The notes under the pieces were generated by a model. That model searched no databases. It saw nothing but the letters and a program-made list of their open reading frames with translations, and was not told where the DNA came from. From an uncultured Granulosicoccaceae bacterium (GTDB taxonomy: Bacteria; Pseudomonadota; Gammaproteobacteria; Granulosicoccales; Granulosicoccaceae): a stretch of 55,140 bases of DNA. Every line of letters starts with the position of its first letter. Position 1 is the stretch's first letter. Shown here piece after piece: positions 1-55,140 of the stretch. Made by a program: the position numbers and the translations under genes. The stretch covers positions 1 to 55,140 of the forward strand of contig CALFCF010000053.1 of NCBI GenBank assembly GCA_937951345.1, read 5' to 3'.

Positions 1-245
1 GCGAAAACAGTGATACTGAAAACTAAGCAATTTCCAGTTAGAAAAGCAGTTTTAGCGTCGCTGCGGGTATCCGCACACTGTGTTCTATTCACCCCCAGTG
101 CCCGTCTGCCGTCGCAGCTCACTCGATTGAGCTCAACCCGTAGATTTCTACGAATGTCGCTGAATCGAGCGACCTGCTTAGGTAGCCAGACTCTGGTGGC
201 GAACCCTTCATGAATAGGGCAGGCTAGAGTAATTCGAACAGGTTA

Positions 246-272
246 TTGAGGTTCGCGATACTGTTGTACACT
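246..272 (+). promoter_or_regulatory. Weak candidate promoter for gshA
   Basis: TTGAGG at 246-251 and TACACT at 267-272 resemble sigma-70 -35 and -10 elements, but the 15-bp spacer is short. The predicted transcription start would leave a leader of only about 20 nt before the TTG start of gshA at 298. The rest of 1-245 shows no gene I can support; a 67-codon frame at 10-213 matches nothing I know. This is inference from sequence only. Confidence 0.25.
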
Positions 273-297
273 ACGGTTTTAAGTTTGGCAGAAACCG

Positions 298-2031
298 TTG
301 TCTAGCACACTACACGAGACAGGTCTATCTGAGACGTTGTCGAGTCTGGAACAGTTTAAAGGCTTTGCGAGCGCCGGAAACGTCGAACGCGGTGCTGCAT
401 CGTTACTTGACGGCTCCAGAATCGGGCTCGAGAAAGAGAATCTGCGCGTCCAGGCTGACGGTGTCATCGCCCAGTCTGATCATCCAGCGGGCCTGGGTTC
501 CGCTCTCTGCAATCCATACATTACGACGGACTATTCTGAAGCTCTGTTAGAACTGGTAACACCGGCTCTGCAGTCGACGCACGATGCGCTTGATTTTTTA
601 CATCAGACGCAACGCCTTGTTCAGCGCAATCTGGCCAAGAATGAATTTGTCTGGAATACCAGCATGCCATGCCTGTTGGGCGGATCTGACAATATTCGTG
701 TGGGTTGTTACGGAGATTCGTACCCCGGGCGCATGAAATCTGTTTATCGTCGCGGCTTGGGTTTGCGCTATGGACGATCCATGCAAACCATTGCCGGCAT
801 TCATTTTAACTATTCCTGGCCGGAGACGTTCTGGCAGGCAGTTGCGCATATGATTGTCGATGCACCCGGCAGGTTTTCTGTCGAACTGGTGAACCTCGCC
901 GCGCGTGCCATTAACGACTCGTCCTACACTCGCTTTACAAGCGAAATGTATCTGTGCGCGACGCGCAACGTACTGCGCAGAACCTGGTTGATACCGTTGC
1001 TTTTCGGCGCCTCTCCTGCAGTGTGCAGAACTTTTATGGAAGGCAAAACTATTTCAAAAGATTTTGCTGTGCATGGTAACGATACGCTTTATCAGCGTTA
1101 CGCAACATCTCTACGGATGGGTGATATCGGTTACAACTACAGCAAGAAAGCGGCTGAGAGTATCAGCGTCGATTATTCGGATCTTGCGAGTTACACGAAT
1201 GATCTGCATCGCCTGATTACGACAGAACATGACAGTTATGCCGAGCTCGGGCTTTTGGATGAAGCTGGCGAGCATCAACAGTTGAATCTGAATTTGCTGC
1301 AAATCGAGAATGAGTACTATTCTCCGGTGCGGCCAAAACAGCTGGCTGAGCGATTTGAACCACCGGTAGTTGCAATGCGTAGCCGTGGCATCCTGTATCT
1401 TGAATTGCGTTGTATTGATGTCAACATGCTTGAACCAGCAGGTATGAGCCAACAGCAACTCGACTTTTTTGAAATTTTCCTGTTACAGGCGCTGCTGGAT
1501 CGTTCGCCACCTATTGATAAACATGAGTCGCGCATTAACGGCACAAACATATCCACTGTAGCGCATCGTGGTCGGGATCCGCAGGCGAATGTGATTTTCA
1601 AGAATCGACAGATGTCAGTACGTGACGCAGCAGCAGCACTGCTTTCAGATATGCAGCCGGTTGCCGAGTTTCTTGACAAACATCGCAACACGGCCGCCGC
1701 TGACGCCGCAGTTGCTGACAGGTACAGCAGCGCGCTGCGATCTCAGCAGGAGAAAGTAGCGAACCTTGATCAAACGCCCTCGGCTGTTATCCTTGATGAA
1801 TTGCTCAGTTCCGGACAGTCGTTTATTGAATCGGCGCGGGCGCATTCGAATGAAGCTGCGTCGTTTTACGCGGATCTGCCAGCCGACGAAGACACACAGG
1901 CCTCACTTCAACAGGCCGTGGATGCGTCGACCCCGGCTCAACGGATGCTTGAAGAGCAAAGCACGGGTAGTTTTGAAGACTATCTGGATAAATATTTCAA
2001 ACAACTGCAAACGTTATCGCCGGTTTTGTAG
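298..2031 (+). CDS. gshA: Glutamate-cysteine ligase, E. coli type
   Basis: Cytoplasmic gamma-glutamylcysteine synthetase, the ATP-dependent first and rate-limiting step of glutathione synthesis (L-glutamate plus L-cysteine). The protein has 577 residues, about 60 more than the 518-residue E. coli enzyme. The family signature GLEKENLRV lies near residues 43-51 (E. coli GIERETLRV), followed by TTDYSEALLELVTP near 76-89 and MQTIAGIHFNYS near 160-171. The extra length is an N-terminal lead of about 20 residues and a polar, alanine-rich C-terminal helical tail. The start is a TTG with no clear Shine-Dalgarno sequence, so a slightly different start is possible. It stands alone, 27 bp before mobA. 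gshB is not in the window. Confidence 0.95.
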   Translation: MSSTLHETGLSETLSSLEQFKGFASAGNVERGAASLLDGSRIGLEKENLRVQADGVIAQSDHPAGLGSALCNPYITTDYSEALLELVTPALQSTHDALDFLHQTQRLVQRNLAKNEFVWNTSMPCLLGGSDNIRVGCYGDSYPGRMKSVYRRGLGLRYGRSMQTIAGIHFNYSWPETFWQAVAHMIVDAPGRFSVELVNLAARAINDSSYTRFTSEMYLCATRNVLRRTWLIPLLFGASPAVCRTFMEGKTISKDFAVHGNDTLYQRYATSLRMGDIGYNYSKKAAESISVDYSDLASYTNDLHRLITTEHDSYAELGLLDEAGEHQQLNLNLLQIENEYYSPVRPKQLAERFEPPVVAMRSRGILYLELRCIDVNMLEPAGMSQQQLDFFEIFLLQALLDRSPPIDKHESRINGTNISTVAHRGRDPQANVIFKNRQMSVRDAAAALLSDMQPVAEFLDKHRNTAAADAAVADRYSSALRSQQEKVANLDQTPSAVILDELLSSGQSFIESARAHSNEAASFYADLPADEDTQASLQQAVDASTPAQRMLEEQSTGSFEDYLDKYFKQLQTLSPVL

Positions 2032-2058
2032 ATCGATTGCGCACGATAGATTAAACAA

Positions 2059-2703
2059 TTGGACAACACCGCTACACAACAAAATGTCATTCGGATCGGC
2101 GCTGTCATACTGGCAGGTGGACTGGCAAGACGTATGGGTGGTGTTGATAAGGGGCTGGTGCATCTGGCAGGCAAACCGCTCGTGCAGTGGGTGGTGGATC
2201 GGGTTTCACCACAGGTCAGTCAAATGATGATCAACGCCAATCGCAATACCGACAAATATGCTGAAATAGCACGCCCGGTTGTTGGAGACGCAATGCAAGG
2301 GAATCTGGGACCGCTCGCCGGTCTTTACACTGCGCTCGATCATTTTCGAGGACAGGTTGACAGTGTCTTCATGTGCCCCTGCGATTCACCTTTTGTACCG
2401 TTGAATATCGTGAACCGAATGCATGACGCACAGACAGCACGGGGTGCAACTATATCAGTCGCTTCAGATGGTCAACGACTACAGCCTGTGTTTCTTTTGG
2501 TAAAGTCCACAGCGATGGAGTCGCTTGAGCAATTTCTTCACAGTGGTGAGCGTAAAATAGATCAATGGTTCGAAAGTGAGACAGTGGCGGAAGTTAATTT
2601 TTCAGACTGTCCTGATGCATTCCTGAACATCAACACTGAAGACGAACGTTCACGGATTGAGTTGGAACTTGAAAACCAGCGTGATGGGAGGCGTGACTGT
2701 TGA
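2059..2703 (+). CDS. mobA: Molybdenum cofactor guanylyltransferase
   Basis: Transfers GMP from GTP to Mo-molybdopterin, giving the bis-MGD cofactor of DMSO-reductase-family enzymes. The 214-residue protein has the nucleotidyltransferase signature LAGGLARRMGGVDKG at residues 18-32 and the metal-binding CPCDSPFVP at 106-114, where Asp109 corresponds to the catalytic DxP aspartate. Length fits the family (E. coli 194). The start is TTG at 2059. The stop codon overlaps the moeA start by four bases (TTGA at 2700-2703), indicating translational coupling, so the two proteins are probably made together for late molybdenum-cofactor assembly. No molybdate transporter or molybdoenzyme gene is nearby. 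Confidence 0.93.
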   Translation: MDNTATQQNVIRIGAVILAGGLARRMGGVDKGLVHLAGKPLVQWVVDRVSPQVSQMMINANRNTDKYAEIARPVVGDAMQGNLGPLAGLYTALDHFRGQVDSVFMCPCDSPFVPLNIVNRMHDAQTARGATISVASDGQRLQPVFLLVKSTAMESLEQFLHSGERKIDQWFESETVAEVNFSDCPDAFLNINTEDERSRIELELENQRDGRRDC

Positions 2704-3992
2704 TCGAAAAAGCAGCTTCCTGTGAGGATGTAACAGAACCGGGTTTGATGCCCGTTGAGTCCGCACTGGCGCGAATCCGGTCTCTGCTACCACAACCGGA
2801 CGACACTGCAATAGAGGAGGTGCCGCTGGACAAGGCACTGGGCAGGATTTTGTCACGTGATTTAACCTCGCCGATCGATGTGCCCGGGTATACAAACTCG
2901 GCTATGGATGGCTACGCAATACGTGCGGCTGATATTCCGGATGACGGGCAGACTCTATCTTTGCAGGTAGCAGGTACTGCCTGGGCCGGTCGGCCTTTTA
3001 ACGGTGATATCGGTAGCGTTGATTCCCCAACTGCGGTTCGCATAATGACTGGTGCGATGATGCCGCATACGCTTGATACCGTCGTCATTCAGGAGCATGT
3101 CGAGATGGCACCTGATGGTGCGACAATCAAAATCGATTCTACGGTTAAATCCGGAAGCCATGTACGTCATGCTGGTGAAGATATAAAGCAGGGTGAAACA
3201 GTATTGTCTGCAGGTGAGCATCTGGGACCTGCTCAGCTCGGGCAGCTGGCGTCTCTTGGTATCAACCGTGTGCCGGTTTACCAAAGATTAAAAGTCGCAT
3301 TCTTCACCACCGGTGACGAGCTGCGTTCACTGGAAGAGTATGCCGGTCAAGCACTGGCGCCGGGAGAGTTGTTTGACAGTAACCGTTATACGCTGCGCGC
3401 CATGCTGGAGCGCCTCGGTGTCGAAATTTTTGATCTGGGTGTTGTAGCTGACAATCCTGACGATACCCGAGACGCGTTTATGCGTGCCGCCGAAACTGCC
3501 GATCTGATTGTAACGTCAGGTGGTGTTTCAGCCGGGCAAGCAGACTACGTTACACGGACCATTCACGAAATTGGCGAAGTGGGTTTTTGGAAGATTGCAA
3601 TGAGGCCCGGTCGGCCGCTGGCATTTGGCACGCTGGGTAATTCTGTGTTCTTTGGCCTGCCGGGAAATCCGGTTGCTGTGATGGTGGCCTTTTACGAGTT
3701 CGTACAGCCAGCTATTCTTTCAATGTCGGGTGCGACGAAAACCCAGGTGGATGTGGTTTCGGCCATCTGTCAGTCAGCGCTTAGAAAATCGGCAGGCAGA
3801 ACCGAATATCAGCGAGGTGTGCTTTCTCTGGATGCAGAAGGTAACAGTGTGGTTGAGAGCACCGGCAAGCAGGGTGCAGGGCGCCTGACGTCGATGGTAA
3901 TGGCTAATTGTCTGATAATTTTGCCACCTGAGGTTGACAGCGTCGTGCCCGGTCAGCGGGTAATGGTTAGACCGTTCTTTGGTATGGTCTGA
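2700..3992 (+). CDS. moeA: Molybdopterin molybdenumtransferase
   Basis: Inserts molybdate into adenylylated molybdopterin in the cytoplasm. The 430-residue protein (E. coli 411) shows NSAMDGYA at 66-73, TTGDEL at 203-208, the MoCF-domain signature TSGGVSAGQADYV at 272-284, MRPGRPLAFG at 301-310 and GLPGNPVA at 319-326, in the family order. Translation starts at a TTG that shares four bases with the mobA stop. The gene is complete and intact. The 200-bp gap after it contains an inverted repeat (4033-4078) but no convincing terminator with a T tract. Confidence 0.95.
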   Translation: MIEKAASCEDVTEPGLMPVESALARIRSLLPQPDDTAIEEVPLDKALGRILSRDLTSPIDVPGYTNSAMDGYAIRAADIPDDGQTLSLQVAGTAWAGRPFNGDIGSVDSPTAVRIMTGAMMPHTLDTVVIQEHVEMAPDGATIKIDSTVKSGSHVRHAGEDIKQGETVLSAGEHLGPAQLGQLASLGINRVPVYQRLKVAFFTTGDELRSLEEYAGQALAPGELFDSNRYTLRAMLERLGVEIFDLGVVADNPDDTRDAFMRAAETADLIVTSGGVSAGQADYVTRTIHEIGEVGFWKIAMRPGRPLAFGTLGNSVFFGLPGNPVAVMVAFYEFVQPAILSMSGATKTQVDVVSAICQSALRKSAGRTEYQRGVLSLDAEGNSVVESTGKQGAGRLTSMVMANCLIILPPEVDSVVPGQRVMVRPFFGMV

Positions 3993-4032
3993 TTGGCTGT
4001 GATCTGCTTCACAGTTGCGTCCGAACATCATG

Positions 4033-4078
4033 TTGTAACGTTTCCTATTGCTGAGATACCCGGGTCTTGGCGTTACAA
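4033..4078. repeat. 8-bp inverted repeat in the moeA-regulator gap
   Basis: TTGTAACG at 4033-4040 and CGTTACAA at 4071-4078 are perfect inverted copies separated by 30 bp, with the palindrome ACCCGGGT in the spacer. The right arm includes TACAAT, which could act as a -10 element for the downstream regulator. Whether this is an operator, a stem-loop or chance is unresolved. Confidence 0.3.
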
Positions 4079-4192
4079 TGGCAGGCGGCTATTGTCGGTG
4101 CCACGGGTACTGATGATGACGCCCGTGATACCGGTTGACCCGGGTGGCTCTCGATCGGCCCAGTTTGGGTCTTTAGCCCAGGTTAGCCTTGA

Positions 4193-6379
4193 TTGGCAAC
4201 ATCGCTCAGACACCCTGCAAGTGTGACTAACAACGACCCCGAAAAACCTGCTGTTCCGAACGTTACCGCTGGCGGTGCGAATTCCAATACGGATGACATC
4301 CCGGTGTTGCAGACGCGGGGAAGACGGTCAGCTCCTGGCAGTTCGAACACGTCGGAACCGTCTTCCGGCTCAGATTTGGATGCTGCACAAGCCCGCGACG
4401 TCTCTTCTTCGCCACTCGCACAAGAGCAACACTCACCGGTACCTCCGCAGCGCTTGTTGCTGGTGGAGCCGTCGACGACGATGCGTTATGTGCTGAAAAA
4501 ATATCTGTCGGAGCTCGGATTTGACGTGGTTTCGCTCGACGATTTCAAGCAGGCACTGGCAACGCTACGCACCCAGTTTGACGAGTTTGATTCCGGTAAC
4601 GAATTTGTCGCGGTATTGTTTGGTTGGCAATCGGCCAGAGATGCGGTCGTTGAGCGTTTTCTTGATCAGTTGGAATCGCCGGATTTTCACGACTTGCCGG
4701 TTATTGCGCTTTCACAGGAAATGCGCGCTCATTCACGTGCGTGGGTAGCCGGGCGACAGTACACGGAATTGGTGAGGTGGAAGGATTACCGGCAAGTGGG
4801 TGTCCGTCTCGAATATATGCTGGATACGGATCTGGATGAACCTGCGTCGGTAGCGGCTTTGACGCCCGAACGTCAGCAGCTCTGCATTCTTGTTGTTGAT
4901 GATTCAAACAGTATCCGGTTGGCATTGCATGATCTTCTCATGTCGAACGGACATGATGTTACGCTTGCCAGTACGCACGAGGAAGCGTTGCAACTTGCTC
5001 TTGATAACCGTTTTGATCTTGCTCTACTTGACTATTATCTTGAAGAGTCGACCGGCGACACGCTTTGCGCAGAGTTAATAGCGCATAAAGATACAGGGGA
5101 CATCACCTGCGCCATCCTGACCGGCAGTTTCTCGGATCACATCATTAAACGTTGCCTCTCTGCCGGTGCGATCGAATGCATGTTCAAAAACGAATCAAGC
5201 GAGCTGCTACTGGCGCGAATCACCGCTATTGGTCGCATCGTCTCGCAGCGCGCGCAAGCGTTAACGCAAGTGCAACAACTTCGTTCGGCATTGTCGACGC
5301 TTGCTGCAGATGAGCTGGTGATCGATACCGGGCACAACATCGCGCATATCGGCGAACGCGCCGCTGCTCTGCTGGCCAATGATGAGTCTACTAAGCCTCA
5401 TCGTTGGTTTGGCGAACCGCTTTCCAGCTTGCTTGATGGGCCCGAACTTGAGCACATCGTGACACCGGACAAAAAAGCTCAGGTATTAAATGCATCGATC
5501 CGGCGTGGTATGCAGGTTAGGCAGATCGCGTTTCAGCCGATCGCGATCTACCAATCACATGAACACCGTGGTATTGATTCAATCTGGAAGTTAAGCACTC
5601 AAGCCGATAAAAACCGCACAGAAACTTGTGAATCAGCTGGCTTATTATCCGATGCGGTATCGGATCCGTTATCGGATACCGGATCGCGCGCTGACAGTCA
5701 TGCTGCCGACGTCTCGCTGGGCATCCGGGTTGACCAGCACGAGAACGCACCATCCAATGCGGTATCCGGCGGTTCAGATGAAGAATATAATTCGCAGAGC
5801 CGGGCGCTGGAAGACAATGATCGGGCAATGGCGTTCGTTAAAAATCTTGATGCCTTGCTTGGCAGCCCGATCGTTGATGAGCCGGGCAAAGCGACTGATT
5901 CCACCGTCACAAGTGCCTCGGCACAATCGTCGTCTACTGAATGGCGCAACAGCCTGTTGTTGATAGAGCTTGCCTACGAGGAACCGGACGGGCGCCTCAA
6001 ACCGGTGACAGCTGATTCGTCCCGACTTGATGAATTTCTGCTTGCGGTGCGTCGTCAGGTATCTCTTGAGACAGAAGTTGCTTACTTTGGCAGCAGTAGA
6101 ATTGGTTTTGTGATGAATCATGATACGGCAGCTACCGGATTGATGCATGCGCGGTTAGTGATGCAGAAATGCAACAAACTCGCTGTCGCTGCGGGTTTTT
6201 CGTCGGCGAGTTGTGTCGGTGCTCTGGCTCGATTGGACTTGCATAGCAATCAAAACGCTGAGACGCTGTTGGCCGATTTACATCGTGTTTTACCGAAAGT
6301 CGCGAGTGCCGGGCGAAACCGATTGTTGCTCAGTGACTATGAACGTTCTCTGCCGGTATATCCTGACGGTAAGCATTAA
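4193..6379 (+). CDS. Orphan double-receiver response regulator with degenerate GGDEF-like C-terminus
   Basis: A 728-residue cytoplasmic signalling protein. Residues 1-85 are polar and low-complexity. Residues 86-213 form a receiver-like domain that lacks the acidic pair and the phosphoacceptor (LLVEPS and VLFGWQS replace the usual Asp-containing strands). Residues 230-350 are a complete receiver with Asp236/237, Asp280, Thr310 and Lys332. A PAS-like or linker segment (about 370-470) and a low-complexity stretch rich in Ser and Asp follow. Residues 587-714 resemble a GGDEF fold, but the GGDEF position reads FGSSRI, so cyclase activity is unlikely. No histidine kinase is adjacent. The TTG start is uncertain; a GTG at 4223 is an alternative. 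Confidence 0.75.
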   Translation: MATSLRHPASVTNNDPEKPAVPNVTAGGANSNTDDIPVLQTRGRRSAPGSSNTSEPSSGSDLDAAQARDVSSSPLAQEQHSPVPPQRLLLVEPSTTMRYVLKKYLSELGFDVVSLDDFKQALATLRTQFDEFDSGNEFVAVLFGWQSARDAVVERFLDQLESPDFHDLPVIALSQEMRAHSRAWVAGRQYTELVRWKDYRQVGVRLEYMLDTDLDEPASVAALTPERQQLCILVVDDSNSIRLALHDLLMSNGHDVTLASTHEEALQLALDNRFDLALLDYYLEESTGDTLCAELIAHKDTGDITCAILTGSFSDHIIKRCLSAGAIECMFKNESSELLLARITAIGRIVSQRAQALTQVQQLRSALSTLAADELVIDTGHNIAHIGERAAALLANDESTKPHRWFGEPLSSLLDGPELEHIVTPDKKAQVLNASIRRGMQVRQIAFQPIAIYQSHEHRGIDSIWKLSTQADKNRTETCESAGLLSDAVSDPLSDTGSRADSHAADVSLGIRVDQHENAPSNAVSGGSDEEYNSQSRALEDNDRAMAFVKNLDALLGSPIVDEPGKATDSTVTSASAQSSSTEWRNSLLLIELAYEEPDGRLKPVTADSSRLDEFLLAVRRQVSLETEVAYFGSSRIGFVMNHDTAATGLMHARLVMQKCNKLAVAAGFSSASCVGALARLDLHSNQNAETLLADLHRVLPKVASAGRNRLLLSDYERSLPVYPDGKH

Positions 6380-6529
6380 GTGCAATCAAGCTAACGGCTT
6401 ATCTATTTTCTGCGATCTCGCGTGAGAGTCTAAGCGCTTGATAGAATTGGCGTCCTGCACTGTGTTGAGTTGCGATGGATGTGTTATTTCCAATCCCTGT
6501 AGTGTGTCTTGGTGTCTTGGTTTCTGTAC

Positions 6530-8326
6530 TCAGTATACGAATACCGGACCGCCGCCATCTGCGCCAATAAACAAACGACTGCCATCTTCACTGAAGGCCA
6601 GAGATGACCCGAAGTTGTTGGGTTCAAGTAGCGGGTTGGTTAGCAGGTTAACAGGACGCCAGATCTCAGCGTTCGAATTCGGACTATCACTATCACGCGA
6701 AAACACGGTGACTGTGTTGTCTGATTCAGCCCCGTTTAACAGTGTACCGGCAATCGTTTGTCCATCGCCGGCAACAGATAGAACAACATCAGTTGTCGCG
6801 CTTTGAACGCCATGAAGCGCCAATACGGCGGTTTGTTTGTAAGCGCCGTCTGCGTCTGGCTGGTAAACGATCAATCGCACTTCAGGTTTTTCGACGATTT
6901 CGTTTCTATTGAATGCAACTGCGGGTATTACTTGTTGCGCGGTAACGATAACACCTGCGTCGCTACTCATCGCATGTGTCAGGGTTGTGTGCATTGCAGG
7001 TGACGAACTACTTTGCATTGTCGGGTTTGGCACTAGCGTATCTGTGAGAGTGAAAATGCTGTTTTGTGCTTCGTAGACAAAGGTTGCGCCACTGACATCG
7101 TCGCTAGCCATTTCCAAAACACCCTCACGATAGCTTGTTGAGGAGATTACAAGCGTTTGTGCATCGTGACTCAGCGTTAGGTTCGCCCCGAATCTGCCCC
7201 CATCCTGAAGAAGTGGAGAGTGCAATTGCTGACGCGCAGACCATGGCCCGTTAGTGTCGGCCTGGCGGTAGATCGTCACACTTCCGCTGGTATCACCAGT
7301 GTTTGCAAACGGTTCACTCGAGTTCGATTGAGCGGGTGCTGCAACCGCAATCAAACTTGCCTCTGAGTCGATAGCAACAGCAGCGCCGAATTGTGCAAAT
7401 TCCTCGCTGGCAGGTGAGATCAGCTCTGCTGACTGTCGCCAGGTTTCACCTGTTCTTTCGAAAACAAATGCACTGCCGGCGAGGGCACCGGCATGACTAT
7501 CTCCAGGTGCCCCGATAACCAATGTATTGCCATCGCGACTTGATGCCAATGCGTCACCGAATCTCGCATTGAAACCGGGAGTAGTGGATTCGAGCAATGC
7601 GCCGTGCCACCAAGTGCCATCGACAGAGAAAAACAATTCAGCAACCCCTGCATCTGCCACTTCCTGTTCGAGTTCATTCTCGCTGCTACTTATGCGGTTC
7701 TTACCCGGTGCACCGGCAATCAGCAGACGACCGTCAACAGCTGCTGCCAGACTCGCGCCATACTGATCGAACATCTGGCCATCAGTTGCGCTCAATAGTG
7801 TAACCGTGTCATCGCGTAGCGTTGCCACGCCAGTACTCAGTGAGTGGATACAGTCGGTAGCAGAGCACAAACTCAGGATGAATTCGCTGTACTCCCAGGC
7901 AAAAAGATGTGGCACAACGGGTAAACGAAATTCAGTTTGATCTGCCGGCAAGTCGCTGATGATGCGGGTTGTGGTACGCAAACGGGTATTGAATAGATCG
8001 ATACTGGCGCTGGTTGTATTCACATCACTCTGCCATTGCAGAACAAGTTCCCCCGGTTGTGCCGATATGAACAATGCGGCAGGTGGTGGTGGAATCAGAA
8101 TATCGCCGCTGAGATCGATGCCGTCTTCAGACATTGCAGGTGATGGCGCAGCATCATTCTGAATGCCGGGATTGTTCGCTGTCGGCTCATCACTTGATGA
8201 GCAGGCACCAATGGTAACTAGCACCAGTGTAAGTAGAGCCCTGATAGCCAATGTTCGTGCCGCGCTGAATACACTCAGCGTTGCACTGACAGTGTACCGG
8301 TGCTGGCTGGCAGGCCGCTGTTGCAT
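6530..8326 (-). CDS. Lipoprotein with FG-GAP-like beta-propeller repeats
   Basis: A 598-residue predicted lipoprotein. A hydrophobic segment at about residues 28-41 ends in the lipobox IGAC, with Cys42 as the lipidated residue. A fibronectin-III-like stretch follows at about 80-165. At least five repeats with the pattern FG-x-(S/A)-x3-(S/D)-x-DG-x3-(I/V)-GAP then run to the C-terminus, for example FGDALASSRDGNTLVIGAPG and FGSSLAFSEDGSRLFIGADG. Such repeats usually build an integrin-alpha-like propeller. It converges with the upstream regulator. Substrate and partner are unknown; a surface or periplasmic scaffold role is inference. Confidence 0.75.
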   Translation of the reverse strand: MQQRPASQHRYTVSATLSVFSAARTLAIRALLTLVLVTIGACSSSDEPTANNPGIQNDAAPSPAMSEDGIDLSGDILIPPPPAALFISAQPGELVLQWQSDVNTTSASIDLFNTRLRTTTRIISDLPADQTEFRLPVVPHLFAWEYSEFILSLCSATDCIHSLSTGVATLRDDTVTLLSATDGQMFDQYGASLAAAVDGRLLIAGAPGKNRISSSENELEQEVADAGVAELFFSVDGTWWHGALLESTTPGFNARFGDALASSRDGNTLVIGAPGDSHAGALAGSAFVFERTGETWRQSAELISPASEEFAQFGAAVAIDSEASLIAVAAPAQSNSSEPFANTGDTSGSVTIYRQADTNGPWSARQQLHSPLLQDGGRFGANLTLSHDAQTLVISSTSYREGVLEMASDDVSGATFVYEAQNSIFTLTDTLVPNPTMQSSSSPAMHTTLTHAMSSDAGVIVTAQQVIPAVAFNRNEIVEKPEVRLIVYQPDADGAYKQTAVLALHGVQSATTDVVLSVAGDGQTIAGTLLNGAESDNTVTVFSRDSDSPNSNAEIWRPVNLLTNPLLEPNNFGSSLAFSEDGSRLFIGADGGGPVFVY

Positions 8327-8671
8327 GCTGCGTTGAAGCTCGTCGTTTAAGGGCAGAATAGTTACTATTTAGCAGCAAGTACCGGACCGCAGTTCCGAAG
8401 CGGATACTGACAGCAGGGGTTTGCTGTGTTGAGCGGATGCGTGGTGGTAAGCTTAGAGTATGGCGCTGGCACAATTCGGCTGATCCAAATACATTTCGGT
8501 TTTAGCCGTCTTTCATTTGATCCGAAGTTTGGCCAGCGCCACGCGTTACACGATGCAATATTCAGGCTAGTGATAAGGCTTCGACGGGATTTTCAGGTCG
8601 GAGCAGGCCAAATGTGCAGCTTATCGCCGCAGATGTGTTGCATTACCCCGGCAGGCGCCGGCAGCCGGCTG
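8327..8671. other. 345-bp intergenic stretch with a large hairpin
   Basis: It lies between the stop of the CoxE-like gene and the start of the lipoprotein gene, both on the minus strand, so it must contain the lipoprotein promoter and probably the end of the hinT-moxR-coxE transcript. The main structure is the imperfect inverted repeat at 8461-8541, annotated separately. Open frames here on either strand resemble no family I know. No T-rich rho-independent terminator is evident. Confidence 0.6.
8461..8541. repeat. 81-nt imperfect inverted repeat (long hairpin)
   Basis: TGGCGCTGGC at 8461-8470 is perfectly inverted at 8532-8541. Pairing continues inward with small bulges: CAA/TTG, TTCGG/CCGAA (8475-8479 with 8522-8526), ATC-AAAT/ATTT-GAT (8483-8490 with 8515-8521, one bulged C), and CGG/CCG closing a six-base loop at 8500-8505. 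A fold of this extent is unlikely by chance. Possible identities are a transcript end structure, a small MITE or REP-like element, or a structured RNA. No T tract follows on either strand. Confidence 0.6.
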
Positions 8672-9871
8672 CTAAACCACGGCCGACGAGCCTGGGCGCT
8701 TCAGGCAGGTAATTGCATCTTCAATCCCGGACACTGTTAGCGGGAACATACGTTCGCCGATAAGCTGGCGCGTCATGCGATTGGATTGAGTGTGCTCCCA
8801 ATAGCCAGGATTTTCCGGGTTTAACCAGGCCAAATAGGGAAAGTGTGCGACGATACGCTGCATCCAGAGACCGCCGGGTTCTTCATTCCAGTGTTCGACA
8901 CTGCCGCCTGCCGCCGCTATTTCGTAGGGACTCATCGCTGCATCGCCAACAAACACTACACGGTAATCGCTGTTAAACGAACGCAACAGTTCATGCACCG
9001 GCAGGGTTTCGGTGTGACGCCTTAGGTTATTTTTCCAGACATGCTCATACGTGAAGTTGTGGAAGTAAAAGTATTCGAGGCGCTTGAATTCGCTTCTAGC
9101 TGCTGAGAATAATTCTTCGCATGCTTTGACGTGATAGTCCATCGAACCGCCGACATCGAGAAACAGCAGTACCTTGATGGCATTGCGTCGTTCCGGAATC
9201 ATTTTCAGATCAAGGTATCCGGCATTTCGCGCTGTTGAGTGAATGGTAGCGTCGATATCCAACTGACTTTGCTCGCCTTCGCGTGCGAATCGTCGCAATT
9301 TACGTAACGCCATTTTTATGTTGCGTGTTCCTACCTCGCGATCGCTGTCCAGATTTCTGTACTCACGTTTATCCCAGACTTTAACCGCACGCCGTTGACC
9401 AGTGCCTTGCTGACCAATACGTATACCTTCGGGGTTGTAGCCGTGGGCGCCGAAAGGTGATGTGCCACCAGTACCAATCCATTTACTGCCACCTTGATGT
9501 CGTTTTTGTTGCTCACGCAGGCGCTCGCGTAATTTCTCCATCAGTTTATCCAAACCACCCATTGCCTCGACGCGCTTCATATCCTCTTCAGAGAGCGCAA
9601 GCTCCTTTTGAACTTGTAACCATTCTTCAGGGATTTGGTCGATGAGATTCTCAAATTGTGTTTCCGCACCGCTGATGTAGTCGCTGAAAACCTGATCAAA
9701 GCGGTCATAAAAGCGTTCATCCTTGATCAGTGACAAACGGGCCAGATAGTAGAATTCTTCGAGATTGAAAGCGGTTGTATTCGCCTCGAGACTTTGCAGC
9801 AGCGTCAGATACTCGCCAAGGGTGACAGGTATAGCGCTGTTTCGCAGGCGTTGGAAGAGATCAAGCAGCAT
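8672..9871 (-). CDS. VWA domain protein, CoxE-like
   Basis: A 399-residue cytoplasmic protein that probably works with the MoxR ATPase encoded 20 bp upstream. The N-terminal half is helical and charged. The C-terminal half is a von Willebrand A domain beginning at about residue 232, whose MIDAS-type motif reads DVGGSM (239-244), i.e. DxGxS rather than the classical DxSxS; I believe this variant occurs in this CoxE-like branch. VFVGDAAMSPYE later in the domain is also typical. MoxR-VWA pairs commonly act as chaperone-like assembly or metal-insertion systems, but the client is not evident here. It is the last gene of hinT-moxR-coxE. Confidence 0.88.
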   Translation of the reverse strand: MLLDLFQRLRNSAIPVTLGEYLTLLQSLEANTTAFNLEEFYYLARLSLIKDERFYDRFDQVFSDYISGAETQFENLIDQIPEEWLQVQKELALSEEDMKRVEAMGGLDKLMEKLRERLREQQKRHQGGSKWIGTGGTSPFGAHGYNPEGIRIGQQGTGQRRAVKVWDKREYRNLDSDREVGTRNIKMALRKLRRFAREGEQSQLDIDATIHSTARNAGYLDLKMIPERRNAIKVLLFLDVGGSMDYHVKACEELFSAARSEFKRLEYFYFHNFTYEHVWKNNLRRHTETLPVHELLRSFNSDYRVVFVGDAAMSPYEIAAAGGSVEHWNEEPGGLWMQRIVAHFPYLAWLNPENPGYWEHTQSNRMTRQLIGERMFPLTVSGIEDAITCLKRPGSSAVV

Positions 9872-9891
9872 CAGATGTCAGTCTGTGAGCG

Positions 9892-10749
9892 TCAGCTGCG
9901 GGCGTTGTTCTTCTTGTGCATAAATACCAATCTTTCGAATAACTGAACATCCTGTTCGTTCTTCAAAAGCGCACCATGTAGCTTGGGGATCAATGATCTT
10001 GGGTTGTCAGCTTGTAGTACATCGGCAGGCAAGTCCTCTGCGACGAGTAGTTTGATCCAGTCCAATAACTCTGATGTGGAGGGTTTTTTCTTCAGACCCG
10101 GTACATCGCGCAAATCGAAAAACACTTTCAGTGATGCTTCGAGCAGGTTTTTTTTAAGATCGGGGTAGTGAACATTGACAATTTTGCGCATTGTCGAATC
10201 GTCCGGAAACGCAATATAGTGAAAAAAGCAGCGTCGCAAAAATGCATCGGGTAGTTCTTTCTCGTTGTTACTGGTGATGATCACTAATGGACGATGATTG
10301 GCTTTGATCAGTTGCTGCGTTTCGTGGACGAAAAACTCCATGCGGTCGAGTTCCTGCAGCAGGTCATTTGGAAATTCGATATCTGCTTTGTCGATTTCGT
10401 CGATTAACACAACGTTTTGATGGTCAGATGCAAATGCCTGCCACAAGGTTCCGGGCACGATATAGTTGTCTATATTTTTAACCTTGTCATCGCCTAATTG
10501 TGAGTCACGCAAGCGTGATACCGCATCGTACTCGTACAGGCCATGGTGTGCTTTTGTGGTGGATTTGATATGCCATTGCAGCAGTGGCATATCAAGCGCT
10601 TTCGCCACTTCGATGGCCAGTTGGGTTTTACCCGTGCCGGGCTCACCTTTGACTAACAGTGGTTTGCCAAGAGTGCGGGCTGCTCGAATGGCTAATTGCA
10701 GATCGTCAGTTATGACGTAGTCTTCTGATGTGATTTCTGTGAGTTTCAT
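9892..10749 (-). CDS. MoxR-family AAA+ ATPase
   Basis: A 285-residue AAA+ ATPase. It shows Walker A GEPGTGKT at 35-42, Walker B VVLIDEID at 113-120, sensor-1 ITSNN at 158-162 and the arginine-finger region LPDAFLRRC at 167-175. Length and motif order fit the short MoxR subfamily that pairs with CoxE-like VWA proteins. It starts 30 bp after hinT and ends 20 bp before the VWA gene, so the three are probably cotranscribed. Known relatives remodel or activate enzymes; the client here cannot be deduced from the neighbourhood. Confidence 0.92.
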   Translation of the reverse strand: MKLTEITSEDYVITDDLQLAIRAARTLGKPLLVKGEPGTGKTQLAIEVAKALDMPLLQWHIKSTTKAHHGLYEYDAVSRLRDSQLGDDKVKNIDNYIVPGTLWQAFASDHQNVVLIDEIDKADIEFPNDLLQELDRMEFFVHETQQLIKANHRPLVIITSNNEKELPDAFLRRCFFHYIAFPDDSTMRKIVNVHYPDLKKNLLEASLKVFFDLRDVPGLKKKPSTSELLDWIKLLVAEDLPADVLQADNPRSLIPKLHGALLKNEQDVQLFERLVFMHKKNNARS

Positions 10750-10779
10750 GCTGACGGATGCATTTTGGTCGTTTCGTGA

Positions 10780-11151
10780 TTATTTTTTTCTGATTAACAT
10801 CGGGCCGACTTTGTGACCGCCGAGCAGGTGCATATGAATGTGCATGACCTCCTGGTGTCCGTCATCCTTGCAATTGATAATAAGCCGGTACCCATCTTCC
10901 GCAATCCCCTCATCGCGTGCTATTTTTGCAGCAACCGTTAGCATTCTACCGAGGGCTGGTTCGTCGCTTTGCGTCACGTGGTCCATGGTTGGAATCCATT
11001 TATTGGGCACGATCAGAACATGAGTGGGCATCGCCGGACTGATGTCCCGGAAGGCCGTCACCAGCTCATCCTTATAGAGCGTGTCAGACGGGATCTCGCC
11101 GTTGATAATCTTGCTGAAAAGGGTTTCTTCGTATCCGGGGAATTCACTCAT
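10780..11151 (-). CDS. hinT: HIT family purine nucleoside phosphoramidase, HinT-like
   Basis: A 123-residue histidine-triad hydrolase that acts on AMP-lysine-type phosphoramidates. The triad motif HIHMHLLGG is at 104-112, with His104, His106 and His108, preceded by the conserved [11 protein letters not shown]. Length matches the family (E. coli HinT 119). It is first in a minus-strand unit with the MoxR and VWA genes. The 244-bp divergent gap to the cobalamin adenosyltransferase gene must hold both promoters. Recruitment into this operon may be incidental, since HinT is a general housekeeping enzyme. Confidence 0.92.
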
Positions 11152-11395
11152 GGCTGGGCTTTGTTTCGTGTGATTTTAAGTGTAATTGGGGCGTTATAAG
11201 GGGTTGAAGTTGAAAAACGGGAGAGCCGCAGACTCAGGATTATACTCGCAGCGAGTGCCTGTTGTCCGGAAGCACGGCCGATAGCTTGCGCTCGGCGGCA
11301 CGACTCTGTAACGTCCACCACCTCAATGTAACGCAGTGAATGTCGCGAACACCACGAATTTCCTGATAGCAATCTTTTACAGGTGGATCTAAAAC

Positions 11396-11959
11396 ATGGG
11401 GCACAGACTATCTAAAATCTACACACGTACCGGTGACGACGGTACAACGGGTCTGGGAGACGGTAGTCGTGTGGATAAGGACGGTCAGCGAGTTACCGCC
11501 TATGGCACGGTCGATGAGCTCAACTCGGTTATCGGCATGGTGCGGGCGCACGTTGACGGCACACCGATTGATGAGGTGCTCGGTGAAATTCAGCATCATC
11601 TGTTCGATCTCGGAGGTGAGCTTTGTATTCCGGGGCACAAGGCCATTTCAGATACGCATGTTGCGTGGTTGGAGACGTCACTTGATAGTCTTAACGATGA
11701 TCTGCCGATGCTCAAGGATTTCATTTTACCGGCTGGCGGGCATGCGGCGTCGGCTTGTCATCTGGCTCGAACGGTATGCCGCCGCGCAGAGCGTGCAGTG
11801 GTAACGCTTGCACGTACTGAGGAGGTATTTGCTGATGGTCAGAAATACCTGAACAGACTGTCTGATCTGCTGTTTGTGATGGCTCGCGTTATTGCGCGAA
11901 TGAATGGCGGTCAGGAAGTGCTGTGGGAAAAAAATCGCGCAACCCGCGTAGATGCGTGA
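11396..11959 (+). CDS. PduO-type ATP:cob(I)alamin adenosyltransferase
   Basis: A 187-residue enzyme that transfers the adenosyl group of ATP to cob(I)alamin, making adenosylcobalamin. The N-terminal signature YTRTGDDGTTGLGDG spans residues 9-23, followed by TVDELNS near 38-44, and the C-terminal half carries RRAERAV and NRLSDLLF, all typical of the trimeric PduO/MMAB fold. AGGTGG at 11381-11386 is a good Shine-Dalgarno sequence nine bases before the ATG. I looked for a cobalamin riboswitch upstream and saw none. The next gene follows after 28 bp. Confidence 0.93.
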   Translation: MGHRLSKIYTRTGDDGTTGLGDGSRVDKDGQRVTAYGTVDELNSVIGMVRAHVDGTPIDEVLGEIQHHLFDLGGELCIPGHKAISDTHVAWLETSLDSLNDDLPMLKDFILPAGGHAASACHLARTVCRRAERAVVTLARTEEVFADGQKYLNRLSDLLFVMARVIARMNGGQEVLWEKNRATRVDA

Positions 11960-11987
11960 CGAGCAGTAACGGGCAAACAGAGAATAG

Positions 11988-12440
11988 ATGATGGACGAAA
12001 CCATAAAGCGCGACGACTTCGCCTGGTTTATGAAAATTCCAACGCGTTGGATTGACAATGACATGTACGGGCATATGAACAATGCCCGTTATTACAGTAT
12101 CTATGAAAACCTGATTATGACGTTTCTCGGGCCGGTGAACGGCCTGGATACCGGCACGGGTGCGATCCGCTGCTTTACTGCAGAGAACGGGTGCCGTTAT
12201 TACGATGCACTGAAATATCCCGACGTCATAGATGCTGGTCTGCGGGTGGCGAGAATCGGAAATTCAAGCGTGCGCTACGAGATGGGACTATTTGCTGAAG
12301 GTAATGACAACATTGCATCGAGTGCGTTTGTGGTAGATGTGTTCGTTGATGCTGACAGCGAACGACCAACACGCGTACCCGATAATTTCCGACAGGTTCT
12401 TGAAGGCGTTATGCTCCCGCAGTCTGAATCGAACAGCTGA
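11988..12440 (+). CDS. Hotdog-fold acyl-CoA thioesterase
   Basis: A 150-residue protein of the 4-hydroxybenzoyl-CoA thioesterase-like family. The motif RWIDNDMYGHMNNARYY at residues 20-36 is the characteristic active-site segment of FadM/YbgC-type enzymes (RxxDxDxxGHxNN). It probably hydrolyses an acyl-CoA in the cytoplasm, but the substrate is not deducible. Two ATGs in tandem (11988 and 11991) could both serve as start. The ABC ATPase gene begins two bases after its stop, so it is likely cotranscribed with the exporter pair. Confidence 0.85.
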   Translation: MMDETIKRDDFAWFMKIPTRWIDNDMYGHMNNARYYSIYENLIMTFLGPVNGLDTGTGAIRCFTAENGCRYYDALKYPDVIDAGLRVARIGNSSVRYEMGLFAEGNDNIASSAFVVDVFVDADSERPTRVPDNFRQVLEGVMLPQSESNS

Positions 12441-12442
12441 CG

Positions 12443-13372
12443 ATGAATGGCGAAAAAGCGCTAATTATTCATCAACTGCATAAAACCTATGCAGGCGATG
12501 TTATAGCGTTAAAACAAGTTGATCTTGAAGTCGAAAAAGGCGATTTTTTCGCACTGCTTGGCCCTAACGGTGCTGGCAAATCCACGCTTATCGGCATTTT
12601 GTCGTCATTGGTAAACAAGACGTCCGGCCAGGTGCATGTGTTTGGTCATGATATTGATAAACACCCTGCTGCCGTGCGCAAAATGATAGGCCTGGTGCCG
12701 CAGGAGTTTAACTTTAACGTATTTGAATCTGTCGCTAATATTGTTATGACATCGGCCGGTTATCACGGGATCAAGCGTTCCGTGGCGGCCGAGCGCACCG
12801 AACGCTACCTTAAATTACTGGATCTATGGGATAAGCGCTCAGCTGCTGCGCGTACGCTTTCCGGTGGTATGAAGCGCCGTCTGATGATAGCGCGTGCGCT
12901 GGTTCATGAACCGGGGCTGCTGATACTGGATGAGCCAACCGCTGGCGTTGATATCGAAATTCGACGTTCAATGTGGGATTTCCTTCGAAAGCTGAATGAA
13001 GAAGAGGGGAAAACAATAATTCTGACGACGCACTACCTGGAAGAAGCCGAGTCGCTATGCCGCAATGTTGCTGTCATCAATCACGGTGAAATAATTGAGC
13101 AAGGATCGGTTGCGCGTTTGTTAAGCCGCGCAATGACACAAACTTTTGTGTTTGATATCGAACAGCCGGCAAAGGCAACCGGTCATCAGGCGCTTGGCGA
13201 TGGGATTCAATTAAAGTTCATGGATGATCAGCTGGAAGCTGAAATACCAACCGGGGTTCCGCTCGACAGCGTATTGGATTTTCTGCGCAAAGAAAACATT
13301 CAGGTCAACAGCATGCGCGCTAAAAGCAATCGACTGGAAACGTTTTTTCTGCAACTGGTGGATCAGGACTGA
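12443..13372 (+). CDS. ABC-2 type exporter, ATP-binding subunit (YadG-like)
   Basis: A 309-residue ATPase. Walker A GPNGAGKST lies at 40-48, the signature LSGGM at 139-143 and Walker B LLILDEP at 159-165, followed by the switch region TTHYLEEAE. The C-terminal domain of about 80 residues fits the YadG/CcmA-like drug and polysaccharide exporter group. It pairs with the permease that starts nine bases downstream. Exported substrate unknown; the tight packing with a thioesterase gene hints at an acylated compound, but that is speculation. Confidence 0.93.
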   Translation: MNGEKALIIHQLHKTYAGDVIALKQVDLEVEKGDFFALLGPNGAGKSTLIGILSSLVNKTSGQVHVFGHDIDKHPAAVRKMIGLVPQEFNFNVFESVANIVMTSAGYHGIKRSVAAERTERYLKLLDLWDKRSAAARTLSGGMKRRLMIARALVHEPGLLILDEPTAGVDIEIRRSMWDFLRKLNEEEGKTIILTTHYLEEAESLCRNVAVINHGEIIEQGSVARLLSRAMTQTFVFDIEQPAKATGHQALGDGIQLKFMDDQLEAEIPTGVPLDSVLDFLRKENIQVNSMRAKSNRLETFFLQLVDQD

Positions 13373-13381
13373 CATTTATCG

Positions 13382-14152
13382 ATGCTGGCACTTAACCTGA
13401 CGGCTTTTCGCACCATTGTTCGTAAAGAGATTCGGCGTTTTATGCGGATATGGGTGCAGACCATCACACCACCCGCAATTAACGCGTTACTTTACCTTGT
13501 CATTTTTGGCGGTTTGATTGGCAGTCGAATCAGTGAAATGGGCGGTGTGAGCTACCTCACGTTTATTATGCCGGGTATCATCATGATGGGCATCATCATG
13601 AACTCCTATGCAAATGTATCCTCATCGTTTTTCAGTGGTAAATTCCAGCGCAGCATCGAAGAAATGCTGGTGTCACCGGTCAGTAACCTGACTATATTGC
13701 TGGGCTTTATAACGGGTGGAGTTTGCCGGGGGTTGCTGGTGGGTTTTATCGTTGCAGTGGTAGCCTTGGGTTTTACACAGACTGTCCCGGCTCATCCGCT
13801 TATCACCTTGTTGGTCGCGACGATGGCCTCGGTGGTCTTTTCGCTGGGTGGATTAATCAATGCGGTACTTGCCCGTAGTTTTGATGACATATCGATTATC
13901 CCGAATTTCGTTCTGACACCGTTGACCTACCTGGGTGGTATTTTCTTTTCTATAGAACTGCTATCGGGATTCTGGCAGGCAATTGCAAAACTAAATCCGA
14001 TACTCTATATGATTAACGGCTTCCGCTTTGGTATCCTTGGTTCAAGCGACATACCACTGCTGCATACGTTTGTTGTCCTGTTACTATTCATACTGTTTCT
14101 TGGATCGATTGCCATGCGCATGCTAAGTACAGGTAAGGGAATAAAAGGCTAA
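13382..14152 (+). CDS. ABC-2 type exporter, permease subunit (YadH-like)
   Basis: A 256-residue inner-membrane protein with about six hydrophobic segments, an N-terminal amphipathic stretch (RKEIRRFMRIWVQTI), and the ABC-2 signature region near the middle (SIEEMLVSPVSNLTILLGF). It matches the YadH family in length and layout and forms a transporter with the preceding ATPase. After its stop, a short stem (CCAAGC 14154-14159 with GCTTGG 14168-14173) could mark the transcript end but lacks a T tract. Confidence 0.92.
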   Translation: MLALNLTAFRTIVRKEIRRFMRIWVQTITPPAINALLYLVIFGGLIGSRISEMGGVSYLTFIMPGIIMMGIIMNSYANVSSSFFSGKFQRSIEEMLVSPVSNLTILLGFITGGVCRGLLVGFIVAVVALGFTQTVPAHPLITLLVATMASVVFSLGGLINAVLARSFDDISIIPNFVLTPLTYLGGIFFSIELLSGFWQAIAKLNPILYMINGFRFGILGSSDIPLLHTFVVLLLFILFLGSIAMRMLSTGKGIKG

Positions 14153-14290
14153 GCCAAGCTATGTTTCGCTTGGAAACACTGATACACGTTTAATCTAACC
14201 CAGCGCAATTGAGACGAGATCGTGGTCACCGGGACAATTGTCGAGTCCTTGAGAACTCTACACTCACCCTAAAACCCCAATCCGGGCTAA

Positions 14291-14310
14291 ATTCGACAGA
14301 AAAGTCGAAT
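14291..14310. promoter_or_regulatory. Perfect 7-bp inverted repeat upstream of the methyltransferase
   Basis: ATTCGAC at 14291-14297 and GTCGAAT at 14304-14310 flank the six-base loop AGAAAA. It lies about 60 bp before the ATG at 14369 in the gap after the ABC permease. It could be an operator or a leader hairpin. No regulator gene is adjacent. Confidence 0.35.
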
Positions 14311-14368
14311 CTGGCATGATTTGTTCATATCGGATGCGCAATACTGCAATCCTCAACACAGGTATCTC

Positions 14369-15223
14369 ATGAGTACAGCAACGCTACGCAAAAACAGAAA
14401 ACCAGCTCGTCTGGCCAAGCGTCAAGAGCCGACCATGGCAGAACAGGCGGATCTTCACGCGCTGTATCAGGAGTCTGTTCAGAATGCTGAATTTGAACTC
14501 GACTTTATGGAAGCTACGTTTAAAGAATGGACGGGCAGAGAAGCGCGTTCGATGCGCGAGGACTTTTGCGGTACAGCATTGTCGTCTGTCGAGTGGGTAA
14601 AGCGGCATGAGAAGAACACAGCGATCGGGATTGATTACGAACAATCTGTTCTGGATTGGGGACGCGACAACAACATAGCTAAAATGAATGCAGATCAACT
14701 CTCTCGAATTGAACTGGTTAACGCTAATGTCCTTGATGTTGAAACCGGCAAGTACGATGCAATTCAGGCGTTTAACTTCAGCTACTGGATCTTCAAGCAG
14801 CGTGCGGTAATGTTGCAGTACTTCAAAAGTTTACGTGAGTCACTGGTGGATGATGGTGTGTTGTTCCTGGATTTTTTCGGTGGATCTGAGTGTTATCAAA
14901 CGCAAAAAGAAAAGCGTAAGCTCGACGGATTTAAGTACGTATGGGAGCAGGCTGACTTCAATGCGTTGACCAATGTCATGCAGTGCTACATCCATTTCCA
15001 TTTCCCGGATAAGTCTAAAATCAAACGTGCGTTTGATTATCAATGGCGTGTGTGGGGGCCAAGCGAAATTCGTGAAATTCTCGAAGATGCCGGCTTCAGT
15101 AAACACGGCCTTTACCGCCAGAAGTTTGATCCTAAAACTGATGAACCGCTTGATGAGTACATCATGACAGACGAAGGTGAGGACTATGCATGCTGGTTGG
15201 GTTATATCATCGCTCAAAAATAA
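14369..15223 (+). CDS. Class I SAM-dependent methyltransferase
   Basis: About 284 residues from the ATG at 14369. The frame stays open to a TTG at 14321, but the ATG is preferred because it starts a typical basic N-terminus. The SAM-binding region reads DFCGTALSS (about 65-73), a variant of the usual glycine-rich motif I, followed by GIDYEQ at 87-92 with the acidic residue that binds the ribose. A motif near LVDDGVLFLDFFGGSE fits the fourth and fifth strands. Substrate not deducible; a small-molecule methyltransferase is the likeliest reading. Confidence 0.8.
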   Translation: MSTATLRKNRKPARLAKRQEPTMAEQADLHALYQESVQNAEFELDFMEATFKEWTGREARSMREDFCGTALSSVEWVKRHEKNTAIGIDYEQSVLDWGRDNNIAKMNADQLSRIELVNANVLDVETGKYDAIQAFNFSYWIFKQRAVMLQYFKSLRESLVDDGVLFLDFFGGSECYQTQKEKRKLDGFKYVWEQADFNALTNVMQCYIHFHFPDKSKIKRAFDYQWRVWGPSEIREILEDAGFSKHGLYRQKFDPKTDEPLDEYIMTDEGEDYACWLGYIIAQK

Positions 15224-15429
15224 TCTTACCCATTAGTCGACGGTTGCTGTCAATATCTGGTTGGCAGCCACTGTCCGATATCCAATCAACAATACCTGGT
15301 ACTAGTGCCAGCAATAAATTCTCGCTATCTATCATAGATTCAGCTGGAGTCCGGTAGGGTCCTGTCCACCGCAGATTCCCTCGTTTTCATCCCTTAAGTT
15401 TCGCGGGTTAGAAGGGTTTCGCCCCGCAT

Positions 15430-15464
15430 CTGTACTTGTTTTTATCATCCCCACTGTACTTGTT
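15430..15464 (+). repeat. Direct repeat CTGTACTTGTT, possible regulator site
   Basis: CTGTACTTGTT occurs at 15430-15440 and again at 15454-15464, a 24-bp period close to two helical turns plus a few bases. Identical sequences on one DNA face upstream of a catabolic gene suggest a dimeric regulator site, but no cognate regulator gene is adjacent. Confidence 0.35.
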
Positions 15465-15499
15465 CTTTGAAATTCGGCTACAGCTCGCTTGAGTAAAGC

Positions 15500-15526
15500 G
15501 GTAAAATACGCAGATCTTCTTTTACC
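15500..15526. promoter_or_regulatory. Inverted repeat just before the lldD start
   Basis: GGTAAAA at 15500-15506 and TTTTACC at 15520-15526 are perfect 7-bp inverted arms around a 13-base spacer, ending 21 bp before the ATG of lldD. It would sit in the promoter or 5' leader and could act as a repressor site or leader hairpin. Confidence 0.4.
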
Positions 15527-15547
15527 ACTGCACGGATCTGATGTGCC

Positions 15548-16711
15548 ATGCCTACTATCACCTGTATCGATGACCTGAAGACCGTTTACAAGCGACGTGT
15601 TCCGCGCATGTTCTTTGACTACACGGAAAGTGGTAGTTGGACAGAGCAAACGTTTCGGGATAACTGCTCGGATTTTGAAAAACTGAGATTGCGCCAGCGG
15701 GTCGCGGTTGATATGACTGGACGTAGTACCGGATCGGAAATGATTGGGCAGCCAGTGACTATGCCGGTTGCTTTGGCTCCGGTGGGGCTGATTGGTATGC
15801 AACACGCTGATGGCGAGATAAAAGCTGCCCAGGCAGCTGAAGAGTTTGGTGTGCCCTTCACGTTATCAACCATGTCGATCAATTCGATAGAAGAGGTAGC
15901 TGAAGCGACCAGAGAGCCATTCTGGTTTCAGCTGTACACGATGAAAGATCAGGACTTTATGAATCGTCTGATCGAACGTACCCGGGCCGCGCAATGCAGT
16001 GCTTTGGTTATAACACTCGATTTACAAATTCTCGGGCAACGTCACAAGGATATAAAAAATGGATTATCTGCGCCGCCAAAGCTAACGCCACGGACTGTAG
16101 CTAATCTATCAACCAAAATAGCCTGGGGTATGGAAATGCTGCAGGCTAAACGCCGTAACTTCGGCAATATTGTGGGTCATGTCGAGGGTGTTACCGATAC
16201 CAGTGCATTGGGCGCATGGACTGCTGAACAGTTTGATCCGGCACTTGACTGGAACAAGGTCAGCAAGTTGATGGAACAGTGGGGCGGTAAAGTCATTCTA
16301 AAGGGCATACTGGACGTTGAGGATGCCAAAATGGCTGCCAAGCTTGGTGCGGATGCGATCATTGTTTCAAACCATGGCGGTCGCCAGCTTGATGGTGCGT
16401 TGTCGTCAATCCGCATGCTACGCCCGATTCTTGATGCGGTGGGCTCGGACATTGAGGTACATCTGGATGGCGGTATACGATCAGGTCAGGATGTTCTAAA
16501 AGCTATAGCGATGGGTGCGAAGGGCACTTACGTCGGCCGCTCGTTTGTTTATGGACTGGGTGCAATGGGTAAAGCGGGTGTGCAGAAATCGCTGCAAGTG
16601 ATTCAAAAAGAGCTGGATGTGTCGATGGCCTTGTGTGGCGCCACTCAAATAGACGCACTGAGTGAGCGGAATCTGCTTATACCTGACGATTTTGAAGGTC
16701 GCTGGCAATAG
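15548..16711 (+). CDS. lldD: FMN-dependent alpha-hydroxy-acid (L-lactate) dehydrogenase
   Basis: A 387-residue flavoenzyme that oxidises L-lactate (or a similar 2-hydroxy acid) to the keto acid and passes electrons to the respiratory chain. Conserved FMN and active-site elements are present in order: ALAPVGLIGM (76-84), WFQLYTMKD (126-134), TLDLQILGQRHKD (156-168), Lys252 in ILKGI, the catalytic SNHGGRQLDG at 274-283 with His276, and DGGIRSG at 307-313. It is complete. No lactate permease or lldR is adjacent. A rho-independent terminator follows. Confidence 0.9.
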   Translation: MPTITCIDDLKTVYKRRVPRMFFDYTESGSWTEQTFRDNCSDFEKLRLRQRVAVDMTGRSTGSEMIGQPVTMPVALAPVGLIGMQHADGEIKAAQAAEEFGVPFTLSTMSINSIEEVAEATREPFWFQLYTMKDQDFMNRLIERTRAAQCSALVITLDLQILGQRHKDIKNGLSAPPKLTPRTVANLSTKIAWGMEMLQAKRRNFGNIVGHVEGVTDTSALGAWTAEQFDPALDWNKVSKLMEQWGGKVILKGILDVEDAKMAAKLGADAIIVSNHGGRQLDGALSSIRMLRPILDAVGSDIEVHLDGGIRSGQDVLKAIAMGAKGTYVGRSFVYGLGAMGKAGVQKSLQVIQKELDVSMALCGATQIDALSERNLLIPDDFEGRWQ

Positions 16712-16750
16712 GTTTGTCGCGATAACTGCAAGAGCATCAAAAGTTGCAGC

Positions 16751-16779
16751 AACCACTTTGTCAGTGGGTTCGTTTTTTT
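16751..16779 (+). terminator. Rho-independent terminator after lldD
   Basis: AACCACT (16751-16757) pairs with AGTGGGTT (16763-16770) with one bulged G, around the loop TTGTC, and is followed by seven Ts at 16773-16779. The T tract overlaps the last codon of the convergent phoQ gene, whose TAA is at 16780-16778 on the other strand. Confidence 0.7.
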
Positions 16780-18118
16780 AGAATTCCATAATTACTTCAG
16801 CACCGCCGTTGTTTGCGTTGGATAACTGCAACGTACCGCCGTAGGATTCTACCAGCTCGGCGGTTAATGCCAGCCCCAATCCCTGACCTTCCTGTTTCGA
16901 ATCTGCTCGTCTGCCACGAACCGATAACTCTTCGATTTCATCTGCCGGAAAGCCCGGTCCGTTGTCGGCAACAATCAGGCGACGCTTTCCATCATTCGTG
17001 GTCGCGGATACCGAGACCGTGGTTGCACCGTATTTACAGGCGTTTTCCATTACATTGCCCAGCATTTCGAACAAGTCGGATTCATCGATACGCAGTTGGA
17101 AATCCGGGTTGATATCAATTTTAAAATTGACGGCTGCATTGTTTTCGCTTGAATAGATTTTTTTGAGTGATGCGGCCAGTCGCCGAGTGGTCGGTTTGGG
17201 GGACAGAGGCGCTGCCAATACCTTGCGGTTACCCGTCTGTGCACGGTGCAGATGATAGGAAATGATGCTCTGCATTCGCTCTGTTTGATCCGATATTATC
17301 GGGTTGTCGGTTTGTTTGATTCCGGCGGTGCTGATATTCGACAGCACCGACAAAGGTGTTTTCAGGCTGTGTGCCAAATCGTCCATCACATTGCGGTATC
17401 GCGCTTGACGATTTCTTTCACTTAACAGCAGTGTGTTAATGCTGCTTGCCAGAGGCTGTAACTCGTGGGGCAAATTGGTATCGAGTTGTTCGCGAGTGCC
17501 ACTTTCAATCAGCTTCAGGTTCCGGCCTATATCGCGCAGCGGCTTCAACCCCCACGCCAATATGCTTGCCAGTACCAGCAGTAACGCCAGGGCAGCCAGC
17601 GCGAGTATTGCCGAGAGGTTGCGATCAAAGCGGGCAAGATTACCTGCGAAAACAACGGCATCTTCCACTACCTGAATGGTAAAACGTGGCTCTGCACCGC
17701 TTGGTGCTACATAGATGGCTTGAAATTGCAACGCACGAACTTCTTCATCGCTACCGGTATTGGTGTGAACATAATTCCAGTCACCAACGCTGGCGTTCGT
17801 GATTGCAGGAATACTATTTACGCTCGAGCGTGATGACCAGACAATGTTATTCCCCGCATCGCGAACTTCCGCGTAAATCCCGGTCACTGGACTGAGCAGG
17901 CGTTGCTCGGGCAATTGTGCTTCACTGACTCGCAGATGCGTATTGTCAGTGAGTTCTGCAGCGCCGAGAATGCCGTAGATCATGCCTTGCATCTTGCTGA
18001 ACAAGGCATCTTCAGCACGTTGGTGTACGGAATGTCGAACGGCGAGTGATGTCAGAACGACGAATGTTGCAAGCACCAGACTGGCAACAATGAAAAGGCG
18101 TGCGGCAATGGAATTCAT
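16778..18118 (-). CDS. phoQ: Sensor histidine kinase, PhoQ-like
   Basis: A 446-residue inner-membrane sensor kinase. The first transmembrane segment is at about 7-27, a periplasmic sensor of about 140 residues follows, and the second is at about 168-189. A HAMP-like linker (190-240) leads to the H-box LAHSLKTPLSVLSN with His250; E. coli PhoQ has the very similar HSLKTPLAVLQ. The N-box NVMENACKYG is at 355-364, G1 DNGPGF at 385-390 and G2 GQGLGLAL near 411-418. It follows phoP by 45 bp. Acidic clusters in the sensor are modest, so the signal (Mg2+, pH or peptides) cannot be inferred. Confidence 0.85.
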   Translation of the reverse strand: MNSIAARLFIVASLVLATFVVLTSLAVRHSVHQRAEDALFSKMQGMIYGILGAAELTDNTHLRVSEAQLPEQRLLSPVTGIYAEVRDAGNNIVWSSRSSVNSIPAITNASVGDWNYVHTNTGSDEEVRALQFQAIYVAPSGAEPRFTIQVVEDAVVFAGNLARFDRNLSAILALAALALLLVLASILAWGLKPLRDIGRNLKLIESGTREQLDTNLPHELQPLASSINTLLLSERNRQARYRNVMDDLAHSLKTPLSVLSNISTAGIKQTDNPIISDQTERMQSIISYHLHRAQTGNRKVLAAPLSPKPTTRRLAASLKKIYSSENNAAVNFKIDINPDFQLRIDESDLFEMLGNVMENACKYGATTVSVSATTNDGKRRLIVADNGPGFPADEIEELSVRGRRADSKQEGQGLGLALTAELVESYGGTLQLSNANNGGAEVIMEF

Positions 18119-18163
18119 GGTGAGGTCAGCTGCGGTACCTCTAATTTACGTGTGGATCTACGT

Positions 18164-18853
18164 TCAGCTTTCGCTGTCAGCGCGTGCCAAAGCTAACCGG
18201 TAGCCGCGACCACGTAGAGTTTCTATAGGATTTAACGTCTTGTCCGGATCGAGCTTGTTACGCAAGCGCCGGACAAATACTTCCAGGATATTGGTATCCC
18301 GCTCGGTGTCTTCATCGTACAGGTGATCAATGAGGTGGGGTTTGGATATGACCTCACCCGCATGCAGTGCCAGATACTCCAGCAGTTTGTATTCGTAGGC
18401 GGTTAGTTCGACAGATTGGCTGTCCACTGAAACCTGTTGGCTGCGTGTGTCGATCTCGAGACGACCGAACCGAAGGATAGAATCCGAGAAGCCGCCACTG
18501 CGGCGTAGGATCGCTCGAATTCGCGCCATCAGCTCCTGCATATGAAATGGCTTGGCTAAATAGTCGTCTGCGCCGGCTTCCAGCCCCTCGACCTTGTCCT
18601 GCCAGCGAGTACGCGCAGTCAATATCAATATGGGATACCCAAGCTGCTTGCTGCGTACCTGGCGGATGATATCTATACCACCAAGGCCCGGCAATCCCAG
18701 ATCAATAATTGCAACATCGATCGGCATTTCGGTAGCCAGGTAAAGTCCTTCCTGCCCGTCGCCCGTTTCGTCGATAGCAAATCCGTGGCTACGAAGTTCC
18801 AGAACAATCTGTTCCCTGAGTGTATCTTCGTCTTCTACGATAAGTGCACGCAC
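18164..18853 (-). CDS. phoP: OmpR-family response regulator, PhoP-like
   Basis: A 229-residue transcription factor. The receiver has the acidic pair Glu8/Asp9, phosphoacceptor Asp51 in IIDLGLPG, Thr79 and Lys101. TARTRWQDKVEGLEAGADDY closely follows E. coli PhoP. The C-terminal winged helix (about 130-222) ends with LRGRGYRL. The start is GTG at 18853. It lies between a PepSY gene (99 bp upstream) and the kinase gene in one minus-strand operon. Probable role: control of envelope-modification genes in response to the paired kinase. Confidence 0.88.
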   Translation of the reverse strand: MRALIVEDEDTLREQIVLELRSHGFAIDETGDGQEGLYLATEMPIDVAIIDLGLPGLGGIDIIRQVRSKQLGYPILILTARTRWQDKVEGLEAGADDYLAKPFHMQELMARIRAILRRSGGFSDSILRFGRLEIDTRSQQVSVDSQSVELTAYEYKLLEYLALHAGEVISKPHLIDHLYDEDTERDTNILEVFVRRLRNKLDPDKTLNPIETLRGRGYRLALARADSES

Positions 18854-18952
18854 TGGCTATTCGAATCCGTCTAAGTGTGTGTGGGGTTGGTATAAGTCGG
18901 GATGATGGCTTGTACTTGCTCATCGTCGCCGTTGGTATTTTGTTCCTGAGTA

Positions 18953-19252
18953 TTATTCCTGAGTAGATGCCGGGTCTTTGATCACGATAACTACACTTAC
19001 CTTGCCGTCGACCAGCACTTTAACTTTGAAATGGGGTTTTTCTTCCTCAATGCTTAAGACTTTGCCGTCTCCGGCAACCTGTTTCAGTGCGACTTCACCT
19101 GCTTCCTCCTTGGATGCTGCGACCTGCGCATAAGCAGCAGGTATTGCACACAGGCTCACCATAGCTAAAAAGAGTAAGCCAGCCATAGGCGAATGGCCAA
19201 GGCCCCATGTGCCAGCCGTTCTTTTTGTCCGCTTGTTGATGGGTCGAGTCAT
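18953..19252 (-). CDS. Periplasmic PepSY-domain protein
   Basis: A 99-residue secreted protein. A basic N-terminus and hydrophobic segment (about 24-40) end in AYA, a signal peptidase I site near residue 42. The mature part is a single PepSY domain (ALKQVAGDGKVLSIEEEKP, then FKVKVLVDGKVSVVIVI). PepSY genes often precede PhoP/PhoQ-type pairs, and the protein may modulate the sensor or be an autoregulated target. A near-tandem repeat of TTCCTGAGTA (18943-18952 and 18956-18965) overlaps the stop codon. A leader inverted repeat lies upstream. Confidence 0.82.
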   Translation of the reverse strand: MTRPINKRTKRTAGTWGLGHSPMAGLLFLAMVSLCAIPAAYAQVAASKEEAGEVALKQVAGDGKVLSIEEEKPHFKVKVLVDGKVSVVIVIKDPASTQE

Positions 19253-19617
19253 GAGTTCAAATGTTTATTGTTCTGCAGATCCATTTATCACCTCGAGATT
19301 CGCTAGCAGCTGTTGGATCTGCGTTCAGTTCAGAGACTGATGCAATAACAGTTAACGTCCGAAAACAACTGTAGTACAAATGTTGAACGCTCAGTTGCCA
19401 ACTGGTTCCAAGTTCTTGACGCTGGATTCTGACACTGGCGCGTTGTGGTCGCTGAAGCACGATTTTACTGCCCGACGGCCTTTTGTATGACGTCTCAAAG
19501 TGTAGGCGGAGGCATCTGAACTGACCCTGAACTGCAGGGTTCATAGTTGACAGTCGGTCACATTCCAGCGCTGGATCCAGTTGTAAATCACTGTAATTTG
19601 ACCCGCTGGACTGCTAT
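19253..19617. other. 365-bp intergenic stretch, PepSY-phoPQ promoter region
   Basis: No supported gene. It contains a 9-bp inverted repeat at 19275-19322 next to the PepSY start, a hairpin with ACCCTG (19524-19529) and CAGGGT (19535-19540), and the palindrome TCCAGCGCTGGA at 19564-19575 just after csiV. The last two may end the mfd-csiV transcript; neither has a T tract. No canonical PhoP direct-repeat box was recognised. Confidence 0.55.
19275..19322. promoter_or_regulatory. 9-bp inverted repeat in the PepSY-phoPQ leader
   Basis: GCAGATCCA at 19275-19283 is perfectly inverted as TGGATCTGC at 19314-19322, with a 30-base spacer. It ends 22 bp upstream of the PepSY start. In the transcript it could form a leader stem-loop; in DNA it could be an operator. 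Confidence 0.4.
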
Positions 19618-20358
19618 TTACGTGTCCAGTGGAATAATCCGTACCAGGAGTCCGAATCGCGGATTGTCAATGTAGTGCAGTTCACGACTGCGCATTTTGC
19701 GACTTTGCGACATACGATAACTACGTCGCTGGTCTATGTCAGTAAATACCAGGTGGGTATCCAGATGCAGAAACCTGCCCAGGCGAACCTTGATTGTGCC
19801 GCTGACGCGCGTGGTGGCAATTTCACGCGAGTCTCCATCAAAGGCGGGACCGAGTGTGACCGGTACAAAGCGATCGTACTCACGAAAATCACCCGGCAGG
19901 TGGACTTTGAACGATCGTCCAGCATTGATGTGAATACCACGAGCGGCATTGTTATCCAGGCCAGGTTGGCGCCAGGATAAATGTCGCAACAGCCGGTAGT
20001 TAGCAGAAGCTTTAATTTGCTCTGCATGTTCCAACAGCATGCTGGGTTCTGCTATTTGCTCGAAACCGAGTGCCGCGGCCCTGTCACCGGTCAGACTGAT
20101 CGCATTTCCCAGGCGTGGCACGTAAAGGGTCGCGCCGGGCGCCGATCCGGGACGCAGGTTTTCAAACAACAACACTTCAATCTGATAGTCACGTGCCTGT
20201 GCCAACGATATAGACGGCAACGCACCACCCAATAACAAGCAGCACAGCATCAAACCGAACAGCCGGCGGGAGACGTACGGTGAACACGACAAAAACGGCT
20301 TTGCCGTGCGGCTGTTTTCTATGCGTGTAGTCATGACAGCTGTTGGGTTGTTTACCAT
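19618..20358 (-). CDS. csiV: CsiV family periplasmic peptidoglycan-binding protein
   Basis: A 246-residue exported protein. A long basic N-region and hydrophobic stretch (about 33-50) end near SLA-Q, a likely signal peptidase I site. The mature protein starts with YQIEVLLFENL, typical of the CsiV family, and contains LYVPRLG and, near the C-terminus, the family-like HYIDNPRFGLLVRI. It begins seven bases after the mfd stop. The mfd-csiV order is common in gammaproteobacteria and supports the assignment. In Vibrio cholerae, CsiV is needed for tolerance of certain D-amino acids; a similar envelope role is inferred. Confidence 0.8.
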   Translation of the reverse strand: MVNNPTAVMTTRIENSRTAKPFLSCSPYVSRRLFGLMLCCLLLGGALPSISLAQARDYQIEVLLFENLRPGSAPGATLYVPRLGNAISLTGDRAAALGFEQIAEPSMLLEHAEQIKASANYRLLRHLSWRQPGLDNNAARGIHINAGRSFKVHLPGDFREYDRFVPVTLGPAFDGDSREIATTRVSGTIKVRLGRFLHLDTHLVFTDIDQRRSYRMSQSRKMRSRELHYIDNPRFGLLVRIIPLDT

Positions 20359-20365
20359 TTGATCG

Positions 20366-23300
20366 TCAGGCTACCGCAGGTGGAGCCTTATTGCTAAGCC
20401 TGTTAAATAATGCATCAATGTATTCGAATCTTTCATCATGGTACTCAAGATCGCGGCTGATTCGTAGCACGGATTTGCCGTCAAAGCGAAATTCATCCGG
20501 CTCGGTTTGCAGCAGGCTGATCAGTGCCTGTGTATCGATTGCCGGCTTGTCGTTGAACACCAAGCGGCCGCCGCGCGCATTGAGCTCCAGTCGCTCTATG
20601 CCCATTTCATTGCAGCGCAGTCGCAAACGGGTTGAATCAAATAGATAATCGGTTTGCGGGGGTGGCAGACCAAAGCGATCAATCAACTCGACCTTAAGCT
20701 CGCGTAGTGTGTCGTTGTCCTTTGCGTGCGCGATGCGTTTGTAGAGTATCAGACGCAAGTGCACATCTGGAACATAAGCATCCGGCAACAAGGCTGGCAC
20801 GCCGAGATCAATTTCGGTGGAACGGGCGAGGGGTTTGTCATAATCCGGCAGCTTGCCCGATTTCAATGCATCTACAGCGCGTTCCAGCAATTGCGTGTAC
20901 AACGTAAATCCGATTTCCTGAATCTGTCCGCTCTGGCCTTCACCGAGAAGCTCGCCGGCGCCACGTATTTCAAGGTCATGTGTGGCAAGCGTGAAGCCGA
21001 CACCAAGATCTTCGAGAGATTCTATCGCTTGCAGGCGTTTTTGCGCCGACGCGCTCAGTGCCTTGATGGGCGGAGCAATCAAATAAGCATAGGCCTGGTG
21101 GTGCGAGCGACCCACCCGTCCACGCAGTTGATGCAATTGCGCAAGGCCGAGCTTGTCCGAGCGATTGATGATGATGGTATTAGCGCTAGGCACGTCGATA
21201 CCGCTCTCAATAATGGTGGTGCACAATAAAATATTGAATCGCTGGTGGTAGAAATCGTACATCACAGACTCCAGCTCCGATTCACGCATTTGCCCATGCG
21301 CTACGCCGATACTGGCTTGCGGCATAATCTCCTGAAGTGTCTGCGCCATGCGCTCGATGCTCGCAACCTCGTTGTGCAGGAAGTAAATCTGGCCGCCACG
21401 CGACAACTCACGCGCACAGGCTTCGCGGATTTGATTATCAGACCACTCACTGACAATGGTTTTAATCGCGTGGCGGTGTTGTGGTGGTGTCGCGATTATC
21501 GACAGGTCGCGCAAGCCCGATAAGCCCATGCTGAGCGTGCGTGGAATTGGAGTAGCAGTCAGAGTGACGATATCGACTTCGGCACGCAGTGCTTTCATGT
21601 GTTCTTTGTGACGTACGCCAAAGCGATGTTCCTCATCAACGATGACCAGACCAAGGTTGTTGTAGTGAACATCTTTTTGCAGCAAACGGTGCGTACCGAT
21701 AACGATGTCGATACCACCCGAGGCGAGCTTTTCAAGTATGCTTTTATGCTCGGCAGCTGACTTGAATCGAGACATCGATTCAATGTTGACTGACCATTCT
21801 GCAAACCGATCATTAAAGTTTTGATGATGTTGTTGCGCGAGCAGAGTGGTTGGAACCAGTACGGCCACTTGTTTTCCAGCATCGACGGCAAGAAATGCCG
21901 CACGCATTGCCACTTCTGTTTTGCCAAAACCCACATCGCCGCAGACTACACGGTCGGTTGGCCTGTCGGAACGCAAGTCGTCAACAACGGCAGCAATAGC
22001 ATTCCATTGATCAGGGGTTTCTTCAAACGCAAACGACTGAGAGAACTGGCGATAGTTGTCAGAATCACCCGGATAGGCAAAGCCTTTGCGGGCTGCACGA
22101 CGTGCATGAATTTCGAGTAATTCAGCAGCAACATCGTGAGCTTTTTTAGCTGCTTTTAGTTTGACCTTTTCCCAGTGATCGCTGCCGAGTCTGTGGAGTG
22201 GTGCACTGTCCTCGCTGGCACCCAGGTAACGACTGATTAAATGCAGTGCTGACACTGGCACATATAACTTGTCATCACCGGCATAGGCGATAGTTAAAAA
22301 TTCGGTTTCGATACCGCCTACTTCGAGTATCGCCAGGCCCTGATAGCGCCCAACCCCGTGGTCAATATGGACGACCGGTGCACCAATGTTCAGATCGGTC
22401 AGGTTGGCTATGATCGCGTCACTGTCACGCGCAGCCCGCTTGCGTTCACGTGTACGAACGCGGCCACCACCGAGTTGCACTTCGGTGACGATCGCCACAG
22501 GTGAATTGCTGGTGGGTGGTGATACCTGCAAACCCTCTTCAAGCGGTGCTGTTGTCAGCGCCAGACGGGATTTGGCGTTTTTAAACTCATGCCAGCTATC
22601 AACACTGCCGGGTTGTATGCCACAGGCCAATAATTGTTCCAGCAGACTCTCGCGCCGCCCGGCAGACTCGGCAGTGAGCAGGACGCGCCCTTCGAACTCA
22701 TTGATAAATTGCTCGAGAAGTTCAGCCGGTTTGTCGGTTGATTTACCTAATGGATAGAGGCCGGGTGATGCCGTGGCGAAATTGTGTACTGCCTGGTAAC
22801 CCTTTTGTCCGGGTTGCTCATCCAGCTCAAAGCTACCAACGGTTATCTGATTAAAAGCGGTGAGTGCATCGCGTGTCTCGTCGGGATTCAGGTATAGCGC
22901 ATCGGGCGGAAGAACAGGTCGTTCGATATCGTGACGGCGTTGCTCGTAACGCTCGTCAACTGATTCGCTGAAATCATTCAGCGCATTATCAAACTGATCG
23001 AGTAGCACGATACGGCTGTTCTGCGGCAGGTAGTCGAACACCGTCGATAAGCTTTCAAAAAATAACGGTAAATAATATTCAATACCTGCTGGTGCTTGTC
23101 CGTCTGATACTGCGCGGTAAACAGGGCTGTTACGTGTATCCGTATCAAACGCATCACGAAAAGCCCGTCTGAACTGTCTGATTCCGGCTTCATTGAGTGG
23201 GAATTCGTGCGCGGGCAGCATATCGACTTTGTCGATTTTCTCGAGCGTCAGCTGTGTATCAGCATCGAATAGTCGAATGCTTTCGATTTCGTTGTCCAGA

Positions 23301-23869
23301 AATTCGATTCGTAGCGGGTGGATACTGGCCATCGGGTACATGTCGATAATGGCACCACGGCGGGTGAACTCACCCGGCTCTTCCACTTGACTAACATGCC
23401 GGTAACCTGCGTCCACCAGATGCGCCAGAAAATCGTCAAAAACAATTTCGTCCCCGGTCTGCAACGTAAGAGAATGTTGTACCAGGAAACTGTGGGGCGC
23501 GACCCGCTGGGTTAAAGCAGAGGCTGTGATCAACAGTACGCCGGTCTGCCGCTCCCCCAGATTGTGCAAAACCCGGATGCGTTGCGATGTGATGTCCGGA
23601 TGCGGAGAAATTCTGTCGTAGGGCAGGGTTTCGAGCTCGATGAAACTCTGGATATTGTCGGTGTCGCCTGAAAAAAACTGAAGCTCTGATTCGATACGCA
23701 ACAAATCCGGCATGGTCGGACACACCACAACAACCAGTGATTGTTGAGCCGCAACGTACTCGGCAATCGCCAGTGCCATTGATGATCCGTACAGCTGACC
23801 CCAGCGGTTTTTTTCAGCCGGTGCGGGTTGCAGCAGGGGAGCATTATTAGAGGAGGTTTTCGCAGGCAC
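20366..23869 (-). CDS. mfd: Transcription-repair coupling factor
   Basis: A 1167-residue ATP-dependent translocase that removes stalled RNA polymerase and recruits UvrA. The N-terminal UvrB-like module comes first (ETLPYDRISPHPDI near 80-93). The RNA-polymerase-interacting CarD-like domain begins at about 493 (GAPVVHIDHGVGRYQG). The helicase core has Walker A GDVGFGKT at 644-651 and DEEH at 745-748, followed by TATPIPRTLSMG and the second RecA lobe. The C-terminal TRCF domain completes the protein (E. coli 1148). The start is GTG at 23869. It is intact and cotranscribed with csiV. Confidence 0.97.
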   Translation of the reverse strand: MPAKTSSNNAPLLQPAPAEKNRWGQLYGSSMALAIAEYVAAQQSLVVVVCPTMPDLLRIESELQFFSGDTDNIQSFIELETLPYDRISPHPDITSQRIRVLHNLGERQTGVLLITASALTQRVAPHSFLVQHSLTLQTGDEIVFDDFLAHLVDAGYRHVSQVEEPGEFTRRGAIIDMYPMASIHPLRIEFLDNEIESIRLFDADTQLTLEKIDKVDMLPAHEFPLNEAGIRQFRRAFRDAFDTDTRNSPVYRAVSDGQAPAGIEYYLPLFFESLSTVFDYLPQNSRIVLLDQFDNALNDFSESVDERYEQRRHDIERPVLPPDALYLNPDETRDALTAFNQITVGSFELDEQPGQKGYQAVHNFATASPGLYPLGKSTDKPAELLEQFINEFEGRVLLTAESAGRRESLLEQLLACGIQPGSVDSWHEFKNAKSRLALTTAPLEEGLQVSPPTSNSPVAIVTEVQLGGGRVRTRERKRAARDSDAIIANLTDLNIGAPVVHIDHGVGRYQGLAILEVGGIETEFLTIAYAGDDKLYVPVSALHLISRYLGASEDSAPLHRLGSDHWEKVKLKAAKKAHDVAAELLEIHARRAARKGFAYPGDSDNYRQFSQSFAFEETPDQWNAIAAVVDDLRSDRPTDRVVCGDVGFGKTEVAMRAAFLAVDAGKQVAVLVPTTLLAQQHHQNFNDRFAEWSVNIESMSRFKSAAEHKSILEKLASGGIDIVIGTHRLLQKDVHYNNLGLVIVDEEHRFGVRHKEHMKALRAEVDIVTLTATPIPRTLSMGLSGLRDLSIIATPPQHRHAIKTIVSEWSDNQIREACARELSRGGQIYFLHNEVASIERMAQTLQEIMPQASIGVAHGQMRESELESVMYDFYHQRFNILLCTTIIESGIDVPSANTIIINRSDKLGLAQLHQLRGRVGRSHHQAYAYLIAPPIKALSASAQKRLQAIESLEDLGVGFTLATHDLEIRGAGELLGEGQSGQIQEIGFTLYTQLLERAVDALKSGKLPDYDKPLARSTEIDLGVPALLPDAYVPDVHLRLILYKRIAHAKDNDTLRELKVELIDRFGLPPPQTDYLFDSTRLRLRCNEMGIERLELNARGGRLVFNDKPAIDTQALISLLQTEPDEFRFDGKSVLRISRDLEYHDERFEYIDALFNRLSNKAPPAVA

Positions 23870-24294
23870 TAAACTTTATTGCAATACAGACAGGCGTCTT
23901 TCTTCGGTGCAATTGTCCCATACCTGCAGGGTACATGCACCCTGTTGATATTGCGGAACTGGCCGGAATCTGAGCGATCAAAGCCGCTATCGAGACTATT
24001 TTTGTCACAGCTGTTTGTTGAATCGCGCAGCCGTTGGGCAGGCAAAGCACACGGGTCGCCGTGCCAGTGACAAACGACCGGCTATTTATTGCAACGACTG
24101 GAACCCCGACGGGGCGGTGATGGAGGCTACTTGGACTATAATCAGGGCAATAACGTACACACGATCATTGCGGAGGCCGGCATCGTTGGATCACGGCATT
24201 AGCCCCTGCGGCCGTGTGATGTGCCTGCAGCATGGCCTTAGACGCGTGCCGCGGGCGCTTCGCGTACAGCATCCACCAGCCTGACATTATTGAG
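23870..24294. other. 425-bp divergent intergenic region, mfd / lolC
   Basis: No supported gene. It must hold both divergent promoters. TATAAT at 24137-24142 is a possible -10 element for lolC without a good -35. A perfect hairpin, CAGGGT 23927-23932 with ACCCTG 23939-23944 around ACATGC, lies on the mfd side. Several short frames on both strands (for example 23847-24050 minus and 24015-24284 plus) look non-coding. Confidence 0.5.
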
Positions 24295-25545
24295 ATGTTT
24301 CAACCTTATCAACTATTTGTCGGGCTTCGCTACACGCGCGCAAAAAGGCGCAATCACTTCATCTCGTTTATTTCCCTGATCTCGATCATCGGAATCGCGT
24401 TGGGCGTTACGGCATTGATAACCGTTACCTCTGTGATGAACGGGTTTGAGAAAGAAATGCGTGAGCGCATTATCGGTGCTGCTTCGCATGCGACGATTAC
24501 GCAGTACGGGGAACCACTGGATGCCTGGCAAGCGTTGTCAGAAACTGCTTTGCAGCATAAAAATGTTCAGGGGGCGGCCCCGTACATCGAAGGTCAGGTG
24601 ATGCTGGTGTTTCAAGGGCGCTCCTCTGGTGCGCTGTTCCGTGGTGTGTTACCTGAGCGCGAGCCCGATGTATCAGAATTACCGTTCAAACTGCTCGACG
24701 GCGTCGCGCTTGACTCTGCACTGCCCGAAGGTGAGTTTGGCATTCTGCTGGGTTCTGATCTTGCCAATTTACTGGGCGCGATAGTTGGCGACAAAATAAC
24801 GGTTATTACGCCGGAGGCAAGCGTCACCCCGGTGGGTTTCGTACCACGATTAAAGCGTTTTACTGTTACTGGTATTTTCAAGTTTGGGATGTTTCAGTAC
24901 GACAGTGCGCTGTCAATTGTGCACGCCCGTGATGCAGGCAAGCTTCTGAAAATTGACGACGGTTTTTCCGGCGTTCGTTTGCGGCTTGATGACACATCCA
25001 TTTCGCCGCATGTGGTGAAAGATTTGCGCGATCAATTGGGCTTTGATTTTTTCGTCAGTGACTGGACGATGCAGAACGCTAACTATTTCGCGGCTGTACG
25101 CCTTGAAAAAACCATGATGTTCATTATTTTGTCGATGATCGTTGCTGTTGCTGCTTTTAACATTGTTTCAACCCTGGTCATGATGGTGCAGGACAAGCAA
25201 TCGGATATCGCGATACTCAGGACTCAAGGTGCATCACCGCGCAGTATCATGTCGATTTTTCTGGTGCAGGGAACGTTGATTGGCGTGCTGGGTACACTGG
25301 CCGGCACGATTGGTGGCATACTGCTGGCGTCAAACATTGATGTTGTTGTGCCGTTTATCGAACAGTTCACAGGCCCGGTACTCGACCCCCAGGTCTACTA
25401 CATAGACAAAATGCCCTCAGATCTACGCGCTTCATTTGTCATTAATACGGTACTTTTGTCTTTGACATTGTCGGTACTGGCAACACTTTATCCGGCGTGG
25501 CGGGCTGCCCGCACCGAGCCGGCCAGCGCGCTCGCCTATGAATAA
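24295..25545 (+). CDS. lolC: Lipoprotein-releasing ABC transporter permease, LolC/E family
   Basis: An inner-membrane permease of about 416 residues that extracts outer-membrane lipoproteins and hands them to LolA. The ATG at 24295 is preferred over an in-frame upstream start at 24232 because [20 protein letters not shown] is the classic LolC/E N-terminus. TM1 is at about 22-46; a large periplasmic domain and three C-terminal transmembrane segments follow ([20 protein letters not shown] starts TM2). The stop overlaps lolD. Only one permease gene is present here (E. coli has lolC-lolD-lolE), so it may form a homodimer of LolF type. Confidence 0.9.
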
Positions 25546-26389
25546 CCCGGCACCCGATGATCCCGATTCAAAAACGAATCTGGAATTTGAGCGAACGCAG
25601 GTGATAGACACATCCGTTACCCAAGCGAATCTGCAGCGCGACAGTAGTACTGAACCTATGTCCCGACAGGCACAAGCAAGTGGCGAACCTGTGTTGTCTG
25701 CCAGAGGAATTACCAAGCGGTTTCAGCAGGGTGACCTCGATGTACCTGTGCTGGAGAACCTCGATATGTCAGTCGCGGCAGGTGAGCGCGTCGCGATTGT
25801 GGGTAGCTCGGGTTCCGGCAAAAGCACGTTGCTGCATCTGCTCGGTGGTCTGGATTCCCCCTCAACCGGTGAGATAGAAGTTGCCGGAGAGCGTATGGAA
25901 AAGCTCTCGCCGGCGGCCCGTGGGCGCCTGCGCAATCGGGTTATGGGTTTTGTCTATCAGTTTCATCATCTGTTGCCGGAATTCACAGCAGTTGAAAATG
26001 TCGCCATGCCATTGATGATCGGTGGTGAAGGCAAGTCGTCAGCGACGAAGCAGGCGAAAGAGCTTCTCGAACGCGTGGGGCTTGCAGATCGATACCGCCA
26101 TAAACCGGGTGAACTCTCCGGCGGCGAGCGACAGCGCGCTGCCATCGCCAGAGCGCTGATCAATAAGCCGCGAATTGTGCTCGCTGACGAACCGACCGGT
26201 AATCTTGATGAAGCCACATCGTCGAAAGTATACGAACTAATGCTTGAACTTAATCGTGAGTTGCAAACCAGTTTTATCGTTGTAACGCACGACATACGTC
26301 TTGCTGCACGTATGGATCGAACGCTGGCAATGCAACGGGGAGCGTTGACAGAGATGCCGACGTCGCTGGATACGCCTGAAGTTCGCTAG
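25538..26389 (+). CDS. lolD: Lipoprotein-releasing ABC transporter ATPase
   Basis: The ATPase of the Lol exporter. Counting from the ATG at 25538, Walker [10 protein letters not shown] is at 89-97, the signature LSGGE at 193-197 and Walker B IVLADEP at 213-219. The first ATG overlaps the lolC stop (ATGAATAA), supporting coupled translation, but gives an N-terminal extension of about 45 polar residues relative to E. coli LolD (233 residues). The alternative ATG at 25658 would give a typical 243-residue protein. No lolE follows; the next gene is comEC after a structured 171-bp gap. Confidence 0.92.
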
Positions 26390-26458
26390 GCTTTTCGCAG
26401 CCTATTTTCCGTAACACCTGCCCGCGCTTGCACCACCTTTAAACGATTATGGTACTCT

Positions 26459-26539
26459 TGATGTCAGTCAGAGCCTGTTGAATACAGAGACGGGGTAGTT
26501 ACCCGACTGACATCATTCCCGACTGACATCATTTTTTTT
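26459..26539 (+). repeat. Inverted repeat with a duplicated 3' arm and T tract before comEC
   Basis: TGATGTCAGTC at 26459-26469 is matched by its inverse GACTGACATCA twice, at 26505-26515 and 26521-26531, because CCCGACTGACATCATT is tandemly duplicated (26502-26517 and 26518-26533). A small nested hairpin (GGGT 26493-26496 with ACCC 26501-26504) lies between, and a run of eight or so Ts (26532-26539) follows the second arm. It resembles a terminator for the lolC-lolD transcript or an attenuator-like leader for comEC. Confidence 0.6.
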
Positions 26540-26560
26540 ACGGCACAAGGATGTGACCGC

Positions 26561-29089
26561 ATGTTAAAGCGCCTTTTTTCTCTTCATCAGTCTCGCGAGC
26601 TCAACCAGCGTCGGCAAGTTCGCTCGGCCACTGCCGGCAATGTAAAAGCAAATAGAGCGTATGAACCGCGTTCGTCGGTTTATCCCGCCAGTGCCAATCG
26701 TTGGTGGCAAATTGGTCTGCTTGCATCGTTTGCTCTCGTCACGACACCTTTAATACTTACCGGACTAACGCCTGGTTGGTCACTGTTGCATTGGCTGACC
26801 TCAGGTGTGTTACTGCTGGGTCTTTTAATATTTGCAGTTGCCCGTGAACATCTTTCTTCGGCAGTGTTGGCGGGTTGCCTGTTGCTTGTGTGGATGCATT
26901 TAGTCGTGGTGGCACAGCAGTCACCGGTTTTCAGTGCCCCAACGGATCTGGAAATGACTGTGCGAGTACTGTCCATACCGGACAGACAGTCGCTGCGTAT
27001 CCGCGCAAAAGTCGCAGTCGAAAGTGGTCATGTATGCCGTTTCGATAACTTACCTTGTCGTGTTCAACTGGCCTGGTATCGCGACAAGGGAGGTGACCTG
27101 CCCCACCTTGTACCGGGTCAACGCTGGCGGGTCTCAGTGCGGCTTAAGCCACTATGGGATTATGCCAACCCCGGTGGATTTGAATATGCAAACTGGTTGA
27201 AGCGACAGGGCATCACCGCCAGCGGTTACGTCCGTCACACTGAGCAGGCCGTTCTTTTAGGTTCAACCCTGCACGGCTGGCTGGGCCGCATACGCATGTC
27301 AACGCTCGATAAAATTCGTCAGATGCAACCGGCGCATCCGTCGATGGGTTTGCTGATCGGGTTGGCGGTAGGAGTCCGTTCATATATTGATGATGCTGAA
27401 CGACAGTTGCTGGTGAAAACCGGTACTGCGCATTTACTGGCGATTTCCGGTATGCACATCGGCATGATCGCATCTGTCGGTTTCGTTATTGGTGGTTTGT
27501 TGTGGCGCGGCGCCGCATGTTCCGCTCGCTCGCTTGCGAGCCAACGCCTGATGATGAATCGTGCTCGCGCAGCAAGTGCGATGGCACTGACACTGGCAGG
27601 CGGTTACGCGTTAATGGCGGGATTCACATTGCCGACGCAGCGCGCGTTACTGACACTGCTGTGTTTGTCTGGCCTGTTTTTTACGGCGAGACGGGTGGCG
27701 TTTCGGCATGTGTTGTTGCTGGTATTGATGGTTGCATTGTTGATTGATCCATTGTCCACGCTTTCCCCCGGTGTATGGCTGTCCTTCGGTGCAGTCAGTG
27801 CGCTGATTTGGGTAGGTGGTGGTCGTGTAGCCAGTAGTCCTGTCGTCGATGAGCACAACCCGGAAGATTCGGCGGTGTCAGCACGGGTTGTGTTATCGCG
27901 TATTGTGCACCGCGTAAAAGAAGTCAGTCGTATCCAGCTGGCGCTCAGCGTGCTGCTGGTGCCGATGACGGTTGTATGGTTTGGGCAGTTATCGCTTGTC
28001 GCACCAATTGCTAACCTGATTGCGATCCCGATGGTCGGCGTACTGGTTTTGCCGATGCTGTTAGTCGCGCTACTGCTGGAGCCTGTCGCGCCGGGAATCG
28101 CAGGCACTGTTCTCGGCTTTGCCGGTGATCTGCTGCAATTGATGCTGTCTATCCTTTCCTCGCTCGCCAGTTTGCCGCTGGCCGGTTTTTATGTGCCGGA
28201 CGCCAAACCTGTTGCGTTGCTGGCAGCTATTATCGCTGTGCTTTGCTTGACCAAGCCCGCTGGAGGTCGACTACGGTGGCTCGCCTTTCCGATTAGTTTG
28301 CCGTTTATCACCAGTCTGCTTGTGGTTCGACCCGATGGACTTCTGGTGCATGTCCTCGACGTCGGGCAGGGGCAGGCTGTCGTCGTCGAGTCGGGTAACT
28401 ACGTGTTGTTGTACGACACAGGTGCCGGTATCGGGGAATTTAGCGCGTTTAGACGGGTCATCCAACCTTTCTTTAGATACCGTGGGATCAGTCAACCTGA
28501 TCAGGTAGTGATCTCCCACCCCGACAACGACCACGCCGGTGGATTAGCCCATTTGCGCTCGGTATATCCCGATGTGCCCATTATGTCGCCGTCCGCTTTT
28601 CATGCCGATGTGCAACCCGACAGCGACTGTCATGCCGGTAAGCAATGGCAGTACCGCGACATTGAATTCTCCGTGCTGTACCCGGATGCCGGGGTGGATT
28701 CGACTCTCAGCGACAATAATTTGTCATGTGTACTGTTGATCCGTTATGGTGACGCAACGGTTCTGATACCCGGTGATATCGAGGCGCGGGCTGAATCCGT
28801 GTTGATGCAAAATTGGCCATCGGACGCTGATGCAATTGATCTGTTGATCGCTCCTCATCACGGCAGCGCTTCGTCGTCCGGTGCCGTGTTTGTGGACAGG
28901 TTACAACCCGTACACGTTGTGTTTTCGGCGGGACGGTGGAATCGCTACGAATTTCCTGATGCAGACGTGGCCATGCGCTATATAAATGGGGGCTCGAGCA
29001 TTTATCAAACCGGCTTGACCGGTTCGATCCATTTCAGCTTCAATCGCGATGGCTCGGTTGCCGAAGTGCGCACTCACCGGCGAAAATAA
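26561..29089 (+). CDS. comEC: DNA internalization competence protein ComEC/Rec2
   Basis: An 842-residue polytopic membrane protein forming the channel for single-stranded DNA uptake. Two N-terminal hydrophobic segments precede the OB-like domain (WRVSVRLKPLWDYANPGGFE). The competence domain carries LLAISGMHIGMIASVGFVIG. The C-terminal metallo-beta-lactamase-like domain begins at about residue 590 with HVLDVGQGQA and holds SHPDNDHAGG near 651-660, with later APHHGSASSS. AAGGA lies about nine bases before the ATG. It is intact, so the strain may be transformable if pilus genes exist elsewhere. Confidence 0.95.
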   Translation: MLKRLFSLHQSRELNQRRQVRSATAGNVKANRAYEPRSSVYPASANRWWQIGLLASFALVTTPLILTGLTPGWSLLHWLTSGVLLLGLLIFAVAREHLSSAVLAGCLLLVWMHLVVVAQQSPVFSAPTDLEMTVRVLSIPDRQSLRIRAKVAVESGHVCRFDNLPCRVQLAWYRDKGGDLPHLVPGQRWRVSVRLKPLWDYANPGGFEYANWLKRQGITASGYVRHTEQAVLLGSTLHGWLGRIRMSTLDKIRQMQPAHPSMGLLIGLAVGVRSYIDDAERQLLVKTGTAHLLAISGMHIGMIASVGFVIGGLLWRGAACSARSLASQRLMMNRARAASAMALTLAGGYALMAGFTLPTQRALLTLLCLSGLFFTARRVAFRHVLLLVLMVALLIDPLSTLSPGVWLSFGAVSALIWVGGGRVASSPVVDEHNPEDSAVSARVVLSRIVHRVKEVSRIQLALSVLLVPMTVVWFGQLSLVAPIANLIAIPMVGVLVLPMLLVALLLEPVAPGIAGTVLGFAGDLLQLMLSILSSLASLPLAGFYVPDAKPVALLAAIIAVLCLTKPAGGRLRWLAFPISLPFITSLLVVRPDGLLVHVLDVGQGQAVVVESGNYVLLYDTGAGIGEFSAFRRVIQPFFRYRGISQPDQVVISHPDNDHAGGLAHLRSVYPDVPIMSPSAFHADVQPDSDCHAGKQWQYRDIEFSVLYPDAGVDSTLSDNNLSCVLLIRYGDATVLIPGDIEARAESVLMQNWPSDADAIDLLIAPHHGSASSSGAVFVDRLQPVHVVFSAGRWNRYEFPDADVAMRYINGGSSIYQTGLTGSIHFSFNRDGSVAEVRTHRRK

Positions 29090-29178
29090 AGCAGCTGCCA
29101 CCGTTACGCATCTTTGCTAGCTGAGTACACGTTGCGGGAAGCGGTGGCAACCTCAAGGTAAAAAAGGTACGAACTACT

Positions 29179-29871
29179 GTGTGGGAAATTATTAGTGCCG
29201 GCGGCCTCTTGATGCTGCCAATCGTTATCTGTTCCGTTGTTGCTGTAGCGATTGTTATTGAACGTTTCTGGAGCCTTCGGCGCTCACGAGTGCTGCCAGA
29301 AAATCTGGTCGCCAATACCTGGAAGCGCCTCAGCAACAATCAGATTTCGCGTGAATATATTCAGGAGTTACGCGCTGAATCGCCACTGGGCAATGTGCTG
29401 GCAGCAGGCCTGATGAACCGCAATGCCGATCGTGATCAATTGCGTAATGCGATTGAAGATGCAGGCAGTCATGCAGCGCATGAGCTCGAACGCTACCTGC
29501 CGGCGCTGGGTACCATCGCCGCGGTCACGCCGCTACTTGGTCTGCTTGGCACGGTCATCGGCATGATCCGGGTGTTCACCAATATCACTACACTCGGTGT
29601 AGGCAATCCATCTCAGCTGGCCGGCGGCATATCGCAAGCGCTTATCACAACTGCCGGCGGTCTGATGGTGGCAATTCCGTCGTTGATGTTTTACCGCTTC
29701 TTTCGTGCACGGGTGGATGAACTTGTAGTGGGCATGGAAAAAGAATCACGCACCTTTCTGGATGTTCTCGTCAGGCGGCCAGCTGCCGGCAACGCAGCGC
29801 ATACCGGCAACCACAATACGGTGAACTCAACTGGAGCCGTGTCACTTGATGCAACCCAGGCTGCGCAGTGA
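29179..29871 (+). CDS. exbB: ExbB/TolQ/MotA-family proton channel subunit
   Basis: A 230-residue inner-membrane protein with three transmembrane helices (about 9-28, 110-133 and 155-175). The TolQ-type signature LGTVIGMIRVFTNI and GGISQALITTAGGLMVAIP are present. It starts with GTG. With the following ExbD-like protein it converts proton-motive force into work on a partner such as TonB or another envelope protein; no tonB is adjacent. This exbB-exbD pair next to comEC and lipid-A genes is a recurrent gammaproteobacterial arrangement (for example comEC-exbB-exbD-lpxK in Pseudomonas). Confidence 0.88.
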   Translation: MWEIISAGGLLMLPIVICSVVAVAIVIERFWSLRRSRVLPENLVANTWKRLSNNQISREYIQELRAESPLGNVLAAGLMNRNADRDQLRNAIEDAGSHAAHELERYLPALGTIAAVTPLLGLLGTVIGMIRVFTNITTLGVGNPSQLAGGISQALITTAGGLMVAIPSLMFYRFFRARVDELVVGMEKESRTFLDVLVRRPAAGNAAHTGNHNTVNSTGAVSLDATQAAQ

Positions 29872-29922
29872 CCGGTTGTTGTATTCCGGAAATATGACTA
29901 TGCGGGTGTGTGAGGCAGCTAC

Positions 29923-30336
29923 GTGAAGTTTCGAAAAGAAAAAACAGAAGATCTTGATGTCAATCTGACACCGTTAATTGATGTTGTCTTCCTATTACTG
30001 ATTTTCTTTATGGTGTCGACGACGTTTCAGCGTGAGTCGCAGATAACCGTGCAATTACCGAAAGCCGCGAAAGAGCCTGTTGAGACTCCAGCTGAAAAAA
30101 TCGAAATTATCATAAATGCAACCGGTCAGTATTTCGTGAATGAGCAGGAATTAATAAAATCGGATGCCAACGCACTGATCGCGGCGCTTAACAATGTTAC
30201 AGCGGGCAATCGAGACATTCCACTAACAATTCGCGCTGATTCCAAAACTCCTCATCAAGCAGTCGTGACCGCGATGGACGCAGCGGCTCAGCTTGGCTTA
30301 AACAGGATGTCCATCGCTACATCCTTCGCAAAGTAG
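29923..30336 (+). CDS. exbD: ExbD/TolR-family proton channel subunit
   Basis: A 137-residue inner-membrane protein with one N-terminal transmembrane helix (about 16-34) carrying the proton-conducting Asp20 in VNLTPLIDVVFLLLIFF, and a periplasmic domain ending GLNRMSIATSFAK. Translation begins at GTG with GAGG seven bases upstream. It partners the ExbB-like protein encoded 51 bp upstream. The pair sits directly before msbA, which suggests a role in outer-membrane biogenesis rather than iron uptake, but that is inference. Confidence 0.9.
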   Translation: MKFRKEKTEDLDVNLTPLIDVVFLLLIFFMVSTTFQRESQITVQLPKAAKEPVETPAEKIEIIINATGQYFVNEQELIKSDANALIAALNNVTAGNRDIPLTIRADSKTPHQAVVTAMDAAAQLGLNRMSIATSFAK

Positions 30337-30419
30337 TCTGTGGTTCCGACTATTCGCCCCGAACAAGTTGTCGATGCAGCATTTGTTGCGTTGTATCTTG
30401 TAGAAATACCGACTTAACC

Positions 30420-32252
30420 ATGACCACCTCAGATACAGTGCAAGGTGAACGAGTATCTGGTCTGACGACCTATCGTCGGTTGCTCAGCTACGTCAAACCA
30501 CATAACAGACTGTTTGCGGTTGCTATTGTCTGCATGGTTATTGCCGCTGCAACTGAAGTCACGTTCGCCTGGCTAATGAAGCCATTGCTTGACGGAAGTT
30601 TCGTTGAACAAGATCGGGCGACGATCATTTGGGTGCCACTGGCCATTGTTTTGATTTTTGTTGTGCGTGGCGTGTCGTCCTTCGGATCCAGCTACTCGAT
30701 GTCGTGGATTGGTTGGGAAGTGGTTAAATCCCTGCGTAACGATGTATTCAAAAAATACCTGACATTACCTTCACGCTACTACGATGAAAACTCAAGTGGC
30801 GAAATGATATCGCGCATCACGTTTAACTGTCAGGAAGTGGCTCTGGCTGCAAGCGCCACACTGACGATGATGATTCGCGATACGTTAACCGCTATCGGTT
30901 TGCTGGCGCTGATGTTTTATCAGAGCTGGCAACTCTCTTTATGCTTTTTGGTTATCGGACCCATTATCGGTACATTAGTAGCGCTCGTCAGCCGCAAGTT
31001 TCGGGCGATCAGTAAAAATATTCAGCATTCCATGGGTGACGTGACCCATGTGGTTCAGGAAGCGATTGACGGCAACAGGGTTGTCAAGATGTTTGACGGT
31101 CATTCACATGAAGCTGATTTATTTGAATCAGTGAATGAGCGTAATCGCTGGTTCAACATGCGCGAAGCCTTTGTTCGCGCGTCGAATGTACCGACAGTAC
31201 AATTTCTGGTCGCGATCGCATTGGCTGTTATTGTATTTATTGCGACAAGCGGTCAGTTCACTGATCGTATCAGTGTTGGTGAGTTCATGTCATTTGTGAC
31301 TGCGATGTTAATGCTTTTCTCACCCATGCGACGCCTGACCACAATCAACAGTTATCTGCAAAGGGGAATCGCAGCCGGCGAAGGTCTGTTTGCGTTGCTG
31401 GATATCGACTCAGAACGTGATAACGGAAAACGTACGCTTAGTAAGGATATTAAATCGATCACCTATGACAATGTCGTGTTCAGCTATAGCGGAGATATGT
31501 CTGAATCTGAGAGTAGGGCATCGACTGGTAGTGACGTTGAGGTTGAGAGAAAACCACCGGTGATCAACGGATTGTCACTGGAAATAGCGGCTGGTGAAAC
31601 CGTGGCTTTTGTCGGTGAATCAGGAAGCGGTAAAACCAGCATTATCAATTTGTTGCCGCGGCTGTACGAAGTGACTGATGGCAGCATTCTGATTAACAAT
31701 ACGTCGATCCAGGACTACACGATGCAGAGCCTGCGCGCGAACATTGCTTATGTTAGTCAGGACGTAAGTCTTTTCAATGATACGGTGGCCAACAATATCG
31801 CCTACGGGTCACTCGGACAAGTGACCAAATCTGATATTGAAAAAGCAGCCCGTCTGGCGCAGGCAGAAAGTTTTATTCTTCGTATGTCTGAGCAATACGA
31901 TACGATGATAGGCGAAGACGGTGTGTTGCTTTCAGGTGGGCAGAGGCAACGCCTTGCTATTGCTCGTGCGTTTTTGAAAAATGCACCGATATTGATTCTG
32001 GATGAAGCAACGTCAGCGCTCGATAATGAATCTGAACGTAAAGTGCAACAAGGATTGGAACGCCTTAAACAGGGTCGGACGACGTTAATCGTGGCTCACA
32101 GATTGTCAACCATTGAAACTGCTGATCGGATCGTTGTGCTGAATAAAGGCAGTATCGTGGAGCAGGGTACTCACACGGAATTGATTACACAGCAAGGACA
32201 TTATGCACGCATGCATATGATGCTGGATGAACTACAGCCCCACACTGGTTGA
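30420..32252 (+). CDS. msbA: Lipid A export ABC transporter
   Basis: A 610-residue half-transporter that flips core-lipid A across the inner membrane. Six transmembrane helices occupy about residues 25-310. The nucleotide-binding domain has Walker A GESGSGKTS near 397-405, signature LSGGQRQRLAIARA near 503-516, and Walker B ILILDEAT near 524-531. A short low-complexity insertion (SESESRASTGSDVEVER) lies just before the NBD core. Its 3' end overlaps the convergent DMT gene by 21 bp, so lpxK, its usual neighbour, is displaced downstream. Confidence 0.93.
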   Translation: MTTSDTVQGERVSGLTTYRRLLSYVKPHNRLFAVAIVCMVIAAATEVTFAWLMKPLLDGSFVEQDRATIIWVPLAIVLIFVVRGVSSFGSSYSMSWIGWEVVKSLRNDVFKKYLTLPSRYYDENSSGEMISRITFNCQEVALAASATLTMMIRDTLTAIGLLALMFYQSWQLSLCFLVIGPIIGTLVALVSRKFRAISKNIQHSMGDVTHVVQEAIDGNRVVKMFDGHSHEADLFESVNERNRWFNMREAFVRASNVPTVQFLVAIALAVIVFIATSGQFTDRISVGEFMSFVTAMLMLFSPMRRLTTINSYLQRGIAAGEGLFALLDIDSERDNGKRTLSKDIKSITYDNVVFSYSGDMSESESRASTGSDVEVERKPPVINGLSLEIAAGETVAFVGESGSGKTSIINLLPRLYEVTDGSILINNTSIQDYTMQSLRANIAYVSQDVSLFNDTVANNIAYGSLGQVTKSDIEKAARLAQAESFILRMSEQYDTMIGEDGVLLSGGQRQRLAIARAFLKNAPILILDEATSALDNESERKVQQGLERLKQGRTTLIVAHRLSTIETADRIVVLNKGSIVEQGTHTELITQQGHYARMHMMLDELQPHTG

Positions 32253-33176
32253 GGAATCATCATCTCTGTGTTTATTTAGTGAGCGTTCGCGCCACAAGAC
32301 AAGTAGGCCGCCACCGACAATCAACAGCACGCCGGGAAATATTTTTTCAAATGGTGCTTCGCCGAAAAAGAACCAGCCAAGCAGGAACGAAAACGGTATA
32401 CCAAAATACTCAAATGGCGACAGACTGCTCGGTTCTGTTTGACGGTACGCTGAAATCATTAATAATACAGCGCAGCCGCCGGTAAATCCCATCATCCCGA
32501 ACCAGACCCAGTCGAGACCCCACGGGATCGCCCTCCAGGACTGAGTCAGCCACACGATGACACCTGTGACAATGGTCGCGCCAATTGATGAATAAATATT
32601 GATCAGTGGTGTCGGGATAGACGAATCAAAATAGCGTGACGTCACACTGGCAAGTGCGTAGAAAAATGCTGCACCCAACGGTAAATAAAGGTAGGCGTTA
32701 AAATCGTTAACACCCGGTCGGATCACGAGCAGCACACCTGCAAAACCGATGATGACAGCGAGTGTGCGCCACAGGCCAACACGATGTCCAAGTAAAGGTA
32801 TCGACAGGCTGGTCACAAATAACGGACCTGCAAATGCCAGAGTGGTTGCTGTGGCCAGTTCCATTTTGATGATGGCGAAATAAAAGCAGAGTTGGGCACC
32901 GGCAATCATCAAACCGCGTGTAAGCGCCAGCGGCCATTGCTTAATGATCAACTGACGTTTACCGGCACGCCAGTTAGCCGATAGTTGCAGAGCCAGCCAT
33001 GTTGGAATTATGCCGAGCAGATTACGCAGCAGGGCAATTTGTGATACGGCGTAGTCCTGACCTGCAAATTTAATGATTACACCTTGCACATCGAATAGAA
33101 ATATCGCCAGGATGATTGCTACAACGGAGGCATAGAACGGATAGTTTGTTGCTAATGTTTGTATCCGTGCCAGCAT
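32232..33176 (-). CDS. EamA/DMT-family transporter
   Basis: A 314-residue inner-membrane protein with about ten hydrophobic helices in two EamA repeats (AILRNLLGIIPTWLALQL-like first half; SRYFDSSIPTPLINIYSSIG in the second). Such proteins move metabolites, often amino acids or nucleobases; the substrate is not deducible. The gene is inverted relative to the lipid-A genes and overlaps the 3' end of msbA by 21 bp. Divergent from it is an aldehyde dehydrogenase gene, and both may have entered together. Confidence 0.85.
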   Translation of the reverse strand: MLARIQTLATNYPFYASVVAIILAIFLFDVQGVIIKFAGQDYAVSQIALLRNLLGIIPTWLALQLSANWRAGKRQLIIKQWPLALTRGLMIAGAQLCFYFAIIKMELATATTLAFAGPLFVTSLSIPLLGHRVGLWRTLAVIIGFAGVLLVIRPGVNDFNAYLYLPLGAAFFYALASVTSRYFDSSIPTPLINIYSSIGATIVTGVIVWLTQSWRAIPWGLDWVWFGMMGFTGGCAVLLMISAYRQTEPSSLSPFEYFGIPFSFLLGWFFFGEAPFEKIFPGVLLIVGGGLLVLWRERSLNKHRDDDSSTSVGL

Positions 33177-33230
33177 CTTGAAAATGTATCAACGGTAACC
33201 AGGCGCTTTTTGCCGGGTGATGATAAGAGT

Positions 33231-33258
33231 GATTCGTATAGTAGACTGATATCGAATC
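33231..33258. promoter_or_regulatory. Inverted repeat between the DMT and aldehyde dehydrogenase genes
   Basis: GATTCG at 33231-33236 and CGAATC at 33253-33258 are inverted arms with a 16-base AT-rich spacer in the 176-bp divergent region. The position suits a shared operator for both genes, but no regulator gene is adjacent. Confidence 0.3.
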
Positions 33259-33352
33259 ATGCGGTGGAAAATATATACACCTGACCTTATACAATTACGT
33301 CGTGGAATGTATCTATCGGGTAGTGTGACGCGAAATTTGAGGAAAGAGCGGT

Positions 33353-34774
33353 ATGTTCATAGATGGTAAGTGGGGGAGTGACGGTAAAAGCTTTGATGTG
33401 ACTAATCCCGCGACTGGAGAGACGATTGAAGCGGTTGCCGATGCATCGGCTGATCATGCAGTACAGGCTATTGCGGCTGCAGAGCGTGCATTTCCCGATT
33501 GGTCACGGACAACAGCCTATCACCGTGCTGCAATTCTACAGAAGGCTCATCAATTGATGCTGGAGAATAAACAGCAGCTCGCTGAACTGATGACACTGGA
33601 ACAAGGCAAGCCACTTCGCGCAGCACTTAATGAGGTGCAGTACGGTGCAGATTTTCTACAGTGGTATGCTGAGGAAGCAAAACGTATCTATGGTACAAGC
33701 ATACCCTCGGCACGCGCAGATCAACGCTTTATGGTGCAACATCAGGCGGTGGGGGTGGTTGCAGCGATCACACCCTGGAACTACCCGGTTTCAATGATAA
33801 CGCGCAAACTGGCACCCGCTCTGGCTGCAGGCTGTACGGTCGTTTTAAAACCTGCCGAAGATACACCGCTTTGTGCGATGAAAATCTTTTCTCTGCTGCA
33901 AGAAGCCGGTATCCCCGACGGTGTGATAAATCTGGTGACAAGCAGTAACCCGGAGCCGATTGGTGATGTGTTTTGTACACATGCTGCCGTTCGGAAAATC
34001 ACTTTTACCGGTTCTACCGCGGTTGGCCGTCACCTTGCCACCTTGGCTGCACCACATTTGAAGCGTGTATCAATGGAACTTGGCGGTCACGCTCCGTTTA
34101 TTGTCTACCCCGATGCGGATCCGGTACATGCCGCCAAGGGAGCGACACTGGTTAAATTTTTGAATACCGGTCAGGCTTGTATCTGCCCGAACCGCATTTA
34201 TGTTCATCGTGATTCAATCGACCCGTTTGTCAGTACGATGGTTGAGCGCGTCGGGCGTATGCAAGTAGGTAACGGTATGGATGCCGGTACCGCTATAGGC
34301 CCGTTGATAAACTCCAAGGCGCTGGAGAAAATGGAACGACAGGTCAGTGATGCATCCGCCAAAGGTGCTGACGTGGTTTGCGGTGGAAGGTCATTATCTG
34401 ACGGTGACCACGCCGGTGGTTGCTTTTTCGCGCCAACTGTACTCAATTCGATTACGCCAGCCATGGATATCTACCGCGAAGAAACATTTGGGCCGGTTGC
34501 AGCAATTATTCCGTTTGATGATAAGGACGATGTGCTCGCCATGGCGAACGACACCAGTTACGGGTTGGCCGCTTATGTTTACACCAGGGATCTGACTACT
34601 GCCATGCAGTCGTTTGAACGATTGCAGTTCGGCATCATCGGTATCAATGATATTAATCCAACCAGTGCAGCTGCGCCGTTTGGCGGCATGAAAGACAGTG
34701 GTCTTGGACGCGAAGGTGCGCGTGAGGGCTTGCAGGAGTATCTGGAAACCAAGCTTGGTGGTTTTTCTGTTTAA
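33353..34774 (+). CDS. NAD(P)-dependent aldehyde dehydrogenase, succinate-semialdehyde dehydrogenase-like
   Basis: A 473-residue cytoplasmic aldehyde dehydrogenase. The catalytic Glu242 is in MELGGHAPF and the nucleophile Cys276 in NTGQACICPNR; the cofactor region AITPWNYPVSMITRK is near 139-153. NTGQxCxCxNR and overall length match the GabD branch, so oxidation of succinate semialdehyde to succinate is the best guess, though related semialdehydes cannot be excluded. GAGGAAAG at 33339-33346 is a strong ribosome-binding site six bases before the ATG. No gabT is adjacent. lpxK follows after 22 bp, so transcription may read through. Confidence 0.87.
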   Translation: MFIDGKWGSDGKSFDVTNPATGETIEAVADASADHAVQAIAAAERAFPDWSRTTAYHRAAILQKAHQLMLENKQQLAELMTLEQGKPLRAALNEVQYGADFLQWYAEEAKRIYGTSIPSARADQRFMVQHQAVGVVAAITPWNYPVSMITRKLAPALAAGCTVVLKPAEDTPLCAMKIFSLLQEAGIPDGVINLVTSSNPEPIGDVFCTHAAVRKITFTGSTAVGRHLATLAAPHLKRVSMELGGHAPFIVYPDADPVHAAKGATLVKFLNTGQACICPNRIYVHRDSIDPFVSTMVERVGRMQVGNGMDAGTAIGPLINSKALEKMERQVSDASAKGADVVCGGRSLSDGDHAGGCFFAPTVLNSITPAMDIYREETFGPVAAIIPFDDKDDVLAMANDTSYGLAAYVYTRDLTTAMQSFERLQFGIIGINDINPTSAAAPFGGMKDSGLGREGAREGLQEYLETKLGGFSV

Positions 34775-34796
34775 GCATCTATTTTACTGATAGAGA

Positions 34797-35954
34797 ATGG
34801 AAAAGCACTGGCTAAAGCGTGGTCTCGTGAGCTTGATGTTACTGCCCTTGTCATGGGTATTCAGCTTACTTGCAGGTTTACGACGTCATCTTTACCGTTC
34901 AGGTGGTATCGGTAATTTCTTCACTGTTTATCGCGCTCCGGTACCTGTCGTCGTTGTCGGCAATATAACAGCCGGTGGCAGTGGTAAGACACCACTTGTA
35001 ATTGCAATTGCAAAGCTGTTGTCTGAACAAGGATATCGTCCTGGTGTTGTCTGCCGTGGCTATCGGGCAAACTCGCAGGTGAGTCCGTTAATGGTTACAG
35101 CCGCAACGCCTACTGTTGAAGGCGGCGATGAACCGGTAATGATTGCAGGACAAGCTGGTTGTCCCGTCGTTGTCCATCGCCGTCGTGACCTGGCTGTTCA
35201 ACACTTACTCGCCAACGCATCGGTCGACTTAATATTGTGCGATGACGGGCTGCAACATTATGCACTTGCACGGGACATTGAAATCGCCGTTGTCAGTCAG
35301 GCAGTTGGTCTGGGAAATCGTTTTCTCCTACCTGCCGGACCGCTACGCGAGCCGCCATCGCGGTTGGCTGACGTTGACTTTGTGATCGAAAGCCGTGTCT
35401 CTAACCAATCACCATCTGATCAATCGTCTTGCGCGCAATCATCCCGGATGGCCAGTGATATTTCAAAACGCTCAGCACACGATTATCCAACTGTAGTGGG
35501 CCCGATCTACTTTTACCATCTGCGTATTGCAGAATTTGTATCTCTCGATGGCAGTCAGCGCGTGTCCGTTGAGTCCGTACAGACACAAGGCGTGAAGGCT
35601 TTCAACCACACATCAGAACAGCCAGCTGTTTCGTCGGATCCGGCGCCGGGAATTGTTGCTATGGCGGGTATCGCCTATCCCGTCCGGTTTTTTGACACGT
35701 TATCGGCGATGGGATTGGCGTTTATTCCGCAACCCAGGTCTGATCATCACACGTTTACCGCGTCTGACTTTATCGCTGACGATGCCGTAACCGGGGATCA
35801 ATCTGTAATCTGGTTGATCACGGCAAAAGATGCAACCAAGTGTCGGGAGCTGGCTATCGATCAAACGCAGATCTGGTATGCCGAAGCCATTGCTGATCTG
35901 GATGCGAACTTCGAACCGGCGTTTCAACAACGGTTATCGTCACTCGTTGGCTAA
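34797..35954 (+). CDS. lpxK: Tetraacyldisaccharide 4'-kinase
   Basis: A 385-residue membrane-associated kinase that phosphorylates the lipid A precursor at the 4' position. A hydrophobic N-terminal helix (about 10-28) precedes the P-loop GNITAGGSGKT at 55-65. GDEPVMIAGQ and LILCDDGLQHYALARD follow as in the family. It is longer than most LpxK (about 330) because of a polar Ser/Gln-rich insertion at roughly residues 200-220 and added sequence to about 280, before AMAGIAYPVRFF. It lies 22 bp after the aldehyde dehydrogenase gene and 61 bp before kdsB. Confidence 0.92.
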   Translation: MEKHWLKRGLVSLMLLPLSWVFSLLAGLRRHLYRSGGIGNFFTVYRAPVPVVVVGNITAGGSGKTPLVIAIAKLLSEQGYRPGVVCRGYRANSQVSPLMVTAATPTVEGGDEPVMIAGQAGCPVVVHRRRDLAVQHLLANASVDLILCDDGLQHYALARDIEIAVVSQAVGLGNRFLLPAGPLREPPSRLADVDFVIESRVSNQSPSDQSSCAQSSRMASDISKRSAHDYPTVVGPIYFYHLRIAEFVSLDGSQRVSVESVQTQGVKAFNHTSEQPAVSSDPAPGIVAMAGIAYPVRFFDTLSAMGLAFIPQPRSDHHTFTASDFIADDAVTGDQSVIWLITAKDATKCRELAIDQTQIWYAEAIADLDANFEPAFQQRLSSLVG

Positions 35955-36015
35955 AAAGGACACGATGATTTTCAATGATCGAATCAAACCAACTAACTAA
36001 ACAAAAAAGGAGTGC

Positions 36016-36819
36016 ATGTTGAAGTCATCAGAGTCAACACTTCCTGACGAGCCGTTTAAGGTGGTGATTCCGGCGCGTTTTGCATCGACGCGTTTCCCCG
36101 GCAAAGTACTACACGAGCTTGCCGGCAAACCCATGTTAGGGCATGTGGTGGATCGTGCCCGGGAGAGCGGTGCTGAGGAAGTTGTCGTAGCGGTAGATGA
36201 TCAGCGTGTTGCTGAATATTGCAAGCGCATTGACTGCCACACCGTCATGACTGCTGTTGAACACACTAACGGTACCGAACGGATTGCCGAAGTTGCTGCG
36301 AGCCTCGCCTGGACCGATGACAGTATTATTGTCGGCTTACAAGGTGATGAGCCGGCAACACCCGCTGCGACGATTCAGCAGGTAGCATCAAGTCTTGTTC
36401 GGTTTCAGCAGGCTGATATGGCGACCTTGTGCACTGCAATCAGCACGCGTGCGGAATATCTGGATGCCAACCGGGTCAAAGTAGTTCGTGACAAAGATGG
36501 CTTTGCGCTGTACTTCAGCCGGGCACCGATTCCCGCGCGACGGGATGAGGTCGCATCGAGCGAGGATTTTCCCGCCAGCTGGTTGCATGTCGGAATGTAC
36601 GCTTATCGCGCAGCATTTTTGCGTAGCTATGTTAAGTGTGAAGAAACGCTCGAGGAAAAAGAGGAAAAACTGGAACAGCTACGCGCACTGATCTGCGGTT
36701 TTCGCATTCATGTCAGTGTTGCATCCATACTGCCGGCGCATGGAGTCGATACACCGGAGGATGTTGTTGCTGCCGAGAATGCTATCCTGCAACTAAAAGA
36801 TAACCAGTCACCATCATGA
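36016..36819 (+). CDS. kdsB: 3-deoxy-manno-octulosonate cytidylyltransferase
   Basis: A 267-residue cytoplasmic enzyme that activates Kdo as CMP-Kdo for LPS inner-core synthesis. The nucleotide-binding IPARFASTRFPGK is at 18-30, with VGLQGDEPATP near 115-125 and AHGVDTPEDV near the C-terminus. AAGGAG at 36007-36012 lies three bases before the ATG, close but workable. The small Trm112-like gene often found between lpxK and kdsB is absent. The stop shares four bases (ATGA) with the next gene, indicating coupling. Confidence 0.95.
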   Translation: MLKSSESTLPDEPFKVVIPARFASTRFPGKVLHELAGKPMLGHVVDRARESGAEEVVVAVDDQRVAEYCKRIDCHTVMTAVEHTNGTERIAEVAASLAWTDDSIIVGLQGDEPATPAATIQQVASSLVRFQQADMATLCTAISTRAEYLDANRVKVVRDKDGFALYFSRAPIPARRDEVASSEDFPASWLHVGMYAYRAAFLRSYVKCEETLEEKEEKLEQLRALICGFRIHVSVASILPAHGVDTPEDVVAAENAILQLKDNQSPS

Positions 36820-37415
36820 ATAGACACTGGAAAATCCTTGAGCGTAAACTCGTTTATCAGGGTTTTTTTAATATCGAACTATGCCATTTCGAGCACGAAC
36901 TATATGCAGGTGGTAAAACATCAGCTGTTGAACGTGAGCTTTTCAGTCGGGGCAATGTTGCTGCTGTTCTTCCCTACGATCCGACGCACGATAGTGTGGT
37001 TCTGGTAGAGCAGTTTCGCCTCGGTGCAATGAACAGAACGCATCCGTGGTTAACGGAAGTGATCGCCGGTATGGTTGAACCCGGAGAGGAACCCATGGAA
37101 ATGGTGCATCGTGAGGCCAAAGAGGAAGCCGGGTTAACGCTGGGGGACCTTTTCCCGATCGCCAACTACCTGGCGAGTCCGGGTAATACAACGGAAGAAG
37201 TTTTTATCTATGGTTCGCTGACAGATCTCTCCGGAGCCGGTGGGCATTACGGTCTGGCTGAGGAAAACGAGGATATTCGTGTTTTACATGTCGGTGCAGA
37301 TGAGGCGATAGCCATGCTCGATAACGGAACCATCTGCAACGCGTTATCAGTAATTGCGATGCAGTGGTTCAAGGCAAACATCGAGTCGCTGCGCAGTGGT
37401 GGGTTTGCCGCCTGA
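36816..37415 (+). CDS. nudF: ADP-ribose pyrophosphatase, NUDIX family
   Basis: A 199-residue Nudix hydrolase. The Nudix box fits GX5EX7REUXEEXGU exactly at residues 85-107: Gly85, Glu91, Arg99, Glu100, Glu103, Glu104 and Gly106. The N-terminal part (ERELFSRGNVAAVLPYD) and the loop LASPGNTTEEVFIYG are typical of ADP-ribose diphosphatases that clear free ADP-ribose. It overlaps the kdsB stop by four bases, so it is translated with kdsB. The functional link to LPS synthesis is not obvious. It converges on roxA with a 39-bp gap. Confidence 0.88.
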   Translation: MNRHWKILERKLVYQGFFNIELCHFEHELYAGGKTSAVERELFSRGNVAAVLPYDPTHDSVVLVEQFRLGAMNRTHPWLTEVIAGMVEPGEEPMEMVHREAKEEAGLTLGDLFPIANYLASPGNTTEEVFIYGSLTDLSGAGGHYGLAEENEDIRVLHVGADEAIAMLDNGTICNALSVIAMQWFKANIESLRSGGFAA

Positions 37416-37454
37416 ATCGCTGCAAACGCCACGCCTGTACCATCGTTAAGACCT

Positions 37455-38984
37455 TCAACCGCTGATCTGTAGCGGTAGCAAGGCACTGGATTCGATTAAT
37501 TGCCCGATGACGCGCGTGTCTATGGAGGTAGAGTTACTGTCGCTGCGTAACAACTTGCGTAAATCTGCTGTTGATATGTGATAGGACGATGTCAATAATC
37601 TCGCCAGCTCGTCACTGCATTCATACGCACGGCCATCCACAAACAGTTTTGCAGATACGAAGCGGTTGCTGCCGGCAGTGGATAGCGGCGTTGTAACCGG
37701 CTGTCGGTTAGCCATTGTGTCACCAGAGTTTTTCACGTTCGCTTTACCGGCAATTTGAACCGTATCGGTATGACCATCATCGAACGCCAGGTCAGCGCCA
37801 GATGATGAGAACTCAGGTTCGTAGGACTCATTCAATTCTGTTGTGGTTTTATCTCGCCGTTCGTTTTTCACAGTCGGCTCGCCGGTAATCCGTTTTCGCA
37901 GTCGCTTCAAGACACCTGCGTTTTGGCCATTCTCTGCTGCATCGAATTGCGCGACAAACGCAAAGCGGGCAAAACTGTTGCGCTCCCAGAACTGTGTTTC
38001 ACCCAAAAGCGAAGCCAGATAAAGCGGTAGCGACTCTTCGGGTACATTCGTCATTGATGGCTGTTCAGTTTGTTGCGATTGAGTATCAGCCGTTGGGTAA
38101 TTGTCGCCGGTCGAGTGGCCGGGTGCGTAAATATTGCGGCGAGTGAGTAGCTCTCCAGCGAGTTTTTCGAATGTATCATTGTCCGGGTGGACGTAAGTGT
38201 TCCAAATCTCCCGGATTCGCGAGATGGCATTGGGCGAGACTTGTCCGCTGTGCTCGTGCAGTAGAATCGATGGGTCTGAATAAAACGCGTCTTCAGGAAT
38301 CGACGCGGCAATGTTCTCTGCCAGATCAGTCACAATCTCGCGATGTGTCGGCGCACGAAACCCGATTGACCAGGTCATGCATTCGTTGTCCAGCGAAACA
38401 CCGTGATGCGGTACGCCGGGTGGTAAATACAACATGTCACCAGGTGCCAGATCAAAGGTCTCACGGGGTGTGAAGTTGGCAAGAACACCAATATCAAGAT
38501 GTGGCAGTAATGTTTTGTCAGCACCCGGGTTTGTATCTATCGACCAGCGTCTGCGCCCTGCCGCCTGGAGCAGAAAAACATCGTAGTTATCAGTGTGGGC
38601 ACCTACTGACGCACCTGTGGGTGCGTAGCTAATCATCAAATCATCTATGCGCCACTGTGGAATAAAGTGGAAAGGCGTTAACCAATCGCGCATATCCGGG
38701 AGATGTTTCTCGACATCACTGACCAGTAACGTCCAATCCCGCGACGGTAGTTGTTCCAGCTCCTGTACCGTGAATGGTCCGTATCGCGAGTGCCAGCGGG
38801 TATCGCTCTCACGCAAAATTATGCGGCTGGAAACATCACCGTCTAACGCCAGGCCGGCAAGTTCATCCCGTGACAGCGGGTTATTGAACTGCGGAAAAGC
38901 CTGTTCAAACAACAAAGGGCGGGTTTGCCAGTGATTTTTCAGAAACCCGGATACATCAAGGTCATGTGGCCATTGGAGTAGCAT
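37455..38984 (-). CDS. roxA: Ribosomal protein L16 arginine hydroxylase, JmjC/cupin
   Basis: A 509-residue 2-oxoglutarate- and Fe(II)-dependent oxygenase of the RoxA/YcfD type, which hydroxylates an arginine of ribosomal protein uL16 in E. coli. The iron ligands are His130 and Asp132 in GAHTDNYDVFLLQ and His193 in PPGVPHHG, matching E. coli His125, Asp127 and His187. The protein exceeds E. coli YcfD (373) because of a polar insertion at about 295-320 and another at about 375-430, before the C-terminal winged-helix segment. It starts nine bases after purB and is cotranscribed with it. Confidence 0.88.
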   Translation of the reverse strand: MLLQWPHDLDVSGFLKNHWQTRPLLFEQAFPQFNNPLSRDELAGLALDGDVSSRIILRESDTRWHSRYGPFTVQELEQLPSRDWTLLVSDVEKHLPDMRDWLTPFHFIPQWRIDDLMISYAPTGASVGAHTDNYDVFLLQAAGRRRWSIDTNPGADKTLLPHLDIGVLANFTPRETFDLAPGDMLYLPPGVPHHGVSLDNECMTWSIGFRAPTHREIVTDLAENIAASIPEDAFYSDPSILLHEHSGQVSPNAISRIREIWNTYVHPDNDTFEKLAGELLTRRNIYAPGHSTGDNYPTADTQSQQTEQPSMTNVPEESLPLYLASLLGETQFWERNSFARFAFVAQFDAAENGQNAGVLKRLRKRITGEPTVKNERRDKTTTELNESYEPEFSSSGADLAFDDGHTDTVQIAGKANVKNSGDTMANRQPVTTPLSTAGSNRFVSAKLFVDGRAYECSDELARLLTSSYHISTADLRKLLRSDSNSTSIDTRVIGQLIESSALLPLQISG

Positions 38985-38993
38985 CGGATCGAA

Positions 38994-40487
<1,494 letters not shown>

Positions 40488-40599
40488 CTAAATGCAGTCT
40501 TGCGCCAGAGCAGGATGACACCCCGGGGACCCGATCGGATGCCAACCGGGTGTTCGCCAGATACCCAACCCGATAGTAGCAGCCAGTCCAGAGGGTTTG

Positions 40600-42240
40600 T
40601 CAGGCAGTGGTACGCCGGCCAGAGCGTTGGTGGCGCTGCTGTCGATCCGTGTGTGCCGTCGCTGTTGAATGTCGCAGCGGATCTGTCACTGACCCGCCAC
40701 GATCCTTTGTCGGGTCAGTTGAGCGACGAGATTTTTCAACACCTGAGTGTTCTGACCCGGAGCCGATTGATGACGGGGCGGGCAGGATCGATACATCGAA
40801 ACCAGCGGATCGGCAATCGTCCCTTAGGGCCTCGAGACAATCGCTCGTGTTACCGCCCGTTTGTGCGACCCATTGATAGAGCAATACAAAAAGCTTAGTC
40901 AACGCTATGCGGTGCGTCTGACCGGTTGTACGGTGTAACCAGTCGCTTAAGTGCAGGAAATTCCAAAAAGGGTCATTATCCAGTACATGAGGCAGTACGC
41001 GTTTGAAGCGACCGGAATTTCCAATTAAATCCCAATAGCGTGCAAAGCGTACCATTCGTTGTACCGTTAAATAATCGATCAGACTGGTTTGCAGGATACG
41101 ATACGGCGGCTGCGTCTGGTAACGCATACTGAACGCATTGGTATGACGGTTGATCGGTGTGCCGCGCAGACGTTTCAGTAAGCCAACCTGGACTTCATGG
41201 GGATCGAGTGAGACTAGTTGATTAAAACCGTCAGCAAAACTATCGAGGGTTTCACCGGGCAATCCGAAGATCAGATCTGCATGAATGTGTGCGCCGCTGT
41301 TATGTCGAAGCCAGCTCAGGTTATCGACAGTTTTCTTCATATTCTGGCGGCGACTGATTAGTGTTTGCACCTCTGGATTGAAGGACTGTATGCCGATCTC
41401 GAACTGGATCTGCGCTGCGGGAAAACGGGCAATGCGTTGCTTGAGCGCGTCTGGTAGCCGGTCAGGAATCAATTCAAAATGCAGAAAAAGATCATCTGAT
41501 TCTAGCGCGAGAAAAAAATCCAGAATACGTATACAGCTTGCAATTTTCAGGTTGAAGGTACGATCGACAAACTTGAAATGTCGGGCGCCTCTCGTGAACA
41601 GTTGCTGCAGAGCGTCGAGCAGTTTATCGAGCGGAAACGGTTCCGCTGTCTTGTCGAGACTCGATAAACAAAATTCACATTTAAACGGGCAACCCCGTGA
41701 TGCTTCCACATAGATAATGCGGTTTTGTAAATCGTTATCGGTATAGTGTGCGTAGGGCAGTTCAAGAGTGTCCAGAGGAATCGGCGGGGCGCTAAGAAAG
41801 TGCGGAGAAACCACCGTGGCGCGGGATGGATCAGTATCGAGTAATTCCATACAAAGTTCCCGAAATCGCACATCCGCTGCACCGCTGATAACGAAATCTG
41901 CTCGCTCGCAAATTAACTGATCTTGTTGTTCGTGGCTGACTTCCGGGCCGCCGACAACAATAGTTATGTGCGGTGCTACCGACTTGATAATATTAATGGT
42001 CGATAGCGTTAACTCACAGTTCCATAAATACACGCCAAACCCGATGATTGACGGTTGTTTTTCCAGCAGTCGCTCGGCCGCATCCTCAGCGGACAGTTGC
42101 AGCGTGAATTCCATTAATTCGGTTTCAGTTTGCAATGTACCCATATTTGCCAGCAAATAACGTAACCCCAGTGATGCGTGCGTGTAGCGTGCATTAAAGG
42201 TTGTTAAAAGAATGCGGCAAGGATGAGTATCTTTTTCCAC
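40600..42240 (-). CDS. B12-binding-domain radical SAM protein
   Basis: A 546-residue protein. Residues 8-135 form a cobalamin-binding-like Rossmann domain without an obvious DxHxxG, then the radical SAM core has the [4Fe-4S] motif CPFKCEFC with Cys184, Cys188 and Cys191. FDRT-like and GLPGET segments follow the family pattern. The C-terminal about 150 residues resemble DUF4080. The last about 50 residues are polar and low in complexity. The start is GTG at 42240. Members of this group (B12-radical SAM with DUF4080) have no established substrate; no partner gene beyond purB is adjacent. Confidence 0.85.
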   Translation of the reverse strand: MEKDTHPCRILLTTFNARYTHASLGLRYLLANMGTLQTETELMEFTLQLSAEDAAERLLEKQPSIIGFGVYLWNCELTLSTINIIKSVAPHITIVVGGPEVSHEQQDQLICERADFVISGAADVRFRELCMELLDTDPSRATVVSPHFLSAPPIPLDTLELPYAHYTDNDLQNRIIYVEASRGCPFKCEFCLSSLDKTAEPFPLDKLLDALQQLFTRGARHFKFVDRTFNLKIASCIRILDFFLALESDDLFLHFELIPDRLPDALKQRIARFPAAQIQFEIGIQSFNPEVQTLISRRQNMKKTVDNLSWLRHNSGAHIHADLIFGLPGETLDSFADGFNQLVSLDPHEVQVGLLKRLRGTPINRHTNAFSMRYQTQPPYRILQTSLIDYLTVQRMVRFARYWDLIGNSGRFKRVLPHVLDNDPFWNFLHLSDWLHRTTGQTHRIALTKLFVLLYQWVAQTGGNTSDCLEALRDDCRSAGFDVSILPAPSSIGSGSEHSGVEKSRRSTDPTKDRGGSVTDPLRHSTATAHTDRQQRHQRSGRRTTA

Positions 42241-42453
42241 TGATCGGTTTAAGGTGTTAATTTGATGTATTTGGTTCTATGTGATGTATCAGATTCTAGT
42301 TAACGGGTGCTATCTTTTTATCTCAGCTTTATGCCATTTACTTCATCCAATTACTTTATGCCAAACTATACCAATCACAGGTCAAGGTGCGTCACGGCAT
42401 ATCTGTTATGTCGCCGGTGATTGTATGGTAGCCGGGAACTCAGAGTAAACCTG

Positions 42454-43383
42454 ATGTTGTTTGTCGTCGCCAGCATAGCGTGTTCCACCGTGGTTCTGAT
42501 ACTGTTTCGTCTGATCAGTCGGTCGTCTACCTCAACGCTACCTGCAATTGTTGTCAGTTACCTGGTCTCGGCGACTATGGGAGGGTTGCTTTTTCCTTTC
42601 GATTGGCGGTCATTCGATCTGTTCTGGGTTCCGTTTGCACTGTTGGGTGGTGTCGTGCTGTACCTGGGTTTCAGTCTTGTCGCTTTGACGACTCAGCGTA
42701 ATGGTGTTGCTGTAGCCGGTATTGCCACCAAGATGAGCGTTGTCATTCCTGTCTCGATTGGAATTCTCTGGCTCAGTGAAGGTGTTGGCTGGATGAAGTT
42801 GGCGGGTGTCGCAGCAGGCTTGGTTTCGGTGTTGTTGGTTTCGCTGGCGTCTGCAAGCAAAGACAAACCTGTAAATTGCAGTCAGATGGAGTTCATTCAG
42901 TCGCCGAACGTCACCGAAAAATCGTTATCTGTGCGACAAAAGAGCACGCTATCGAGCTGGCAGCTGCCACTACTTGTTTTTATTGTTTCCGGTTTAACTG
43001 ACGCCAGTTATAAATTGCTTCAGGTGGCAGGTCTGAGCGAACCTCAGTTGCTGCCGTTCATCGTCGTGGCTTTCGCGTCTGCGTTTGTAACCAGTGGAAT
43101 ACATTTGAGGCTGGCACCTGAACGACAGATTGATCGTCGCTGCTTCCTGTTTGGTATTGCTCTGGGTGTGGCGAATTTCGGTACGCTGTATTTTATCATG
43201 CGTGCTTTGGCCGTTCCGGATTGGGAGAGCTCGCTGATCTATCCGATGAATCATTTTGGTGTTGTGCTGTCTTCAGTCGTCGTCGGTGTTGTCTTGTTTC
43301 GTGAATCTCTGCCTCGAACGGTAGCGGCAGGTGTGCTACTGGCTGTATTATCTATAGCGCTACTGGCTTTAGCCTCACGATAG
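42454..43383 (+). CDS. DMT-superfamily transporter
   Basis: An inner-membrane protein of about 309 residues with about ten hydrophobic helices. The ATG at 42454 is preferred to the TTG at 42421 because it places the first helix at the N-terminus. A polar loop at about 145-175 separates two halves of five helices. Substrate unknown. It is 52 bp upstream of gnd on the same strand and divergent from the radical SAM gene across an AT-rich gap that contains a direct repeat CTTTATGCCA (42327-42336 and 42354-42363). Confidence 0.75.
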   Translation: MLFVVASIACSTVVLILFRLISRSSTSTLPAIVVSYLVSATMGGLLFPFDWRSFDLFWVPFALLGGVVLYLGFSLVALTTQRNGVAVAGIATKMSVVIPVSIGILWLSEGVGWMKLAGVAAGLVSVLLVSLASASKDKPVNCSQMEFIQSPNVTEKSLSVRQKSTLSSWQLPLLVFIVSGLTDASYKLLQVAGLSEPQLLPFIVVAFASAFVTSGIHLRLAPERQIDRRCFLFGIALGVANFGTLYFIMRALAVPDWESSLIYPMNHFGVVLSSVVVGVVLFRESLPRTVAAGVLLAVLSIALLALASR

Positions 43384-43421
43384 TGTGTCGTTGTCGCATG
43401 CCAGCTTGAATGGGATCAATA

Positions 43422-43449
43422 ATGAGCGAACTTTCATGAGCGAACTTTC
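43422..43449 (+). repeat. 14-bp tandem duplication over the gnd start codon
   Basis: ATGAGCGAACTTTC occurs twice head to tail at 43422-43435 and 43436-43449. The second copy starts gnd. The first copy, out of frame, reads a five-codon ORF (M-S-E-L-S) ending in TGA at 43437-43439, which overlaps the gnd ATG as ATGA. The only Shine-Dalgarno-like sequence (GGGA at 43412-43415) is spaced for the first ATG. Confidence 0.8.
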
Positions 43450-44905
43450 CGACATTGGTGTGATTGGCCTTGCTGTAATGGGTCAAAATCTGGCAATGAA
43501 CATAAATGATAAAGGCTATCGCGTTTCGGTCTTTAATCGTACACACAGTAAAACGCTTGATTTTCTGGCAGGGCCTGCCAACGCCATGGATATTACCGGG
43601 ACTGAATCGCTCGAATCTTTTGTCAATTCGTTAGCGCGTCCTCGCAAAATGATTTTAATGGTTCGCTCCGGTAAACCGGTTGACTCGGTAATAGATTCGC
43701 TAGTGCCGTTATTGGATGACGGCGACATCATCATTGATGGCGGCAACTCCAACTTCACCGATACGGAAAGACGTGTTGCTGAGCTTGATAAGCGGAAAAT
43801 TCAGTATATCGGTGCAGGTATTTCCGGTGGCGAAGAGGGTGCACGACACGGACCGTCAATTATGCCGGGTGGTCATCACAAAGCTTGGGCACAGGTTAAA
43901 GACATTTTTCAGGCAATTTCTGCCAAAGCTGATGATGGTGAACCGTGCTGCGATTGGGTCGGCGCTAATGGCGCAGGACATTTCGTCAAGATGGTGCACA
44001 ATGGCATTGAATATGGCGACATGCAATTGATCTGTGAGATCTACCATTACATGCGCCAGGTACTGGAAATGCCTAGTGCCGATATCAGTCGAGCATTCTC
44101 ACAATGGAATCAGGGAATTCTGGGTAGCTATCTGGTTGAGATTACCGCCGACATACTGGATTACAAAGAAAACGGTGAGTATGTGGTTGATCAGATACTC
44201 GACAAAGCGGGGCAAAAAGGCACAGGGCGATGGACCGTGATCAATGCGTTGGAGCTGGGTACACCACTTACCATGATTAGTGAGGCCGTATTTGCGCGTG
44301 GGGTTTCGGCCCTTAAACAAGAGCGTGTTGCTGCCAGTAGCATTCTCACAGCTCCCGATCCTGTGACGTCTGGTCAACTGCCTCATCTTAAAGCTGACAC
44401 AACCACGCTCAGTGCTTTGGGTGACGCGATGCTGGCGGCAAAAATTGTATCGTATGCCCAGGGTTTTATGCTGTTGCGCGCTGCATCTGACGAACATCAA
44501 TGGGACTTGCAATATGCATCAATCGCTAGTTTGTGGCGAGGCGGTTGCATTATTCGCTCTGCATTTCTTGATGATATAAAACGTGCATTTGAACGAGATA
44601 GTGCGCTTGATTGCCTGATGCTGGATGAATGGTTTGCAAAAAAACTGGCTGCGGCACAAAACCATTGGCGCGAAATAGCAGCGACAGCAGTGATTGCAGG
44701 TATACCAGTACCGGCGCTGACATCAGCACTCAGTTTTTACGATAGCTATCGCTCGGCAAATCTGCCTGCTAATTTGTTGCAGGCTCAGCGTGATTATTTC
44801 GGAGCGCATACCTATGAAAGAGCTGATCGTGCAGCGGGTGAGCGATTTCATACTGACTGGACCGGGCACGGTGGTGATGTTTCCAGCACCACTTATCAGG
44901 CTTAG
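43436..44905 (+). CDS. gnd: 6-phosphogluconate dehydrogenase (decarboxylating)
   Basis: A 489-residue NADP-dependent enzyme of the oxidative pentose-phosphate pathway producing ribulose-5-phosphate. The cofactor fingerprint GVIGLAVMGQNLAMN lies near residues 8-22; GGNSNFTDTERR, AGISGGEEGARHGPSIMPGG and KMVHNGIEYGDMQLI follow, with the catalytic Lys in the last. The ATG at 43436 matches the usual family N-terminus (MSELSDIGVIGL); the frame is open to a GTG at 43385. zwf and pgl are not in the window. A hairpin at 44910-44928 follows the stop. Confidence 0.95.
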   Translation: MSELSDIGVIGLAVMGQNLAMNINDKGYRVSVFNRTHSKTLDFLAGPANAMDITGTESLESFVNSLARPRKMILMVRSGKPVDSVIDSLVPLLDDGDIIIDGGNSNFTDTERRVAELDKRKIQYIGAGISGGEEGARHGPSIMPGGHHKAWAQVKDIFQAISAKADDGEPCCDWVGANGAGHFVKMVHNGIEYGDMQLICEIYHYMRQVLEMPSADISRAFSQWNQGILGSYLVEITADILDYKENGEYVVDQILDKAGQKGTGRWTVINALELGTPLTMISEAVFARGVSALKQERVAASSILTAPDPVTSGQLPHLKADTTTLSALGDAMLAAKIVSYAQGFMLLRAASDEHQWDLQYASIASLWRGGCIIRSAFLDDIKRAFERDSALDCLMLDEWFAKKLAAAQNHWREIAATAVIAGIPVPALTSALSFYDSYRSANLPANLLQAQRDYFGAHTYERADRAAGERFHTDWTGHGGDVSSTTYQA

Positions 44906-44909
44906 CGTA

Positions 44910-44928
44910 CACCTGCTGCACGCAGGTG
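44910..44928. terminator. Strong hairpin between gnd and the convergent M24 gene
   Basis: CACCTGC at 44910-44916 pairs perfectly with GCAGGTG at 44922-44928 around TGCAC. It begins five bases after the gnd stop in a 64-bp convergent gap. No T tract follows on either strand, so it may slow polymerase or protect the mRNA end rather than act as a full intrinsic terminator. Confidence 0.45.
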
Positions 44929-44969
44929 CTCACATGTATTTGAGTTACAGTATCAAGCGGTTCAATCGG

Positions 44970-46124
44970 TTATAGCACAACTAAATCCAGTGGATGCCTG
45001 CTTAACCGCTCAACGGCATTGTCTGTAACCAGCACAGAATGTCCCCAACACATGGCATAGCCTGAATCGGAGTCCATGATGATCATGTGCAAAAAGAACA
45101 CATTGCCTGCCTGCATGATGGTGGGATTATTTTCATAGAACATCGGATACTCGACCCAGATCGGGTTGTAGACAGCTCCCATACCGTAACCACAAGCGTT
45201 CAATCGGGCATGACCGTAACCCAGTTCGTCAAGTGTTTGCGCGTGTGCAGCGTACACATCTCCCATGGGTTTACCTGGCTTAATCGCGGCTTCGCAGGCT
45301 TCCAGTGCTGCCGTTACGGCTGTGTGCATGGCAATCTGTTTGTCCGAGGCTTGACCAACAATCAATGTTCGCATCATTGCTGCGTGATAGCGTCGCCAGG
45401 TTCCTGCCCACTCAAGTGTCAGTTGATCGACAGGATCAAGCGCACGTCGACCGGAGAAATAGCGGCAGAGCAGGGCGCCGGTGCCGGAGCCTATGATGAA
45501 TTCATTGCCGGCATAATCGCCGCCACCGCGAAATACCGCTCCCTGCATCTCGGCAAGAATATCCCCTTCAAATGCACCGGCACTTGTTGCTGCCATCCCG
45601 GCATCTAGCGCCGCATCAGACAGTGTTGCAGCCTTGCGGGTATAGTCGATTTCCAGTGGGCTTTTGACCCGGCGCAACCCTTGAACTAAATCGGACGCAT
45701 CGTGTTGTTTGTATGCAGACAACGCGTTGGTCAGTCTTGCGCCATTCCAGGCATTCAGTCCGACGGTTTGTAGCTCTACACCAACATGGCCGCAAGACAA
45801 ACCGAGATCAGTTAACAGTCTGATTAGATCGGCCACCGGCTCGACGCCTTCCCTGTCGATCCATATATGAATATGCTCATCGTTCAGTGTGGAGGTTTGC
45901 TGTGCCTGTCGCAGGTCTGGCGCACGTGTTAACAGATGCGGTGATGCATTAACCGGTAAAACGAGGCACTGAAAAAGCGCAAAGCCAAAAGTGTCGAAGC
46001 CCGTCAGGTAATATTGACTTTCGGGTGCGAACACCAACAGCAGATCAAGGCCCCGTGCACGCATTTCTTTTTGGGTGGCGCTGATACGTGATTCGTATTC
46101 TGATTCTGGAAAATGTAGTGGCAT
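44970..46124 (-). CDS. M24-fold protein, creatinase/ectoine-hydrolase-like, metal ligands lost
   Basis: A 384-residue cytoplasmic protein with the two-domain creatinase layout: residues 1-150 N-domain and 155-384 pita-bread domain. Metallo-M24 enzymes bind two metals through Asp, Asp, His, Glu and Glu; here the equivalents are Glu238, Ala249, Tyr313 (GYGMG for GHGIG), a non-Glu in FFLHMIIM and a non-Glu in CWGHSV. RYHAAMMRT near 245-253 matches the RYHxxxxRT of ectoine-hydrolase-like members. It is probably a hydrolase of a small amidine or compatible solute, or non-catalytic. It is divergent from the VOC gene by only 40 bp. Confidence 0.78.
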   Translation of the reverse strand: MPLHFPESEYESRISATQKEMRARGLDLLLVFAPESQYYLTGFDTFGFALFQCLVLPVNASPHLLTRAPDLRQAQQTSTLNDEHIHIWIDREGVEPVADLIRLLTDLGLSCGHVGVELQTVGLNAWNGARLTNALSAYKQHDASDLVQGLRRVKSPLEIDYTRKAATLSDAALDAGMAATSAGAFEGDILAEMQGAVFRGGGDYAGNEFIIGSGTGALLCRYFSGRRALDPVDQLTLEWAGTWRRYHAAMMRTLIVGQASDKQIAMHTAVTAALEACEAAIKPGKPMGDVYAAHAQTLDELGYGHARLNACGYGMGAVYNPIWVEYPMFYENNPTIMQAGNVFFLHMIIMDSDSGYAMCWGHSVLVTDNAVERLSRHPLDLVVL

Positions 46125-46164
46125 AATTTTACTATTAAAGCTCCACGGATAGACAGGAACGCCA

Positions 46165-46551
46165 GTGTCGATAGAGCCGTTTATAAAATGCTCGGATATT
46201 CAACATTCGCTGTCATTCTATGTCAGCGTATTGGATTTTGTCGTGCTTGTCGCGCCGGATAAAGATCCGGCTTCCTTTATGTCCCGATATGCGTACCTAG
46301 AGCGCGGCGGACACGGTGTTCATTTGTCGCAGCACCCTGGTGACGGGGTTTTTGGCAATGTTTTGTATGTTCGTGTTGATGATGCCGAAATGCTCTACAC
46401 GCAGTTTATAGCGCGAGGGCTGTCCACCGGTGATGATAATTTACCTGGATTATGCATACCGTTGACCGATCAAAGCTGGGGTATGCGTGAATTTTCCGTG
46501 CGTGATCCTGACAATAACAAATTGACGTTTGGCCAGCAGCTACCTCGCTAA
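46165..46551 (+). CDS. VOC/glyoxalase-bleomycin-resistance family protein
   Basis: A 128-residue protein with the paired beta-alpha-beta-beta-beta modules of the vicinal-oxygen-chelate fold: FIKCSDIQHSLSFYVSVLDF in the first module and NVLYVRVDDAEMLYTQFIARG in the second, ending SVRDPDNNKLTFGQ. The C-terminal DPDNN/LTFGQ region is characteristic of fosfomycin/bleomycin-type members. It starts with GTG. It is divergent from the M24 gene and converges on the MFS gene across the 47-bp MITE-like element. Substrate unknown. Confidence 0.8.
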   Translation: MSIEPFIKCSDIQHSLSFYVSVLDFVVLVAPDKDPASFMSRYAYLERGGHGVHLSQHPGDGVFGNVLYVRVDDAEMLYTQFIARGLSTGDDNLPGLCIPLTDQSWGMREFSVRDPDNNKLTFGQQLPR

Positions 46552-46587
46552 TGGTGCTGCCAAATTGTTTTCAGCCTAATGTTTTAG

Positions 46588-46634
46588 GGAAGCTCTGATT
46601 TATCGCCTGCCTCGCCTAATAAATCAGAGGTTCC
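46588..46634. mobile_element. 47-bp MITE-like element with IS5-type ends and TTAG target duplication
   Basis: GGAAGCTCTGATTTAT (46588-46603) and the inverse of GGAACCTCTGATTTAT (46619-46634) form 16-bp terminal inverted repeats with one mismatch and only 15 bp between them. TTAG flanks both sides directly (46584-46587 and 46635-46638), fitting the YTAR target duplication of the IS5 subgroup. The minus-strand MFS gene ends inside it, with its TGA at 46626-46624. It may also serve as a bidirectional terminator hairpin. The identity of a parental transposon is inferred. Confidence 0.65.
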
Positions 46635-47880
46635 TTAGATCATCGCTGCCGGCACCGGCAAGCGCTGCTGATGACCCTATTTGCCCTAATCGGTGCTCAT
46701 TGCCTGGAGCGGGATCGTCCGGAATACAAAGTGACAAGAGTAACGAACAGGCTGCCAATGCAGTGCCTGTTAAAAATACAGCTGCTGGTGATTGCAGCCA
46801 AACCAGTCCTAATATGACGGGTAGAAATACTGCAGCAATATGATTTATGGTGAAGCTAACACCGGCAGTCGATGCAATGTCACGCTCATCGGCTATTTTT
46901 TGAAAGTAGGTTTTGATGGCAATTGCGATTGCGAAAAACAAGTGATCAAGCACATACAAAGAGGCTGCAATACCGGCGTGTTCTACAAACGCATAGGTTG
47001 TGAAAATAATCATCAAACCCGCATATTCGAAAAGTAGCGCAGGTCGCTCACCTATCCTGCCAATCCAGCGCCCGATCCGTGGCGCAAAAATCATGTTGAG
47101 TATGGCATTTATAAGAAAAAGCAGCGCGATGTCGGAAATATCGAATCCGAATTTCTCAACCATCAGAAAACCTGCGAAAACTACGAAAATCTGACGTCGG
47201 GCACCTGACATAAACGTCAGTGCATAGTACAACCAGTAGCGCCGACGCAAAACAATATGTTTATGTTGAGCAACACGTTGTGGATACATCGGGAACTTCA
47301 CCCATGCGAACACAGCAAGTGCGACGGTGGCACTACCGGCAAACAGATAAATCCATACAGAATCCAATTGCAGCTGTCGCGACGCAAGAAGCACAAATCC
47401 ATAGGCAAGCAGGCCGCTAAAAGAACCCACGGCGATTAACTTTCCGAGCGTGGCAGCTGTTCTGTCTTTTTCAATCCATTGAAGGGTTAGAGAAGTTTGC
47501 AGTGTTTCGTAGTAGTGGAAACCCATCGACATCAACACAGTGCAAATGTATAAACCCATTGCATAGGGGAAAAACCCGGTAATTGCGGTGCCAACACCCA
47601 GTACTAGCAATGACACCACAGCCAATCGTTGTTCCCGAATAATCATGAGCAGGAACACAACAGCAAAAGCTAGAAATCCCGGTATCTCACGCAACGATTG
47701 CAGAATGCCGATTTCACGACCGGTGAAAGCTGCCTGATGAATGGCAAAGTTGTCGAGCAACACCATCCATGTGGCGAAAGACAACGGCACGGCCGCGGCC
47801 ATTATCATCAACAGTCGTTCCGGCGATCCTTCTGACCTTTTTAGCAAACCGACCCGCTTAATGTGTTGTTGAAGATTCAT
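46624..47880 (-). CDS. MFS transporter
   Basis: A 418-residue inner-membrane protein with about 12 hydrophobic helices. Basic loops are present, including SEGSPERLLMIMAA at the N-terminus and IGRWIGRIGERPAL between helices. It starts 20 bp after another MFS gene on the same strand, so the two are probably cotranscribed and may serve related substrates. Its last codons and stop lie within the MITE-like element at 46588-46634, so the C-terminus may have been altered by the insertion. Substrate unknown. Confidence 0.85.
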   Translation of the reverse strand: MNLQQHIKRVGLLKRSEGSPERLLMIMAAAVPLSFATWMVLLDNFAIHQAAFTGREIGILQSLREIPGFLAFAVVFLLMIIREQRLAVVSLLVLGVGTAITGFFPYAMGLYICTVLMSMGFHYYETLQTSLTLQWIEKDRTAATLGKLIAVGSFSGLLAYGFVLLASRQLQLDSVWIYLFAGSATVALAVFAWVKFPMYPQRVAQHKHIVLRRRYWLYYALTFMSGARRQIFVVFAGFLMVEKFGFDISDIALLFLINAILNMIFAPRIGRWIGRIGERPALLFEYAGLMIIFTTYAFVEHAGIAASLYVLDHLFFAIAIAIKTYFQKIADERDIASTAGVSFTINHIAAVFLPVILGLVWLQSPAAVFLTGTALAACSLLLSLCIPDDPAPGNEHRLGQIGSSAALAGAGSDDLRNL

Positions 47881-47900
47881 GCAGTAATTTCAGCTTCCAC

Positions 47901-49190
47901 TCAACGACGACCACCTGCGAGTTTTGCAGACGCTGGCAGTGCACGAAGTTTCATCATAGCTATGATACCGACTATTGGCCCCGGTACCAGAATTAGAAAG
48001 GCCCAGCGCCAACTACCGGCCTGATTGGCAACGACCGGCACCAGCCATATTGTGAATACAGTTATGGCGAAGCCTACTGCCATTTGGAAAGCCAGCGACG
48101 AGCCGACAAAATCGCCGGGAGACAATTCTGAAACAGCAGCAGAAAACTGTGCAGAATCTGCAACTACAGTGAAACCCCAAAGCAATGCCACCATTACAAA
48201 CAGCCCGGTCGGACCATTAAACAGCAGACCAATCAACAACGCGCATGCTCCGGAAACCGCCATCATCAGTGAAGTGGTCAGACATCGACCGATGCGATCG
48301 GACAGATAACCCCCGAGTAGGCAACCCGGTGCACCTGCAGCGACCACTAAAAAGGCGAGTATCGATGGATTGGTTAACGACTGGCCGGCTGCATGTGCCG
48401 CGCTGGCATAAGCGAGAATCCAGCCCCACATTGCGTACAATTCCCACATATGTCCAAAGTAACCCAGGTTTGCCAGCATGACAGGTTTATCACGCAGTAC
48501 TTTGCCGAGCTGTTTTGGATTGAATTTACCTCGCGCAGGGGTATGTGGCCCTTCTTGAATCAGTGTCGCAAACACCACAGCTGCAAACAGACACGCGATT
48601 GACGACAGACTGATCACGAGTTGCCAAGATGTGCCACTACCCAGAGCCCTGAAAAAGTGCGGCATTGCCGAACCCAATGTAATCGCACCGACCATAATGC
48701 CCAATGCCAACCCGCGTCCGCGAATAAACCAGCTAGCGATCATTTTCATCGCAGACGGGTATACACCGGCAAGCGCGATTCCGGTAGTAAATCGAGCTGC
48801 CAATGCGACAGACAAAGGAGGCTCCATTAGCAAAACAGCCGTTGATAAGGCCGCGAGTAACGACGAGACAGTCAGAACCCGTACCAGCGATACGGAATCG
48901 GTCAACGAGATAACGCTAGCGGTCAAGGCACCAGCGACGAACCCGAGTTGCACTGCATTGGTCAGCCAGGCTCCTTGTTGAACCGTGATACCGATGGCAT
49001 CCGCAAGACCATCGAGTACAGCCGTCGCAGCAAACCAGCTGGTCAGCGCACAAATCACTGCAATTGACGCGATTGTCAACATTCGCCATTTGCTTTTATC
49101 GTTAAAGGGTTTTGTCACAACCGTAACAGCTTCCAACGTAACAGGTTTCTGGGTTTCAACCGAACTTCTTCCACCGAACGTCTCAAGCAA
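47901..49190 (-). CDS. MFS transporter
   Basis: A 429-residue inner-membrane protein with about 12 helices; the region SIRTTGIALAGVYPSAMKMIA-like (ARFTTGIALAGVYPSAMKM) and RGRGLALGIMVGA are typical MFS motifs. The TTG at 49190 gives an N-terminal polar stretch of about 35 residues; an internal ATG (MLTIASIAVIC) is an alternative start. It is upstream of and probably cotranscribed with the second MFS gene. It is divergent from the DUF3179 gene across 251 bp. Substrate unknown. Confidence 0.85.
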   Translation of the reverse strand: MLETFGGRSSVETQKPVTLEAVTVVTKPFNDKSKWRMLTIASIAVICALTSWFAATAVLDGLADAIGITVQQGAWLTNAVQLGFVAGALTASVISLTDSVSLVRVLTVSSLLAALSTAVLLMEPPLSVALAARFTTGIALAGVYPSAMKMIASWFIRGRGLALGIMVGAITLGSAMPHFFRALGSGTSWQLVISLSSIACLFAAVVFATLIQEGPHTPARGKFNPKQLGKVLRDKPVMLANLGYFGHMWELYAMWGWILAYASAAHAAGQSLTNPSILAFLVVAAGAPGCLLGGYLSDRIGRCLTTSLMMAVSGACALLIGLLFNGPTGLFVMVALLWGFTVVADSAQFSAAVSELSPGDFVGSSLAFQMAVGFAITVFTIWLVPVVANQAGSWRWAFLILVPGPIVGIIAMMKLRALPASAKLAGGRR

Positions 49191-49441
49191 TAATCAGAGC
49201 GGGCTGCGGTGATCTCCCGGTTTTGCGACCGTGATAACCGGATGGCGGTTGCACAGTATATTGATACGTTGGCTGATAGCTACCCTTCGTGGGCGTCATA
49301 AATAAGAATCTGTCGACTATTCCCTGATATTTCCAACAACCGTCCAAGCTCGACAGGCGAACGTGGGAACTTACCTGCTTTTCAGGCATCAAGTCTACTG
49401 TTAAACCCTTGTATTCCTTCACGTGTATAGCTCATTGAGAA

Positions 49442-50917
49442 ATGCCAGTCCGCGTAGTCAAACCCTTTTCAGTTGATACTTTGCGTTTACGTTTCGCAGG
49501 TGCTGTTGCATTCGTTATCACGTTGTTCGTAGCTGTTGCCCTGGTTTTTGCGGCAGCTGCCGCTGTTGATGGGTTAACTGTCGGCGATGATACTTCGGGA
49601 CGTGAAGTTGTTGCTATCGACGGACTCGCTGGCGATCTGGTTCCGGGTACATTTATCGAAATGCTAAGCGCTGATGCCCACAGGGTCATGCAGCTGAAAC
49701 AAATTCTCACTGCCTCCTGGGATAGCTCATTTGTACCTATGGCTCTGGAAGTCCTGCATTTCTCTTACGAACCGGCGACAACAACTGCCTTGGTGGAACT
49801 ATTGCAACAGTCTACTGGGCAGCAATACGGTGAAGATATCGATGCATGGTATCAATGGTGGTGGCGACAACCTGAATCGACTCACCCCTACTATTCCGAA
49901 TTTAAAAAAAGATTGTACCGAACGATTGATCGTCGGTTTACACCCTATTTTGAAGCCAACCGAGCAACTTCGATTCGTCTTGATGAAGTGCGCTGGGGCG
50001 GGGTGCGGCAGGATGGTATACCACCGCTACGTTATCCGACGATGCTCAATGCAGAGCAGGCCGACTATTTAAATGACGATGATGTAGTCTTTGGTCTTGC
50101 CTACAACGGCGATGCACGTGCCTATCCGAAACGAATTCTGGCCTGGCATGAAATGTTTATCGATGTTATCGGCGGGCGCGAATATGCAGGTGTTTACTGT
50201 ACATTGTGTGGTGCACTTATTCTCTACGGCACTGACTTTAATGGTGAACACCACCAGTTAGGTACCAGCGGTTTTCTGTATCGATCGAATAAGCTGATGT
50301 ACGACAAAGCCACGCAGTCTTTATGGAGCACCACACTGGGTGAGCCGGTTGTCGGTCCATTAGTGGGGCAGGGTATACAGCTGGATCGAAGCTTTGTTGT
50401 TACCACGACCTGGGGGGAGTGGCGTCGCCGGCACCCTGAGACTCAGGTACTGTCGCTGGAAACCGGATATCAAAGAGATTATGGCGAGGGTGTGGCTTAT
50501 GCTGAGTACTTTGCGACTGATGAACTGATGTTCACGATCCCTGAGATCGACCGCAGGCTAGCCAACAAGGCAGAAATACTGGCACTGCAGTTTCCTGAGA
50601 TTTCAGATAAAACTGCAGCGATTCACATTGAATTTCTAAACCGCAACCCACTTTTCCATTATGAACTGGCCGGTCGCAAGGTTGTTGTCCTGACAGACCG
50701 CAGTGGTGCCAGTAGAGTTTATGACGCTGGGCAGATTGAATTTGATACTTACGATGGAGACAGTCGTCTGACTGATACATCAGGCGTATCGTGGCTGCTG
50801 CAGGAAGAATCGTTGGTTGCGCAATCGAGTGGCGTCAGGATAGATCGGCTGCCGGCGCATCGTGCTTTCTGGTTTGGTTGGCAGGCAGTACATCGCGATT
50901 CTGAGTTAGTTATGTAG
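49442..50917 (+). CDS. DUF3179 domain protein with an N-terminal membrane anchor
   Basis: A 491-residue protein. A hydrophobic segment at about 19-44 is a signal anchor, so the bulk is probably periplasmic. The DUF3179 core starts near residue 178 (DEVRWGGVRQDGIPPL). It shows NGDARAYPKRILAWHEMF, then VYCTLCGALILYG, then LGTSGFLYRSNKLMYD and SLWSTTLGEPVVGPL, the family's conserved Cys/His/Tyr-containing motifs. Residues 60-175 resemble no domain I recognise. No biochemical activity is established for DUF3179, and the neighbours (MFS genes, tRNA) do not help. Confidence 0.85.
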   Translation: MPVRVVKPFSVDTLRLRFAGAVAFVITLFVAVALVFAAAAAVDGLTVGDDTSGREVVAIDGLAGDLVPGTFIEMLSADAHRVMQLKQILTASWDSSFVPMALEVLHFSYEPATTTALVELLQQSTGQQYGEDIDAWYQWWWRQPESTHPYYSEFKKRLYRTIDRRFTPYFEANRATSIRLDEVRWGGVRQDGIPPLRYPTMLNAEQADYLNDDDVVFGLAYNGDARAYPKRILAWHEMFIDVIGGREYAGVYCTLCGALILYGTDFNGEHHQLGTSGFLYRSNKLMYDKATQSLWSTTLGEPVVGPLVGQGIQLDRSFVVTTTWGEWRRRHPETQVLSLETGYQRDYGEGVAYAEYFATDELMFTIPEIDRRLANKAEILALQFPEISDKTAAIHIEFLNRNPLFHYELAGRKVVVLTDRSGASRVYDAGQIEFDTYDGDSRLTDTSGVSWLLQEESLVAQSSGVRIDRLPAHRAFWFGWQAVHRDSELVM

Positions 50918-50986
50918 CAGTGTTCGTGCATTATCCGAATCCGGGTAATCTACCAACGTACAGAAATACCTTTCTGACAGAACTAT

Positions 50987-51015
50987 TTGACCCTCAGGAT
51001 GGCTTGAAATACACT
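50987..51015 (+). promoter_or_regulatory. Sigma-70 promoter of tRNA-Val
   Basis: TTGACC (50987-50992) and TACACT (51010-51015) are spaced by 17 bp, a near-consensus arrangement. Transcription would start near 51022, about 17 nt before the tRNA at 51039. The following G/C-containing discriminator (GTGCG) is typical of stringently controlled stable-RNA promoters. Confidence 0.65.
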
Positions 51016-51038
51016 GTGCGTCTTCGAAGTAGTACCCT

Positions 51039-51115
51039 AGGCGCGTAGCTCAGTTGGTTAGAGCATCACCTTGACATGGTGGGGGTCGGTGGTTCGAATC
51101 CACTCGCGCCTACCA
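51039..51115 (+). tRNA. tRNA-Val (GAC)
   Basis: A complete 77-nt cloverleaf with encoded CCA. The acceptor AGGCGCG (51039-51045) pairs with CGCGCCT (51105-51111); the D-arm GCTC/GAGC, the anticodon stem TCACC/GGTGG and the T-arm GGTGG-TTCGAAT-CCACT all close. The anticodon loop TTGACAT carries GAC, read as Val. Discriminator A at 51112 and CCA at 51113-51115. It is a single gene, with no tRNA cluster around it. Confidence 0.97.
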
Positions 51116-51641
51116 ATCTTTTCAAACGCCTCGCGTATCAATTGTTTGTACACCAATAGATACTTTTCATTGAATGTATCCTGCGTTTGTCCGACCCCGT
51201 GCAATTGTTTTACGGCCTTTACAGCCAATTCCTGGTACTGTTTTCTTCTGTATTTCCGTTTGCTTTACCGATCGCTAATCAGCGCTAATTGTCGAAGTTC
51301 ATTCGAGTAAGTGTTTGCTTAATTCAATGGGGATACGCCTACCGGTTTTCAACTTACCAGTGTATGGCGGCGACATGAGTGGTCGTTAGAGTGGGGCACA
51401 GAACTTTCGACGGGTAATCGCTTGTTTCAATATCTTGTCGCACGTTTATGTGCTTTGCTAACGAGTAATCCCGGATTGGTAGCAGCTCCAATGGTATCCG
51501 GTCATCAATTTTTTGCGCTCGGATAATCCTCGCGGATTAATTAACACACGGCAAATAAAACGCTGAGAATTGTCACTACCGATTTACATCCGGTCATATT
51601 GAAAACATTTTCCCGCCTGGTGCGCATCGCAACCCTACCGA
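51116..51641. other. 526-bp stretch without a supported gene, downstream of tRNA-Val
   Basis: No intact gene is visible. On the minus strand three reading frames contain protein-like but stop-broken pieces between about 51546 and 51060, the last running antisense into the tRNA (see findings). They may be a decayed gene or chance. A plus-strand frame at 51071-51310 begins inside the tRNA and is not credible. No tRNA-end repeat that would mark an integrated element is seen in the window. Confidence 0.5.
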
Positions 51642-54600
51642 TCAATTTGCTGTATCCGTTTTGTAGAATAGATAATCGATGCTGTCATCTTTTGCAACAG
51701 TGTCGTCGTCGCTTTGGCTGCTTGACACTATAGGTAGAGGATCAAGTTGTTTCCAATATGGTGTAACTGACAGTAAACTGGCCAGAAGGGTGCCACCTCT
51801 AAGCAGCCATATAAGAAAGCCGGTAGTAAGTCCCAAGGATGTACCTATGACAACCTCGGAAGACGTCCCTTCCTGTTCAAGCGTATCAGCCAGTCGATTA
51901 AAGTTTTGTTCTATTGAATCAATACTGCTTTGAAAGCCACCGTTTTCAATTTGCAATTCAATCCATCTTTGTGTATCAAAATCTATCTCGATTGGGTTGA
52001 GTTCCAGAAAAGTTGTGAAAATTTGATCACGATAGTTACTCTGAGCATTACCGATATCAGCTGTTTCTAGCATTTGTAGTGTCAAATCATCAATCTCACT
52101 GGCTTGTTGTGAAACCGTAATAGCAAAAGGTAGATCAGGGATTCGCAGCTCTGCCAGGAAAGCGTCGGTCCTGTCGATTTCAGTTTGTTGATTATCTGTA
52201 AAGATGCTTGTCGTTGCAATTTCGGTTGCAGCGGTTTCATTCTCCGATTCTGTCTCCAGTAACTCCTCTGTTTGATTTAGCGCCTCTGCTACGTCGATGG
52301 CCACTGAGGTTTCATCGATAGATACAGTAAGATCCTCTGCCTCAATAACAGATTCTATCGCAGTAGGTGTAACTGATAACCCGGGCGCATCTATTGTATT
52401 AGTCACTGGTAGAGCGGCAGCAGTTGTTGGTTCGATCAGTAAATCCAGTGTTGCTGTCTGGCCTATGCTGACGCCATCATCAATCAGCAGGACAAGCTCG
52501 CCGCCCGTGGTCAGAGTGCCATCGTGCGTCAAGGTGACGCGTCCATTATTTATATCATCCTGGGTGAATTGTTGGACGGACATGTCGTTTATTGAGAGAC
52601 TGATTCCCGGCACTGGTTCGACTATCTGATACACAATATCCGGCGCGTTATGGTCGTTGTCGAGTGACAGTAGAATCGTACTATCGAGTACAACTTCACT
52701 GGCAAATGTCAAATTTATGTTCGCTTGATTCAGGATATCCGGTTCATCATTGACGGCAATTACATGTATCTCGCGGCTAACAACGTTTGAAGTTAGATTG
52801 CCGTCAAAGACTGTGAATGTTATTTCCCGATTGATTTCAGACGGATTCTCACTGTTATTCAAATAGGCGATGGATCTTAGTATCTCGGTGTAATCGGCAA
52901 CAGAAGCAGTACCGCTAATATTGATAGTGCCGGTGCTGTTATCAGATGAGATGATCAAATTCTGTGCGATTGCCTGTTCCCGTATCGCATTACTCATTAC
53001 CAGAAAATCCTCTCCAGCACTAAATCCCTGACTGAAAGATACTATTGCTGAACTTAGCTGACCCGACTCGGGTGCAAGTGCGAGTAATGTGTCAGTGAGA
53101 CTAATTGGAAGCTGGCCTTCGGTATACTGCAGAGGCGGTTGCTCGACGGCGACCAAAGCTGGTGCTTCGACTATATTGGTGATTATTACAGAGTGCTGTG
53201 CGGTGTCGTCGGGCGTTGTGCCCACAGTTGGATCATCTATATTCAGCTGAACATCCAATCGTTGCTGCGTTTCGAAGTCCAGTGCAACATCCGTAGCCAG
53301 TACCAGTTGATTGCCCGCAATATTGAACAGTGCAGCATCATCCCCGGACAGCGTAACACTCCCTGAGCCGAGCGCATCGTCGGTTACGACAATGTCCGCT
53401 ATAACGATTTGGGTGGATGTATCAATATTTTCGGGTAAGCTGTTAACAGTGTTCGTCAGATTAATTGTTGGTGGATCATTGATGCCAAGTACATCAATTA
53501 CCAACGAGTCGGAACCGCTTACGCCAAGATTCAACGATGTGTCTTCGATCGTTACAGCAACATTTAATTGAGACACTAGGTTGCTGTCAAGAGTCACCCC
53601 GGGTCTGAGGAACAGGGCGTTATTGTTAATTTCAAACAGCGCGGCATCCGCCCCGATTAGTGACAGAGTGTTTGTACCTTGCGAGTCATCGGCAATCAGA
53701 ATCTCTGCAACCTCAAATGGTGCAGAGATAATCTGGTTCTCAGGAATCTGTGTCACTGTGTTGATCAGTTGAACATTCGGTGCATCGTTCACGGGTTGTA
53801 TGTTCAGCGTGACAATGCCTGTGTTACTTCCACCGGATGGATCGTTTGCCGCATAACTGAACGTATCGAATATCGTGTCGCTACCATCGTGATCGTAGCT
53901 AAATGTGCCGTCGCTGTTCAGAGTTAGCAATCCGTTTGCAACATCAGTTAGTAGCGTATAATTCAACAGATTACCATCGGCGTCGCTATCGTTGAGGCTG
54001 ACATCTCCCGAAACGGCTGCCCCTTCGAACAATGAAAAACTATCATTGTTGACTGTAGGTAGATCGTTGACGGGTGTTATTGAAATAGCCACGGTTGCGT
54101 CGCTGACCGCACCGAAAATATCTGTCTGGCGGTAAACGAAAGAATCAGTTGTGGTTTCACTGCCGTTGTGCTGATAGGTAAAGGTGCCGTCCGGTTGTAA
54201 TGTGACGGTGCCGTTGCTGGGCGCATTAACCAGGCTGGCGATCAATATGTCGCCATCGGCATCACTGTCATTGTTGGCCAGATCACCGGCAAAGACACCA
54301 CCTTCTAGCAAAGTAAACCCGTCCGGCAGTGCAACAGGTATGTCATTCACTGGCGCAACGGAAATACTGACGAGTGCGTCATTAAAACTACCAGACGGAT
54401 CCGTTTGTCGATAGACGAATGAATCGACAGTGGTTTCCGAGCCATCGTGCTGATAGGTAAAGGTGCCATCCGGTTGTAATGTGACAGTGCCGTTGCTAGG
54501 TGCATTAACCAGGCTAGCGGTTAACGTATCGCCATCAGCATCACTGTCGTTGTTGGCCAGATCACCGTTGAAGACACCGCCTTCTTGCAAAGTAAAACCG

Positions 54601-55140
54601 TCGGGCAGCACTGTGGGCGCATCGTTAACGGGTGTAATGGTAATGTTAACAACGGCGTCACTAAAACTGTTAGACGGATCGGTTTGTCGATAGATGAATG
54701 AATCGACAGTGGTTTCCGAGCCGTCGTGCTGATAGGTAAAGGTGCCATCCGGTTGCAATGTAACAGTGCCGTTGCTGGGTGCGTTCACCAGGCTAGCGGT
54801 TAACGTGTCGCCTTCAGCATCACTGTCATTGTTGGCCAGATCACCATTGAAGAGAGCGCCTTCTTGTAGTGTGAAGGTGTCAGGCATTGCCGATGGAGGT
54901 GAATTTAACGGATCGATGGTTGTTCTAAGAAAGACATTGCTGTCGCTGAACGAATTAATCGTGTTGTTACCGATATCACCAGTTATCGCAAAGTTCGGGA
55001 ACGAGAAGGGGGCTCCAAAGTGAACGAAATCGAGCTCCATATAGGTTGAGTCGACAGCATGCAGCCGAAGATCACCCGGGGTGCCGCTGAAGCCCGGCTC
55101 AGGTAAAAATCGTAACAATGAGTCCGCACTCAGAAGTGTT
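51642..55140 (-). CDS. Large cadherin-like repeat protein with C-terminal membrane anchor (partial)
   Basis: The 3' 3.5 kb of a gene that enters from beyond the window; the frame is open to the edge, so the N-terminus is missing. At least 1166 residues are visible. From the ATG-like TTG at 55118, four 93-residue cadherin-like repeats (about 75-446) carry DSDADGDTL calcium-type motifs and end PVNDAP. Two cadherin-like domains, one further domain and a CSPG-like repeat (FTQDDINNGRVTLTHDG) follow. Then come an acidic linker, one transmembrane helix (GTSLGLTTGFLIWLLRGG region) and a 40-residue tail with WKQLDPLPIV. It is probably an adhesin-like protein anchored by its C-terminus. Confidence 0.88.
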   Translation of the reverse strand, partial: TLLSADSLLRFLPEPGFSGTPGDLRLHAVDSTYMELDFVHFGAPFSFPNFAITGDIGNNTINSFSDSNVFLRTTIDPLNSPPSAMPDTFTLQEGALFNGDLANNDSDAEGDTLTASLVNAPSNGTVTLQPDGTFTYQHDGSETTVDSFIYRQTDPSNSFSDAVVNITITPVNDAPTVLPDGFTLQEGGVFNGDLANNDSDADGDTLTASLVNAPSNGTVTLQPDGTFTYQHDGSETTVDSFVYRQTDPSGSFNDALVSISVAPVNDIPVALPDGFTLLEGGVFAGDLANNDSDADGDILIASLVNAPSNGTVTLQPDGTFTYQHNGSETTTDSFVYRQTDIFGAVSDATVAISITPVNDLPTVNNDSFSLFEGAAVSGDVSLNDSDADGNLLNYTLLTDVANGLLTLNSDGTFSYDHDGSDTIFDTFSYAANDPSGGSNTGIVTLNIQPVNDAPNVQLINTVTQIPENQIISAPFEVAEILIADDSQGTNTLSLIGADAALFEINNNALFLRPGVTLDSNLVSQLNVAVTIEDTSLNLGVSGSDSLVIDVLGINDPPTINLTNTVNSLPENIDTSTQIVIADIVVTDDALGSGSVTLSGDDAALFNIAGNQLVLATDVALDFETQQRLDVQLNIDDPTVGTTPDDTAQHSVIITNIVEAPALVAVEQPPLQYTEGQLPISLTDTLLALAPESGQLSSAIVSFSQGFSAGEDFLVMSNAIREQAIAQNLIISSDNSTGTINISGTASVADYTEILRSIAYLNNSENPSEINREITFTVFDGNLTSNVVSREIHVIAVNDEPDILNQANINLTFASEVVLDSTILLSLDNDHNAPDIVYQIVEPVPGISLSINDMSVQQFTQDDINNGRVTLTHDGTLTTGGELVLLIDDGVSIGQTATLDLLIEPTTAAALPVTNTIDAPGLSVTPTAIESVIEAEDLTVSIDETSVAIDVAEALNQTEELLETESENETAATEIATTSIFTDNQQTEIDRTDAFLAELRIPDLPFAITVSQQASEIDDLTLQMLETADIGNAQSNYRDQIFTTFLELNPIEIDFDTQRWIELQIENGGFQSSIDSIEQNFNRLADTLEQEGTSSEVVIGTSLGLTTGFLIWLLRGGTLLASLLSVTPYWKQLDPLPIVSSSQSDDDTVAKDDSIDYLFYKTDTAN
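54060..54896 (-). repeat. Three near-identical 279-bp tandem repeats in the cadherin-like gene
   Basis: Units at 54896-54618, 54617-54339 and 54338-54060 each encode 93 residues and are nearly identical in DNA as well as protein; the segment antisense to TFTYQH recurs every 279 bp. A fourth unit (54059-53781) keeps the length but has diverged. Near-identity at the DNA level suggests recent amplification or gene conversion and could allow repeat-number change by recombination. Confidence 0.85.

Follow-up and report, generated by a model that had tools for sequence, protein, structure and literature searches.

How does a gene come to end inside a transposable element too short to carry a gene of its own? 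The question is raised by one interval of the window, a 55,140-nucleotide stretch of a contig from an uncultured Granulosicoccaceae bacterium, where the 72-bp gap between convergent MFS transporter and glyoxalase-like genes contains a 47-bp element (Table 1). It has no coding capacity and no known activity. It had been predicted from the sequence to be MITE-like, with 16-bp terminal inverted repeats carrying one mismatch, 15 bp between them, and TTAG on either side. Each of these features reappeared when the sequence was read directly and then re-extracted: 46584-46638 reads TTAG-GGAAGCTCTGATTTAT-CGCCTGCCTCGCCTA-ATAAATCAGAGGTTCC-TTAG, and the single mismatch between the arms sets GGAAG on the left against GGAAC on the right. 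A scan of the whole window for the end sequence, allowing up to three mismatches, returned both element ends and one weak match.

Table 1. Coordinates of the element and its neighboring genes in the window
Feature	Position	Strand	Remark
Glyoxalase-like gene	46165..46551	+	Ends 36 bp ahead of the element
Left target-site duplication, TTAG	46584..46587		
Non-autonomous element, 47 bp	46588..46634	none	Very probably derived from the genome's IS5-ended MITE of 140 bp by loss of the core
Left terminal inverted repeat, GGAAGCTCTGATTTAT	46588..46603	+	One mismatch to the family end GGAACCTCTGATTTAT
Middle, 15 bp, CGCCTGCCTCGCCTA	46604..46618		Inner flanks from both sides of the 140-bp form, brought together
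GCCTGC	46605..46610		The one copy remaining of a 6-bp direct repeat; in the 140-bp form, a copy lies on either side of the deleted stretch
Right terminal inverted repeat, GGAACCTCTGATTTAT	46619..46634	-	
MFS transporter gene (PF07690)	46624..47880	-	Last three residues (RNL) and stop supplied by the element
TGA stop codon of the MFS gene	46624..46626	-	Inside the right terminal repeat
Right target-site duplication, TTAG	46635..46638		

The search for further copies of the ends, proposed with the original prediction, was positive. In the draft genome (4.49 Mb, 115 contigs), the family end sequence GGAACCTCTGATTTAT matches 132 times with up to two mismatches, against 2 matches for a reversed control pattern, so the window element is no chance arrangement. 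About 65 copies of a 140-bp mini-transposon are present, dispersed and without a transposase gene. Our catalogue of 51 complete elements, built from fetched copies, comprises 42 of 140 bp, four of 135 bp, one of 139 bp, two of 61 bp, and two of 47 bp, the 140-bp copies showing 0-17 differences from their consensus. Perfect 4-bp duplications flank 34 of the 48 scorable copies, mostly of the form YTAR (TTAA, TTAG, CTAA, CTAG), which is the target motif of IS5 (PMC10359306). Several contigs begin or terminate inside a copy, indicating that the draft assembly breaks at these repeats. On contig C13 (L014:1440-1545), half a MITE copy lies between near-perfect direct repeats of about 26 bp, TTAAAATATTTCGAAYTGCGCACTTC, unlike the usual 4-bp duplication.

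The duplications also bear on a different origin. A short palindrome between genes could belong to the REP-type extragenic palindromes, which a Y1 (RAYT) transposase moves, and not derive from a DDE element. REP and REPIN sequences are palindromes without target duplication, whereas both the family and the window copy have 4-bp duplications; the YTAR duplications already contradict this origin, which is further disfavored by the IS5 ends and by the existence of a 140-bp parent form and is thus extremely improbable.

The IS5 assignment is borne out by larger, autonomous elements with the same ends. The YTAR motif plus the end sequence was scanned over 84,980 species genomes, yielding at least 104 stretches, mainly proteobacterial among the matches listed. 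Complete same-ended elements among those listed measure 1195 bp (L115), 1194 bp (L179), and 1182 bp (L214), each between CTAG duplications; two further ones measure 1191 bp (L120, cut by a contig end) and 1160 bp (L127). DDE_Tnp_1 and DUF772 domains are present in the L214 transposase, whose score to the NCBIfam IS5_4 model (NF033581, transpos_IS5_4) is 361.8 bits, with a cut-off of 140. A same-class genome holds a complete element with GGAACCTCTGAT ends and TTAG on its right (L248). Together with the many relatives in the window's genome, these insertion sequences, which encode an IS5-family transposase, agree with the predicted MITE-like nature, IS5-type ends, and YTAR duplications. Full-length IS5 elements with these ends exist in other bacteria, but none is found in this draft genome: transposases of the L214 kind occur in only three of the 57 genomes searched, and the search of the 115 contigs of the window's genome gave none. 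Since several of these contigs end inside a MITE, an intact parent could be missing from the assembly.

Two other genes in the genome were considered as the parent. The DDE transposase on contig C93 (L246) is apparently frame-disrupted and has different ends, TAGTCGGCCCTGAGTAAT, and at the end of contig C9 (L247) there is an IS1182-like transposase gene. As the ends at C93 differ and family ends are absent from both loci, neither was taken as the parent. In another genome (G049, L251-L266), many contigs start or stop within the N-terminal 113 residues of an IS5 transposase: a high-copy insertion sequence breaks that assembly.

The length of the window element finds an explanation in the 140-bp form. 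There, GCCTGC stands just inside the left end and is repeated just inside the right end; if the 93 bp between these repeats are taken out of the 140-bp consensus, the result is identical to the window element except for the pre-existing left-arm mismatch. The cut can be placed anywhere across the shared 6-bp repeat. Shortening at an occupied site is documented by the 61-bp copy on contig C94, which has the same site and the same CTAA duplication as 140-bp copies on C82 and C63. The three share flanks of about 190 bp on the left and about 50 bp on the right and are all nested at one position of a larger dispersed repeat. Finding the 61-bp copy where two sister repeats hold the 140-bp form indicates that in-place shrinkage occurs, and this, together with the geometry of the GCCTGC deletion, favors a deletion origin for the 47-bp form. 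The original prediction had placed the element close to two abutting ends; the ends are indeed only 15 bp apart, but it is primarily an internal-deletion derivative of the 140-bp MITE. The larger repeat itself, seen in the flanks of L051, L052, and L059 (C82, C63, and C94), extends about 200 bp to the left and 50 bp to the right of the MITE, which it carries at one fixed position.

It is also conceivable that the 47-bp form is itself mobile and transposed here at its present length, with an IS5 transposase acting in trans on ends 15 bp apart. A second 47-bp copy with an identical junction lies elsewhere in the genome (C51:127032-127078; L024:1504-1550), and ultra-short elements with full 4-bp duplications are present in other genomes: 43 bp with CTAA flanks in the congener G001 (C397; L095:1501-1543), together with related copies, 42 bp between CTAA duplications (L140), and 58 bp between TTAG duplications (L180). 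Such forms thus recur. Conversely, a deletion over the same 6-bp repeat can happen more than once, the 47-bp length is found in only two of the 51 complete copies, the two 47-bp copies have differing arms, and the C94 copy shrank at a site already occupied. We therefore regard transposition at 47 bp as unlikely, at perhaps a minority share of the probability. When the middle of the element was used as a query, the genome-contig collection excluding the window's own genome gave no match.

Two observations concern these short copies. Both arms of the C51 copy carry the same CCACTG variant, as if homogenized. G001 also has a sister family of MITEs, 151-162 bp long (L104:1220-1370, L108:1501-1662), with palindromes of 27 and 43 bp at the two ends, and the 43-bp element of that genome is a solo right-end palindrome of this family.

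We propose that the window element is very probably an IS5-family-ended non-autonomous MITE copy that was inserted near the MFS stop and shrunk by a 93-bp deletion. Judging from the ends and the duplication, an IS5-group DDE transposase acting in trans would have put a GGAACCTCTGATTTAT-ended element into TTAG, duplicating it, at a point two codons ahead of the natural stop of the MFS gene. The inserted element, or its source copy, would then have lost the 93 bp between the GCCTGC repeats, removing the structured core and leaving the two ends 15 bp apart. The junction is read directly in the DNA, and slippage or a short-homology deletion may have produced it.

The consequence for the MFS protein appears small. 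That the element supplies the stop codon, as predicted, holds insofar as the TGA lies inside its right end, but the site before insertion already had a stop. When the flanks are joined with a single TTAG, the reconstructed empty site ends in AGSDDLKH followed by a stop, compared with AGSDDLRNL and a stop at present. The native stop lay two codons past the insertion point, and only the final two residues and the stop were replaced. At the level of translated sequence, the protein now ends in DDLRNL instead of DDLKH, a change of C-terminus that is probably close to neutral. A comparison with MFS orthologues (57-60% identity) showed no identical ending; beyond the last conserved motif, their C-termini are 8-11 residues shorter. 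Read inward, the family consensus has a stop in one frame at base 8 of either end, and from the right end a second frame is closed at base 16, so that such elements readily end genes. The locus illustrates that they can do so almost without effect, and how far an IS5-ended element shrinks while its ends and target duplication remain.

The inverted ends also give the transcript a fold. The 55 bp fold at -24.4 kcal/mol, more stable than all 200 of 200 shuffles, and at -20.9 kcal/mol on the other strand. A hairpin this stable on both strands, in a 72-bp gap between convergent genes, might be maintained as a bidirectional transcription terminator of the two, and the original prediction proposed that it could terminate both. 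However, neither strand has a U-tract, and a terminator scan of both strands called nothing at the element, so termination is unsupported; moreover, the structure is a by-product of inverted ends common to all copies. Maintenance as a terminator is accordingly improbable. The transcript nonetheless acquires a stable hairpin in the gap, with possible protection of 3' ends as a result.

What the 47-bp copy has lost may be more significant than what it has kept. The centre of the 140-bp MITE (L003:1501-1640) matches repeats in a distant family. A 72-bp core query matched in 31 of 185 class genomes, the window's own included, at 75-100% identity. A covariance model located the core in 158 of 369 sampled class genomes (E ≤ 0.001) and in 90 of 299 phylum genomes, other classes included (E ≤ 1e-6). 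It was also found in four plasmid records (Pseudomonas, Halomonas, Fukatsuia), and the search returned none in E. coli genomes and none in phages. The model was positive in the full-length copies tested; the 47- and 61-bp copies, the window, and those complete IS5 elements that were examined gave no match. A search of Rfam covariance models with the core gave nothing, either for four loci at a threshold of E = 0.1 or for a single element by itself at E = 5. As text strings, the end sequence, the core, and the other end types gave no literature match, which means only that the papers searched do not print these strings.

The elements that carry the core are bounded by unrelated inverted repeats, including CAGGCTGTTGAAAAA, GGAACCTCTGATTTAT, TCCTACTGTGTCACAA, GGGCACCTCTAAAAAT, GCGCTTTGCACGA, and others (loci L273-L331 and L332-L395). 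The well-bounded ones (n = 25) measure 138-143 bp, with a mean of 140.2 bp, and most of the duplications around core elements fit YTAR. In a Pseudomonas tremae plasmid, an IS5 transposase lies near a core, but its ends do not match the nearby element. Placing the end types on a quick tree of the cores requires a minimum of 14 changes. This does not demonstrate repeated end-switching: when each of four end types was tested as a single clade, none was rejected (p-AU 0.45-0.74), the core tree being too weak.

The core is about 90 bp long and forms 28 pairs, of which 16 show double compensatory changes in an alignment of 46 cores. The proportion of cells that pair is 95.8%; in shuffles it drops to 80.8%, and with sliding to 33-43%. 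Among 40 model matches, mostly loci outside model building, 24 of the 28 pairs covary, in an alignment that was fitted to the covariance model and leans towards it. The core also has conserved unpaired GA loops. Several features distinguish its strands. Folding is weaker on the opposite strand (-18.7 kcal/mol, compared with -29.5 kcal/mol, for sets that differ slightly), 38 of 39 mostly new matches retain a strand-specific G-U pair, and G-U outnumbers A-C mismatches by 85 to 14, or 42 to 14 leaving out one pair, a count that is partly biased because pairing was predicted on the counted strand. These asymmetries suggest that one strand of the modeled structure may be the functional one. We also considered whether templated correction of palindromes explains the covariation; it could apply to the perfect stretches of the core, but alone it would preserve neither the G-U pair nor the mismatched loops, which are conserved.

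In MITEs, the ends are usually thought to be conserved while the middle drifts. Tentatively, with slightly less than even confidence, we propose the reverse for these non-autonomous elements of about 140 bp found across the Pseudomonadota: their conserved part would be a structured, strand-specific core, and their ends would be of several unrelated types. The core would then represent an undescribed RNA-like or single-strand-DNA module under several IS5-type ends, and the 47-bp element a coreless remnant. The 47-bp element itself is ordinary; it is the core that merits follow-up. Should it prove to be a functional RNA or single-strand structure, one could test whether selection maintains a non-coding module inside MITEs and whether a single module can travel with different transposases.

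Among known systems, the closest are the IS5-family insertion sequences, whose complete 1.16-1.2-kb elements have the same end sequence, GGAANCTCTGATTTAT, and YTAR/CTAG duplications; the window element, by contrast, is without a gene, and the search of its draft genome revealed no parent copy. Bacterial MITEs span 50-500 bp and are moved in trans (PMC10969869). The window element resembles them in its inverted ends, target duplications, lack of a transposase, and high copy number, although 47 bp is just under the quoted range and its parent family is defined by the core as much as by the ends. QMITE2 of Coxiella burnetii is a MITE with a palindromic middle conserved in other genera, has 7-9-bp duplications, and occurs in short forms that resemble REPs (PMC5896051). 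By description, it is similar to the core-bearing 140-bp family in its conserved middle and dissimilar in the length of its duplications.

Follow-up and report, generated by a model that had tools for sequence, protein, structure and literature searches.

A conserved C-terminal tail of LEPR-XLL giant surface proteins and its genomic pairing with one family of inner-membrane sensors

Results

The main finding of this work is that giant surface proteins with an N-terminal LEPR-XLL motif share a short C-terminal tail module, and that this tail co-occurs in genomes with one family of sensors, next to whose genes it is often encoded and to whose output types its sequence subtypes correspond. We consider it rather probable that the tail serves as an inner-membrane anchor and signalling contact, through which the giants work as co-receptors for a dedicated kinase or c-di-GMP enzyme. 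The tail is encoded on a stretch of 55,140 nucleotides from an uncultured Granulosicoccaceae bacterium (hereafter the window), where ORF calls place an open reading frame on the minus strand (51642-55139) that reaches no start at the contig end. The features of this part of the window, all on the minus strand, are as follows.

51642..55139, minus: C-terminal 1165 aa and stop of a LEPR-XLL giant surface protein (ORF; overlap with contig C32)
53700..54905, minus: tandem-95 / cadherin-like repeats, including four NDSDA repeats at 93-residue spacing, outer limits approximate (Pfam and NCBIfam matches, repeat positions)
52101..52436 (about), minus: acidic linker from repeats to tail (sequence)
51870..51941, minus: predicted stalk helix ahead of the membrane stretch (AlphaFold2, helix 56-77 of the 152-aa tail)
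51645-51854, minus: the tail as a whole (sequence, profile)
51801..51854, minus: probable membrane helix VVIGTSLGLTTGFLIWLL (conserved in alignment A6; predicted helix 88-112; hydropathy 1.63)
51753..51800, minus: RGG break and TLLASLLSVTPYW, its Arg and Trp invariant in A6
51726..51755, minus: WKQLDPLPIV motif of subtype B, with P-Y-W and not P-A-W (alignment, subtype comparison)
51645..51725, minus: acidic C-terminal tail with IDYLF, like the short motif of subtype-B tails (motif match)

Contig C32 of this genome encodes the N-terminal 833 aa of the protein; the window gene joins it through an exact 141-bp overlap whose sequence the genome contains nowhere else, giving a giant of about 1998 aa in total. 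The C32 fragment starts MQSSGKKKRIRRYRIEVLEPRVLYSAD, carrying the LEPR-XLL motif, and NF012209 matches above its cut-off at C32:12852; on the basis of this match and the unique overlap, the protein belongs to the LEPR-XLL giants. The contig-end cut, the LEPR-XLL N-terminus and the two tail subtypes had been overlooked in an earlier note on this DNA.

Two repeat models exceed their cut-offs on the window protein, Cadherin_4 from Pfam (E 2e-74), in the N-terminal part of the window ORF, and tand_rpt_95 from NCBIfam. Linkers in relatives are often P/E-rich (PEPEPE), and a P/E/Q-rich 40-mer occurs in the pre-tail linker of 56/72 giants versus the bodies of 4/72; the window's own linker is acidic, yet stays under the P/E/Q-rich threshold (0.30). 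We call the hydrophobic segment transmembrane because of its conserved 25-residue predicted helix (88-112, pLDDT 82-85) and the flanks of that helix, and not because of hydropathy alone: the best 19-residue Kyte-Doolittle mean of the tail, 1.63, is borderline, and similar maxima occur in the repeat regions of such giants. The AlphaFold2 model of the tail has an overall pLDDT of 62.8, and its stalk helix reaches 83 and 73 in its blocks of ten. The repeats, acidic linker, hydrophobic stretch and WKQLDPLPIV ending that the earlier note had described were all confirmed in the sequence. Its proposed motif set of helix, LRGG and W..xDPLP held in part, since a core W..R.G...S....P.W...DP.P is invariant or nearly so in the alignment while LRGG is not fixed, the RGG position reading RGG, RSG, RAG or QSG; the features W..R.G, P.W and DP.P are all present in the window protein. 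The terminal motif [VILA][ED]x[LMI][FLI], picked after the sequences had been seen, was found at 13/27 subtype-B tails versus 0.27 expected by shuffling. Because IDYLF also fits the loose ESLxxMV-type pattern, the subtype of the window tail rests on P-Y-W and overall similarity.

Used as a single query, the window tail retrieved two further loci in its own genome (E 1.4e-13 and 1.1e-10). Profile A2 was built from these three tails, so that its E-values for them are circular. Profile searches found the tail at the C-termini of giants in 47/115 related genomes and in 23/369 genomes across the class, with 226 confirmed tail loci in one profile scan, and culturable marine genera such as Marinobacter, Neptuniibacter, Amphritea and Neptunomonas carry it. 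The tail pattern is well beyond chance, and a chance or singleton origin is ruled out by this wide occurrence; the search did not return the tail in this protein only. Neither Pfam nor NCBIfam has a model that covers the tail in any consistent way, which, together with the genome counts, upholds the earlier view of a common but poorly described anchoring module. No PDB chain matched the tail profile at E<=1, and PADLOC gave no match. At the other end of these proteins, a LEPR-like motif was present in 30/39 giants, and the first 120 aa of the 39 contained no stretch with KD19 >1.6. In six tail-less genomes, the LEPR giants lack the motif of the tail and stand close to M50-HlyD genes, and the stretches read hold no sensor gene.

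The sensor consists of a helix, a periplasmic PAS-like domain, a second helix, an LDPSQA..P.RV motif and a PAS domain, and this input module is common to two types of output, namely a hybrid histidine kinase, accompanied by a GGDEF-EAL regulator, or direct GGDEF-EAL output. The tail was found together with the sensor in 45/115 relatives, with the tail only in 2 and the sensor only in none, and in 22/369 class genomes, with one genome for each alone (Fisher p 4e-33, genomes being counted without phylogeny correction). In the window's family, the four tail-less genomes (G007, G010, G024, G044) are also without the sensor, and among the 47 tail genomes the sensor is absent only from G016 and G085. 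Outside Granulosicoccaceae, the sensor gene directly follows the tail gene at 30/32 loci, often with an overlap of a few bases, whereas just 10/38 Granulosicoccaceae tail loci adjoin a sensor; these counts leave out 10/80 loci with no pattern-matched tail ORF (L092, L093, L094, L099, L103, L119, L121, L131, L141 and L149). No sensor was found near L095. In family f1, 132 tails over 44 genomes stand against 86 sensors over 43 (sums of per-genome tables), so that many giants share few sensors. The tie to a dedicated sensor family, like that to the M50-HlyD export set, had escaped the earlier note.

Tail sequence also follows sensor type. P-A-W tails lie beside 42/43 histidine-kinase sensors versus 4/21 GGDEF-EAL sensors, and an E-S-L-x-x-M-V type motif accompanies 40/43 versus 1/21. 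The data had been inspected before the subtypes were defined and the terminal motif was picked. These counts leave out two pairs in which the sensor is cut or unclassified, and the GGDEF-EAL counts include nine neighbours whose tails fall outside the pattern and were individually read (L211, L213, L214, L215, L217, L220, L221, L224, L225). In the window genome itself, contigs C89 and C95 encode subtype-A tails, and the window encodes the tail of subtype B; a matching sensor is present, with one of each type (histidine kinase on C27, GGDEF-EAL on C73). Exceptions are G016, in which a subtype-A tail but no sensor was found (genome 92% complete), G031, with a subtype-A tail and a GGDEF-type as the sole sensor found (77% complete), and G003, G014 and G028, where P-A-W tails stand next to GGDEF sensors. 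A single old duplication of the entire operon, instead of repeated matching, may account for this correspondence. Mirror-tree covariation of distances beyond the kinase core was weak (partial r 0.30, p 0.0015; kinase core itself 0.25). Homology between the tail (..LDPLPIV) and the post-helix motif of the sensor (..LDPSQAIP) was rejected, since hhalign aligns just 4 columns and the profiles are dissimilar; the resemblance of the two motifs is recorded purely as an observation.

Discussion

Our findings suggest how such a giant might be wired into the cell. The protein has no classical signal peptide, and its N-terminus would probably lead through the envelope, by way of an export apparatus that may include HlyD-type adaptors and the M50-HlyD fusion. 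The C-terminal helix would then halt in the inner membrane, leaving the DPLP tail in the cytoplasm, while the repeats would reach the outside and the P/E-rich linker and stalk would span the periplasm. Anchoring in the inner membrane, which the earlier note had proposed, is plausible, with the C-terminus inside. Helix and tail would associate with the dedicated sensor, and the state of the giant, be it ligand, tension or mere presence, would be relayed inwards by this sensor, through a phosphorelay or its GGDEF-EAL domains, to c-di-GMP.

It is also conceivable, although unlikely in our judgement, that the tail is merely a membrane anchor and that the neighbouring sensor is co-regulated with the giant and governs its production without contact. 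The Trp and Arg flanks of the hydrophobic helix would suit an anchor, and adjacency would arise from a shared operon alone, but the module is kept in unlinked giants, all but two of the 47 tail genomes hold the sensor, and the DPLP and terminal motifs are conserved past the needs of an anchor and differ by sensor type. Somewhat less probable is that the M50-HlyD apparatus recognizes the tail as a signal for export or sorting, and that its M50 intramembrane protease would cut off the tail and free the giant. An M50-HlyD gene is present in 22/23 class tail genomes and in 47/47 tail-bearing relatives, and the HExxH and DG motifs are invariant in ten aligned M50 sequences; however, the gene also occurs in 32/346 tail-less class genomes and near tail-less LEPR giants, the tail is tied more closely to the sensor than to the protease, and its order of helix and then motif is opposite to that of LPXTG/PEP-CTERM-type signals.

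Improbable, finally, is a Lap-like control from inside to outside, in which the cytosolic state of the sensor would set holding versus release of the giant. The predicted periplasmic domain matches the output domain of a LapD orthologue (PDB 4u64, Foldseek E 9e-4), but this is a common extracytoplasmic PAS fold for which WalK, CitA and others score equal or higher, and in VIA-align 4u64 ranks 14 amid general PAS-fold sensors (Z 10.2, rmsd 5.0, 110 aligned). Identification of the sensor as LapD was not accepted, as many PAS-fold sensors score alike. In addition, histidine-kinase outputs fit signalling from outside to inside, and a search of the window's genome (95.5% complete) gave 0 matches to PF06035 (LapG-type protease), with a positive Caulobacter control.

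A bolder extension of the co-receptor reading, which we offer tentatively, is that these giants are bacterial receptors of cadherin or integrin kind, single chains that might extend from the cytoplasm across the inner and outer membranes to the cell's surroundings, be exported with the N-terminus in front by a LEPR-XLL / M50-HlyD route, and switch a kinase or c-di-GMP enzyme through their tails upon binding or pull, with interchangeable giants on one or two shared sensors. TolC-like or SecA-like parts may belong to this export route in some genomes. For the sensing of contact with a surface or host, a giant fibre tail-wired to such an enzyme would give bacteria a direct connection, mechanical or by ligand, that spans two membranes. 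Since the tail almost always co-occurs with one inner-membrane signalling enzyme family, this near-constant pairing suggests that giant surface fibres are wired into the decision to stay or leave, and the tail offers a sequence handle for finding such receptors. Neither the tail-sensor system nor the LEPR-XLL / M50-HlyD export route was described in the titles and abstract starts listed from open-licence literature on LEPR-XLL, DUF4347, tandem-95 and large adhesins; descriptions may be in print elsewhere.

Among known systems, the Lap type (LapA, LapD and LapG; BpfA, BpfD and BpfG in Shewanella) likewise ties a giant surface protein with Ca-type repeats to a GGDEF-EAL/c-di-GMP protein of the inner membrane whose periplasmic domain is PAS-like. 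In LapA, retention is through the N-terminus, and the C-terminus bears a type I signal. Here, in contrast, the membrane stretch is in the C-terminus and LEPR-XLL at the N-terminus, a hybrid histidine kinase often serves as the partner, and no LapG was found in the window's genome; the Pfam and NCBIfam matches of the window protein include no C-terminal RTX or type I target domain, its C-terminus being the helix-DPLP module. A LapA-type retention module is named in the references of PMC12153261. The same source describes adhesins of Bap/BapP type, which resemble the window giant in their cadherin-like and Ig-like domains and marine biofilm setting. For BapP it proposes type I secretion by means of a C-terminal signal, and its abstract and the passages covered mention neither a tail module nor a sensor (PMC12153261). 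The LEPR-XLL (NF012209) / DUF4347 giants share with our full-length relatives the N-terminal LEPR-XLL, often with DUF4347, but their NCBIfam and Pfam models concern the N-terminus only, and the C-terminal module found here is without a model. LPXTG, PEP-CTERM and GlyGly-CTERM are short C-terminal modules with one helix, common to many surface proteins. The tail is like them in all these respects; unlike them, it carries conserved motifs after the helix, and it is a sensor, not a sortase-like enzyme, that accompanies it most closely in genomes.

Results

The Window Protein and Its Broken Gene

The giant of the window and the gene downstream of it are as follows:

51642-55139, minus strand, open at the contig end: giant ORF encoding tandem-95 / cadherin-like repeats followed by an acidic linker, then a stalk and a hydrophobic stretch; after these come RGG, TLLASLLSVTPYW and WKQLDPLPIV, and the end is acidic
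51039-51115: tRNA-Val (gac), between convergent genes downstream of the giant; a simple scan found no terminator-like site

The window corresponds to C53, one of 115 contigs in a 4.49-Mb genome, and its last 141 bp were identical to the end of contig C32, these being the only two places in the genome. C32 supplies the N-terminus absent from the window (MQSSGKKKRIRRYRIEVLEPRVLYSAD...), plus a laminin-G-like domain, giving a joined protein of about 1998 aa. Since the same 141-bp overlap was also observed at the contig pairs C86/C95 and C59/C89, the genome contains three broken giants, each with the LEPR-XLL motif (LEPR) at the N-terminus and the tail at the other end. The third (C59/C89) has an in-frame stop just before the tail (C59, L209 about 230-240; C89, L059) and may therefore be a pseudogene or reflect a sequencing error. 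On contig C50 (L061), a 745-aa minus-strand ORF similar to the C-terminal part of the window protein stops once the helix is complete and lacks the DPLP motif; it is probably a decaying paralogue.

The Tail Is a Shared Module

Used as a single query, the window tail matched two further loci in its own genome (E 1e-13 and 1e-10). At a cut-off of E<=0.01, a three-row profile of these sequences picked up the tail in 47 relatives out of 115, counting a marginal match in G085 (E 0.006); within the same family 44 of 48 genomes had it, and a single genome held as many as 9 copies. With a 22-row profile, a class-wide sample of 369 genomes gave 23 carriers and a phylum sample 2/170, both belonging to the same class. 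In one scan of named genomes 226 tail loci were confirmed and 80 kept, the bearers including Marinobacter, Neptuniibacter, Neptunomonas, Amphritea, Marinobacterium, Dasania, Sessilibacter, Denitromonas and Burkholderiales bins. In one groundwater betaproteobacterial bin (L137), a single stretch carries two tails, at 2807 and 11494, with a kinase-type sensor after the first.

Across 57 aligned tails the Arg, P.W and DPLP were invariant; scans of each against Pfam and NCBIfam gave scattered weak matches only, and no PDB chain matched the tail. The AlphaFold2 model, of modest confidence, has two helices, a stalk at 56-77 and one of 25 residues at 88-112. Tail hydropathy was borderline, exceeding 1.6 in 12 of 39 near-complete giants. 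Of 72 giants, 56 have a P/E/Q-rich linker before the tail, whereas 4 have such a stretch in the body. In these same 39 near-complete giants a classical signal peptide was not evident, since none had a 19-residue stretch above 1.6 in the first 120 residues; a LEPR-like motif lay within the first 200 residues in 30 of them.

Operon and Neighboring Sensor

The neighbors of the tail gene were clustered and the 80 named loci read, which revealed one operon in the order HlyD-type adaptor, peptidase M50 / HlyD fusion (M50-HlyD), HlyD-type adaptor, giant, hybrid histidine kinase (PAS, HisKA, HATPase, receiver and Hpt, as read in Marinobacter sp. F3R11) and response regulator with GGDEF-EAL. At other loci the same sensor input module carries a GGDEF-EAL output. 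This module comprises a periplasmic domain between two helices, followed by the nearly invariant LDPSQA[IV]P.RVRSALDT, and its predicted model was confident (pLDDT 83.6), with the common extracytoplasmic PAS fold.

The tail was recognized at 70 loci, 32 titled other than Granulosicoccaceae/Granulosicoccus and 38 from Granulosicoccaceae. A sensor directly followed the tail gene at 30 of the 32 (27 found automatically; L122, L125 and L137 by separate reading) and at 10 of the 38. The other two of the 32 are L095, which has no sensor, and L143, which stops at the contig end. At L075, L076, L079 and L087, in four Granulosicoccaceae genomes, the place of the sensor directly downstream of subtype-A (P-A-W) giants is taken by a conserved protein, secreted and 1000-1417 aa long, which looks kelch / galactose-oxidase-like by eye.

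By genome co-occurrence, the tail pairs with the sensor and LEPR with M50-HlyD. Among the 115 relatives, 47 had the tail, 45 the sensor and 45 both; among the 369 class genomes the counts were 23, 23 and 22 (Fisher p 4e-33, uncorrected for kinship). M50-HlyD was present in 47/47 relatives and 22/23 class genomes with the tail vs. 4/68 and 32/346 without it. The LEPR motif occurred in 35 of the 369 class genomes, 31 of these with M50-HlyD, and in 17 of the 23 class tail genomes.

Subtype Matching and the Predicted Partner of the Window Protein

In directly adjacent pairs, the P-x-W residue was Ala next to 42 of 43 histidine-kinase sensors vs. 4 of 21 GGDEF-EAL sensors, and an ESLxxMV-type motif was found in 40/43 and 1/21, respectively. 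Six family genomes (G009, G012, G026, G030, G039, G046) have a single sensor, kinase-type by profile score, and the tail read, on another contig, was subtype A. Two genomes did not fit the match: G031, which is 77% complete, and G016, in which no sensor was found.

Because the window tail has P-Y-W and ends in IDYLF, we place it, on its sequence, in the GGDEF-EAL-type group. In its genome, C73 carries a GGDEF-EAL-type sensor directly after M50-HlyD and HlyD genes, with no giant in between, and C27 a kinase-type sensor. We predict that the window protein pairs in trans with the C73 enzyme. The C27 sensor (L202, 2928-8049) stands alone with an EAL-containing regulator, without adjoining giant or export genes.

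LEPR Giants without the Tail

As a contrast set, we read the ends of LEPR giants in six tail-less genomes (G100, G153, G154, G270, G286, G324). The ORFs taken as their C-termini had no tail motif and no stretch >1.48; M50-HlyD lay close to each of the six giants, and the stretches read showed no sensor gene. These observations fit an N-terminal export cue common to all LEPR giants, to which the tail would be an add-on. Such a cue, if true, would account for a membrane stop at the giants' very end.

SecA-like or TolC-like (OEP) genes, by Pfam, adjoin some of these giants. L234, L235 and L236 (G100, G154, G286) have a SecA-like ATPase beside M50-HlyD and HlyD genes, assigned by Pfam at L234 and L236 (SecA_DEAD, P-loop_SecA, preprotein cross-linking domain) and by eye at L235; TolC-like OEP genes take its position at L237 and L238 (G270, G324). 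Together with M50-HlyD and HlyD, these genes look like an undescribed giant-export set.

Discussion

The shared tail, the LEPR N-terminus, the operon, the co-occurrence and the subtype matching are established by observation. We hypothesize that the HlyD/M50 set exports the giant, which would be anchored in the inner membrane with its tail inside; there the tail may contact the sensor, and a signal could pass from outside to c-di-GMP. TonB has a periplasm-spanning linker, which the P/E/Q-rich pre-tail linker of the giants recalls by analogy. Two features set the window protein apart from Lap-type systems: Pfam and NCBIfam gave it neither an RTX domain nor a type I target domain, and no LapG was found in its genome. 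The tail-sensor pair shares the defining features of no known family, although each part is of a known kind.
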